Source: a virus. From it: DNA of 38,792 nucleotides. The stretch lies in the IMG/VR virus record IMGVR_UViG_3300028548_006240, positions 1 to 38,792 of that record. The stretch is one strand, 5' to 3'. The notes beneath the pieces were generated by a model. That model saw only the letters and a program-made list of their open reading frames with translations, made no database searches and was not told the DNA's origin. Below are positions 1 through 38,792 of this stretch, piece by piece; position 1 is the stretch's first letter, and each line of letters opens with the position of its first letter. The position numbers were made by a program, and so were the translations under genes.

Positions 1-306
1 GGTAAAAGTTTTGGCGTTTTCGTCTACGGTAACTTCAACGGTTGATAACGATAAACCTGCAACCCATGCCGAACTCATGGCATTAGCAATTAGATCGTCT
101 TGTGAAGTCTGCGATAATTCGACAGAGTATTCACCCTGTGCTTGCTCGTTACCAACTCGAACGCCGGTAATTTCTCGCGAGTCGTCTAGCTCATCAGAGA
201 TTAAAGCATCTTTGATAATTGAAGGTACGCCGCCGGTATTGCGGATCTTTGTCCAAGCCGGTGATGTTGGTGTTATGCCTGGGGTTGATTCCATCACAAA
301 ATAATG
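1..306. repeat. Left copy of imperfect direct terminal overlap
   Basis: Aligns without gaps to 38487-38792. I count 31 mismatches by eye. The 71 bp at 236-306 are identical and divergence rises toward position 1. Three of about 102 encoded residues differ, so most changes are silent. Confidence 0.9.
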
Positions 307-339
307 TGATGTATTGCTACCTGAAAAGGGAGTGCCCAT
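1..339 (-). CDS. Tail tube protein, N-terminal part (cut by left edge)
   Basis: The start ATG is at 339-337 and 113 codons are visible before the window ends at a codon boundary. Residues 12 onward match the protein that enters from the right edge (37665-38792) with three substitutions in about 102 residues. It follows a tail terminator gene, as a tail tube gene should. I infer a Phage_tail_tube_2-like protein that polymerises into the siphovirus tail tube. On a circular map this is the 5' half of the same gene as the right-edge fragment; two tandem paralogues remain possible because the overlap is not identical. Confidence 0.8.
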   Translation of the reverse strand, partial: MGTPFSGSNTSHYFVMESTPGITPTSPAWTKIRNTGGVPSIIKDALISDELDDSREITGVRVGNEQAQGEYSVELSQTSQDDLIANAMSSAWVAGLSLSTVEVTVDENAKTFT

Positions 340-370
340 GATTTTTATTTCCTATTTATAAGTTGCACCT

Positions 371-784
371 TTACAGGCGGTTAGTATACGTGTTCCAGTT
401 TACAGACATAGAGCGACTAGCCCAACCATTTTCCACAGTTAGCGCCGACAAATCAACCGATGTGATGCAAAGGCAAATGCCGCCGAATTCAAAGCAAGCG
501 CCGGTTTTAAATGTAGCATTAAGTAAATCAGCCATTTTGTTTATGGGTGCGCTACCCTGTGCTGATGCGTAGTTTATATCAACCTGATAAAACCCCTGCC
601 TAAACTCGTTGACGTTTAAATCTGCCTCCTCTGTTGGAGCTGTCAACATAAAACTAGATAGGTAAGGCGTTTTCGTGTTTGTCGGGCAGTTAATATTTTC
701 CAAACAAGTCTTTATGGCGTTGTCAGTACCAAACTGTTTAAAAGGTTTATTAAATGCCTTGGTAATATTCTCGAATATACTCAT
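371..784 (-). CDS. Tail terminator-like protein (DUF4128-type)
   Basis: A 137-aa protein that starts with an ATGA overlap on the stop of the gp10-like gene and lies directly upstream of the tail tube gene. Size, position and general character fit the DUF4128 / lambda gpU-like proteins that cap the growing tail tube and help join tail to head. There is no signal peptide or membrane segment. The family call is from recognition of overall sequence and synteny, not a search; another head-tail completion protein is the main alternative. Confidence 0.6.
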   Translation of the reverse strand: MSIFENITKAFNKPFKQFGTDNAIKTCLENINCPTNTKTPYLSSFMLTAPTEEADLNVNEFRQGFYQVDINYASAQGSAPINKMADLLNATFKTGACFEFGGICLCITSVDLSALTVENGWASRSMSVNWNTYTNRL

Positions 785-1221
785 TTGGGTAAGTCCTTTA
801 TCGCTTCTACTTCAAGCAGGCCATTAAATCGCATCACATTTACACGAACAACCCCTTTCGGGGCCTGCTTTGAAAATCCACCGGTAGTTTTTGGCCCGTC
901 ATTATAACCGCCGAATTCTATTGTTTCCGCATATGGTAAGTTATTGGATAATGTAAATGTTGACCAATCAGCAATACTTGTTATTTTTGATTCTATCGCG
1001 TTGATAGTTGACGATCCGCTCTTATCTATGCTTGATGTTATTTTTGTCGATGGCAGTTGACCCGTCGCAAACCAGTTAGCACGAAAGCGACCCTCATCAA
1101 CAGGGCTTGATTCTACGATAGCGCTAAATAACTTAATGCTTGTACCCCTGATAGCATCCTCTGCACCGTCAATAAATCCACCTGCGAAGGATTTTATATC
1201 CAATGAAAACTTATTAGTCAT
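781..1221 (-). CDS. HK97 gp10-like head-tail/minor tail protein
   Basis: The longer frame opens at 1269, but I chose the ATG at 1221 (MTNKFSLD) because a strong GGAGG lies 6 nt upstream. This start overlaps the stop of the homing endonuclease gene by 8 nt. The 146-aa product carries features typical of the gp10 group: SPVDEGRFRANW near residue 40, a NNLPYAETIEFGG segment and a C-terminal SKQAPKGVVRVNV stretch. These proteins sit between connector and tail terminator genes and help complete the neck or tail. Confidence 0.7.
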   Translation of the reverse strand: MTNKFSLDIKSFAGGFIDGAEDAIRGTSIKLFSAIVESSPVDEGRFRANWFATGQLPSTKITSSIDKSGSSTINAIESKITSIADWSTFTLSNNLPYAETIEFGGYNDGPKTTGGFSKQAPKGVVRVNVMRFNGLLEVEAIKDLPK

Positions 1222-1867
1222 GCCACAACCTCCAACCCTTGCATTGCGCTCTATACCCACCCACCACATTTGCCATGTTCCCTTGTGCTAGGTCGTTATC
1301 TCTACAGAACTTAGTTAAGTTATAAACATGCACCGCATGGCCTTGGGGTGACTCTAAAATATACGTCTTAGCTGATGCTTTTTCGTTATTCTCTTGCTTT
1401 GATATAAACCGACAAGTTTTTGGTGAGTAAATGCGATTGCCGTCAATGATGGTATCCTTATCTAAATCAAACCCATCTTTATAATTACCATCAAACCACA
1501 AAGAGAATACGCTAAAGTCGTGCCACTCATCACAGACTGTACAGTCTTTGTATGTCGGTTGTTTTTTATGGTATTTCTCGTCATAACATCTTTGCATCAT
1601 AGAGTGCCACACGTTGTATTTTTTGGTATTTACTCCGTCAACCTTACATGTTGAATTTACACCACTAAACCCAACACCGAACACCATCGGCTTTAATTTA
1701 TCCTTTACCGAGCCATTCCTTATCGCATCAGATTTGGTTCTTGTTGTGTATCCTGTTTCAAACTCCACCTTGATATTAACACTGCTAACACACTCTACTA
1801 TCTTGATGTTTCCGTAGCTTTTGGTAGTAAACTCAGCGCCAACAAATATATCTTTCATTATTCTCAT
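1214..1867 (-). CDS. HNH-type free-standing homing endonuclease
   Basis: A 217-aa protein inserted between a connector gene and the gp10-like gene. The middle carries a layout seen in phage homing nucleases: YNVWHSMMQRCYDE (about residue 85), a Y-K-D-C-T-V-C-DEWHDF segment, LDKDTIIDGN and YSPKTCRFIS. The C-terminal part (PQGHAVHVYNLTKFCRDN through a KGWRLWHD end) resembles the DNA-binding modules attached to such nucleases. GAGG lies upstream of the ATG at 1867. It likely spreads by cutting genomes lacking the insertion and has no expected virion role. The exact nuclease subfamily is uncertain. Confidence 0.7.
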   Translation of the reverse strand: MRIMKDIFVGAEFTTKSYGNIKIVECVSSVNIKVEFETGYTTRTKSDAIRNGSVKDKLKPMVFGVGFSGVNSTCKVDGVNTKKYNVWHSMMQRCYDEKYHKKQPTYKDCTVCDEWHDFSVFSLWFDGNYKDGFDLDKDTIIDGNRIYSPKTCRFISKQENNEKASAKTYILESPQGHAVHVYNLTKFCRDNDLAQGNMANVVGGYRAQCKGWRLWHD

Positions 1868-1903
1868 GATAACCTCGTTAAAGTCTCGTTACTAAAAAAG
1901 AAT

Positions 1904-1950
1904 GTGCCGTCCGGTAACGAATCGGAACGGGGTAATTAATCCCTCGGCAC
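1904..1950 (-). promoter_or_regulatory. Branched hairpin upstream of homing endonuclease gene
   Basis: GTGCCG at 1904-1909 pairs with CGGCAC at 1945-1950. Inside are two smaller stems, TCCG/CGGA and GGG/CCC, giving a three-way junction. It lies between the gene ending at 1963 and the nuclease start at 1867. No T run follows, so processing or translational control is more likely than termination. Function is inferred. Confidence 0.45.
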
Positions 1951-1962
1951 AGGTTTATTATA

Positions 1963-2367
1963 TCATTTTCTTACCTGTATTTTATAAACAACCGTTAACG
2001 CGTCGCCGGTAAAGTTAGAATGAGGTGTATCAACTATCGACCATTCAACACCATCAATCAGCATTTTATCTGCCACCCTAGGAGTATAATCAACCTCGGC
2101 TCCTAACTCGTCAACAATCAGAGTTGACACGGTTAGCATCATATCACCCTGCAATATTGTTGTACCGTTAACCAAGCCAGCTAAGTTGTTTATCTGCACA
2201 CCGGTTAAAAAATACTTAACGTCTGGGCCTATTTCATTTTCAGCGGTGGTGTCATTCCAAACAACATCACCCTGTTTTAATATCGCTAACCGGTCATCAC
2301 CTGTGCGCTCGTCAAACTTGGTTAAAAGCTTAGCAGCAACGACCTGCATTTTTTCTGCGAATGACAT
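1963..2367 (-). CDS. Putative head-closure/head-tail joining protein
   Basis: A 134-aa protein with AGG upstream of the ATG at 2367, located between a putative decoration protein and the tail completion genes. I recognise no motif. It begins with an amphipathic helix (MSFAEKMQVVAAKLLTKFDE) and continues with alternating short strands, the shape of small head-closure proteins. Position supports a stopper or head-closure role; this is inference from synteny. Confidence 0.45.
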   Translation of the reverse strand: MSFAEKMQVVAAKLLTKFDERTGDDRLAILKQGDVVWNDTTAENEIGPDVKYFLTGVQINNLAGLVNGTTILQGDMMLTVSTLIVDELGAEVDYTPRVADKMLIDGVEWSIVDTPHSNFTGDALTVVYKIQVRK

Positions 2368-2372
2368 TGTCC

Positions 2373-3053
2373 CTACCTTATTTTAACTAGTTTTAGTATT
2401 TTAGACGCTCCGTTAGCGCCGCCGTTAGCTGTTACAATGTCCGACGGTTTAGCCATGCTTAGCGTGTTGGCGCCGCTATTTGTTGCGACTATACGGAACA
2501 TGTCACCCACGGTCAGGGGGGAATTAAAGCTAAAATCAGCTATAACGTCGCTATCTCCGTCCTTTTCTATAATTTCACGCCTTAGCGTCTCATCTATCGC
2601 TGTCCAGACCACGCCGTCCGCAGATTCTTCTAACCAGCAATCGAACCCAGCAATTTGTGCCCCTGTCTTTGTTAGGTGGATCTGAATTAAAACATCAACC
2701 TGCGTCATAGCAACCAGAGCCTCTACCACTCCGTCAACCACACTAAAATCGCCTGACTCCACGCTACCGAAATTTATAACGATTTCGGTAGCCTCCGTGC
2801 CGTTATGTATTGGCAGTGCTTGGGTCGTTATGCTTCGTGTTATTACCTGGTCTAGCAGGACTGAACCGGATACAGGACCATCAAAAGTAACCGGACCTTT
2901 AAATGTCTGGTTTGTTAATTCTTCAAGATTTGCGTTTGCTGTAATTATTTGCTCGTCAACCTCACGAACTGATGAGGGGGTAATTAATCCCGTGGTGTTA
3001 TCTGGTAAATTAGTCGCAACAAGTGAAAGTAAATCGTTTTTATCTAAAGCCAT
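2373..3053 (-). CDS. Virion structural protein (decoration/appendage candidate)
   Basis: A 226-aa soluble protein. The first 40 residues (LDKNDLLSLVATNLPDNTTG, then SSVREVDEQII) resemble the capsid- or tail-binding tips found on several phage structural proteins. After a TFKGPVTFDGPVSG hinge comes a beta-rich domain. It lies between the DnaT-like adaptor and the putative closure protein, which suggests a head decoration or neck appendage. No enzymatic motif is visible. Confidence 0.45.
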   Translation of the reverse strand: MALDKNDLLSLVATNLPDNTTGLITPSSVREVDEQIITANANLEELTNQTFKGPVTFDGPVSGSVLLDQVITRSITTQALPIHNGTEATEIVINFGSVESGDFSVVDGVVEALVAMTQVDVLIQIHLTKTGAQIAGFDCWLEESADGVVWTAIDETLRREIIEKDGDSDVIADFSFNSPLTVGDMFRIVATNSGANTLSMAKPSDIVTANGGANGASKILKLVKIR

Positions 3054-3056
3054 TTT

Positions 3057-3575
3057 TTAAACTCTCCCTGTTCGCATTGATAACGAGATGCCAACACATA
3101 ATAAATTAGCTAACACATCATCAGCCTCGGTTATTTCTATTGTAGCGCCTGTCTTGTTGTTGTCAAAATATGACACTTTAACCGCTCCGGTAACTTCCTC
3201 GGATGCGATGGATAAACCGTCATCATTGGCCCGAACATTTACACCAACGGCGTAATAATGTGCGGCGATAACTTGAGCATGTTGTATTTCAATCGGCACA
3301 GAATCGGATGGTAAATCTATTTGATCACGTCCAGCGCATTTATAAGCGTTAACCCTAGGCCATGCTAGCGCCTGTGTATCTACCAAACGCTCACCAGAAT
3401 ACGAGCCCTCGAATAAATCGACATATAAGGCCGCTTTACGCATGAATATATCAGCTTGCGTATCATCGATTGGTAATGTATATCCGTATTTAACACCGTA
3501 TGCTCTAGCGTCAACTAGCGAAATATAACTATCCGCATCAACTAAGCCTGTACCATCTTCAACTATTAACGCCAT
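3057..3575 (-). CDS. Head-tail adaptor, DnaT-like family
   Basis: A 172-aa protein beginning MALIVEDGTGL and containing DADSYISL, a WPR motif (ALAWPRVNAY) and a later IPIEI-like helix start (SVPIEIQHAQVIAA). This pattern is characteristic of phage proteins often labelled putative DnaT-like ssDNA-binding proteins, which are in fact connector adaptors placed after the capsid gene. A leftward terminator-like hairpin lies just upstream (3585-3611). Confidence 0.65.
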   Translation of the reverse strand: MALIVEDGTGLVDADSYISLVDARAYGVKYGYTLPIDDTQADIFMRKAALYVDLFEGSYSGERLVDTQALAWPRVNAYKCAGRDQIDLPSDSVPIEIQHAQVIAAHYYAVGVNVRANDDGLSIASEEVTGAVKVSYFDNNKTGATIEITEADDVLANLLCVGISLSMRTGRV

Positions 3576-3584
3576 AATTTTTCC

Positions 3585-3611
3585 AATAAAAAAGGACTAT
3601 CTCTAGTCCTT
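3585..3611 (-). terminator. Intrinsic terminator-like hairpin between capsid and adaptor genes
   Basis: Read leftward, a 7-bp stem AAGGACT/AGTCCTT (3605-3611 with 3592-3598) with a 6-nt loop is followed by a T-rich run. It sits after the 74-aa gene and before the adaptor gene, so it may lower expression of connectors relative to capsid. Confidence 0.6.
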
Positions 3612-3631
3612 ATATTAACACAACTTAAAGT

Positions 3632-3856
3632 TTAAGCACTCTTAGCTTTTGTAACAGGCTTTGGCTTTTCGCCTTTGGCCTTAGCTACGAGGTAAGCCGT
3701 TTCTTTTGAGTCGTTACCGGCAACAACTTCATTGCCTTTAAATCCAACAAAACAAAAGTTCTGAGCATCACATAAAACAGCACCAGGGTTTTTAGCTCGG
3801 GCAATTGCCGCTTCTTCAACAGTGAATTTACTTTGTATAATAATACGTTTAGCCAT
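3632..3856 (-). CDS. Small hypothetical protein after capsid gene
   Basis: A 74-aa protein lying between the capsid gene and a terminator-like hairpin. It starts MAKRIIIQSKFTVEEA and has a basic C-terminus (KPKPVTKAKSA). No family was recognised. Co-transcription with the capsid gene ahead of the hairpin suggests it is made in quantity, possibly as a small head protein; this is inference. Confidence 0.55.
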   Translation of the reverse strand: MAKRIIIQSKFTVEEAAIARAKNPGAVLCDAQNFCFVGFKGNEVVAGNDSKETAYLVAKAKGEKPKPVTKAKSA

Positions 3857-3866
3857 GATTTACGCC

Positions 3867-4826
3867 TTATAGAGTTTGAACAATGATACCAGCGGTATCT
3901 TTTAAGCTAGTCGCAGTTTGAACCCAGTTAGTACCCAATGCAATCGCTGCATCATCTGGTTGAGTTACTGCGGTGTTCCAAGTGTAACCTTTTAACGAAA
4001 GATTGAATGAAGCTTCTTCTTTTATTAGTTGCTTGGCATTATCAAACTCAGTTCGGGTTTCAGTATAAACGCGTGAATCTCCGTTATCTTCCATCATCAC
4101 AGCGCCAGAAACTAAACCAACTTGATAATAGTTTTCAGTGCCGCCATTGTCAAAATGCAAAGCAGGTGAATCTGTCATGATTAACATACGACCAAAACCA
4201 TCTTGGACAACTTGAATGGTTTCAAATTCAAACAAACGAGCGGCGTTAGTTAATGAGTCACCGTAAATATCGTGCAACGAGTTACTGTGCATAATCCAAG
4301 TTACTAAAGCAGCAGAGCGATCACCGAATAAACGAGCACCTTGGTTAAGTGATGCAAGCTTAGCAGTTGCGGCAGTACCATCATAAACAGCAGTGACACC
4401 AACGTTAACAACACCACCAACAATCGCAGCTAATGCAGAGTTAAGCATGTATTGAAACTTAGCCGCACCAACTTGTTCACCGAAGGCAATACCAGCTTCG
4501 CGGGGATCGCGTTTGGTCCAATCAAATGCAGAACCGGTGTATTCCATAGGCAAAGAACCCATACCAACCTTAACAGCCGCTTCTTTCAAAGTAGCTAAAG
4601 GGGTTGAAGAAAGGGCAGCTATAGAAGATGGATCGCGATTGCCATATAAGCCAGCCATTAAAGCGTAGGTAGATTTTTCTGCAAAGTCACCGGCGTTATC
4701 AGCAGCACTAATCAAAGTTAATGCGTTGCGTGTTGCGCCGTTCCACAATCCAGTTTGTTGATCAACAACTTCAGTAGCTGTTAATTGTGTCCAATCGTTA
4801 AAGATATCAAAGTTAGTTAAGCTCAT
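3867..4826 (-). CDS. Major capsid protein
   Basis: A 319-aa protein with AGGA upstream of the ATG at 4826, directly after a coiled-coil scaffold-like protein. The N-terminal part has LTNFDIFNDW and VVDQQTGLWN; a mid-protein stretch covers the MEYTGSAFDWTKRDPREAG region and the C-terminal part is beta-rich with SFNLSLKGYTWN. This suits HK97-fold capsid proteins of the kind without a fused protease. Position (portal, MuF, scaffold, then capsid) is the strongest argument. Confidence 0.8.
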   Translation of the reverse strand: MSLTNFDIFNDWTQLTATEVVDQQTGLWNGATRNALTLISAADNAGDFAEKSTYALMAGLYGNRDPSSIAALSSTPLATLKEAAVKVGMGSLPMEYTGSAFDWTKRDPREAGIAFGEQVGAAKFQYMLNSALAAIVGGVVNVGVTAVYDGTAATAKLASLNQGARLFGDRSAALVTWIMHSNSLHDIYGDSLTNAARLFEFETIQVVQDGFGRMLIMTDSPALHFDNGGTENYYQVGLVSGAVMMEDNGDSRVYTETRTEFDNAKQLIKEEASFNLSLKGYTWNTAVTQPDDAAIALGTNWVQTATSLKDTAGIIVQTL

Positions 4827-4843
4827 AATAATTCCTGTTTAAT

Positions 4844-5461
4844 TTATTTTTGTTCAAGATAAGCGACTTTTTCAGCCATAGATTTATCTTTAAACGGTTT
4901 GTTTGCACCAATGCCAGCCGAGCCGCCACTACTTTCAGAGCCAGCCGCGCCGCCTCCTGAGCCTACAACGGCCTTAATGTAACGAGCGTTCGCTTCGTCC
5001 GAGACTAGCGATTGCTTAACTTCATCGACGGTTTTTGTTACGTCTCTAGACACTACAGCACCGTCTTTTACTTCAATCAAGCCGCTGAACTGCGACTGCA
5101 TATACATGCGACCGGCAGGGTCATCAGCTAAAGCCGTTGAAAAATCATTAACCGATGTTTCAATCAAACGTTTATTATTCGTTTCTTGAAATTCAAAGTT
5201 GATAGATTTTATCTTTTCATCACGCTCGGCAATTGCTGATTTATACTGCTCAACAGTGCCATCTTTTTCAGCAAGCGCAACCTTGTTGTTTTCTTCGGTG
5301 ATCGAGATTTGAAGCGTCATAGCCTCAACGCTATCTTTTGCCACCTTTTCACGATCAATTAATTCTGTGTTTTTGTTTTTTAATCCTAAAACATCAGCAT
5401 CATAATCTTTCTGAGCTTGTGCGAGCTGCTCACCCTCCAAGCCGTACTTGGTAAAGTCCAT
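4844..5461 (-). CDS. Capsid scaffolding protein
   Basis: The frame is open from 5521, but the ATG at 5461 (MDFTKYGLEG) has GGA-rich sequence upstream and fits scaffold N-termini better. The product is about 205 aa. Residues 20-100 are charged and heptad-like, predicted coiled coil. A Gly/Ser-rich linker (GSGGGAAGSESSGGS) precedes a C-terminal helix rich in Lys (KPFKDKSMAEKVAYLEQK), the capsid-binding signature of scaffolds. No protease motif is visible. Confidence 0.75.
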   Translation of the reverse strand: MDFTKYGLEGEQLAQAQKDYDADVLGLKNKNTELIDREKVAKDSVEAMTLQISITEENNKVALAEKDGTVEQYKSAIAERDEKIKSINFEFQETNNKRLIETSVNDFSTALADDPAGRMYMQSQFSGLIEVKDGAVVSRDVTKTVDEVKQSLVSDEANARYIKAVVGSGGGAAGSESSGGSAGIGANKPFKDKSMAEKVAYLEQK

Positions 5462-5539
5462 AAGTTTTCCGTCCGTTGTATTTGTGTAAGTTATTGTAAG
5501 TAAATTATGTGTTCTGGTCAAATTATAGCATTTTAATAC

Positions 5540-5568
5540 TTTATGTTAGTATTTGTGTTGATTATATA
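5540..5568 (+). promoter_or_regulatory. Putative promoter of plus-strand cassette
   Basis: TTTATG (5540-5545) and TATATA (5563-5568) are separated by 17 bp, 20 bp before the first ATG of the cassette. The -10 is good and the -35 is weak. It lies opposite in direction to every neighbouring gene. Confidence 0.5.
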
Positions 5569-5588
5569 AACGGACCAAAGGTTAAACA

Positions 5589-5786
5589 ATGATTAAAAGC
5601 TTAAAAATAGCTGCGAAATTACTCGCTATAAACGTGCTGCTAATAACGATACTAATATTTATCGGATGGGATACTTACGAATCAATCCGCCCTGAAACTT
5701 GGGGAGCTGCTGGGCGGTATTTCTATTTGACTACTAATATATTTACCATTGTTTTGTTGTTTGGTAGGTATAAGGCTAAATTATGA
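5589..5786 (+). CDS. Small membrane protein, cassette gene 1
   Basis: A 65-aa protein with AAAGG upstream of its ATG. Two hydrophobic segments, residues about 9-26 (AKLLAINVLLITILIFIG) and 43-58, predict two membrane helices with a short loop carrying WDTYESIRPETWG. It is the first gene of a three-gene plus-strand cassette inside the minus-strand head operon. Location and opposite strand suggest an accessory (moron) gene acting at the host membrane. Family not recognised. Confidence 0.65.
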   Translation: MIKSLKIAAKLLAINVLLITILIFIGWDTYESIRPETWGAAGRYFYLTTNIFTIVLLFGRYKAKL

Positions 5787-5983
5787 TTGAATTTCCATCG
5801 GCGGAATTGTGCGGGTACATATCACTTGTTAGCCTTGTTTTTTGGTCGATTAAGTACCCAAAGGAAATGAGCCTAGTGCTGATGCTTAAGGATGGGCTTT
5901 TAGTTCCAGCGTTAAATGTCATCGTCTATGCTCAAGTGCTTGTGGCTTTTAATATGATTATTTTAAAGGTGATTTATGAATAA
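5783..5983 (+). CDS. Small membrane protein, cassette gene 2
   Basis: A 66-aa protein whose ATG overlaps the previous TGA (ATGA), implying coupled translation. Two hydrophobic stretches (about residues 10-24 and 41-64) predict two membrane helices joined by a KYPKEMS-containing loop. It may form a complex with the preceding two-helix protein. No family was recognised. Confidence 0.6.
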   Translation: MIEFPSAELCGYISLVSLVFWSIKYPKEMSLVLMLKDGLLVPALNVIVYAQVLVAFNMIILKVIYE

Positions 5984-6539
5984 GCACACCAGGGCAACAC
6001 TAATCATCTTGCTTTTTTGTCTACCTGCCTGTGGTGGTAATACCAATAATGAAGGTGATGTACGGGAAAATGTTGACGACGTTTACGTTTATTACGATGA
6101 GTCATACAGGCAGTGTAATTGGAGCTACTTCAAGGAATTGACCGGCGCCACTATTTGGCCTTGGTGGTACGCTGTCGATAACGTTGATAATATTAAGGCT
6201 ATCTTCTTTGTCTATACTGACCGCATGACTGTTGGAGATATCGAGGCAGTGAGGCTATCAATAGCTGACGCTCCTATTTATATATCAACAGTTAACGAAC
6301 TCCCGGACACCCTTTACAGTCCGTCAGCTTACGGCGGGTCATACGGCCTAATTAAGGAGGTAAAGTCAGAGGCAAAAGATAACAGACTATGGGCGGTTGT
6401 TTTGGATAGGGAGGATGATTTTGAATCGTGGGGGGTGTTTGATACTGAGGCCAATACAAACACCTATGCCTTTATAGGTTGTGATGTGGTGATGGAAACC
6501 ATAGCGGAACTTATCTATGGTTCCGTTATGAGTTTTTAA
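5976..6539 (+). CDS. Lipoprotein, cassette gene 3 (superinfection-exclusion candidate)
   Basis: A 187-aa protein whose ATG overlaps the preceding stop by 8 nt. It begins with a basic n-region and hydrophobic core and then LPACGG, a lipobox with the lipidated Cys near residue 19. The mature part is acidic and aromatic-rich (TIWPWWYAV) with further cysteines. The stop overlaps the stop of the convergent MuF gene by 2 nt. Phage lipoproteins with own promoters often block receptors of incoming phages; that role is inferred from type and context, not from a recognised family. Confidence 0.7.
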   Translation: MNKHTRATLIILLFCLPACGGNTNNEGDVRENVDDVYVYYDESYRQCNWSYFKELTGATIWPWWYAVDNVDNIKAIFFVYTDRMTVGDIEAVRLSIADAPIYISTVNELPDTLYSPSAYGGSYGLIKEVKSEAKDNRLWAVVLDREDDFESWGVFDTEANTNTYAFIGCDVVMETIAELIYGSVMSF

Positions 6540-7606
6540 AGTCCTGCGGCCTCGAATACATTCGGGGCCTTTTTTCTCATCTCCGTCAAAGTCATCGCTT
6601 CAAAATTTCTATTTAATGATAACCTCCCGAATTCATCAGAGGTTAAACCGCCACTTCTTAATAGTTTAGCCCTAGTCGGTCCGATAGCATCAGCTTGAAA
6701 GGCTGCTGGTTGCTTCTTTAACCATGAAAAATAAGTTTCTTTAGTACTTACTTGCCCGTCAACACTCGCCCTTGTTGCGCCCTTATCTAAGAAATCAAAC
6801 TTTTCAGATAACACCGGTGTGGTAGTTGATCTGCAATTTGGGTGAATCGGTGGTAATGGCCCTTCCTCCATGTTAAACCGGCGACCATCTAAAGCTGTAC
6901 ATTGATCACTTGTTTTAGAGTCCAGCGTTGACACCCATTGATAGCCTTTGATCAAGTCGCTGTTTTGCTTCATCGTTAGTTGCCTGGCTTGAGTTGATGA
7001 GTGCTGAACGGCTGTTCTCACAATAGTTCGATTTGACCGGTTAACCTTAGCTAATTCACCGTCATTAAAGTTGCTGGCCTTAGTGCCTCTGATTCTTCGG
7101 GTAATCTCGCTATTGGTTTGGCCTTGGTAAAATCCCTGTTGAATGGTGTTGTTAACTAATTGGGTTTGCGTGGTTGACCAATCTTTTATAAACGGCTCCA
7201 AAAGCTGCTTACCTGAATAGTTTTGCATTTGCATAGGATTTACACGAATGGCAATTAAAGCTTGTTCAGCGGTCGGTATAGTGGACTGATAGCCGACTAC
7301 AACCTTTTCATAGCTTGCCGACTCAAATACTCCCTGTTGAAAGCCTATCTCACCCAAATCTAAAGCCAGTTGTTTATTATAATCATCATAGATAGCTTTT
7401 TGCAGGCTAGTAACATCGGCAAGCAATGCGTTTAATCGCTTCTTGCTTGTGATTGTTTCACCTTCATCCGATAGCCTTTTACGAATACCCTTCTCGATAC
7501 GCTTTAAAAACGGGGCGAACTTTTTATGCTCACCCTGTTTTAGTCGCTCAAGCAATACCTGGTTACGAACATCAATATTAATTAATGCAGGGGAAGTATC
7601 AGCCAT
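6536..7606 (-). CDS. MuF-like minor head protein
   Basis: A 356-aa protein whose ATG overlaps the portal stop (TAATG). Residues about 225-265 carry the Mu gpF signature: WVSTLDSKTSDQCTALDGR followed by PPIHPNCRSTTTPV, with the conserved Cys and the HPNCR motif. The N-terminal half is helical. MuF proteins bind the portal and enter the head during assembly. The 3' end also carries, on the other strand, the terminator of the lipoprotein cassette. Confidence 0.85.
   Translation of the reverse strand: MADTSPALINIDVRNQVLLERLKQGEHKKFAPFLKRIEKGIRKRLSDEGETITSKKRLNALLADVTSLQKAIYDDYNKQLALDLGEIGFQQGVFESASYEKVVVGYQSTIPTAEQALIAIRVNPMQMQNYSGKQLLEPFIKDWSTTQTQLVNNTIQQGFYQGQTNSEITRRIRGTKASNFNDGELAKVNRSNRTIVRTAVQHSSTQARQLTMKQNSDLIKGYQWVSTLDSKTSDQCTALDGRRFNMEEGPLPPIHPNCRSTTTPVLSEKFDFLDKGATRASVDGQVSTKETYFSWLKKQPAAFQADAIGPTRAKLLRSGGLTSDEFGRLSLNRNFEAMTLTEMRKKAPNVFEAAGL
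6548..6575 (+). terminator. Intrinsic terminator of plus-strand cassette, inside MuF coding sequence
   Basis: The stem is GGCC-t-CGAA / TTCG-g-GGCC (6548-6556 with 6561-6569) with loop TACA, followed by six T (6570-6575). It starts 9 bp after the lipoprotein stop and is at the same time antisense coding sequence for the C-terminus of the MuF protein. Confidence 0.8.
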
Positions 7607-9105
7607 TATTCGTTATCTTCAAAATCAACAGAACTACCCTGTTCTTCTTGCGTCATTTGGTTCATAGCATCCAAATCGACATCATCACCAATAGCTTTAC
7701 CCTTAACTAGAATAGTGTCTAATTCATCTTTAGAGAATGCGCCACCTTGCCAAACACTAACCCATTTAACAGCATCTTCGGCACTTAATGCCATATCAAA
7801 GAATTCATTGTTGAGTTTGAAAGTATAGTCTTGGTAATCTATCCCCATAAACAAACAAACCCACTCGATACACTGTGTATAAGCTGTGGATATATTGGTT
7901 GATATGACTTCCAAGTCACTAACATCTGATGCGTGTTTAATGCGTGCAGCCTCGGCAGTTTCAGCACCGCCGCCGGACGTTATCAACTGAGCGCCTAAAG
8001 CAATCATCTGTTCTTCGTAGTCTTTTTGTATACCCTTACTCATATTGTTTTCAGGCGGTGTAGCGTAATTAAATGTGCCGCCCGATTTTAATACGATTAA
8101 TGAGTCCTCACCTAATTCAACAGACCCGCCGTTTCTGGTTTTGTCTTGTGCTACTTTGGCATAGTTATCATCTGCTACCCACGGTTGACACGCTGATAAT
8201 TGAAAGCTACTTGACGCAAGGTTAGCTGATTCCTGATAATGACCAATATTGATATCACTAATTGGCTCAAGTGGTAAGTTGTCGATACTAGGCTGGTTAT
8301 TCATTGAACCTATAAAGGTAAAAGGGATCGCAGTCAGTGGCGTATCATTAGCGCCTAAAACTTGAATCTCTGCTGTTTGCTCTAAGCCTTCATCTTTCTT
8401 GGTTGACTCTGTAAATATTTGAATAGTCACACCATCAGAATTAAGGCGATAAACTTTAAACTGTTTTTTAATCTCGCGCTGAATTCGCGTTTCGTCTGCG
8501 AATACTTCGATCGCCTCTTGTAATACCAATAAGTCTAATATTTTAGCGTTGTTAATTATCGACTCATGCCAATCAATAATTGATTCTGCTTTGTATTCTT
8601 GGATAGTGGCTTTGAATCCGTTATTAACATCAGCTTGGGTTTTTTGTGCGCCTTCCTCGTTGCGTGGCATGTCAACTAGAAGACCATCACGACCAATCTG
8701 AATAACATCACTAGACACTGCCCTGCTTTGCTGGTTCATCGTTAAGCCTGAGCCGTTAACATTAGTAAAAATGTACTCTAGGGCTTTTGGCACTTCTGAC
8801 TCAGTGGGTGGTTTACGGTATAGCATACCCAATAAACCGGATAAGGTTTTGACAGTGGCATTATATAAACGAGCACCATTAATATAATCAATATTGCGCT
8901 GCTGATTATAGGTAGACGTATTAGTAGGATTGATTGGCCTTAAAAATGTCGCCCTAATTGCGCTTGTGGAAGTGTTGAGTTTATTGAGGTGTTGCAGGTC
9001 GTTTTCTTTTAATCGAGCCTCACCGTTATTAATGGCGCGAACTCTAGACCAGCGGCCCGCGTATTTATCATATTCAATGTTATTTTCAATATTTAACGCT
9101 GCCAT
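7606..9105 (-). CDS. Portal protein (DUF4055 family)
   Basis: A 499-aa protein between TerL and MuF, the standard portal position. The N-terminal segment NATVKTLSGLLGMLYRKPP and the RDGLLVDMP motif are typical of DUF4055 portals, as is an AEAARIKHASDVSDLEVIS helix (about residue 385). The C-terminus is acidic. Its ATG overlaps the TerL stop. The portal forms the ring at one capsid vertex through which DNA is packaged. Confidence 0.85.
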   Translation of the reverse strand: MAALNIENNIEYDKYAGRWSRVRAINNGEARLKENDLQHLNKLNTSTSAIRATFLRPINPTNTSTYNQQRNIDYINGARLYNATVKTLSGLLGMLYRKPPTESEVPKALEYIFTNVNGSGLTMNQQSRAVSSDVIQIGRDGLLVDMPRNEEGAQKTQADVNNGFKATIQEYKAESIIDWHESIINNAKILDLLVLQEAIEVFADETRIQREIKKQFKVYRLNSDGVTIQIFTESTKKDEGLEQTAEIQVLGANDTPLTAIPFTFIGSMNNQPSIDNLPLEPISDINIGHYQESANLASSSFQLSACQPWVADDNYAKVAQDKTRNGGSVELGEDSLIVLKSGGTFNYATPPENNMSKGIQKDYEEQMIALGAQLITSGGGAETAEAARIKHASDVSDLEVISTNISTAYTQCIEWVCLFMGIDYQDYTFKLNNEFFDMALSAEDAVKWVSVWQGGAFSKDELDTILVKGKAIGDDVDLDAMNQMTQEEQGSSVDFEDNE

Positions 9106-10421
9106 TTGTAACTCACTGTTGAAATTGGTTTAATAATTGGGTAGGTGTAACAGATATAATACCCACCTGCATCCGGCATATGATCGTTGTCATGTTGCTT
9201 GTCCGGATTTCCTTGTTTATCGTAAACTTGCTGCTCTAAGTCATCAGTATAGCGCGGGCAATGATTAGTGTTAACCTTATACCGCCTAACTCCCTTGCCA
9301 TTACATAACATAGCATTCATGGCATTGATTCTATCACGTACAAAAGGATTAACCGAATCATAGCGCGTTAAGTAGCCAGCATCGTCTAGTTTGCTAATGT
9401 CGGTCTCGCTAGCATTCACAGATTTACGGTTTTTGCCTGAGCTATCAGGATATACATAAATAGTTCTGCTAGGGTAAAGCCTGTCAATTTCAGCTATCAT
9501 TTCATCAGTATCAAGCAAGCCGAATATTTCATTAACTGCTATTGGGTCGCCGTTTCGTTCAATATGAACTATAGCCGACATTTTACCTACGTTAAAATCC
9601 ATTCCAATATGTAACGTTTCGTGATCATCTTCTGTTTCGTTGGTGTGATTCTTGCGCCTATCGAATAACCTGTAAACAGTTCCGCCCTTTAAGTTTACAA
9701 ATAAACCATCAACATAAGCATCAACTAAATTAGCCGGGTAAGTGGCGTAAAGCTTATCAATATAATCAGCGGGTAAATTTGCTGCGTTCTTCCTAGTTGA
9801 TGCGTGTACTATTCCGTAGTATTGCTGTAACGACTCATCTTCCTTTAACTGCTTAACAAATAAATCATAAACCCAGTTAAAACCCTCTGGCGTAGTCGTA
9901 AAGTCAACGGTGTTTTCTTCTAGTGCCTCAATAACTAAATCGGCGCTCATTTCTTCATCATATAGCCTTTGCTCATCAAAACCTTTTGATGACAACCTAG
10001 CGACAATCTTTTTCCATGCTTGGTCGGCCTTCTCTTTCTTCATGCAGTCAATTTCATCAATCAAGGCATGGTTAATATCAAAGCCAACTATTCTTTGTGG
10101 GTGCTCCATTGATCTACATTTTACTATTGCGTGTAAATCACCGAAGTAATATAAATACGCCTCGTTGTTCGAAGTTTTTATATCGACAGTCATTCCGAGC
10201 GTTTCAGCAACGTCCGTAATAGTATTGTAAAATATATCTCTTATCTGCGGGTATGTTGGCGCAAAGTAGCCAAGCCTTATGCCTGGGTATTCCAACGCTA
10301 AGGCGCACAACCTAACACAACCTAAATATGTTTTTCCTGAGCGATACCCACCAACAAAAGCCCTAAAAGGTTTGTCCATGTGGTAAAACTCATTCTGCGG
10401 GAAATTAAGATCTAGAGGCAT
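9093..10421 (-). CDS. terL: Terminase large subunit
   Basis: A 442-aa protein. Walker A is GGYRSGKT (about residue 24-31), Walker B with catalytic acids is HALIDEIDC (about residue 115), and a coupling TTTPEGFNW follows. The nuclease half starts at IGMDFNVGKMSAIVHI, with VYPDSSGKNRK as the second acidic motif. Length is normal. The start lies inside the 3' end of terS (17-bp overlap), giving tight coupling. Confidence 0.92.
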   Translation of the reverse strand: MPLDLNFPQNEFYHMDKPFRAFVGGYRSGKTYLGCVRLCALALEYPGIRLGYFAPTYPQIRDIFYNTITDVAETLGMTVDIKTSNNEAYLYYFGDLHAIVKCRSMEHPQRIVGFDINHALIDEIDCMKKEKADQAWKKIVARLSSKGFDEQRLYDEEMSADLVIEALEENTVDFTTTPEGFNWVYDLFVKQLKEDESLQQYYGIVHASTRKNAANLPADYIDKLYATYPANLVDAYVDGLFVNLKGGTVYRLFDRRKNHTNETEDDHETLHIGMDFNVGKMSAIVHIERNGDPIAVNEIFGLLDTDEMIAEIDRLYPSRTIYVYPDSSGKNRKSVNASETDISKLDDAGYLTRYDSVNPFVRDRINAMNAMLCNGKGVRRYKVNTNHCPRYTDDLEQQVYDKQGNPDKQHDNDHMPDAGGYYICYTYPIIKPISTVSYKWQR

Positions 10422-10845
10422 CTTTAACCCCTATCATAACTTTAACTGGCTTAACCGTTCCGCTTTCTTCGTCAGTGCCTAGCATTAAATTTAGTGTATC
10501 TATTGCTGATTTAGCTGCTGGCAAATTCTGCCTCTTGGCTATTCCTGCGACATCTTTTATTTCTTCCAGTCCTGCATTAACTATTTCATTTAACCACTTT
10601 AAACGCTGCTCTATGGTGATTGTAAACTTCTTTTCCGCCATTACTGCTGTTGTTTTTCGTAATTCCTCTATCCTTAGCAAAACCTTAGCTAAAATATGAA
10701 ATCTTGATGCGCTGACATTAACTGCTTCTTTCTTTGCTTTTGACTTTGGGAATGTTACCGCCCACGATTTAGACTTATCGCCATGTGTTAAATATTGCTT
10801 AGAATAAATATCTATTTCTGATTCAGTGGGTGTTGATTGTGACAT
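10405..10845 (-). CDS. terS: Terminase small subunit
   Basis: A 146-aa protein with GGAGG upstream of its ATG, overlapping terL. A helical central region (FHILAKVLLRIEELRKTT, then TIEQRLKWLNEIVN) and a C-terminal tail fit small terminases that bind the packaging site and feed DNA to TerL. The N-terminal DNA-binding part is not obviously helix-turn-helix. Assignment rests mainly on position and size. Confidence 0.7.
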   Translation of the reverse strand: MSQSTPTESEIDIYSKQYLTHGDKSKSWAVTFPKSKAKKEAVNVSASRFHILAKVLLRIEELRKTTAVMAEKKFTITIEQRLKWLNEIVNAGLEEIKDVAGIAKRQNLPAAKSAIDTLNLMLGTDEESGTVKPVKVMIGVKDASRS

Positions 10846-10868
10846 TCAGCCTCCGAAAAGCTTAAATG

Positions 10869-10887
10869 TGCCGACCCGAAGTCGGCA
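10869..10887 (-). other. Intercistronic hairpin before terS
   Basis: TGCCGAC/GTCGGCA, 7 bp with a 5-nt loop, between the 80-aa gene and terS. No T run follows leftward, so it is more likely an mRNA-stability or processing hairpin than a terminator. Confidence 0.5.
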
Positions 10888-10901
10888 TATGATAATTGTT
10901 A

Positions 10902-11144
10902 TTACTGCGAGTCAACCATGAAAACTGTAGCTGTGCCGCTTATGATAAACTGCACATCACACTCAGGTAGTGTAATTTCTCTTGATGTGTCCCCGATAGC
11001 GTCAAAAAGACCTTCGGAAATATCATTGAAACCTTCGTCGCCAAACTGCCACTGTATTTGTACAGTACCACTGACTATATTCACTTTTATAACCTGCTTA
11101 CCCACTAGATTATGTTTTGGTGCGCCATTTTCATATTTAGCCAT
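10902..11144 (-). CDS. Hypothetical small protein upstream of terminase
   Basis: An 80-aa soluble protein whose ATG overlaps the previous stop (TAATG). It is beta-rich (QVIKVNIVSGTVQIQWQFG) and ends FIISGTATVFMVDSQ, suggesting a small beta-sandwich. It follows the putative fibre-like protein and a second small protein, so a virion decoration role is possible. Family not recognised. Confidence 0.5.
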   Translation of the reverse strand: MAKYENGAPKHNLVGKQVIKVNIVSGTVQIQWQFGDEGFNDISEGLFDAIGDTSREITLPECDVQFIISGTATVFMVDSQ

Positions 11145-11446
11145 TATTCTTCTTCCTCTGGTTTAAATCTTTTGTTAAAAATATATTCAAGTTGTTTTAG
11201 TGATGCTTTTATTTCTCTGCCTGTTGAAGTTTCAGCGATTAAATTACTTAATCTAATATCGATAGCCTCACCCTCTAAATCTTCAAGCGACATATCTATC
11301 ATGTCGCTTGCTATCGTACCCGTAAGGCTAAGTAATGTATCAGCAAAGAAATACACGTCTTTACCGCTAAAGTTTCTTACAGCGGCGTTAGGGTATCTTA
11401 ATTTTAATTCATTTGGTGCGTGTGTTACGTGATAAACGCCTGGCAT
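11144..11446 (-). CDS. Hypothetical protein
   Basis: A 100-aa protein lying 1 bp after the 343-aa gene and overlapping the next start. It begins MPGVYHVTHAPNELKLRYPN, has a mid-region of acidic helices and ends in EEEE. No family was recognised. The tight spacing with both neighbours suggests a three-gene unit with a common structural purpose. Confidence 0.5.
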   Translation of the reverse strand: MPGVYHVTHAPNELKLRYPNAAVRNFSGKDVYFFADTLLSLTGTIASDMIDMSLEDLEGEAIDIRLSNLIAETSTGREIKASLKQLEYIFNKRFKPEEEE

Positions 11447-11447
11447 A

Positions 11448-12479
11448 TTATGAGACCTTAATAAATGGTTTTATAGTGAGCGAATCAACGACACAATCAA
11501 GATTACTGTCCGAAGCTAAACCAGTTCTTGCTCCGCCCTCTGCAAATTCAAAAAATTCATAATCACCGGCAGCAACTATGTCACCGAAAGCAGCGCCGCC
11601 GAGTTTAAGCTTTAATGTGGCAGCAGTTAATGTGGCAACATCTACATTCATTCTATAGCGCCTACCATCATATTGTTTATTTTCTTGGTACAGGTCTTTG
11701 GCACCGGCTTGTGTTCCGTCACAGATAGCCTGTCCACCTGTCATTGTCCAAGGTGGTGTATTAAATAACCAGTCTCCAGGAGTTTCAAAATCAGGGTCTG
11801 TTAATATTTCCGCACCGTTCCACTCGTTAGCGATCGAGTCGAATGTATAGAGCGTTGACTGTGCCGCTGGTATATTTGTCGGTGTAATTGTTTGGCCGTT
11901 TGAAACTTCGACTGTATTATTTAGTAAGAACGAATAATCAACGCCCATTGCGTTTATATCTAATTCTGACAATATCCCGTCAAAAGAATCACTAGAGGCA
12001 TCTTTAGCGCCGTACACGATAATATTCAGCTGGTCTGGGTTAGTTGGTACTGGGCCGGTAGTTGTTATGCCATTAAGGATGATACGCATCGTTGTGCCGG
12101 TTACTCCCACTTCGTACTCGTACTCCTCTAATATCCCTATCGTGTTAGAGCTTGTAAGGTTAGTAGTTGAGGCGCTACCGTCCCACCTAAATGATATTTG
12201 CCCGCCACTTGTTGACCTAACGTTATTAGCGCCAAATCCGGTTCTAAACATGAATTCCGTGCTCGCTGCTTTCCTGTTCAGCTTGCCACGAACAGACCAA
12301 TCTCCCGCCCCGTTAACGTCATTTAAGGTGACACCAGGCCCAAGATCATAATGCTGATCTAGTGAATTTATTAGCGGATCAACATATACTTTTGTTACTG
12401 GTTGCGGCCCAATTCCACCCCCGCTAAGTACTGAGTTAATCACCGGCCTCAATACCGATCTAATTACATTTGTTATCAT
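11448..12479 (-). CDS. Putative virion protein with carbohydrate-binding-like domain
   Basis: A 343-aa protein. The N-terminal 20 residues (MITNVIRSVLRPVINSVLSG) form an amphipathic anchor of a kind found on marine phage structural proteins. Two beta-rich modules follow, about residues 30-180 (SVRGKLNRKAAS, ISFRWDGSAS) and 225-343 (DPDFETPGDWLFN), the latter resembling carbohydrate-binding jelly-rolls. This suggests a surface or receptor-recognition protein. Placement between lysis and terminase genes is unusual for a fibre. Function is inferred from domain shape only. Confidence 0.5.
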   Translation of the reverse strand: MITNVIRSVLRPVINSVLSGGGIGPQPVTKVYVDPLINSLDQHYDLGPGVTLNDVNGAGDWSVRGKLNRKAASTEFMFRTGFGANNVRSTSGGQISFRWDGSASTTNLTSSNTIGILEEYEYEVGVTGTTMRIILNGITTTGPVPTNPDQLNIIVYGAKDASSDSFDGILSELDINAMGVDYSFLLNNTVEVSNGQTITPTNIPAAQSTLYTFDSIANEWNGAEILTDPDFETPGDWLFNTPPWTMTGGQAICDGTQAGAKDLYQENKQYDGRRYRMNVDVATLTAATLKLKLGGAAFGDIVAAGDYEFFEFAEGGARTGLASDSNLDCVVDSLTIKPFIKVS

Positions 12480-12496
12480 TTTAAACCCTAATTAAC

Positions 12497-12625
12497 TTAA
12501 CTTGGCAAGCTGAATATTAACCCTGCAACGCATACCGCTATTGTAATAATAAAAGCTATTACTATTGCGGTAATCGTTACTTCTTTGATTGATTTATTAA
12601 TGACTTTTTTATCATCTTCATCCAT
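12497..12625 (-). CDS. Small single-pass membrane protein (lysis region)
   Basis: A 42-aa protein. The N-terminus is charged (MDEDDKKVINKSIKEV) and residues 17-39 form one membrane helix (TAIVIAFIITIAVCVAGL). AGG lies upstream of the ATG, just after the holin stop. Position next to a holin suggests a second holin, antiholin or accessory lysis protein. It was found by reading the gap between 12480 and 12634. Confidence 0.55.
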   Translation of the reverse strand: MDEDDKKVINKSIKEVTITAIVIAFIITIAVCVAGLIFSLPS

Positions 12626-12634
12626 TTCGCAGGC

Positions 12635-12985
12635 CTATTTTTTTATTGCCCTAACACCGAATGATGACAGTATAGCAACCGCTACCCAGTATTGGTAATA
12701 AGTTGGCATTTTGCTTAGAGCATCAAAGCCGGCTAATATTGTTGGCACGAATGGCGGTATAAAAGCACCAACCAAAGGCACGGATAATACAATACTAAAC
12801 CAATCATCACGCCAACCGCCGCCCTTTTCTGCCTGGATAGACTCCCATTCTGCTAGCTTATCCTCAGCATTAATGAGCCGGTCTATATTTTTCTTTTTAA
12901 CTTCTGTTTTGTTCGTGTTTATCTTTGTAATCGTTTTAGATATTGGCGAGACTAAGCCGCCGATAAAGTCCATGATGAAGTTCAT
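12635..12985 (-). CDS. Holin-like membrane protein
   Basis: A 116-aa protein with an ATGA overlap to the upstream gene. A charged helical region (KINTNKTEVKKKNIDRL) and the WESIQAEKGGGWRDDWF segment precede two hydrophobic helices (about residues 66-86 and 97-111, the latter AVAILSSFGVRAIKK). This arrangement resembles holins associated with gene transfer agents and 3-helix holins. It would permeabilise the inner membrane so that endolysin reaches peptidoglycan. Confidence 0.65.
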   Translation of the reverse strand: MNFIMDFIGGLVSPISKTITKINTNKTEVKKKNIDRLINAEDKLAEWESIQAEKGGGWRDDWFSIVLSVPLVGAFIPPFVPTILAGFDALSKMPTYYQYWVAVAILSSFGVRAIKK

Positions 12986-13335
12986 TTTACAAACTTACCC
13001 CATATTAATGTTGATAAAAACCAGCTCCTAGCCCTAAACCATCTGCCCTCAGCTTTTAGTATGTCATATAAAACTTTTGACGCTCTCAAGTTGCTACATA
13101 CAGAGCCATCGGCAAACTTTTTATTCCTTTTTAGTACGTCATGAAACAACCAGCCGAATGAATTGATATCCTTGGCTCCGGTTGCTCCATCATAAGGCTT
13201 GTCAGTGGTTTTTATGCTTACATCTTTGTTGTACCGGTCACTGTGATAAGTTTTACCTTTAATAACCTTATATTCAATTCTGCCTTTATTGCCAGTCCTT
13301 AACGGTGTTACATATTCGTATATATTGACTCTCAT
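12982..13335 (-). CDS. DUF1353-like protein
   Basis: A 117-aa protein overlapping both neighbours by ATGA. DINSFGWLFHDVL followed by FADGSVCSNLRASKVLYDIL matches the conserved H-D core of DUF1353, a small phage family often coded in lysis or tail modules. A late hydrophobic WFLSTLIWG might touch the membrane. The biochemical role is unknown; a peptidase-like function has been suggested for the family but I cannot confirm it here. Confidence 0.55.
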   Translation of the reverse strand: MRVNIYEYVTPLRTGNKGRIEYKVIKGKTYHSDRYNKDVSIKTTDKPYDGATGAKDINSFGWLFHDVLKRNKKFADGSVCSNLRASKVLYDILKAEGRWFRARSWFLSTLIWGKFVK

Positions 13336-13667
13336 AACAGCATCCCAGCAAGTGCTTTAGCGATATTGACAACACTTCCGACAATCTCGCTATTGGGGTT
13401 TAGTTTTAATACATCTAGCCATAAGATAGCGCCCGTGACCATTACAGCAGCGAGATTAATATAACGCCTGTGCTTGCTAACTTTTACCCATACACTGTGG
13501 TTTTCCGTTTGCCCTTCTAAAATATCATTACTAACGCTTAAGCTTGCCTCGCCTGAGTCGCATAACGCACCCAGCAAAGTTATAACTGTGTCGATCTTGT
13601 CGTTTTGATCTTCTTTAGCTTTAGCCAGTTTAGGGCCGCCAAGTTTTTTTAGTTCGTCCGTATTCAT
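13332..13667 (-). CDS. Hypothetical membrane protein (lysis region)
   Basis: A 111-aa protein with AGGGG upstream of its ATG. The soluble N-terminal half is helical; residues about 70-85 (NLAAVMVTGAILWLDV) and 95-111 (IVGSVVNIAKALAGMLL) are hydrophobic. It is translationally coupled to the DUF1353-like gene. It could be a second holin or spanin-like component; no family was recognised. Confidence 0.55.
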   Translation of the reverse strand: MNTDELKKLGGPKLAKAKEDQNDKIDTVITLLGALCDSGEASLSVSNDILEGQTENHSVWVKVSKHRRYINLAAVMVTGAILWLDVLKLNPNSEIVGSVVNIAKALAGMLL

Positions 13668-13683
13668 TGCCGACCCCTACCGG

Positions 13684-14085
13684 TTAAAGTGCTTTGAAGC
13701 GTCTGTTTACATCAAGTTCAATCTGTCTGTACATTTTTTCCCTAGTGTCCATCGCGCTCTCTTGTGCTTGTATTGATTCAGTGTGAGTCAAATCAACCTT
13801 AAACTCTTTACCACCATCAAGGTTAAAAATAGGTCGTGAGCGCTTACCCGCAATCTGCAAGGCATCCGAACCCCAAAAGCTAATCGCATAGGCAATTGCT
13901 TCGACTTTACTATCAACAATACAAATACCATCAACATCTGAGCCGGTATCTTGTGCCGATATAGACCAAAAACGAACAGCTACCAGTGCTTCAGGGTGAT
14001 CAACACCCCAATCATCACGAATACAGCCGATATCTTCACCTATACTTGCGCTTTGTCCGAGTTTAAAAGTGTGCGTATTACTCAT
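13684..14085 (-). CDS. Hypothetical protein
   Basis: A 133-aa soluble protein with AAGG upstream of its ATG. Notable pieces are IRDDWGVDHPEALVAVRFW and GICIVDSKVEAIAYAISFWG; the C-terminus is helical and charged. No family was recognised. It is the downstream partner of the 170-aa gene, 23 bp away. Confidence 0.5.
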   Translation of the reverse strand: MSNTHTFKLGQSASIGEDIGCIRDDWGVDHPEALVAVRFWSISAQDTGSDVDGICIVDSKVEAIAYAISFWGSDALQIAGKRSRPIFNLDGGKEFKVDLTHTESIQAQESAMDTREKMYRQIELDVNRRFKAL

Positions 14086-14108
14086 TTTTCAATTACCTTT
14101 TTTGTTAG

Positions 14109-14621
14109 TTATGCGTTTGCGTAAATTGCCGCGTCTGCATTTAAGCTTTCGGCACTTAAATTCCCCATTGTTTCACTGGCTAAAACATCGCGCTCACCTT
14201 CGTCACCATCACCAAGTTTAAATGTTTTTTCTGCTTCTTCTTCTTTCGCTAAATCAGCCGCCTTTTCAGTTTCCAGCATATCATTTAACAAAGTAGATAA
14301 TCCGCTAATTTCACAGACCTTTTCACCTACGCGTGAGCGAACACAAGGATATGAATCATCATCTTTAAACTTGTCAGCCCAAAACATATCAATGTCTTTT
14401 GCGTATTCTTCATTGTCCATAACGCGACTACGGTTTGATGATAAGCCCTCGTTAGATGCAAGGTTTACCATTTCTTTGTGAGTGTCACACAGGCCAATCA
14501 AGCCCTTTGCTTCATCACTCAATACCATTATTTCAAATGGGTAATCGTCAACCATAAAAGTTTGAATATTTAACTTGGCTCGACTAGAAAACCAATCGCT
14601 TACAATACATTTATCTGTCAT
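14109..14621 (-). CDS. Hypothetical protein
   Basis: A 170-aa acidic protein. The N-terminal half has mixed structure (ANLNIQTFMV-like opening, then DDYPFEIMVLSDEAKGLIGL). The C-terminal 50 residues are low-complexity and Glu/Ala-rich (LAKEEEAEKTFKLGDGDE), probably disordered. GGA lies upstream of its ATG. No family was recognised. Confidence 0.5.
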   Translation of the reverse strand: MTDKCIVSDWFSSRAKLNIQTFMVDDYPFEIMVLSDEAKGLIGLCDTHKEMVNLASNEGLSSNRSRVMDNEEYAKDIDMFWADKFKDDDSYPCVRSRVGEKVCEISGLSTLLNDMLETEKAADLAKEEEAEKTFKLGDGDEGERDVLASETMGNLSAESLNADAAIYANA

Positions 14622-14667
14622 GTTGTTTTTATCCGTTATGTTGTTGTGTTTATATACAATAATTAAA

Positions 14668-14931
14668 TTAATCAGCTTTGTAAACTAAGTGCAGGTGGTT
14701 AATATCTACCGGCTCAGTGTTTATTTTGTGAAACTTTCCCTTATAGTCAAGGCATTGACCACAAATACCGCAAACTCTTTGGTCGATCCCTGATCCGTCA
14801 CGACAAAGGTCGTAAGGTTTCTTCCTAACTGGTATAAGAAAATCGGCGCATCTAATTATCGCCGGCTTTTTATTTATACAAGTCTGACACCAAACTTGGC
14901 GACCTAGTAGCCTAACCTTTTCTTTTTTCAT
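14668..14931 (-). CDS. Putative zinc-ribbon protein
   Basis: An 87-aa basic protein. CQTC at about residue 15, an isolated Cys at about 28, and CGICGQC near residue 55-61 suggest zinc binding by two pairs of cysteines. The RBS is weak (TAAGAC). Small zinc proteins of this kind are common in phages and often act on DNA or polymerase, but nothing here specifies the partner. Confidence 0.5.
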   Translation of the reverse strand: MKKEKVRLLGRQVWCQTCINKKPAIIRCADFLIPVRKKPYDLCRDGSGIDQRVCGICGQCLDYKGKFHKINTEPVDINHLHLVYKAD

Positions 14932-14960
14932 GTCTTATTATACAGGTTTACGGGCTATAA

Positions 14961-15164
14961 CTAAAGCGCCACGCACTCCGCTAGTATTTTGTCAACCACT
15001 CCAACCCTATCAATCATACTTTCAAATGAAAACGCCCTTTTAACCTCGCCGTTTGAATACGGGCAAAGGTGCCAAGCCATAACCTGTGACTCTGAATTTT
15101 GGATGCCGATTAATATCGTATCAATACCGGCGTAATGTGGTTCAAATTGATCACGATAAGTCAT
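14961..15164 (-). CDS. Hypothetical protein
   Basis: A 67-aa protein whose ATG directly follows the TAA of the endolysin gene, implying translational coupling. The sequence contains YAGIDTILIGIQNSESQVMA and no membrane segment. Family not recognised; being coupled to the endolysin gene it could modulate lysis. Confidence 0.45.
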   Translation of the reverse strand: MTYRDQFEPHYAGIDTILIGIQNSESQVMAWHLCPYSNGEVKRAFSFESMIDRVGVVDKILAECVAL

Positions 15165-15581
15165 TTAATAAGTCCACATAACCAATCTCTGACCATCACG
15201 ATAACCCAGGTGTACAAATGTTTTAGCAACACCAATAGCATTAAATCCGCACTCTAAACCAACAGCCACTAATTCAGCTCTTTCTGCTCCACCCCTAACC
15301 CGAACATCAATGCCAACCCCTTTTTGATGGTCAGCAGGTGTTGTTCTGTGCGTTTCGTTTGGGTGATTGGGGCATCGGCCGCCTGAAGTTACCGTTAACG
15401 GTCTATTAGCAAGCACCCGCACTCTTTCAATGCGCCTTAACGTCGATAGCTTTACACTTCTTTTATCGCAGTTAGTATGCTCGCAAGTGCATAATAATTT
15501 AGGGTCTGATACCGGGTTAAAATGTTCTGTTCTTACTGTCATTCTTAGCCTCTCTATGTTTGTGATTATTGTTTTAAGCAT
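15165..15581 (-). CDS. Endolysin, M15 peptidase type
   Basis: A 138-aa protein (an alternative ATG at 15542 also has a good RBS). LTVTSGGRCPNHN-like start of the core is followed by HQKGVGIDVR (zinc His and Asp) and FVHLGYR (third ligand), the order of Peptidase_M15_3 enzymes that cut peptide bridges in peptidoglycan. A preceding CTCEHTNC cluster is frequent in this group. No signal peptide, so export would depend on the holin. Confidence 0.8.
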   Translation of the reverse strand: MLKTIITNIERLRMTVRTEHFNPVSDPKLLCTCEHTNCDKRSVKLSTLRRIERVRVLANRPLTVTSGGRCPNHPNETHRTTPADHQKGVGIDVRVRGGAERAELVAVGLECGFNAIGVAKTFVHLGYRDGQRLVMWTY

Positions 15582-15600
15582 CTTTATCCCTTAATTAAAT

Positions 15601-15642
15601 GACACTCCGCAGGGCGCTATTCTTATGGGTAGCGGGGAGTGT
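15601..15642 (-). other. Long hairpin upstream of endolysin gene
   Basis: ACACTCC and GGAGTGT pair at the base (about 15602-15608 with 15636-15642), with CGCTA/TAGCG nested inside. No T run follows leftward. It lies between the 45-aa gene and the endolysin gene and may protect or set expression of the lysis mRNA. Confidence 0.5.
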
Positions 15643-15649
15643 ACTGTGT

Positions 15650-15787
15650 TTATAATTCTTCCACTTTTTTTGCCATAAAATCTATCAGTTCCGCTTGCTC
15701 AGATATTACCGCCGCCTGCTCAGATATTATTTTTTCGTAAACTGCGTTCTTAGCCTCAATCTCGCTATACTTCAGTTTTTTAGTCAT
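15650..15787 (-). CDS. Small coiled-coil protein
   Basis: A 45-aa protein, charged and helical throughout. It contains an internal repeat, ISEQAAV-ISEQAEL, visible also as a repeated DNA segment, predicting a short coiled coil. Its ATG lies next to the stop of the 61-aa membrane protein. A spanin-accessory role is conceivable from position only. Confidence 0.45.
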   Translation of the reverse strand: MTKKLKYSEIEAKNAVYEKIISEQAAVISEQAELIDFMAKKVEEL

Positions 15788-15788
15788 A

Positions 15789-15974
15789 TTACCCGCCCAT
15801 TTCAATCGCTATAAACGCCGATACCAGCACGACCGCCGACGCAATCCAGTAAGCAACTAAATGAAGCTTGACCCTCGGAACTTTTGCCGGACAAAGATTT
15901 TTTAGCTGCCACATAAAAAACATGATCACCACCAACAGCAGTGATGATACATGGAAGATATTAACTATCAGCAT
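15789..15974 (-). CDS. Small two-helix membrane protein
   Basis: A 61-aa protein with hydrophobic segments at about residues 8-22 (VSSLLLVVIMFFMW) and 40-57 (LVAYWIASAVVLVSAFIAIE), joined by a basic loop. It sits between the SSB-like gene and the lysis region. Family not recognised; may be an antiholin or unrelated membrane protein. Confidence 0.5.
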   Translation of the reverse strand: MLIVNIFHVSSLLLVVIMFFMWQLKNLCPAKVPRVKLHLVAYWIASAVVLVSAFIAIEMGG

Positions 15975-16310
15975 TTAACGTTGTTGCTGTGGGTAGTTTT
16001 TTTGGTTGTTGAATTGAGCCGGTGGTTGCTGTCCGTTGTTTGTACCTTGGTTAAAGCTGTTTTGCTGCTGTGGCGCATCTTGTTGGAATCCGCTTTGCTG
16101 ACCCTGGTTGTTGCTTTGGTTGTCGTTATCTTTAGCAAAAACATTGCCTTTAGTTGAGCCAGTCGGCCCCCATAATTCAAATGACTTGCTGCCATCATCC
16201 CAAGTGATTAACTCGCCGATTGTTTTCCATACTTTCTTTTGATTGCCCTGTCCGTCTTTGTATTCACGGATTGAGATAGTCATATTTTCTTTTGATTGTA
16301 CATTAGCCAT
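15975..16310 (-). CDS. SSB-like recombination accessory protein with Q/N-rich tail
   Basis: I chose the ATG at 16310 (MANVQSK) because AAAGG then has normal spacing. The 111-aa product has an N-terminal beta-rich part of about 55 residues (MTISIREYKDG, KVWKTIGELITWDDGSKSFE) resembling a small OB fold. The remaining half is extremely Gln/Asn-rich and disordered, ending QQQR rather than the acidic tip of bacterial SSB. Position after RecT, exonuclease and regulator genes supports ssDNA binding. The fold call is tentative. Confidence 0.5.
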   Translation of the reverse strand: MANVQSKENMTISIREYKDGQGNQKKVWKTIGELITWDDGSKSFELWGPTGSTKGNVFAKDNDNQSNNQGQQSGFQQDAPQQQNSFNQGTNNGQQPPAQFNNQKNYPQQQR

Positions 16311-16349
16311 TTTCATTTACCTTTTGTTGTGTTTAATTTAATTTGTACG

Positions 16350-16595
16350 CTATCTACCGTACACTTTTCTTTCATTTATTTGTTCTACTATTTCAGCAAT
16401 CCTATTTAAATCAGTGATTGCTACCGATAAATTACCTCGATTTAAACCGTTTATATCAGCCGCATGTGATATTGAAAAGTTTTTTACATAATGGTCAATT
16501 ATACCAGTTTGCGTATCTTCCTTTGTGTTTGTTAGCTTCAGTAGCAAGCTAACATTTTTTAATGACTCCTGGCCCTTACATAGGTATTTCATCAT
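16350..16595 (-). CDS. PapB-like transcription regulator
   Basis: About 81 aa from the ATG at 16595. Residues from SLLLKLTNT through NRIAEIVEQI follow the PapB/FocB pattern: a helix, then HAADINGLNRGNLSVAITDL as the likely helix-turn-helix, then a leucine-rich dimer helix. PapB relatives control adhesin genes or phage operons. Its start overlaps the stop of the 37-aa gene (TGATG). The match is by eye. Confidence 0.5.
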   Translation of the reverse strand: MMKYLCKGQESLKNVSLLLKLTNTKEDTQTGIIDHYVKNFSISHAADINGLNRGNLSVAITDLNRIAEIVEQINERKVYGR

Positions 16596-16708
16596 CAACC
16601 CTTTCTAAATGGTTTTTTTACCGCAAAAGTTAAAGATGTTTTATCGTCTATTTTATGGGTTTTAGTAGCCCATTTCATGAGCACCCCATTTTTAAAAGCT
16701 TTATTCAT
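16595..16708 (-). CDS. Small basic hypothetical protein
   Basis: A 37-aa protein (MNKAFKNGVLMKWATKTHKI...) with GGGAG upstream of its ATG. It overlaps the start of the PapB-like gene and begins 3 bp after the exonuclease stop. It fills the gap between two coupled genes and is rich in Lys. Function unknown. Confidence 0.5.
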   Translation of the reverse strand: MNKAFKNGVLMKWATKTHKIDDKTSLTFAVKKPFRKG

Positions 16709-16710
16709 AA

Positions 16711-17532
16711 CTACTCCCATTGCATACCAAACGACATACCTAGCTTTTCTAGTGCTATGTCCATTTCATCAATAAAGGATTTAGCGCCCTCCTCTAGCTT
16801 TTTAATCATTACTTCATCGCGCTTAATCTCTACCACATGCAGCTTTTTACAATTTACATTGCGGGGATCGTACTTAGCAAAGCCCCATGAGTCATACCCA
16901 GTCACCCACATAGAGTATTGGCACTGAATTATTTCCTGTGGCTTTATTACATCACGCCCCGCAAAAGCCATAAACACGCCGCTATTGTATGGAGCTTTTA
17001 ACTCTAACCCTTTAGGCTTTCCAAAGATCAATCCGTCAGGCGATGCCCCACAGCGCATTGATGGATCTTTATAGATAAATCCTTGCTCTTCTATTGTCTC
17101 AAATGTTCTTGCGCTGTACGCGTCCCTCGCTGCTTCTTCGTGGTCTTTTCCCCACTGTAACGGCTTGGCTTTTATTTCATCAGTGATTAAGCCAGTGGCA
17201 ATAGATGCCATCAACTCATCCATGTAGGTCATTTTTGTATCTGATTTAATTGGTGATAACTTGCCCCTAACAAAGCTTGTGCAAGCTGCTTTTGTACCGG
17301 TAAATACTTCGCCACCAAAAACAACCTGATTAACACCTTTTGATATTACCTTTATTTCAACGCCACTTGGGAATGGGGCAACCTTATCATCCATCAGCAA
17401 TATATAAGCCTTTGATGCAGTTATTACACCGGCACGTGCCTTATGCCAGTTGCCCGTGCCCTGCTCAAGTGTTGACAAATCAAAACCAAGTGTTTCTGAA
17501 TGCACTTTACTTTCTTCTGCAAAATTTCTCAT
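16711..17532 (-). CDS. YqaJ-family recombination exonuclease
   Basis: A 273-aa protein. GNWHKARAGVITASKAY matches motif I of lambda-exonuclease-type nucleases; QWGKDHEEAARDAY carries the conserved Glu; CGASPDGL and GLELKAPYNSG supply the metal-binding Asp and the E-x-K catalytic pair; QCQYSMWVTG follows. It would degrade one strand of duplex ends, handing ssDNA to the RecT annealase. Its start overlaps the recT stop by ATGA. Confidence 0.9.
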   Translation of the reverse strand: MRNFAEESKVHSETLGFDLSTLEQGTGNWHKARAGVITASKAYILLMDDKVAPFPSGVEIKVISKGVNQVVFGGEVFTGTKAACTSFVRGKLSPIKSDTKMTYMDELMASIATGLITDEIKAKPLQWGKDHEEAARDAYSARTFETIEEQGFIYKDPSMRCGASPDGLIFGKPKGLELKAPYNSGVFMAFAGRDVIKPQEIIQCQYSMWVTGYDSWGFAKYDPRNVNCKKLHVVEIKRDEVMIKKLEEGAKSFIDEMDIALEKLGMSFGMQWE

Positions 17533-18371
17533 GTTCTAGCATTCCTTAGCATGATTACCGCCGCCGTTGCTTGGTCCTCTGTCACATCTTCAAACTTTTC
17601 AACCTTTAACCACGGCAAGTATTGCGCCGGATCTTTATCAATCAATAAATCCTGCAATTCTCTAATAGGACTTTCAATAAACGGCGTAATATCTTTTTCG
17701 GCAACAATACCTTCGCCGTTATCATTCAACATTTGAATAGCTGAACCTAAGCGCTCACACTTGGGCCAATATTTATAAGCACGCTTAACGACTGTTTTTC
17801 TAATCATCTCGCCTTCGTCGGTTTTCCACGGCCCCGATTTTCTTTTGTAAGCTTCTGAGCGTTCACGGATTTCAAATATTTCCGAAACACTCATTTCTTC
17901 CGTTAAAAAATCACCATCAACGGTTTTAACTGTGCAGTATGCGCCGACAATCTCGCCTCTATCGCCGAAAGTGTCTGCCAAATGTGATGGCTCTTTAGAT
18001 AACCCGGCATTTTGATAAGTGTCATTTGCGCGTACAATCTTACATTGGCCCCATAAAATAACACCGCTTGATTGTGCCAGGTGAAGCAAACCCATGTAGC
18101 TCAAGTCTAAACAAACACTACCTTTACGCGGCACTAGGTAGGCATGCTTAAGAGCGGGGTTTAAACTAATACCAATACTGGCAATATTAATTATTGCGTT
18201 CTGTAGCGTCGCTGGCTTCTGTGCTGCCATCTCCGCAAGGTAATCGTTTGCGGTTAACGCTTGAATAGCGAATTGCTTCTCTTTTTCCCACGTTACCGAC
18301 TCATCAGAGACAACCGGTAAAAATAAACTCTCTTGCTGTGATACGTACTCAACAATATTAAAGTTACTCAT
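17529..18371 (-). CDS. recT: RecT single-strand annealing protein
   Basis: The frame opens with TTG at 18380 but the ATG at 18371 (MSNFN) has AAGGG upstream and overlaps the preceding stop. The 280-aa product has ATLQNAIINIASIGISLNPA, HAYLVPR, DLSYMGLLHLA and EMIRKTVVKRAYKYWP, all hallmark RecT segments. It anneals complementary ssDNA and is paired with the YqaJ nuclease for phage recombination and possibly replication. Confidence 0.92.
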   Translation of the reverse strand: MSNFNIVEYVSQQESLFLPVVSDESVTWEKEKQFAIQALTANDYLAEMAAQKPATLQNAIINIASIGISLNPALKHAYLVPRKGSVCLDLSYMGLLHLAQSSGVILWGQCKIVRANDTYQNAGLSKEPSHLADTFGDRGEIVGAYCTVKTVDGDFLTEEMSVSEIFEIRERSEAYKRKSGPWKTDEGEMIRKTVVKRAYKYWPKCERLGSAIQMLNDNGEGIVAEKDITPFIESPIRELQDLLIDKDPAQYLPWLKVEKFEDVTEDQATAAVIMLRNART

Positions 18372-18591
18372 TATCAACACCCTTTTGATAAGCCGCTATG
18401 TCTGCCGCTGCTATGTGATCTAACACACCACCAACGCCGATGTTTTTTATTAGTTCAATCATTAACTCATGAGTTGCCACACCTTGAGCCATCACCCTTA
18501 ATAAAGGCTCGTTTTGACCGTTGATAACTGGTTGGTGACTAGTGCCGCTACATTTAATTAGTAAATATTGGATTGTTTCGCTGTCTGTCAT
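18364..18591 (-). CDS. Hypothetical first protein of recombination operon
   Basis: A 75-aa mostly helical protein (THELMIELIKNIGVGGVLDH, then AADIAAYQKG). AGGTA lies before its ATG. It is the first coding sequence after a roughly 400-nt structured leader and overlaps recT by 8 nt. No family was recognised. Confidence 0.55.
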   Translation of the reverse strand: MTDSETIQYLLIKCSGTSHQPVINGQNEPLLRVMAQGVATHELMIELIKNIGVGGVLDHIAAADIAAYQKGVDNE

Positions 18592-18617
18592 GTTGTTACC
18601 TATTTAATTGGACGTTT

Positions 18618-18724
18618 AATCTACATAAAAGAATGAGCTAGGTTTGGCGAATTAAGTGGTTAGCCTAATAATTATTAACTACCCGACCAATGGCAGGCCG
18701 CTAACTCACTCATCTATGTAGATT
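18618..18724 (-). ncRNA. Structured element E1, degenerate tRNA-like
   Basis: The outer stem is AATCTACATA/TATGTAGATT (10 bp perfect, 18618-18627 with 18715-18724). The inner stem is GAGTTAG/CTAGCTC read leftward, with a U-G wobble that would be a C-A mismatch on the plus strand, so the minus strand is the likely RNA. The inner unit is 73 nt, tRNA size, with a D-arm-like GGCC-(7 nt)-GGTC and an anticodon-arm-like TAGTT/GGCTA stem. The T arm is degenerate (only TTCG). Could be a decayed tRNA or a leader RNA element. Confidence 0.45.
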
Positions 18725-18737
18725 ATTAATATTGTTT

Positions 18738-18915
18738 AGTCTGTATTGTGAAATGAGCTAGATAAGGAATCGAACCTCACTACCGTTCATCTTCAACATA
18801 TCCATTAGCCTTAGAGGTCACGCTATAGCGCTGACTCGTACTAATTTCAACTGATGACTAGCTATTGCAGAAATATCCGTTATCTGCCTACTAACTCACT
18901 TCGCTAATACAGACT
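18738..18915 (-). ncRNA. Structured element E2, tRNA-like with T arm
   Basis: The outer stem is AGTCTGTATT/AATACAGACT (10 bp). An inner acceptor-like stem GAGTTAG/CTAGCTC is identical to that of E1. Read leftward there is a D-arm-like GCAGA/TCTGC with GG in the loop, an extra 10-bp hairpin around the palindrome CGCTATAGCG, and a canonical T arm TGAGG-TTCGATT-CCTTA. The unit inside the acceptor is 143 nt, far longer than a tRNA, and no CCA follows. It is tRNA-like, not a normal tRNA. Confidence 0.5.
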
Positions 18916-18920
18916 ATTTA

Positions 18921-18993
18921 TGCATGTTTTTTGGTCCTTTTAATCTGAGGGCTGGATAAGGGAAACATGCAAACCGCTTGGCCACTCGATGCA
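18921..18993 (-). ncRNA. 5' end of structured leader: D-arm-like sequence and hairpin
   Basis: Read leftward from the predicted start of the leader, CATCGAG-TG-GCCAAGCGGTTTGC copies the 5' portion of a class II tRNA (acceptor, TG, D arm). It runs into a perfect 9-bp stem TGCATGTTT/AAACATGCA (18921-18929 with 18963-18971). There is no matching T arm. It may be a tRNA 5'-half relic or a designed hairpin. Confidence 0.4.
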
Positions 18994-18996
18994 GTA

Positions 18997-19026
18997 ATAC
19001 TAGCACAGCTATTTGAGGATAGTCAA
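18997..19026 (-). promoter_or_regulatory. Leftward promoter of recombination operon
   Basis: Read leftward, TTGACT (19026-19021), 18 bp, TAGTAT (19002-18997). Transcription would start near 18990, giving a leader of about 400 nt before the first ATG at 18591. The -35 overlaps the left arm of the operator. Confidence 0.6.
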
Positions 19027-19049
19027 ATATTATATTGATATTATTTGAC
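19022..19049. promoter_or_regulatory. Operator between divergent promoters
   Basis: A perfect 8-bp inverted repeat, GTCAAATA-(12)-TATTTGAC. Each arm overlaps the -35 box of one of the two divergent promoters, so one bound dimer would shut both. The Cro-like protein at 19104 is the obvious ligand. Confidence 0.6.
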
Positions 19050-19073
19050 AATTACCTAACGAAGCGTTAAATT
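19045..19073 (+). promoter_or_regulatory. Rightward promoter of Cro-like gene
   Basis: TTGACA (consensus, 19045-19050), 17 bp, TAAATT (19068-19073), 30 bp before the ATG at 19104. Confidence 0.7.
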
Positions 19074-19103
19074 ACAATCATCAACACAATAACAGGTATT
19101 AAA

Positions 19104-19304
19104 ATGAACATTAGCGAAGCAGTGCAGCAAGCAGCAAAAGATAACAACATAGGCGGAGTAGTGGCAATGGCTAAACATTGCAAACTATCGTATGAAAGAA
19201 CAGTAAGAGTTTGGAAAGGTGACAACTCAGCAAAAATAGCCGATGTTATGACGGTTCTAGGCTCGGTTGGCTTGGTTCTTTATGTTGGGCCAAAGATTAA
19301 TTAA
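19104..19304 (+). CDS. Cro-like helix-turn-helix regulator
   Basis: A 66-aa protein. IGGVVAMAKHCKLSYERTVRVW is a helix-turn-helix of the Cro/C1 kind, followed by GDNSAKIADVMTVLGSVGL. It is a single-gene transcript between a consensus promoter and a strong terminator. Divergence from the recombination operon and an operator overlapping both promoters suggest autoregulation and repression of the leftward operon. Confidence 0.75.
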   Translation: MNISEAVQQAAKDNNIGGVVAMAKHCKLSYERTVRVWKGDNSAKIADVMTVLGSVGLVLYVGPKIN

Positions 19305-19320
19305 CGCACTACCAGGTAAC

Positions 19321-19350
19321 AAAAAGCCAGCAATTTAAGCTGGCTTTTTT
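19321..19350. terminator. Bidirectional intrinsic terminator
   Basis: AAAAAGCCAGC and GCTGGCTTTTT form an 11-bp stem with a 7-nt loop and T runs on either strand. It ends the Cro-like transcript and also the leftward accessory operon, isolating the leftward leader region. Confidence 0.9.
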
Positions 19351-19357
19351 ATGTGCG

Positions 19358-19621
19358 CTAAAGCTCCCCAAGCCCCTCAATAGAAACAATACTTGTTATT
19401 AAAATATAGTACTCCTTCCCCGTGTGACTCCTAACCCTAACATCTGGCCGTATTTGATCGTAAATATCATTACCAGCCTTATCTATATGTTGGATAACAT
19501 CACCTTTTATAACCCTTCCGCTTTGGTTGTATTCACAGGGTATAGAGTCGCAATGGATAATTAACAGGTCTTTTAATGTCGCCTTTGCCGTCCTTATTGC
19601 TAATTTTGTATTGTTTAGCAT
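19358..19621 (-). CDS. Hypothetical protein, last gene of accessory operon
   Basis: An 87-aa protein whose ATG immediately follows the TAA of the preceding gene. It has a helical N-terminus and a beta-rich C-terminus (PDVRVRSHTGKEYYILIT). No family was recognised. It ends just before the bidirectional terminator. Confidence 0.5.
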   Translation of the reverse strand: MLNNTKLAIRTAKATLKDLLIIHCDSIPCEYNQSGRVIKGDVIQHIDKAGNDIYDQIRPDVRVRSHTGKEYYILITSIVSIEGLGEL

Positions 19622-19984
19622 TTATGCCTCTCTGTAATTATTTTCGTGTATCAGCATAATTTCCCTTTCGCATGGTGACAGCTCGTTAAGTATATTGAAT
19701 ATAATATCTATAGGCTGGTGGTATAATATAAAATCATTTATTCCATTGTGATCATCTTGAGCAACTACGCAATACTGCCCTGTTTCGCCATGTATAAACG
19801 AAAGCCACCAACCCTCAATATAACCATCATCTGGGTCTGCAAATGGCGTTATGCGTATTTTAAACTCGCTATCATCATACCCTTCGCCGTTCATTGTATA
19901 GATAAATTCTTTTAGCGTGTAGATGTGGATTTTTTGCCCGTTCTTCTTTCCTACATAATCTCTAAAATTTGTTACTTTACTCAT
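19622..19984 (-). CDS. Hypothetical protein
   Basis: About 120 aa from the ATG at 19984 (MSKVTNFRDYVGKK). GAGGG lies upstream within a 21-bp leader sequence duplicated before the PAPS-reductase-like gene. The protein is acidic with aromatic patches (YIEGWWLSFIHGETGQYCVV). Family not recognised. Confidence 0.5.
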   Translation of the reverse strand: MSKVTNFRDYVGKKNGQKIHIYTLKEFIYTMNGEGYDDSEFKIRITPFADPDDGYIEGWWLSFIHGETGQYCVVAQDDHNGINDFILYHQPIDIIFNILNELSPCEREIMLIHENNYREA

Positions 19985-19987
19985 CAC

Positions 19988-20008
19988 TTACCCTCTTTTA
20001 TGTGTGCT
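19988..20008 (-). repeat. Duplicated leader sequence, copy 1
   Basis: TTACCCTCTTTTATGTGTGC plus T (plus-strand reading) recurs exactly at 21188-21208. Both copies sit directly upstream of a start codon on the minus strand and contain the GAGGG ribosome binding site. Confidence 0.8.
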
Positions 20009-20014
20009 ATTTAA

Positions 20015-20257
20015 TTACTTTTTCTTTTTTGTCACTTTAGCTTTAGATATTTTACCCGCAAGATTTGATGGTGGGTTTTTTATCGTGCCGTTATCAATCG
20101 CACTAATAACCGACTCTGAGCGCATAGCTGCTTTAGCTATTTACTTGTTTGTTGAGCCTTTCTTTTGTGCTTTGTTAATTGCTGCGCGAGTCTTTCCGCC
20201 TGTTTTTTTACCTGCAACACCCTTTTTGGGTGCTGCTTTCTTCATTGGTTTAGCCAT
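20015..20257 (-). pseudogene. Lys/Ala-rich histone-like protein split by in-frame TAA
   Basis: AAAGGA precedes the ATG at 20257. The frame reads MAKPMKKAAPKKGVAGKK and on for 38 codons to TAA (20143-20141), then continues in the same frame for 41 codons (IAKAAMRSESVISAIDNG to KKKK) until TAA at 20017-20015. Both halves are Lys/Ala-rich like histone H1-type tails, so they look like one 80-aa DNA-binding protein with a nonsense codon. An internal ATG at 20125 could restart translation, though its RBS is weak. Confidence 0.55.
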
Positions 20258-20317
20258 GACTATTCCTTTGGTTAATTGAGTCATTACCACTATAGCACGC
20301 CCAATGTTTTGCCAGCA

Positions 20318-21187
20318 TTATGAACCACAAAATCCTCCGTCACATTGCCTAGCAAATTCCTTACCTGCCTTTGTGTTAATTTCATAAGCAACGTCTGAAA
20401 CACTCTCAAACATAACGCATTGCTCGCCCTTGAACTTATATTGATTGGGTATGTAATGACTCTTGAACCCTCTTTCACCTCGACCCCAGGCGACTGCTTG
20501 ACGAATGCCAACACCACCACCAACACGATACGGCCTAAACATTACACGCGGTTTTTCATTGCGAGTAAATCCCATCTCAATTTCAATCTTTTCTATTAAG
20601 TTAATCCGCTCATCATCTAATGGCATTTGTGCCAAGTCTGTTTTGTTAGCGCAAACGCATGGGTAACATTCCATAGATTGATGTGGCAACGGTTCAAAGC
20701 CAAATTTTCTAATGTAAATATCTCGCTCATCTTCATCAAAGTTAACTAAAGGGTTATAAACATCACGACCGCCATGTTTTTTACTTTCATATTGCCATTT
20801 CGGTAAGTTCGCGCGGTTTTGGCTTTCTGCTCTACGTCTGCCAGTTACGATAACGGCATCATAATCAGGATCAGTTTTAGCGTAAAATTCATTGCTTGGT
20901 TTTTCTTTCAATTCGCCCGTACAAAATTGCATGGCGCTTGCTGGCATCGGCCAACCTTTTTTATTTCTCACTAATGTCTCCATCCCTATTGACTTAGTAA
21001 TATGGAAAACTACACCCAAACCAAAGCAGATATCAGCAACCTTTTTTATTCTTGCGGGCCAATCAGACCTAGCCCAGCCGGTATCATTGTATAAAACTGA
21101 AAACTCCCCCTTGTGGCTTTCCTGCATATATTGTAACAACGCTATTGAATCGTTACCGCCAGAACACGTAACTATATATTCCATCAT
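20318..21187 (-). CDS. PAPS-reductase-like PP-loop protein
   Basis: A 289-aa protein opening MMEYIVTCSGGNDSIALL, with the SGGxDS PP-loop that binds and activates ATP-type ligands. YNDTGWARSDWPARI, VTGRRRAESQNRA and ECYPCVCANKTDL (a possible Cys-based site) follow, and it ends GGFCGS. It belongs to the phage PAPS reductase / phosphosulfate transferase group (COG0175-like). Roles could be sulfur metabolism, tRNA thiolation or DNA sulfur chemistry; context (Dam, small proteins) does not decide. Confidence 0.75.
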   Translation of the reverse strand: MMEYIVTCSGGNDSIALLQYMQESHKGEFSVLYNDTGWARSDWPARIKKVADICFGLGVVFHITKSIGMETLVRNKKGWPMPASAMQFCTGELKEKPSNEFYAKTDPDYDAVIVTGRRRAESQNRANLPKWQYESKKHGGRDVYNPLVNFDEDERDIYIRKFGFEPLPHQSMECYPCVCANKTDLAQMPLDDERINLIEKIEIEMGFTRNEKPRVMFRPYRVGGGVGIRQAVAWGRGERGFKSHYIPNQYKFKGEQCVMFESVSDVAYEINTKAGKEFARQCDGGFCGS

Positions 21188-21208
21188 TTACCCTCTTTTA
21201 TGTGTGCT
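21188..21208 (-). repeat. Duplicated leader sequence, copy 2
   Basis: Exact repeat of 19988-20008, upstream of the PAPS-reductase-like start, carrying its ribosome binding site. Confidence 0.8.
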
Positions 21209-21215
21209 GTATAAG

Positions 21216-21413
21216 CTATTGTGTTTTGTTTTTAATTACAGGGTTGATTGCCTTTAAATCTACCCGCTCAAAATATACGGTTTCCAGATCTCCGTTATCA
21301 GCCCACTCAATCCAATGAAAAGTATTATGATTCGCTATCACTGTAAATACGTTATCCGCATAATTTAGCGAATAACTTTTGCCAATCTTTAAATCTTCAC
21401 TTTTGACACTCAT
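21216..21413 (-). CDS. Hypothetical protein
   Basis: About 65 aa from the ATG at 21413 (MSVKSEDLKIGKSYSLNY); the ATG lies 1 bp after the previous TAG and has AAGGGTGGG upstream. It reads like a small SH3-type barrel (DNVFTVIANHNTFHWIEW). No family was recognised. Confidence 0.5.
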   Translation of the reverse strand: MSVKSEDLKIGKSYSLNYADNVFTVIANHNTFHWIEWADNGDLETVYFERVDLKAINPVIKNKTQ

Positions 21414-21414
21414 A

Positions 21415-21651
21415 CTACCCACCCTTGTTAACTTTAGTTTGTGGCCAGAATATCAAGCCCAATGAGAAACATAGCCAAAACACACTAACATCAACACATT
21501 GACCCTTTTTGAATTTACCGCCGTTCGATTGATACTGAGGCATCCAAAACCACCAGTAAAAGCCATACATGGGGTTTTCAAAATCTTCAATAATGTCATC
21601 AGGTCGAACACGTCCGGCAATAACTTTGCTAACGTTAAATTTATACTTCAT
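21415..21651 (-). CDS. Hypothetical protein, aromatic-rich
   Basis: A 78-aa protein with AGGAG upstream of its ATG. A cluster of aromatics (YGFYWWFWMPQY) and a C-terminal hydrophobic stretch (VDVSVFWLCFSLGLIFWPQ) predict membrane association at the C-terminus. Family not recognised. Confidence 0.5.
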   Translation of the reverse strand: MKYKFNVSKVIAGRVRPDDIIEDFENPMYGFYWWFWMPQYQSNGGKFKKGQCVDVSVFWLCFSLGLIFWPQTKVNKGG

Positions 21652-21670
21652 TCTTTCTATCTCCTATCCG

Positions 21671-21748
21671 TTAATTAAATTTACTATCCAAATACACGAC
21701 CACAATAAATATCACAGCGATCACTATTAGAGTTTTTATAATTACCAT
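21671..21748 (-). CDS. Single-helix membrane peptide
   Basis: A 25-aa frame, MVIIKTLIVIAVIFIVVVYL then a short polar end. It is nearly all one membrane helix. It sits 12 bp after the Cys-rich 59-aa gene with a GAG upstream. Small size makes the call uncertain. Confidence 0.35.
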   Translation of the reverse strand: MVIIKTLIVIAVIFIVVVYLDSKFN

Positions 21749-21760
21749 TCTATTGCTCGC

Positions 21761-21940
21761 TTATTTATTGGTTTTATTAAACATCAAACAGTTTACAATT
21801 TTATAAACTGTATCGTCGTTAGCTGTGCTGTATTGAGACATAATCGGCATAACTTTAAAATCCATAGCTTTATCACATGGCATGTCTTTATTTACACACG
21901 CTCCGCACATTGAGCCTTTTGGGTGGTATATGTTTGCCAT
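21761..21940 (-). CDS. Small Cys-containing protein
   Basis: A 59-aa protein, MANIYHPKGSMCGACVNKDM then PCDK. CGAC plus a third Cys is a common start of small phage zinc or iron-binding proteins. It is the first gene downstream of a 655-nt gene-free stretch with structured elements. The RBS is weak. Found by reading the gap. Confidence 0.5.
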   Translation of the reverse strand: MANIYHPKGSMCGACVNKDMPCDKAMDFKVMPIMSQYSTANDDTVYKIVNCLMFNKTNK

Positions 21941-22040
21941 TCTTGTTACTCGCTTAGTTATTGATTGAATTTAGGTAATACTGGTCATTAGATACTATTA
22001 GGGATATACCCGTTTAAATACCTTTGATTCATTCATACGA

Positions 22041-22163
22041 TATACACAAAAGTAATCAGCAAACATTTTTACGTCCATGCCAGGCTGCTAAAACCTGTAC
22101 CGTCAAATCACAAAACGCTGTTTTACCCGTATCTAAAGGCTATTGTGTATAAAAACTGATTGC
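22041..22163. ncRNA. Structured element E5, pseudoknot topology
   Basis: Arms in order A-B...A'-B': TATACACAA (22041-22049), GTAATCAG (22052-22059), TTGTGTATA (22143-22151), CTGATTGC (22156-22163). A/A' is 9 bp perfect; B/B' is 8 bp with one non-Watson-Crick pair, a wobble on the plus strand and a mismatch on the minus. The roughly 80-nt loop holds two small hairpins (AAAAC/GTTTT and CAGG/CCTG). Same layout as E4. Function unknown. Confidence 0.4.
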
Positions 22164-22229
22164 TAATTTATAGTTTTAGCTAAACATTAGGGATTTTTAC
22201 AAGATACCAATTAACTTGGCAGTGTAGGT

Positions 22230-22357
22230 AATCTGTATTGGTCTGAGCATTAGGATTCGAACCTATATTACAAACTTCTATTTGGCGTTTGATGACCCAA
22301 CGGTTATGACCCGTACGACACATGTTCCACACATGACTACTCAGAACGATACAGACT
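22230..22357 (-). ncRNA. Structured element E3, tRNA-like with encoded CCA (CAU-like loop)
   Basis: Read leftward, leader AGTCTGTAT pairs with trailer ATACAGATT, enclosing a tRNA-like unit at 22344-22239. Acceptor CTGAGTA/TGCTCAG (7 bp with a G-U), then discriminator A and CCA; D arm CATG-TGTGGAA-CATG; ACGG-GTCATAA-CCGT as anticodon arm with CAU; long variable arm CAAAC/GTTTG; T arm with GGTTCGAATCC. At 106 nt it is too long, with about 5 extra nt before the anticodon stem. It may be a divergent tRNA-Met/Ile2 or a mimic. Confidence 0.5.
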
Positions 22358-22473
22358 ATAAGAAGCTTTGAAAGGGCTGTGCCTGTAATAAAGACTCTTA
22401 TCATCTTTACGTTAAAAACAAATTACAGACACAAAAAAAGGCTATGTGTATTAAGCCCTAAACATTTCAGGAT

Positions 22474-22567
22474 GGAATTAAACGTGTGAGAGGTTAACCC
22501 TACGCGTTTAAGACCTAATACAAATAACCTTTAATGTTTAATTCCGTTTTCAAAGCAGCTCTCACAC
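22474..22567. ncRNA. Structured element E4, pseudoknot topology
   Basis: GGAATTAAAC (22474-22483) is directly followed by GTGTGAGAG (22484-22492). Their perfect complements come later in the same order, GTTTAATTCC (22536-22545) and CTCTCACAC (22559-22567). The 10-bp and 9-bp helices therefore interlock rather than nest, and would stack into one 19-bp rod. It lies just downstream of the Dam gene. Strand and function are unknown. Confidence 0.5.
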
Positions 22568-22595
22568 TGCGGTTTACATTTACTATTGTACGCTA

Positions 22596-23315
22596 TTACG
22601 TCTGTTTATCAAGTTGTGATTCATGTACAAACAATCTTTCCACTCCCTTTTTGCTGCCAGTATCTTTCCCTAAGCTTGATGTGATCTCTTTTTTCCATAC
22701 AGAAACAAAATCTTTTGGAGCATTGTATTCACTAACGAATACTTCATATCCTTTTTTTACTTTCATCCTGCACCAGTCAAAAAAAACTTCGTGATCAAAC
22801 TCATCAACAGCTTTATATTTTGCCGTTCCTTTGTACGGTGGATCACAGTAGATAATGCTTCCGTCTGGGATTGGCAGATCGAGATATGAAACATTTTTAA
22901 ATTTAACACCTTTAATGTTATTCGCTTGTTTTTCTACATTCCTAAAGGCTTCGCTTGAATAATCCCGTAAGCCTGTATTGTCTCTTCGATAGGAACTAAA
23001 CCACATAGCGCCATAAGTTAACTGAGTGCCGATATAACCAAGAGTGGCGCTGTCAACAATTGAGTTGTCACCCTTTACTTTATTAAAAAAATCCTCTGAA
23101 ATATTTCTTTCAGGCAGCCAACCATCAGAAAGCGCCTGTAAACAAGCTATTAACGGTTTATTCAAATCCGCACCCAGCCTATTGCCACTAACCTTATCTA
23201 TCATATTAGCGCCACCTACGAATGGCTCGACATACCATTGCCCCTCCTTTCTATTTTTTAATACAATCGGCAATATGTATTTAGCTATTCTGTTTTTACT
23301 GCCCATATATTTCAT
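22596..23315 (-). CDS. dam: DNA adenine methyltransferase (Dam/D12 class)
   Basis: A 239-aa protein. MKYMGSKNRIAKYILP is the usual opening; YVEPFVGGANM is the SAM-binding motif and IYCDPPYKGT the catalytic DPPY motif. The order (SAM motif first) is that of D12-class N6-adenine enzymes. A GATC target is likely but not proven. It may protect phage DNA or time replication and packaging. It follows a 22-aa gene by a TAATG overlap. Confidence 0.88.
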   Translation of the reverse strand: MKYMGSKNRIAKYILPIVLKNRKEGQWYVEPFVGGANMIDKVSGNRLGADLNKPLIACLQALSDGWLPERNISEDFFNKVKGDNSIVDSATLGYIGTQLTYGAMWFSSYRRDNTGLRDYSSEAFRNVEKQANNIKGVKFKNVSYLDLPIPDGSIIYCDPPYKGTAKYKAVDEFDHEVFFDWCRMKVKKGYEVFVSEYNAPKDFVSVWKKEITSSLGKDTGSKKGVERLFVHESQLDKQT

Positions 23316-23383
23316 TATTTAGAATCCTTTTTTTTACGCTCTGATTCTGCTTCTTCTTGTCGCTGCTCGTCGTAATGTCCCAT
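23315..23383 (-). CDS. 22-aa charged leader peptide upstream of dam
   Basis: MGHYDEQRQEEAESERKKKD plus two residues. CGAGG lies 8 nt before the ATG and the stop overlaps the dam start (TAATG), so translation of the two is likely coupled. It is the first coding sequence after the leftward promoter. Confidence 0.45.
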   Translation of the reverse strand: MGHYDEQRQEEAESERKKKDSK

Positions 23384-23415
23384 CTATAAAACCTCGTTTC
23401 GTTTAAGTTGAAACA

Positions 23416-23444
23416 ACAATAGCAAAAGAATAACGATAAAACAA
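23416..23444 (-). promoter_or_regulatory. Leftward promoter of dam operon
   Basis: Read leftward, TTGTTT (23444-23439), 17 bp, TATTGT (23421-23416), 33 bp upstream of the 22-aa gene. Confidence 0.5.
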
Positions 23445-23452
23445 TATAATAT

Positions 23453-23481
23453 TTATATAAGTTTTATATTGCGTTATATAA
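23453..23481. promoter_or_regulatory. Paired TTATATAA operator candidate
   Basis: The 8-bp palindrome TTATATAA occurs at 23453-23460 and 23474-23481, centres 21 bp apart, i.e. two helical turns on one face. It lies between the dam promoter and the RHH gene, so the RHH protein is a likely ligand. Confidence 0.4.
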
Positions 23482-23528
23482 AGAATGTATATAGAATTGG
23501 TAGCAGTTAAATAACTTTAGGAATAATT

Positions 23529-23696
23529 ATGAGCAAAGCAAAGAAGAAACCGTTATTAGTTAGCTTTATAGAATTGGAACATGAATTTATTAGTTTGCAG
23601 GCGCAATTAAAAGGTATAAGCATGACATCTTATATCAGGTCACTTGTTATTAAGCAGCTGGTAAAGGAAGGGTTTGACATGGAAAAGCACGCATAA
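23529..23696 (+). CDS. Ribbon-helix-helix regulator
   Basis: A 55-aa basic protein, too short for usual cut-offs. KKKPLLVSFIELEHEFISL forms the strand and first helix, and GISMTSYIRSLVIKQLVKEG the second helix of an Arc/CopG-like fold. TAGGA lies upstream. It is the first gene of the plus-strand early operon and faces the dam operon across a region with paired palindromes. Confidence 0.65.
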   Translation: MSKAKKKPLLVSFIELEHEFISLQAQLKGISMTSYIRSLVIKQLVKEGFDMEKHA

Positions 23697-23735
23697 AAAA
23701 GGCCGCCCCGTCAAGCGACCTACCCCACAAACCAA

Positions 23736-23754
23736 CTAAGGCAATTATATATGA
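23736..23754 (+). repeat. Duplicated translation leader, copy 1
   Basis: CTAAGGCAATTATATATGA precedes and includes the start of the replication gene and recurs with one change at 26717-26735 before the 88-aa zinc protein. Confidence 0.7.
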
Positions 23755-24416
23755 GTAAGGAAAGAAAGTCATTTTTGTTACATTTTGACAGCCTGGGAAT
23801 ACTTGACCAGCTATCAAATGAACAATGCGGAAAGCTATTTAAAGCCTGTAGGGACTTTAATTTAGGTGAGGAATTAGAACTCGATGATATGTTGTCATTA
23901 GTGTTTTTTCCTTTTAAAAATCAGTTTCTAAGAGATAGAGAAAAGTATCAAAACATTGTAGACCGTAATAAAACCAACGGCTCCAAAGGTGGTAGACCAT
24001 CTAACCCAGCCAAACCCAATAAACCCAATGGGTTATCTGTAAACCCAAACAAACCCAAAAAAGCCGATAGTGTTAGTGTTAGTGAAAGTGTTAGTGGCAA
24101 TGATAGTGATAGTGACAATGATAATAAGAGTGAAGATATCATCATTGACCGCTTCGCTGAGTTTTGGGATTTGTACGGCAAGAAAACTGATTCTTCAAAA
24201 TGCAAAGCAAAGTTTAGCAAGCTAAGTAAATCTGATACCGACCTGTTATTTGAAAAACTACCGGATTACATAAAATCTACACCAGATAAACAATACCGTA
24301 AAAATCCGATTACTTGGTTAAACGGTAAATGCTGGAATGATGAGATCATAAATAACAACCAAGCTAAATCAACACACACTTTTGACACACAAAAATATAC
24401 ATCAGGGAAATTCTAA
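23751..24416 (+). CDS. Replication initiation protein (DUF6291-like N-terminus)
   Basis: A 221-aa protein. Residues 1-70 (KSFLLHFDSLGILDQLSNEQ, FFPFKNQFLRD) match a domain common at the start of phage replication proteins. A KTNGSKGGRPS linker leads to a Ser/Asp-rich low-complexity part with many near-repeats of SVS/SDSD. The C-terminus (FAEFWDLYGKK, NPITWLNGKCWNDEI) is the usual end of phage initiators that recruit the helicase loader. The dnaC-like gene starts on its stop (TAATG). Confidence 0.75.
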   Translation: MSKERKSFLLHFDSLGILDQLSNEQCGKLFKACRDFNLGEELELDDMLSLVFFPFKNQFLRDREKYQNIVDRNKTNGSKGGRPSNPAKPNKPNGLSVNPNKPKKADSVSVSESVSGNDSDSDNDNKSEDIIIDRFAEFWDLYGKKTDSSKCKAKFSKLSKSDTDLLFEKLPDYIKSTPDKQYRKNPITWLNGKCWNDEIINNNQAKSTHTFDTQKYTSGKF

Positions 24417-25189
24417 TGAAACACTTACCAAAAATGCCAAGTACACCAAAAATAATGACTTGTGAAAAACACGGAGACTATGAAGCAAAGTATATGAACT
24501 CAATGAGAAGCTCAGGTGGAGTAATGGTATTTGACCACTGCATGACCTGCGTTTCAGAAAAGGAAGCAGAAGACAAAATAAAGCAAAAAGAGGGGGATGC
24601 TGCCCGTGATATAGAAAACGAAAAAAGACGGCGAGAAAGCGCGCGTGTTAACGCTGGCATATCTAAACGCAACCTATACAAAACATTTGATGCTTATGAC
24701 TGTTCAAATGAAGGCCAAACAAAAGCTAAAAACGATTGTGTACGTTACGTTAGTGAATTCCCGCACGAAAAAAGTATGTTGATGGTTGGCGGTGTAGGAA
24801 CTGGCAAAACACTACTGGCATCAGCGATGCTTGATAAAATAGTTGATGATCACCGGTGTAGGATTGTTAAATTAATCGACTTAGTCAGATCACTAAAGGC
24901 TACTTGGGCGAAAGATAGCGAATACACAGAAGAATGGTTGATAGATTGGTATTCAAATATTGACCTACTAATTATTGATGAAGTTGGATCACAGTTTGGC
25001 AGCGATACTGAAAAACTATTTGTCTTTGATATTATCGACGGTCGATACCAGAACATGAAGCCTACCGTATTAATCAGCAACCTTGATATTGATGGCATTA
25101 AAGACGCTATCGGTGAACGCTGTGTAGATAGGCTTCGTGAAGGCGGCGGAATGATGGTGGCGTTTGATTGGTCAAGCTCTCGCGTATAA
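24416..25189 (+). CDS. dnaC: DnaC-like helicase loader
   Basis: A 257-aa AAA+ protein. An N-terminal zinc-like part (CEKHGDYEAKY, CMTC) precedes a basic helix. Walker A is GGVGTGKT, Walker B is LLIIDEVG, and LISNLDIDGIKDAIGERCVDRLR is the sensor/arginine-finger region. It loads the host DnaB helicase at the phage origin. Translationally coupled to the initiator gene. Confidence 0.9.
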   Translation: MKHLPKMPSTPKIMTCEKHGDYEAKYMNSMRSSGGVMVFDHCMTCVSEKEAEDKIKQKEGDAARDIENEKRRRESARVNAGISKRNLYKTFDAYDCSNEGQTKAKNDCVRYVSEFPHEKSMLMVGGVGTGKTLLASAMLDKIVDDHRCRIVKLIDLVRSLKATWAKDSEYTEEWLIDWYSNIDLLIIDEVGSQFGSDTEKLFVFDIIDGRYQNMKPTVLISNLDIDGIKDAIGERCVDRLREGGGMMVAFDWSSSRV

Positions 25190-25218
25190 CAACTTAATAA
25201 CAACAAGGATTAAATAAA

Positions 25219-25563
25219 ATGATAAAACAAACACTAGTAGACCTTGCAAGAATTAACGGCATGTCACCGGAAGAATTTGAAAACGAAATAATCCAAACGG
25301 CGCAGGCTGTATTGGCAATGAAACTTAATAGGGTGGGCGAAAGCGCATTATTAATCAGGTCTGAGCAAATGGGCGTTAAATACAAACTTATATTCGGCGA
25401 GGATGACAGCAGCGGCCGAATATCTTTTGTAAATTCAGAAACACAAAAGCCGGTTAACGTAAATAATAAAGGATCGGTGTTGTTTATATGGCGAGCTAAT
25501 GCGCCTAAGAATTCACATACTGTTACATTGATAGATAGAGATGACTTAATGGGGATTAAATAA
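25219..25563 (+). CDS. Hypothetical early protein
   Basis: A 114-aa protein with AAGGA upstream. The N-terminal helix pair (LVDLARINGMSPEEFENEII) is followed by a beta-rich half (VKYKLIFGEDDSSGRISFV, TVTLIDRDDLMGIK). It lies directly after the helicase loader. Family not recognised. Confidence 0.5.
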   Translation: MIKQTLVDLARINGMSPEEFENEIIQTAQAVLAMKLNRVGESALLIRSEQMGVKYKLIFGEDDSSGRISFVNSETQKPVNVNNKGSVLFIWRANAPKNSHTVTLIDRDDLMGIK

Positions 25564-25564
25564 A

Positions 25565-25702
25565 ATGCACAACGACAAACCAGCACCAAAGCCGAAACCT
25601 TATGATGATTTAGCTGATGCCATTAGCCGGTGTTGCAGGTCAATTTATCGTGAGACTCGTAGACATGGAAAAAAATTAGATGACAACTCGAAATCAATTT
25701 GA
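25565..25702 (+). CDS. Small basic hypothetical protein
   Basis: A 45-aa protein starting 1 bp after the previous TAA. It opens MHNDKPAPKPKPYDDLADAI and has CCRSIYRETRRHGKK. It was found by reading the gap. Function unknown. Confidence 0.45.
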   Translation: MHNDKPAPKPKPYDDLADAISRCCRSIYRETRRHGKKLDDNSKSI

Positions 25703-25720
25703 TTTAACTCGAAATTCAGG

Positions 25721-25743
25721 TACCCTTACCCTTACCCTTACCC
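25721..25743 (+). repeat. Hexanucleotide tandem repeat (TACCCT)n
   Basis: TACCCT three times plus TACCC, 23 bp with no mismatch, in the intergenic gap after the 45-aa gene. Telomere-like by sequence only; probably a slippage product. Confidence 0.7.
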
Positions 25744-25771
25744 AATCAAGCAACGCAACGAGGTAACGAAT

Positions 25772-25933
25772 ATGTAAACTTACAAACGAGTAACTAACGA
25801 AATCAAAGTAACAGCTTGGAACGACTATGGCGCAATAAGGATTAGAAAAATGTGGTTTGAAATAGGTAAAGGCACAGCAATAATTATTGTTGTTTTGTTA
25901 ATGGTTTGGAGTGAATATAAGGGGATAAAATGA
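25772..25933 (+). CDS. Small single-pass membrane protein; frame carries TAA at codon 2
   Basis: GAGG precedes an ATG at 25772 whose second codon is TAA. The same frame then stays open for 51 codons (TYKRVTNEIKVTAWNDYG, then MWFEIGKG) to TGA at 25931. Without read-through the usable gene is the ATG at 25850, giving 27 aa with one membrane helix (GTAIIIVVLLMVW). Its stop overlaps the next ATG (ATGA). The longer frame looks like one 53-aa gene with a single nonsense change. Confidence 0.5.
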
Positions 25934-26124
25934 AGCTTGATAAATATATAGCGAAGCATTGCCATAGTCGAAACGCAAAGCTAGCGGCGGCACTTGTTAA
26001 GCCTGTTAGGTACGACCAAGTAAGCCAATGGATAAAGCGTAATGGCATATGTATTAACGGTGTTATCTACTGCGAGGTGGCTCGAATTAAGCCAACTAAG
26101 GCGGTGGAGTGTCAAAGTCTTTAG
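25930..26124 (+). CDS. Cro-like small HTH protein
   Basis: A 64-aa protein, KLDKYIAKHCHSRNAKLAAA then RYDQVSQWIKRNGICINGVI, a helix-turn-helix layout very like small phage Cro proteins in which QVSQWI is the recognition helix. Overlaps the membrane peptide gene. An inverted repeat that could be its operator lies at 26152-26178. Confidence 0.6.
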   Translation: MKLDKYIAKHCHSRNAKLAAALVKPVRYDQVSQWIKRNGICINGVIYCEVARIKPTKAVECQSL

Positions 26125-26151
26125 GGTAATAAGTTGGCATCTTTTTTGAGG

Positions 26152-26178
26152 TTTTGTAGGTCATAGTAAACTACAAAA
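26152..26178. promoter_or_regulatory. Inverted repeat, operator candidate
   Basis: TTTTGTAG-(11)-CTACAAAA, 8-bp perfect arms, in the 117-bp gap between the Cro-like gene and the 90-aa HTH gene. The rest of the gap shows no further clear signal. Confidence 0.5.
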
Positions 26179-26241
26179 TTACAACGAGTTAGCCCCAGGT
26201 ATAGCTTGTTAATTAGGTAGCGTAAATTAATAGAGGTTTTA

Positions 26242-26514
26242 ATGGATATAGATAGCATTTACGGCACAAGCAAAACGCGGCATAAGGATTTAGATTACAT
26301 AGCTGGTACCACTGACCGGAAGTATGTGACAAAAGCTAGCACAAGCAAAAAAGACTTTGTAGATGGCTTTAATGGCAAGAATAGAACGTATAGCAACGCG
26401 ACAAAAGCGGCGGCTGTTAAGTTATGTAAAAAGCTAGGTAACAGCTATAGCGAAGCGGGTAAACAGCTAGGTATTCCCCACAGCACTTTGTATAAATGGT
26501 GTAATTATGAGTGA
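26242..26514 (+). CDS. HTH DNA-binding protein
   Basis: A 90-aa basic protein with GAGG upstream. Residues 50-90 (NATKAAAVKLCKKLGNSYSE, then GKQLGIPHSTLYKWCNYE) form a transposase-type (psq-like) helix-turn-helix. The N-terminal half is polar. It could regulate late genes; no transposase domain follows. Confidence 0.6.
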   Translation: MDIDSIYGTSKTRHKDLDYIAGTTDRKYVTKASTSKKDFVDGFNGKNRTYSNATKAAAVKLCKKLGNSYSEAGKQLGIPHSTLYKWCNYE

Positions 26515-26698
26515 CTTAAGGGTTTATTTTAGCAAGCAGGACCGGATTGATGAGCTTGAATCTGAATTACTCAAAGTTAAAGCTGAGTTAACCAAGTGCA
26601 GAAAGCGCGCGACCAAATATAAATCTGATAATAAAATATTAAAGAAAGTGAAAAACCCCACTAATCAAAGTGGGGCTGGCACAACACAACATAGATAA
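26507..26698 (+). CDS. Small coiled-coil protein
   Basis: A 63-aa protein overlapping the HTH gene by 8 nt. DRIDELESELLKVKAELTK is a leucine heptad coiled coil and the C-terminus is basic. It may be a dimerising partner of the upstream HTH protein, to which it is translationally coupled. A hairpin lies in its 3' end. Confidence 0.5.
   Translation: MSDLRVYFSKQDRIDELESELLKVKAELTKCRKRATKYKSDNKILKKVKNPTNQSGAGTTQHR
26651..26675 (-). terminator. Leftward intrinsic terminator inside the coiled-coil gene
   Basis: CCCCACT/AGTGGGG (26656-26662 with 26669-26675), 7 bp with a 6-nt loop; read leftward it is followed by five T. It would stop antisense transcription entering from the tail operon side. Confidence 0.55.
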
Positions 26699-26716
26699 GC
26701 AAAGCGTCCAACTAAG

Positions 26717-26735
26717 CTAAGGTAATTATATATGA
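26717..26735 (+). repeat. Duplicated translation leader, copy 2
   Basis: CTAAGGTAATTATATATGA; one change from 23736-23754. Confidence 0.7.
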
Positions 26736-26998
26736 TTAATAGTAACAATAAAGCAATAACGGGTGAATTTCTTTGTGGTAACTGTAGGCGCTACAAATTA
26801 AAGAGTGAAAAGCGCAAAACGGTATCTATACACTGCCTAAGCTGTGAGGCGAATATAGCCAAAGCGATTATGAATAAAGATAAAGAGCCAGTAGCACCGG
26901 CAACTCCTGATAATGCTAATACTAGGGCGCGGGCGGCTGATTGGGCGCTAATAAAGGAGCTTAAGAGTATAGAGAGAAGTTACATGGTTGGCGGCTGA
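26732..26998 (+). CDS. Zinc-ribbon protein
   Basis: An 88-aa protein. CGNC (about residue 15-18) and C-x2-C at HCLSC (about residue 35) form a four-Cys zinc ribbon in the first 40 residues. The rest is helical (ARAADWALIKELKSIERSY). It overlaps the next gene by 1 nt (TGATG). Possibly DNA-binding; family not recognised. Confidence 0.5.
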   Translation: MINSNNKAITGEFLCGNCRRYKLKSEKRKTVSIHCLSCEANIAKAIMNKDKEPVAPATPDNANTRARAADWALIKELKSIERSYMVGG

Positions 26999-27462
26999 TG
27001 AAGGAATACCAGGTCAGTAACCACAACTTAGAATCATTCATAAGCGAGGTTCAAAAGGAACTTGCCGAAGATAAATTAATCATAGTTAATTCACAGCCAG
27101 CGGGAACTGGTCGGTGGGGCATGGCCCGTCTTTGGCGTGGATGGATGGCAACAACAGCTAAATACATGGCAGGCCGTGGCGCTATGATGCCGTTATATAT
27201 AAAGCCAGATGGCTCTTGGTATGGCCAGCGCCCTTTCGATGAGAATGACGCGCATGAGTTATTTACTCGCCAGCACATGGGGGTTGATGAAGATGATTGT
27301 CGCTTGAGTTGGGCCAAGTCTGGCAGTAAACGCAAGGCGACGAAGGGTGAAAGGTTCGACGCACTGAGAAAACATGAAGAATGGGCGTCGATCAAGGGTA
27401 TAACACTATTTAAACCGCGTGGCTCTGAGTATGAAAAATTAGAAGATGAGCAGAATTCATAA
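26998..27462 (+). CDS. Hypothetical protein in Nin-like region
   Basis: A 154-aa protein. GRWGMARLWRGWMATTAKYM and PLYIKPDGSWYGQRPFDEND are distinctive; the C-terminus is basic and charged. It lies two genes before ninG, the place NinB-type recombination proteins occupy in lambdoid phages, and its length is similar, but I see no NinB motif. Function unassigned. Confidence 0.5.
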   Translation: MKEYQVSNHNLESFISEVQKELAEDKLIIVNSQPAGTGRWGMARLWRGWMATTAKYMAGRGAMMPLYIKPDGSWYGQRPFDENDAHELFTRQHMGVDEDDCRLSWAKSGSKRKATKGERFDALRKHEEWASIKGITLFKPRGSEYEKLEDEQNS

Positions 27463-27483
27463 ATTAACAGAATCGAGGTATAT

Positions 27484-27666
27484 ATGAGAGCAACCAATAA
27501 AATTAAGAGTTTTTTAACACTGAAATTACATCATTGCTGCTTTTATAATGGAAAGGTAGCAAACGTTTATGTTGATTGTTTTGGTGATACTTATATTAAG
27601 CAATGGCGCTGGGCGATGCTTTGGGTGTTCAAAGGTAATGTTAATATTAATAGGGCTGGCTTTTAG
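27484..27666 (+). CDS. Hypothetical small protein
   Basis: A 60-aa basic protein (MRATNKIKSFLTLKLHHCCF) with GAGG upstream. Its TAG overlaps the GTG start of ninG (TAGTG). Family not recognised. Confidence 0.45.
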   Translation: MRATNKIKSFLTLKLHHCCFYNGKVANVYVDCFGDTYIKQWRWAMLWVFKGNVNINRAGF

Positions 27667-28283
27667 TGGCCGATATTAAAAAGTGCTCTCACTGTAAAGT
27701 TAAAAAAGAGGTTGAGATTAATACTCCTATTTACCGCTTTTGCTCGTTTGAGTGCGCTTCCGGTATGGCGAGCGCCGTACAAATCAAACAGAATAAAAAG
27801 ATTAAACAAGCTGTGATTAAAAAGGATAAAGAGTTTAACCGTGAAACTAGGCGGCTTATGGAAAGCATCAAGAAGCGAACTGGTAAAAAAGGTTTTTATG
27901 ACAACTTAAAGGTACAGCTACACAAGTATATTAAGCACGTATTAAGGAAAGGCGAACCCTGTTATACGTGTGGGCTCAAACAGCGACACGAGGACTCACC
28001 ACAAGCCTTTCATGTTGGTCATTTCATACCACAAAAACATGTCGATCCCCGTCGATTCATGCTAGTTAATTTGCGTATACAATGTAATAGCTGCAATACT
28101 CATAATTCAGGTATGAGAGCAGAATACAGGCAAAAGTTAAGTGATGAGATTGGAGTTGATAAAGTAGAATGGCTAGAGTGTGACGTTAATCACAAATCTT
28201 TAAAAGAGCAATACCCTGATATTTCAGATATCAAAGCTGAAACATCAAGGTATAGAAAACTAACTGTTTCACGTGAAACATAA
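27666..28283 (+). CDS. ninG: NinG/Rap-type recombination nuclease
   Basis: A 205-aa protein starting with GTG, overlapping the previous stop. CSHCKVKK near the N-terminus is the usual zinc knuckle. The C-terminal half has CYTCGLKQ, FHVGHFIPQ and NLRIQCNSCNTHNSG, the HNH-like zinc core of NinG (Rap), a Holliday-junction or D-loop nuclease that partners phage annealing proteins such as RecT. The last codons form a parS palindrome. Confidence 0.88.
   Translation: MADIKKCSHCKVKKEVEINTPIYRFCSFECASGMASAVQIKQNKKIKQAVIKKDKEFNRETRRLMESIKKRTGKKGFYDNLKVQLHKYIKHVLRKGEPCYTCGLKQRHEDSPQAFHVGHFIPQKHVDPRRFMLVNLRIQCNSCNTHNSGMRAEYRQKLSDEIGVDKVEWLECDVNHKSLKEQYPDISDIKAETSRYRKLTVSRET
28265..28280. promoter_or_regulatory. 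parS-like centromere site
   Basis: TGTTTCACGTGAAACA, a perfect 16-bp palindrome equal to the conserved chromosomal parS consensus (TGTTNCACGTGAAACA) bound by ParB. It encodes the final V-S-R-E-T codons of ninG and touches its stop. I see no second copy and no ParA or ParB gene in the window. Confidence 0.8.
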
Positions 28284-28290
28284 AGGACAA

Positions 28291-28322
28291 AACCAACCCT
28301 ATCTTTATTGATAGGGTTGGTT
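28291..28322. terminator. Strong hairpin between convergent operons
   Basis: A 13-bp perfect stem AACCAACCCTATC/GATAGGGTTGGTT with a 6-nt loop, between ninG and the convergent tail spike gene. The T run is weak in both directions (TTTTG leftward). Confidence 0.75.
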
Positions 28323-28328
28323 AACTAG

Positions 28329-30734
28329 TTAAAAGTCAGAGTACAATATAGATGTTGTAGTTCCCCATGTACCAATACTAGCGTCTATCGTCCCGCTTTC
28401 TTTAAATGCTATAACTTGAACAAAGGCGCTATTAGTACCCGCTGACCTAGATAGCGCCCCATAAGAACCGCTACTACCATCAATGGTCGCCGTACCTTTT
28501 AAGTTGATGGTCATCACCCCCCTTGCCAATGGTTTATTACCAAATACAGCGGCACCGGAGCCTATTTTTATATCAGAAAAATCAATAATTACATCTAATA
28601 TTCCAGCTGTATCTATCATTGTTCTGCTGTCAGATTGAAAGGCGCTAGCATTAGGGATTTGCACTTCAACACCTACCATAGTTAAAGAGCCTGTCGATCC
28701 AAACGCTATATTTGCAACACGATCCCCGAACGCTGTCCAATCAATAATAGGCTTAGCAACTGCATCACCCCATGTACTTATTTTAAGCTCTATACTACCA
28801 GGTAAAACAGCAAACGCACCCATTGTAAATGTGCCGCCCTTTTTGAGTTTTATCTCATAGCTACCGACCTCATCCATGCGCTTCAATGCCTCCTCTAATG
28901 TTTTTAAAGGCGCAACAGCTGTAGCTGATCCCGTCAACCTTAACATTCCACTATTAGAGTCATCACCTAGAGCATCATCAAGGAATAGGGTTTTTACTGG
29001 TTGTCTTTCATAGGTGTCAATCCAAAGTTGACGCTGCCCCTTCCTACCTATTTTTGTAGACTCTCGCTCGTAGTTGTCACCGTCTTTGGGGTATGTTCCG
29101 TAAACCTCTAGCTGCGAATCTGTAGGTGAGATACCCGCATCATACAATAAACCATAGTTGCCATCTGGCTTGTCTAGTACATACTCACCGTCACCACGCA
29201 TAACAAACAGCACAACAGAGGGAGAAAAGAAGTGAGGATTATTAACTACTATCTTAGATAGATTGCCTTCAAAACACATCTCTTGTATATTCTCAACCCA
29301 TAACTCATCAAAGACAATCTGGCTAAAATCCGAACACCTAACCAACCTGTCCCAATGTTCCATAACGTCCATTTTAGAGCTTACTATTGCCGTGCCTGTT
29401 AAGTATATGCCCGTATTCATAAAGCGAGTTGATGTAGGGTTGGTTGTGGAGTCTTCCGCATCAACATAAGGCGCGTTAATATCAGTTAGCGGCTCGTCAT
29501 CCCTCCATAGGTTTATATAGTTACCGTAAGACATTATGCCATTGACTACGCCCGCATAAGCAATACCCGTACCTTTCGCTAGTATAAGGTTATTTGTGTT
29601 TTTAGCAGCCCAGCAACCCGTAACCATGACAGCGGTAATAAACCCCTCAATAATACAGTGGTCAAACTCAAAACCTGGGGCCGCCGCGAACCTAATCCCA
29701 CCATAAATAGAAGCATCGTCGTGGTTTGATATAATGGTTAAATTCTTAAACTTAACGCCGCCCATTTTTGTAGATGTGGAGCCGATGCCTGTACCCGTAA
29801 CCCGATCAAGGCTAGGTTGCCTAACGCCACTAACATCAAAAGGCGCAGTGTCAAATACATATTGCCCTTTATCTAGGAAGTCACAAAAGAAAAATGAATC
29901 GCCGCTATGCTCGTTAAAGTCCTGCCTAAACTCAATCCCGCGCTCTATCCCTACGATTGCAACGTAAGGGTTGCACAGTATTTGGCTAGTAAGCCTGTAC
30001 AATTCAGGGGGAACTACTACCTCACCGGATTGGTTATTATCTATATCTTGGCCGGTTGCTGGCACTGTGCCTTTCCATAAAAAGCTGTTGATTAGGTTTA
30101 TTGCGTGTTGAACATGCCCCGTGGCATCGTTGGCTTTTCCAGTTGGTGCGCCGATGTGCTGTAGATTTACGCTGCTATCAATAGGTAGATTTAAGCTTTG
30201 ATTAACTTGGTCGCTGGCAATTATATTTTTATCGTTACCAGCTCCTGTGCCGGTTATAACATCAAAATACGCATCCCTATCAACTAGATATATTCTTTTG
30301 CCAACAGGGAATGACGCGGTAAATGCCTCATACTCTGCGACTGTGGCGAAACCATAAGTTTGTGATAGGTCGTTTATTATGCCGCCTTGAAATAACACCC
30401 AGTCACTGATGTTAAATGTTACGCCTGTTGTAAATGGAAACGGCTTTGATGGGATGTAAATATCGCCCGCTGTTGCTGGGTATCTATGCGCCCGTAAATC
30501 ACTAACCAATAAACTAGCCGACCAATCACGGATTGGATCGTCATAAATAACGCCGAGCTTATTTAATCGACCCTGTATCGTATCTGTTACTTCACCAAAT
30601 CTGTTAGTAGATGTTGTGATAGGTGCGCCACCTTCAACGGCTCCCGTGCGAGATGTTGCCACCTCGCCGAGTGTTGTCGCGTCAGTTTTCGCGTTTATTA
30701 AATCTTCCGTATTTATTTGATCTTCGCAAGCCAT
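28329..30734 (-). CDS. Tail spike/fibre with beta-helix domain
   Basis: An 801-aa protein, last of the tail operon. The N-terminal 90 residues would attach to the tail tip. Residues about 180-480 read as a pectate-lyase-like beta-helix (short repeated strands, e.g. KFKNLTIISNHDDASIYGG, FEFDHCIIEGFITAVMV), typical of spikes that bind or cut surface polysaccharide. A second beta-rich part follows and the C-terminus may be a trimerisation or receptor domain. It ends against the terminator. Confidence 0.7.
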   Translation of the reverse strand: MACEDQINTEDLINAKTDATTLGEVATSRTGAVEGGAPITTSTNRFGEVTDTIQGRLNKLGVIYDDPIRDWSASLLVSDLRAHRYPATAGDIYIPSKPFPFTTGVTFNISDWVLFQGGIINDLSQTYGFATVAEYEAFTASFPVGKRIYLVDRDAYFDVITGTGAGNDKNIIASDQVNQSLNLPIDSSVNLQHIGAPTGKANDATGHVQHAINLINSFLWKGTVPATGQDIDNNQSGEVVVPPELYRLTSQILCNPYVAIVGIERGIEFRQDFNEHSGDSFFFCDFLDKGQYVFDTAPFDVSGVRQPSLDRVTGTGIGSTSTKMGGVKFKNLTIISNHDDASIYGGIRFAAAPGFEFDHCIIEGFITAVMVTGCWAAKNTNNLILAKGTGIAYAGVVNGIMSYGNYINLWRDDEPLTDINAPYVDAEDSTTNPTSTRFMNTGIYLTGTAIVSSKMDVMEHWDRLVRCSDFSQIVFDELWVENIQEMCFEGNLSKIVVNNPHFFSPSVVLFVMRGDGEYVLDKPDGNYGLLYDAGISPTDSQLEVYGTYPKDGDNYERESTKIGRKGQRQLWIDTYERQPVKTLFLDDALGDDSNSGMLRLTGSATAVAPLKTLEEALKRMDEVGSYEIKLKKGGTFTMGAFAVLPGSIELKISTWGDAVAKPIIDWTAFGDRVANIAFGSTGSLTMVGVEVQIPNASAFQSDSRTMIDTAGILDVIIDFSDIKIGSGAAVFGNKPLARGVMTINLKGTATIDGSSGSYGALSRSAGTNSAFVQVIAFKESGTIDASIGTWGTTTSILYSDF

Positions 30735-30785
30735 TTGTTGTGCCTTTTAAGTTGTTTATTTTATAAGTGTATCATTAATTGAGAT

Positions 30786-33335
30786 TTACGAAAAACCGAG
30801 ATCGAAGCCTAAGTTAAACGATGAGCCTGTAACGTCACTATCATTCTGATAATAAAGCGGCGAGTAGTTTATAGCTTTAATTTTAACGTATTGATCACCG
30901 CTTGGCGCTATCTCTTGCGCGATCATTAGTTGAGCATCTAGCCTTGCTTCATTTCCAAAGCTAAACTCAGTTTTCAGCGCGTCGTTACCGGTGTAAATTA
31001 ACTCGCTCGGTAACTCTATCAGAGTAACTACGTTTTTAAATTCAGTAGCGGTAACTAACATGCTTTCGGTTGAACCGTCACGTTTTTTTAATATTATGGA
31101 ATGAGCATCGCCAGCAGTAAAAACCAAATCCTGTGATAGTGTTAATTCCAGTCCGTTTACAGCCACTACATAGCCATCAAAAGTAAAAACGCGCGACCCT
31201 TTAACGACAGATATTAATGACTGAGGTTTGACAAATCTACCCTCGGCAGTTGCGCCAAAATCAACGATTATCTCTTGGTACTTCTGCTTGTTAAATATCC
31301 GCATCATGTGCCAATTGGCTTGCTCTTTGCCTTTGATGCCGGTTAATTCCACTCGATTAGGATTTACCCCGCTTCTGTCGGCGGGAAAGAATAAGGTTTC
31401 TTTGTCGTATGTAGTGTCGTCGGTATAAACAAACTCAATTGAGTCTTTAGAGTCTGAAGTGTTGCGTTTTCTGTTCCATGTTTCGGCGTTTGGCTGTTTG
31501 GACCTGTGGGTAAAAACCATTGCCGGTACTGATTGAGGGGACTCAAAAAACCCTTTTAAAATCCTACCTTCTCGCCATAGAGTTATAAATGCAGCCTTAG
31601 CGGTACTCATAAATGTTTCTTGTGCGCTTAATGATGTTGAATCAAAAGAGTAATTAAACTGGCCCGCGTTATCTGTGCCGAAATAAGTTTCACATTCATC
31701 TTGTAAGCTCACCAGTAAATCTAAGTCTAGCTCTCCTTTGCTCCTGCGGCCAATATAAGGATCTAAAGCCAACCTGATGAGTGATTGTATGGCTTGGGTG
31801 TTTGGTGTGTATTCTGTGGCGAATGCGCCGTTATCGTATTTCTGTACTAGCTCAGTTACAACACAATTTAATTCAGGGGTTTTTGTTGCTGTGGTCAAAA
31901 ATTCATTGGTTCGCTTGGTTTGTATTGTTGTTACGTTGCCGAATTCAAGCTTGTCAGTGTTTATCAGGCCAAATACAGAATTTAGTTTGATCTCGTCAAT
32001 AACATTGCCGTTAAAATCAAAATCTAGCGGCGTAACTCTTTTTACACTCCATTCGACAAAGGCTGGGGCTCCCATATCTATATCGGTAGTACTTCCTTTT
32101 TTGTTTGAGTTCCTGCCTGTTATGGTTTGTGGATCAGTAGTTAACACTCCTATTGGTTGCCCGTTATCATCTAGCTTTTGATACATAACGGCATATTCAA
32201 CAGTAGCCCTACTCCATCCTGTGCTATTTTCCTTGTACATACCATTAAGCGCCGTTACGTTTACCAGCAATCTGCTTACTTTGAATGATGTCATTTTAAA
32301 CGGACCGATCAATACGTCTGTTATTTGCTCTATTTTAGTACTAAAGCTATCAACAAGAATTAATGGGTGTTCTGGGTCTATTTCTCCCCAGCTAGGATCG
32401 TCAGAGATATCAAACCTCATTATTGTCTCGCTAACTTCGGTAACTGTATTGGTTAGCTGACCAAACTGTATGTTGTCAAAACCTTCTTCTCCATCTGGTA
32501 CGCTAACGTAAAAATTAACTAGGTTAACGATGTCGCCAACTTCAAAATTCTCTCTAAAGTCTTGTGAATTCGTTGTTATGTGACCATCTTGAAATGCTCT
32601 TGCATCAGATGTTAAAACCAATGTATTAAGGTTGTTAGGGGTAAGTACTTGCCCTATAGCGTCGGCTGATTGAGTAACGCCGAAAACATCCTCTTTAATT
32701 AGATCTCCTATTTGCTTATCTGGTATTATACGTTCGCCGTTTATTTTTTGGTTAGGTGATTTATTAGCTCCATAAACGCCAGCACTTGACCCTTGAACGT
32801 CAGCAAGCAGGGTGTTGCCCTCTTTTATATCTTCAATTACTAGGTTGTTTCTAGCAACACAGTAATAACCAACACGCACCTCAATATCATCAACAAATCT
32901 AGAATATTCACGAGATAAAATGTCGGGTATTGATTTGATTTTGCCGCACACATCAACTATCCGTTGATTAGGTCGCGCCCTGTTATTTCTGTCAGACAGG
33001 CTGTTGTTAGGACTTTGCTGTGACCTGTTAAGGTTTGGCAATGCCGCCGGTTTAATTGTTAAAGCAGCAACAACTAAAACAGCAGCAATAACATAGGCAA
33101 CTGCTATAGCTGAGCTAGGTAACAAAAATACACTAATTTCACTAGCTGATTTTATCTGCTCAAAGTCTCGGCTAATCTCATGCTCTTTACTTAGATTGTC
33201 TTTATATACTGAAAAGTTCTGACCCTTATGTATGTTTTTTAATATCCAATCGACCGCCGTACCATCATGGTTAATAACCTCTAGATTATACTCACTAGCA
33301 TCATCTTTTTTCGTGTAAAAATTAATTAGCGCCAT
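30786..33335 (-). CDS. Tail tip protein, TipJ/host-specificity family
   Basis: An 849-aa protein after the NlpC/P60 gene, the lambda gpK-J order. A hydrophobic segment (about residues 71-92) and the IVDVCGKIKSIPDIL stretch are typical of TipJ-type proteins; later come RVGYYCVARNNLVIEDIKEG and, near residue 600, MVFTHRSKQPN. It forms the tail tip and likely contacts the receptor. Confidence 0.8.
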   Translation of the reverse strand: MALINFYTKKDDASEYNLEVINHDGTAVDWILKNIHKGQNFSVYKDNLSKEHEISRDFEQIKSASEISVFLLPSSAIAVAYVIAAVLVVAALTIKPAALPNLNRSQQSPNNSLSDRNNRARPNQRIVDVCGKIKSIPDILSREYSRFVDDIEVRVGYYCVARNNLVIEDIKEGNTLLADVQGSSAGVYGANKSPNQKINGERIIPDKQIGDLIKEDVFGVTQSADAIGQVLTPNNLNTLVLTSDARAFQDGHITTNSQDFRENFEVGDIVNLVNFYVSVPDGEEGFDNIQFGQLTNTVTEVSETIMRFDISDDPSWGEIDPEHPLILVDSFSTKIEQITDVLIGPFKMTSFKVSRLLVNVTALNGMYKENSTGWSRATVEYAVMYQKLDDNGQPIGVLTTDPQTITGRNSNKKGSTTDIDMGAPAFVEWSVKRVTPLDFDFNGNVIDEIKLNSVFGLINTDKLEFGNVTTIQTKRTNEFLTTATKTPELNCVVTELVQKYDNGAFATEYTPNTQAIQSLIRLALDPYIGRRSKGELDLDLLVSLQDECETYFGTDNAGQFNYSFDSTSLSAQETFMSTAKAAFITLWREGRILKGFFESPQSVPAMVFTHRSKQPNAETWNRKRNTSDSKDSIEFVYTDDTTYDKETLFFPADRSGVNPNRVELTGIKGKEQANWHMMRIFNKQKYQEIIVDFGATAEGRFVKPQSLISVVKGSRVFTFDGYVVAVNGLELTLSQDLVFTAGDAHSIILKKRDGSTESMLVTATEFKNVVTLIELPSELIYTGNDALKTEFSFGNEARLDAQLMIAQEIAPSGDQYVKIKAINYSPLYYQNDSDVTGSSFNLGFDLGFS

Positions 33336-33679
33336 AGTGTGTAATTCTCATAAGGTTTTATAAATTCAATAAATGTTTCTTTAACCACTTGCTTTAGTGG
33401 TCTTGAACAGTGCATAACATCGCCGCCGTATGATATACCGCAATGATAAACCGCGCCTTTCTTAACTATGACAATATCAAAATCTTGCTTATCTGTAACT
33501 AGTGTTAAGCCATGTTCAAGCTTCTGCATTTGTGCAGTAATCAGCTTAAAGGCGTTGGCAATATTTGACGGTTTGAATAGCTTGGTTTTAATGTTGTTAT
33601 CAGCCCGTACACTTGCGACATAATCCCAGCAATTAAAAACCCTAAAGCTGTAAGGTGTGCCAATTTTAAAATCAATCAT
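33326..33679 (-). CDS. NlpC/P60-like tail tip peptidase
   Basis: A 117-aa protein. RVFNCWDYVASVRAD holds the catalytic Cys and YHCGISYGGDVMHCS the His region, as in the short NlpC/P60 domains of lambda gpK-type proteins. It would cut peptidoglycan during DNA entry or take part in tip assembly. Overlaps both neighbours. Confidence 0.75.
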   Translation of the reverse strand: MIDFKIGTPYSFRVFNCWDYVASVRADNNIKTKLFKPSNIANAFKLITAQMQKLEHGLTLVTDKQDFDIVIVKKGAVYHCGISYGGDVMHCSRPLKQVVKETFIEFIKPYENYTLWR

Positions 33680-34173
33680 ACGGCACCTCTTAGCATCGGG
33701 AAACGCTCAAAACTAAACACCTCGCCAGTTTCGTTTTGGTTAAGGTTCGGCGCTCCACACTGCATGGTAAACGTGCCAAGTTTTTGAGGTATAGATTTAA
33801 CCGTGTACTCTATAAACTCCGCAGGAGCATCTAAGGCCGTAGAAACATAAACACCATAACCAACTATAATATCTTCGTTATCTCCTAGCGGTATGCGGTC
33901 AAGCTCGTCGTCAAGCTCATTGTTTTCGTCGCCGATAGTAAAGCTAGCTTGTTGATCTAAATCATTAGAGTTTTGCGCGTTAGTCGATGAAATATTAGCA
34001 GGTAAAAACGTTACTGTTTCGCCCGTGGTTAATTTTGCGGTTAACGGCGCGCTATTAAATACGTAATATCTGGTAGCTGTCATTTTGCTATGACTAATAA
34101 ATATAGTTTCAAAAAATGTTTCACTTTCAGGCTGACTATTTAAAAGTACCTCATACTGTTCAAATTCTGTCAT
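33676..34173 (-). CDS. Tail protein, DUF1833 family
   Basis: A 165-aa protein overlapping both neighbours by ATGA. FETIFISHSKMTATRYYV near the N-terminus, an ASFTIGDENNELDDELDRI mid-part and TVKSIPQKLGTFTMQCGAP are typical of DUF1833, a distal-tail protein located between tape measure and tail tip genes. Confidence 0.75.
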   Translation of the reverse strand: MTEFEQYEVLLNSQPESETFFETIFISHSKMTATRYYVFNSAPLTAKLTTGETVTFLPANISSTNAQNSNDLDQQASFTIGDENNELDDELDRIPLGDNEDIIVGYGVYVSTALDAPAEFIEYTVKSIPQKLGTFTMQCGAPNLNQNETGEVFSFERFPMLRGAV

Positions 34174-34649
34174 TCAAAATAACTCCCTGTAACAAAACCC
34201 TCGAAAGCGTTTATGATATCGCAAGACTGATCGCCGTAACAATCATATAACTGATAAAGTTTATCGCAAACTTCATTTTGTGAGGGTGTAACCTCTGCCG
34301 TAGCGGTAAAATTAACATACCAATTATTATGGCTTGGCCTATTGGCTTTGAATGTGCCAGGTTTGATGAAACACTGATGCTCTTCAATGCCGGTTCCGCT
34401 GTCTAAATTCATTTTAAACGAATTAGCGCCGTGATTTATCGTGATATCATAAAACTGCAACAGTATTTTATATTGAAAGTCGCTAAGTATAAAATTAAGG
34501 CTGAACGGTACGGGCTCAAGCGTGTGCTTTAAAGCCTGCCTAGCAACACCGCCCTGTGTCGGAGTTTGAAATACATTTGCCCCGCGACTCATTGAGTAAG
34601 TCTTATTGGTTAGTGGCTTGATTGGCCTTGGAAAGTAAAAATCACCCAT
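34170..34649 (-). CDS. Minor tail protein (distal tail type)
   Basis: A 159-aa protein directly after the tape measure gene, lambda gpM position. It opens with MGDFYFPRPIKPLTNKTYSM and continues beta-rich (PVPFSLNFILSDFQYKILLQ-like core), with four cysteines near the C-terminus (LYQLYDCYGDQSCDI). Likely the distal ring that links tube to tip. Confidence 0.65.
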   Translation of the reverse strand: MGDFYFPRPIKPLTNKTYSMSRGANVFQTPTQGGVARQALKHTLEPVPFSLNFILSDFQYKILLQFYDITINHGANSFKMNLDSGTGIEEHQCFIKPGTFKANRPSHNNWYVNFTATAEVTPSQNEVCDKLYQLYDCYGDQSCDIINAFEGFVTGSYFE

Positions 34650-36727
34650 TATCTGCGAGCCTCTAAAGTTGTGGTTGCTGCGAATGTTTTACGCAATTCT
34701 GAATTAGGGTTGCTGGCATCAAGCGCCGTTGTATCTCGTATCAATTGTATGATGCGACCATCGTCATCAGTGCTTGTTTCAATGCTCACACCGTTTGAGC
34801 TTTGATCAATGTTGACAATATTAATCGTCGGACTTGATGAGCCGCCCTCACCCATTAATTGCTGCATTTGTTGCTTAGTTCTTATTCTACTTGACGAGCT
34901 CGGCGTTAGTATTTCTAATTGGCCACGCTCAGCAACAGTTGAAGATTGACCGGCTGATAAATTTCCCCCTTGCTCGCGAGATGAGGTTATAGCTCTGACA
35001 TTAGCTATACCCGCCGCCACTGCCGTTGCTGCCGCTACCGGTGCAAGTGCTAGACCTGCGGGGCCAATTTCAAGCGCCGAAGTGTAAGCCGATGCCGCAC
35101 CAGCATAAGTGTTAACTAAAGCACTAGCCACAGCAGCAGCTTTAAACATGCCCGATTCTTTTTCGGATGCCGCCGCTAAAGCACTAAACGCGCCGCTAAT
35201 AATTCCTAATTTGGCCGCTTGTGCCGCTTGTTCTTGTTTTGTTTTCTTGTCGTTCTTATCTTTGTTGGCCTTGATATCTTTGTCGTAAAGTTCTTGCCTA
35301 TCAGCCTGCGCCTTTTCTTCAATTTCTTTTTTTGCAGCGTTAAAAAGTGTAAGCCCTTCAAGTTCTAAAATATTACTACTATTTAACCTTTCAAGTCTCG
35401 CCGTTTCTTTTGCGTCAATGGCCTGTAATTCAGAGTTGTTAAGGTTTAATAACGTGGTTAATTCCCTTTTTGCGGCAGCCTCCATGGTCGCCTGCCTCTT
35501 ATCATCTATCTCTTTTTGTTTAGATAGTTTTAGATCTGATTCTTCCTTTGCTGCCTTGTTTGTGGCGATCCTTGTTTCAGCCTCTCTTTTTGCGGCATCT
35601 TCGCGTTTTTTAGCCAGTACATCTTCTGCATCTTGCGCCTTAATTGATAAGTTTAGCGCCTCTTTATATGTGGCAACGTTCTTTTTAATTAATGCCTCTT
35701 GATTCCTATAGGATAAAGTAGTCCTATCAGTCATCTGCAATAAATCTTGTTGTGATTTAGTTAGCTCATCAAATGCCGCCGCCGTTGTTGCTATTAACTC
35801 GCTAGCGTCCGTTGGTGCTAATGCGTCAGATAGTAATTTGGCAGCAATACCGGCCCCTTTTATTATTCTTGTCCAAGTAGATAAAGCGCCGGAATTTTTC
35901 GCCACTGTTCTTGATAACTCGTCCCAGTTATGGCCTAACGTATCAATTGCACCAGATAACGTACCATTAGCCACCGACTCCGCTACGCCATCAACCTGCC
36001 CAGCGATAGCAGCAAGGATAATGCCTTGCGCTTTAAATACATCCCCAGCATTTACCGCATCTTGTGCTAACTGTTTTTGTGTTTCTGATAATGTGACACC
36101 AACGCGGGATAATGCCGCCATGCCTTTAATGGGATCTTGTAAAGCTTTACCAAGCAAAATAGCGTTTGATTCTATTGAGCCAAAACCCGCCTCGGCTAAA
36201 TCTTGTGATAATTTAATAGTTTTAGTAAATTCAGCACCTAACACCCTGTTAAATGTTAGCAGCTTGGCCTGTGCTTTTTGTACGGCATCAACACTGGTCA
36301 GGGTTGCTAAGGCTAAGTTTTCAGCCTCTTTTAATAGTTGTTCACCAGTAAAGCCAACACCAGCGCCGGTAGCTTTAATGGCGGCATTAACTCGGCGTAA
36401 ATTAACATCGTACTCATCAAGAGCAGATACGCCTTTAACTATTGCAAAGCTTGTTGCCACGATAGCAGCAGCAAAGCCAGCAAAGGCGATTGCGCCACTA
36501 TTGGCAAGACTTGTAATGGCTGTTATGCGTGAAGATATACCGCCAAGTGGGCCATCAATAGCCGCAACAGCTCGGGCAGCATTTGAGCCGAATGTTTTAA
36601 ATGTTTTGCCGGTTTTCTTTACGTTAATATCAACAACTTTAGCTGTTTTAGCTATTTTGTTTAATTCTTTCTCGGCCTTGACTGCGCCCTTTGTTGATAC
36701 TACGGCGGTTAAGCGTGCTTCTGCCAT
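34649..36727 (-). CDS. Tape measure protein
   Basis: The frame opens at 36790 but the ATG at 36727 (MAEARLTAVVST) has AAGGTG upstream. The 692-aa product has a hydrophobic stretch (IAFAGFAAAIVATSFAIVKG), a long Ala/Lys/Glu coiled-coil (DAAKREAETRIATNKAAKEE), a second hydrophobic region of small residues and a C-terminal AERGQLEILTPSSSSRI tail. It sets tail length; about 690 residues suggests a tail near 100 nm by the usual proportion. Confidence 0.85.
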   Translation of the reverse strand: MAEARLTAVVSTKGAVKAEKELNKIAKTAKVVDINVKKTGKTFKTFGSNAARAVAAIDGPLGGISSRITAITSLANSGAIAFAGFAAAIVATSFAIVKGVSALDEYDVNLRRVNAAIKATGAGVGFTGEQLLKEAENLALATLTSVDAVQKAQAKLLTFNRVLGAEFTKTIKLSQDLAEAGFGSIESNAILLGKALQDPIKGMAALSRVGVTLSETQKQLAQDAVNAGDVFKAQGIILAAIAGQVDGVAESVANGTLSGAIDTLGHNWDELSRTVAKNSGALSTWTRIIKGAGIAAKLLSDALAPTDASELIATTAAAFDELTKSQQDLLQMTDRTTLSYRNQEALIKKNVATYKEALNLSIKAQDAEDVLAKKREDAAKREAETRIATNKAAKEESDLKLSKQKEIDDKRQATMEAAAKRELTTLLNLNNSELQAIDAKETARLERLNSSNILELEGLTLFNAAKKEIEEKAQADRQELYDKDIKANKDKNDKKTKQEQAAQAAKLGIISGAFSALAAASEKESGMFKAAAVASALVNTYAGAASAYTSALEIGPAGLALAPVAAATAVAAGIANVRAITSSREQGGNLSAGQSSTVAERGQLEILTPSSSSRIRTKQQMQQLMGEGGSSSPTINIVNIDQSSNGVSIETSTDDDGRIIQLIRDTTALDASNPNSELRKTFAATTTLEARR

Positions 36728-36780
36728 TGCGATCACCTTGTTAATTATGTACTTAAGAGTATAGCAATAACTCAGGGTAC

Positions 36781-36804
36781 AAAAAAGCACCCGTTAAGGT
36801 GCTT
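36781..36804 (-). terminator. Intrinsic terminator before tape measure gene
   Basis: Read leftward, AAGCACC/GGTGCTT (36804-36798 with 36791-36785), 7 bp with a 6-nt loop, then four to six T. It lies between the chaperone genes and tape measure, so partial termination would keep tape measure below tail tube level. Confidence 0.75.
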
Positions 36805-36807
36805 AGT

Positions 36808-37565
36808 TTAGTTTGAGTACTTATCAAATATTGAACTCATTGAAAGTATCGCTTTAATTTCCCACTTGTGAAGCTCTAGGCCTGTTAACAGCGAGTTGTA
36901 ATGTATGTCGCTATAACTTAATCCCTCACGCGGCATTAGCTTAAAGCCTTCCTCTGTGGGAACTCTGTTAAATCTAATGTCCATAAATAGATCATACAAA
37001 TACCTTAGCTGCTCAGGTAGTTCAATTTTGCTATCTTCAATCGGTGCGCCCATCGCCTTTAAAGCTTTGATATGGTCGGACTCGCTACCACCATGCTTGT
37101 TAGCTCTTACTCCGCTGAAAATATCATCAGCGTAAGTAAGTAAGGCATTTACTTTTTTTCTAAGTAATTACCTGGGGTTGTGGCGTGTGCGATAACGGCA
37201 AAGGCTAAACCTTGATTCTGGTTTAATAGCTCGGTTAATGCGTCCGGTGTGAATTCACCAAATGACCAGTCATCGACGAGGTTTAATGCTAATTCAATCT
37301 CAACTAATTCTTTTTGATCACGGTTAAACTCAGCTTTATTAACTTTACCCTTGATGGTTTCAGATTTTTCAGCAGCATCAGCGTAGCCTATTTGTGCGTT
37401 AATTCTGGCGCGTTGAATAGATTTTGCCTCGATACCTTTGACCATTAAAAAGCAGCCTGTGTCTTTGTCATCATACATTAGTGACATTTTAGTGGCTGTT
37501 TCGTTTTTGTCTTTCGTCATAAAGTCAGAAAGTTGATAGGTTTTTGCTTTGGTTTTAGTAGTCAT
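36808..37565 (-). CDS. Tail assembly chaperone fusion (G-T) by -1 frameshift
   Basis: The upstream frame (37565-37149) ends at a slippery A AAA AAG. Slipping back one base gives KK-VNALLTYADDIFSG and continues through the 81-aa frame (GAPIEDSKIELPEQLRYLYD) to the stop at 36808, a product of about 252 aa. No in-frame stop interrupts the join. This matches lambda G/GT, where the fusion recruits tail tube subunits to the tape measure. Confidence 0.85.
37106..37140 (-). promoter_or_regulatory. Frameshift-stimulating hairpin
   Basis: CTTAC/GTAAG and CGCTGA/TCAGCG stack into an 11-bp stem with a small internal loop. It begins 11 nt after the slippery heptamer. Confidence 0.65.
37149..37565 (-). 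CDS. Tail assembly chaperone (G)
   Basis: A 138-aa soluble protein (AKTYQLSDFMTKDKN, SIQRARINAQIGYADAAEK, DDWSFGEFTPDALTELLNQN) directly downstream of the tail tube gene. This is the major product; it ends LEKK at the slippery site. Lambda gpG-like in place and size. Confidence 0.8.
   Translation of the reverse strand: MTTKTKAKTYQLSDFMTKDKNETATKMSLMYDDKDTGCFLMVKGIEAKSIQRARINAQIGYADAAEKSETIKGKVNKAEFNRDQKELVEIELALNLVDDWSFGEFTPDALTELLNQNQGLAFAVIAHATTPGNYLEKK
37152..37158 (-). promoter_or_regulatory. -1 ribosomal frameshift site
   Basis: A AAA AAG read leftward in the G frame, immediately before the TAA stop. Confidence 0.85.
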
Positions 37566-37611
37566 TATTTAATGTCCGTTAAATTATGTTATTGCCCGTT
37601 AGTGATGGCAA

Positions 37612-37657
37612 GGCACGACCACGGACGGGATCGGGCCTCTTTACTCTTTCGAGTGCC
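37612..37657 (-). other. Hairpin between tail tube and chaperone genes
   Basis: GGCAC/GTGCC closing stem around a GC-rich core, no T run. It resembles the 1904-1950 element in outline and may act in mRNA processing. Confidence 0.4.
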
Positions 37658-37664
37658 AAAGGCT

Positions 37665-38792
37665 TTACAGTGCTGGTAAGCGCTGGATTATAATTGAGCT
37701 TTGAGCTTTGGAGCCGATAGCAGTACCTTCCAGGGATTGAGTTATGCTAGTTGCGCCGCCTATCTCCGGTGTTGCCGCAGTTAGAAACGTTTTAGGGTAG
37801 CTAAAGCTCATAGCACCATCAAGGCCGTTTAAAACAATATCAACTCTCGTCTCAACTTCATCAACAAAACGCTGAACCAAGTCAGTATTAGCCATAAAGC
37901 CTGACATTGACACTGTGTTAGTGGCTCGGCCACGTTCAATAAATGCTACGGCTTTGTTGCCTAGCTCAAATTGTGCGCTTGCTTCGTTATCGTTGGTTAG
38001 TGTTGAGCTTGTAATAAATGCCTCGACAGCACCATCAACACAAACTTTTCCGTCAACACCGGCAAATGCTCGGGTAGTTGTTTCAGCGTTAAAAGTTGAT
38101 CCAGCAGGTAAGCCGGTAAAGTCTTGCGAGCGACCCAGTAACGGAAATGACCCCGTAACTTGCGCATTAACTGCCACTTCAAAACTAAAGCCGGTGAACT
38201 CTACGCCCTTTGTAACCACGTATTGATCAACAGTGCCACACTTGCCACGGAACCAAGTTAAAACGCTCATGGTTGTACATAGTGAGCCTGTACCGATTGA
38301 ATCACCGGTATCAATATCAGTCGTTACAACTTCTGGCGTTAACGTGTGAGTAATTCCGCCGCCAGTTACTACCGAAGCAGTTACAGCGGTAACGATAAAC
38401 GGTAACGCGTTATCACCAGTCAAGCTATTGAATCGTATTAAATCACCAACTAAAACGCCATCAGAAACATAATCGCCAGCGGTACGAGTAAATGTTTTTG
38501 CCACTTCATCAACGGTAACTTCTATAGTTGATAATGACAATCCAGCGACCCAAGCCGACGACATGGCATTAGAAATTAGATCATCCTGTGAAGTCTGCGA
38601 TAATTCGACAGAGTATTCGCCCTGTGCTTGTTCGTTACCAACTCGAACGCCGGTGATTTCTCGCGAATCATCCAGCTCATCAGAGATTAAAGCATCTTTA
38701 ATAATTGAAGGTACGCCGCCAGTATTGCGGATCTTTGTCCAAGCCGGTGATGTTGGTGTTATGCCTGGGGTTGATTCCATCACAAAATAATG
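37665..38792 (-). CDS. Tail tube protein, C-terminal part (cut by right edge)
   Basis: The reading frame is open across the right edge, so the true start (MGTPFSGSN, by comparison with 339) lies outside. A full-length protein of about 387 aa is expected. It is beta-rich, with GKCGTVDQYVVTKGVEFTG and PLLGRSQDFTGLPAG matching Phage_tail_tube_2-type proteins; the C-terminus AQSSIIIQRLPAL is conserved in the group. It precedes the G chaperone as usual for the major tail protein. Confidence 0.82.
   Translation of the reverse strand, partial: HYFVMESTPGITPTSPAWTKIRNTGGVPSIIKDALISDELDDSREITGVRVGNEQAQGEYSVELSQTSQDDLISNAMSSAWVAGLSLSTIEVTVDEVAKTFTRTAGDYVSDGVLVGDLIRFNSLTGDNALPFIVTAVTASVVTGGGITHTLTPEVVTTDIDTGDSIGTGSLCTTMSVLTWFRGKCGTVDQYVVTKGVEFTGFSFEVAVNAQVTGSFPLLGRSQDFTGLPAGSTFNAETTTRAFAGVDGKVCVDGAVEAFITSSTLTNDNEASAQFELGNKAVAFIERGRATNTVSMSGFMANTDLVQRFVDEVETRVDIVLNGLDGAMSFSYPKTFLTAATPEIGGATSITQSLEGTAIGSKAQSSIIIQRLPAL
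38487..38792. repeat. Right copy of imperfect direct terminal overlap
   Basis: Matches 1-306 without gaps at about 90% identity; see the left copy. Confidence 0.9.

Follow-up and report, generated by a model that had tools for sequence, protein, structure and literature searches.

In phage SPP1, the segment that separates gene 7 (MuF) from gene 11 (scaffold) carries three morons (genes 8-10) and is bracketed by transcriptional signals, according to the part of the SPP1 account cited here (PMC6316719), so that a cargo site at this junction has in essence already been described. A separate group of known systems comprises the exclusion lipoproteins, such as T5 Llp, Cor, Ltp and the mEpimmI Lpp. 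T5 Llp is a phage lipoprotein that blocks its receptor, and many phages express exclusion proteins early, as stated in the section of the source drawn upon (PMC9586334), while the mEpimmI lipoproteins are encoded in the structural gene cluster and exclude phages, in the portion of the report cited (PMC11893012). Here we describe a locus of a marine phage that resembles both. It shares with SPP1 the junction and the kind of head module (portal, MuF, scaffold and Gp13-like capsid), a likeness of position; however, its cassette opposes the head genes and encodes predicted membrane and exported proteins, whereas the cited part of the SPP1 account assigns every ORF to one chain and places oriR in the segment as well (PMC6316719). 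With the exclusion lipoproteins it shares a phage-encoded, exported lipoprotein-like protein, and with those of mEpimmI a location within the structural genes, but this protein is longer than the Llp/Cor type, has an atypical lipobox, matches no family and is co-encoded with two putative membrane proteins. Pseudoalteromonas phage BS5 (gp05-gp07) and a further relative, L022, also carry small genes at this junction, oriented against the head genes and located upstream of a promoter for scaffold, but their proteins are different and no terminator was found in their MuF genes. In the literature on opposite-strand morons, exclusion lipoproteins, cargo hotspots and hidden terminators, we found no paper on the cassette itself.

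The window, by which we mean the entire stretch of DNA analysed, is a virus record of 38,792 bases. Its bases 2-306 and 38487-38791 repeat each other with 90% identity over 305 bases, and the record thus probably covers almost the entire genome, with ends that overlap imperfectly; it may be a circular map compiled from a population. All head genes lie on the minus strand in a packed run, interrupted only by 1,074 bp between MuF and scaffold that are filled by three plus-strand ORFs (Table 1). These ORFs overlap one another by 4 and 8 bases, in agreement with a preliminary description that had placed three overlapping plus-strand genes inside the minus-strand head genes, and an AAGG- or GGTGA-like sequence lies ahead of every start codon. 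MuF converges on the cassette, and the two stop codons overlap at 6536-6539. The G+C content of the cassette equals that of the genome (0.409 vs 0.406) and hence gives no sign of recent foreign origin. Morons usually differ from their neighbours in base composition, in the part of the literature cited (PMC4378225), but an atypical G+C content is usual and not required, and the classification of the cassette as a moron stands.

Table 1. Positions of the features discussed (window coordinates unless a related locus, denoted by L and a number, is named).
Feature	Position	Strand	Basis or remarks
Gp13-like capsid	3867-4826	minus	
Scaffold protein	4844-5461	minus	PHROG 206; start 5461 set by comparison with L002
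Two sigma70-like promoters into scaffold	5549-5522 and 5521-5493	minus	CTAACA-16-TATAAT with TG; TTGACC-17-TACAAT
m1, predicted two-helix membrane protein, 65 aa	5589-5786	plus	ORF, hydropathy, relatives in L101 and L037, dN/dS
m2, predicted two-helix membrane protein, 66 aa	5783-5983	plus	ORF, hydropathy; no relative found
Lipoprotein-like exported protein, 187 aa	5976-6539	plus	ORF, N-terminal signal ending LPAC/GG; no relative found
First hairpin, T-rich tail	6493-6538	plus	In 3' end of lipoprotein-like gene
Intrinsic terminator	6548-6575	plus	9-bp stem 6548-6569 then T6; antisense in last MuF codons
MuF head morphogenesis protein	6536-7606	minus	Pfam PF04233, PHROG 241
Portal	7606-9105	minus	
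Terminase	9093-10421	minus	
Predicted membrane proteins	12635-12985 and 13332-13667		
Endolysin	15165-15581	minus	PHROG 894
HTH-like ORF, 66 aa	19104-19304	plus	Possible small regulator (by eye)
m1 relative, 73 aa	L101:2774-2995		Reached via L037
Block of small predicted membrane proteins	L037:9110-10818	minus	Includes m1 relative
Motif family of about 53 aa	L022:1271-1432, L055:3438-3674, L010:2399-2560, L008:409-570, L095:3333-3500	all minus	Motif like GYTLxEFCxxIGYSxRWYRTH
MuF match split by intein-like insert	L013:2363-4348		270-aa opposite-strand ORF inside
MuF with intein-like insert	L096:3167-5290		Vibrio phage 1.266.O; annotated hint domain protein

The first two genes had been described as encoding two-helix membrane proteins, and for each of them one hydrophobic segment is clear (Kyte-Doolittle 2.6 in m1 and 2.2 in m2), while the second is weaker (1.2 and 1.4, respectively). 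The third had been called a lipoprotein. Its N-terminal signal with LPAC supports this in part; with Pro at -2 the lipobox fits the relaxed pattern only and not the strict one, so lipid attachment is likely but not certain. A hydrophobic stretch at the C-terminus reaches a hydropathy of 1.3 at most. Codon usage clearly supports the lipoprotein-like gene (0.21 bits/codon, with negative values in the other frames) and is weak for m1 (0.09 bits/codon) and m2 (0.05). A single-sequence AlphaFold2 model of the lipoprotein-like protein was unusable (mean pLDDT 33.9).

No Pfam model matched any of the three proteins, and PADLOC returned 0 families at E values up to 1, in accord with the earlier statement that the small membrane proteins belong to no recognised family. 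PHROGs gave a single weak match for the three, between the lipoprotein-like protein and phrog_13434 (E 0.12), and the PDB one match to that protein (E 0.7). For m2 and the lipoprotein-like protein we found no relative by tblastn of phage records or by pattern scans of IMG/VR, nor in 32 related records, in searches run without a positive control; plasmids held no relative of the lipoprotein-like protein. Its matches in the genome contigs L097 and L098 were rejected as chance, reflecting the signal peptide of an unrelated protein that appeared PstS-like by eye in L097, the contig examined.

For m1 there are likely two relatives. While tblastn of phage records gave none, m1 resembles an 87-aa reverse-strand ORF of L037 with a local score of 67 against a block-shuffle mean of 28.4 (Z 7.3, 0/2000), and a degenerate DNA pattern of the m1 motif returned the L037 contig again and nothing else. 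Through L037 we reached the second relative, in phage record L101 (IMGVR_UViG_3300033388_001888), which is 56% identical over 62 residues; when the m1 alignment was used to search the 32 related records in full, only this L101 protein matched. The comparison of m1 with its L101 relative (dN 0.32, dS 1.01) indicates purifying selection on the predicted protein. Both have the same hairpin with the motif WD...W.A..R...LT, but the L101 gene is co-directional with its neighbours and is accompanied neither by m2 nor by the same lipoprotein. It sits in the replication operon, between a PAPS-reductase-like gene and NinB, and these two genes and the DnaC-like gene of L101 have 83-85% DNA identity to those of the window. 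No MuF match was found in L101; with their similar replication genes and this difference in the head module, the two appear to be sister phages that reflect module exchange. Further on in its replication module, L101 encodes a 174-aa protein with a strict lipobox that has no detectable relation to the lipoprotein-like protein of the window, so that the occurrence of m1 together with a lipoprotein is no more than an analogy. In L037, the m1 relative lies downstream of capsid, in an opposite-strand block that encodes several small predicted membrane proteins.

To place the cassette among related head modules, we gathered relatives by their capsid protein and from annotated phages. The survey of the junction covered 64 of 96 loci (63 fetched plus the window, which replaced its copy L001), namely those with both MuF and scaffold, and these were grouped at 95% MuF identity into 45 clusters. 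In L002, the closest relative (MuF 74% and capsid protein 81% identical), only 70 bp separate MuF from scaffold and the cassette is absent, which bears out the earlier view of the cassette as an added moron, for which absence from exactly this position in close relatives had been proposed as a check. In 13 of the 45 clusters MuF and scaffold are separated by at least 400 bp, and the content of the interval differs from one to another. Cargo opposing the head genes, with ORFs read by eye, occurs in seven of these 13 (the window, L016, L018, L022, L037, L038 and L046); L016 and L018 are the Pseudoalteromonas phages BS5 and HS2, both with reverse ORFs at the junction. The remaining large-gap clusters have forward genes or none, and L012 carries an HNH endonuclease there (by eye). 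Among the reverse cargo are a YopX protein in L018 and a Phd/YefM-type antitoxin in L037. The boundaries of such an insertion can be read from L022 and L025, whose alignment stops at L022 1109/L025 6221 and restarts at L022 1832/L025 6221, leaving a clean insert of 722 nt situated after the MuF stop and ahead of the scaffold promoter; it contains three reverse ORFs, one of which encodes a two-helix 54-aa protein. In the window, a 12-nt near-repeat on either side of the cassette (5576-5587 and 6637-6648) was considered as an insertion scar and rejected, being at chance level for its length by a rough estimate.

The preliminary description had placed a promoter before the cassette. In our search for sigma70-like sites no plus-strand promoter upstream of m1 passes; the best of the sites, an extended -10 at about 5547-5552, scores 8.8, and 74% of shuffles reach that value. 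The strong promoters in this interval run the opposite way, into scaffold, and the first of them (CTAACA-16-TATAAT with TG) has a counterpart in relatives. Upstream of scaffold, a sigma70-like promoter is present in 22 of the 27 clusters whose MuF-scaffold gap is 45 bp or longer, as compared with 1 of the 18 with a shorter gap, at a score threshold of 10 that was chosen after we had seen the scores of the window promoters; a shuffle test that is independent of this threshold (p <=0.05) gives 20/27 versus 1/18. Among the 13 large-gap clusters the promoter is present in 10. Such a promoter directly upstream of scaffold is common in the lineage (L002, L009, L017, L022, L094 and others). Hence, from the cassette-free junction of L002, the variable content of the junction and the scaffold promoter, we conclude that the cassette is one occupant of a cargo site that the lineage shares, between what are predicted to be two head transcription units, with a conserved putative scaffold promoter downstream of the insertion; the preliminary description had overlooked the site and the promoter, and also the relatives of m1. 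The simple reading is that cargo may enter between two transcription units and harm neither.

The terminator had been correctly recognised: the 3' end of MuF contains, antisense to its last codons, a hairpin and then six T. Its fold energy is -15.2 kcal/mol, and jointly with the first hairpin it reaches -37.6 kcal/mol (z -5.8), as good as none of 200 shuffles. When the last 26 MuF codons were recoded synonymously according to phage codon usage, 0/4000 recodings reached the terminator score, and of the 44 genes of the phage no other has an antisense terminator of such class and strength. The cassette had also been called complete and autonomous, which is not supported: it has its own terminator, but no plus-strand sigma70-like site exceeds shuffles. 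An Rfam match to GcvB at 6440-6576 scored 26.4, below the gathering score of 42, and was taken as a chance match driven by the hairpins.

At the corresponding place L002 has only a weaker, shifted terminator match, and among the 63 fetched MuF ends L035/L036 and L054 likewise have weak matches and the remainder none. The MuF C-terminus carries the motif x-P-x-x-F-x-z-A-G, in which position z is Ala in the window and, in 13 other distinct tails, Lys or Arg in 11, Gln in one, Met in one and Ala in none; an Ala before the Pro, as found in the window, is shared by 1 of the 13. The two Ala codons form the GGCC ends of the terminator stem. From this small sample we infer that the MuF tail may have been selected to hold the terminator. 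It would thus be a clear case of a structural-gene end apparently shaped to stop transcription on the opposite strand. Among the six other reverse-cargo loci, candidate terminators in MuF were found only in L037, as a long A/T-rich hairpin (16 pairs, 5 of them G-C) with a score of 31 against 28 for the window on our own scale, and in L046, where the candidate is weak (16 on the same scale); L016, L018, L022 and L038 have none. A MuF-internal terminator, as predicted here, is not general for reverse cargo at the MuF-scaffold site.

To account for these features, we propose that the cassette is a moron-type envelope cargo cassette that probably serves superinfection exclusion, an explanation that, taken as a whole, we regard as evenly balanced between right and wrong. 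Its parts differ in strength. The anatomy of the cassette and its place in a cargo site are, judging from the sequence comparisons, very probable, and we consider it well supported that this is a moron-type cassette at a site shared with other cargo, with a notable terminator concealed in MuF. The cassette, read against the head genes, would have been inserted between a unit for packaging, portal and MuF and a unit for scaffold and capsid that has its own promoter, at a junction where insertion would break no gene and leave capsid expression intact. The tandem hairpins, the second in the last MuF codons, would stop its transcript, and the terminator would keep that transcript from running antisense through MuF, portal and terminase. 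Expression would be early and by the host polymerase, as suggested by the position of the m1 relative in the replication operon of the sister phage L101 and by HS2, for which the cited part of the report gives structural genes as late and 67% of genes as early, and in which the cargo genes are not seen individually (PMC7082346). The m1 and m2 proteins would reside in the inner membrane, whereas the third protein, the lipoprotein-like one, would be exported and probably be lipid-anchored in the envelope. Most likely, the cassette would then alter the envelope of the infected cell such that a second phage could not bind or inject. Superinfection exclusion as the function is a guess, and one that we hold tentatively; if it is true, a set of two membrane proteins and a lipoprotein would be at work, unlike the single-protein systems described in the sources cited.

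The cassette could equally be envelope cargo with another job, in early host takeover or in countering a membrane-linked host defence, without excluding phages, and this possibility appears to us about as likely as superinfection exclusion, itself a tentative reading. The m1 relative among the replication genes of L101 speaks for it, as does the reverse cargo at the site that includes proteins other than exclusion proteins (the Phd/YefM-type antitoxin and YopX), and for early SPP1 ORFs that have predicted membrane segments the cited portion of the account assumes an early action in the host membrane (PMC6316719); however, PADLOC matched no known defence model. More speculatively, and in our opinion improbably, the cassette may belong to a new family of early-acting envelope modules (an m1-type WD...W.A..R hairpin, m2 and an exported lipoprotein-like protein) that is swapped between the replication operon and the head-operon cargo site of marine siphophages, with the code of MuF, including its amino acids, altered after insertion to hold the terminator.

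Other readings of the same genes fare worse. Two small predicted two-helix proteins beside an exported lipoprotein-like protein would also suit an accessory lysis cassette, with m1 and m2 as holin and antiholin and the third protein as an outer-membrane spanin, and the ORF scan showed no other standout spanin-like lipoprotein. A lysis role is nevertheless doubtful in the extreme, because the endolysin is encoded 9 kb away on the opposite strand; two other predicted membrane proteins lie closer to it, the C-terminal hydrophobic stretch of the lipoprotein-like protein is slight, and the m1 relative is found in a replication operon. Typical outer-membrane spanins are also smaller than this protein. 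Expression from a prophage, as in lysogenic conversion by a temperate phage, would suit the original use of the word moron and the presence of an own terminator, and the small HTH-like ORF, which lies on the strand opposite to its neighbours, could be a regulator. It is, however, most unlikely, since the window genes scanned with PHROGs include no integrase; nor do they include a recognised repressor, which also counts against expression apart from the lytic programme, in the lysogenic sense, as had been suggested. No plus-strand promoter is better than shuffles, and the related HS2-like genus is described without indicators of integration in the part of its description cited (PMC5498523). Least credible of all is that the ORFs are a degenerate insert or chance ORFs, whose products no longer matter: m2 and the lipoprotein-like protein are without relatives and the codon signal of m1 and m2 is weak, but the purifying selection on m1, the ribosome-site-like sequences, the start-stop overlaps and the terminator kept in the MuF codons all argue against it. 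What we see, in the case of the envelope cargo cassette, are small phage proteins of unknown role that are tied to a defined cargo site common to many related phages, beside a conserved promoter for the capsid genes, and because many related phages use this site, its cargo can be gathered and tested as a set.

L003 has a capsid protein 75% identical to that of the window, while its portal, MuF and scaffold are less than 30% identical, which indicates that its mosaic boundary separates scaffold from capsid. An intein-like insert interrupts the MuF match of L013, and the MuF of Vibrio phage 1.266.O likewise has an intein-like insert. Finally, members of a protein family of about 53 aa are encoded repeatedly by opposite-strand cargo, at several places in head operons (Table 1), and in L022 and L029 they adjoin a small membrane protein.
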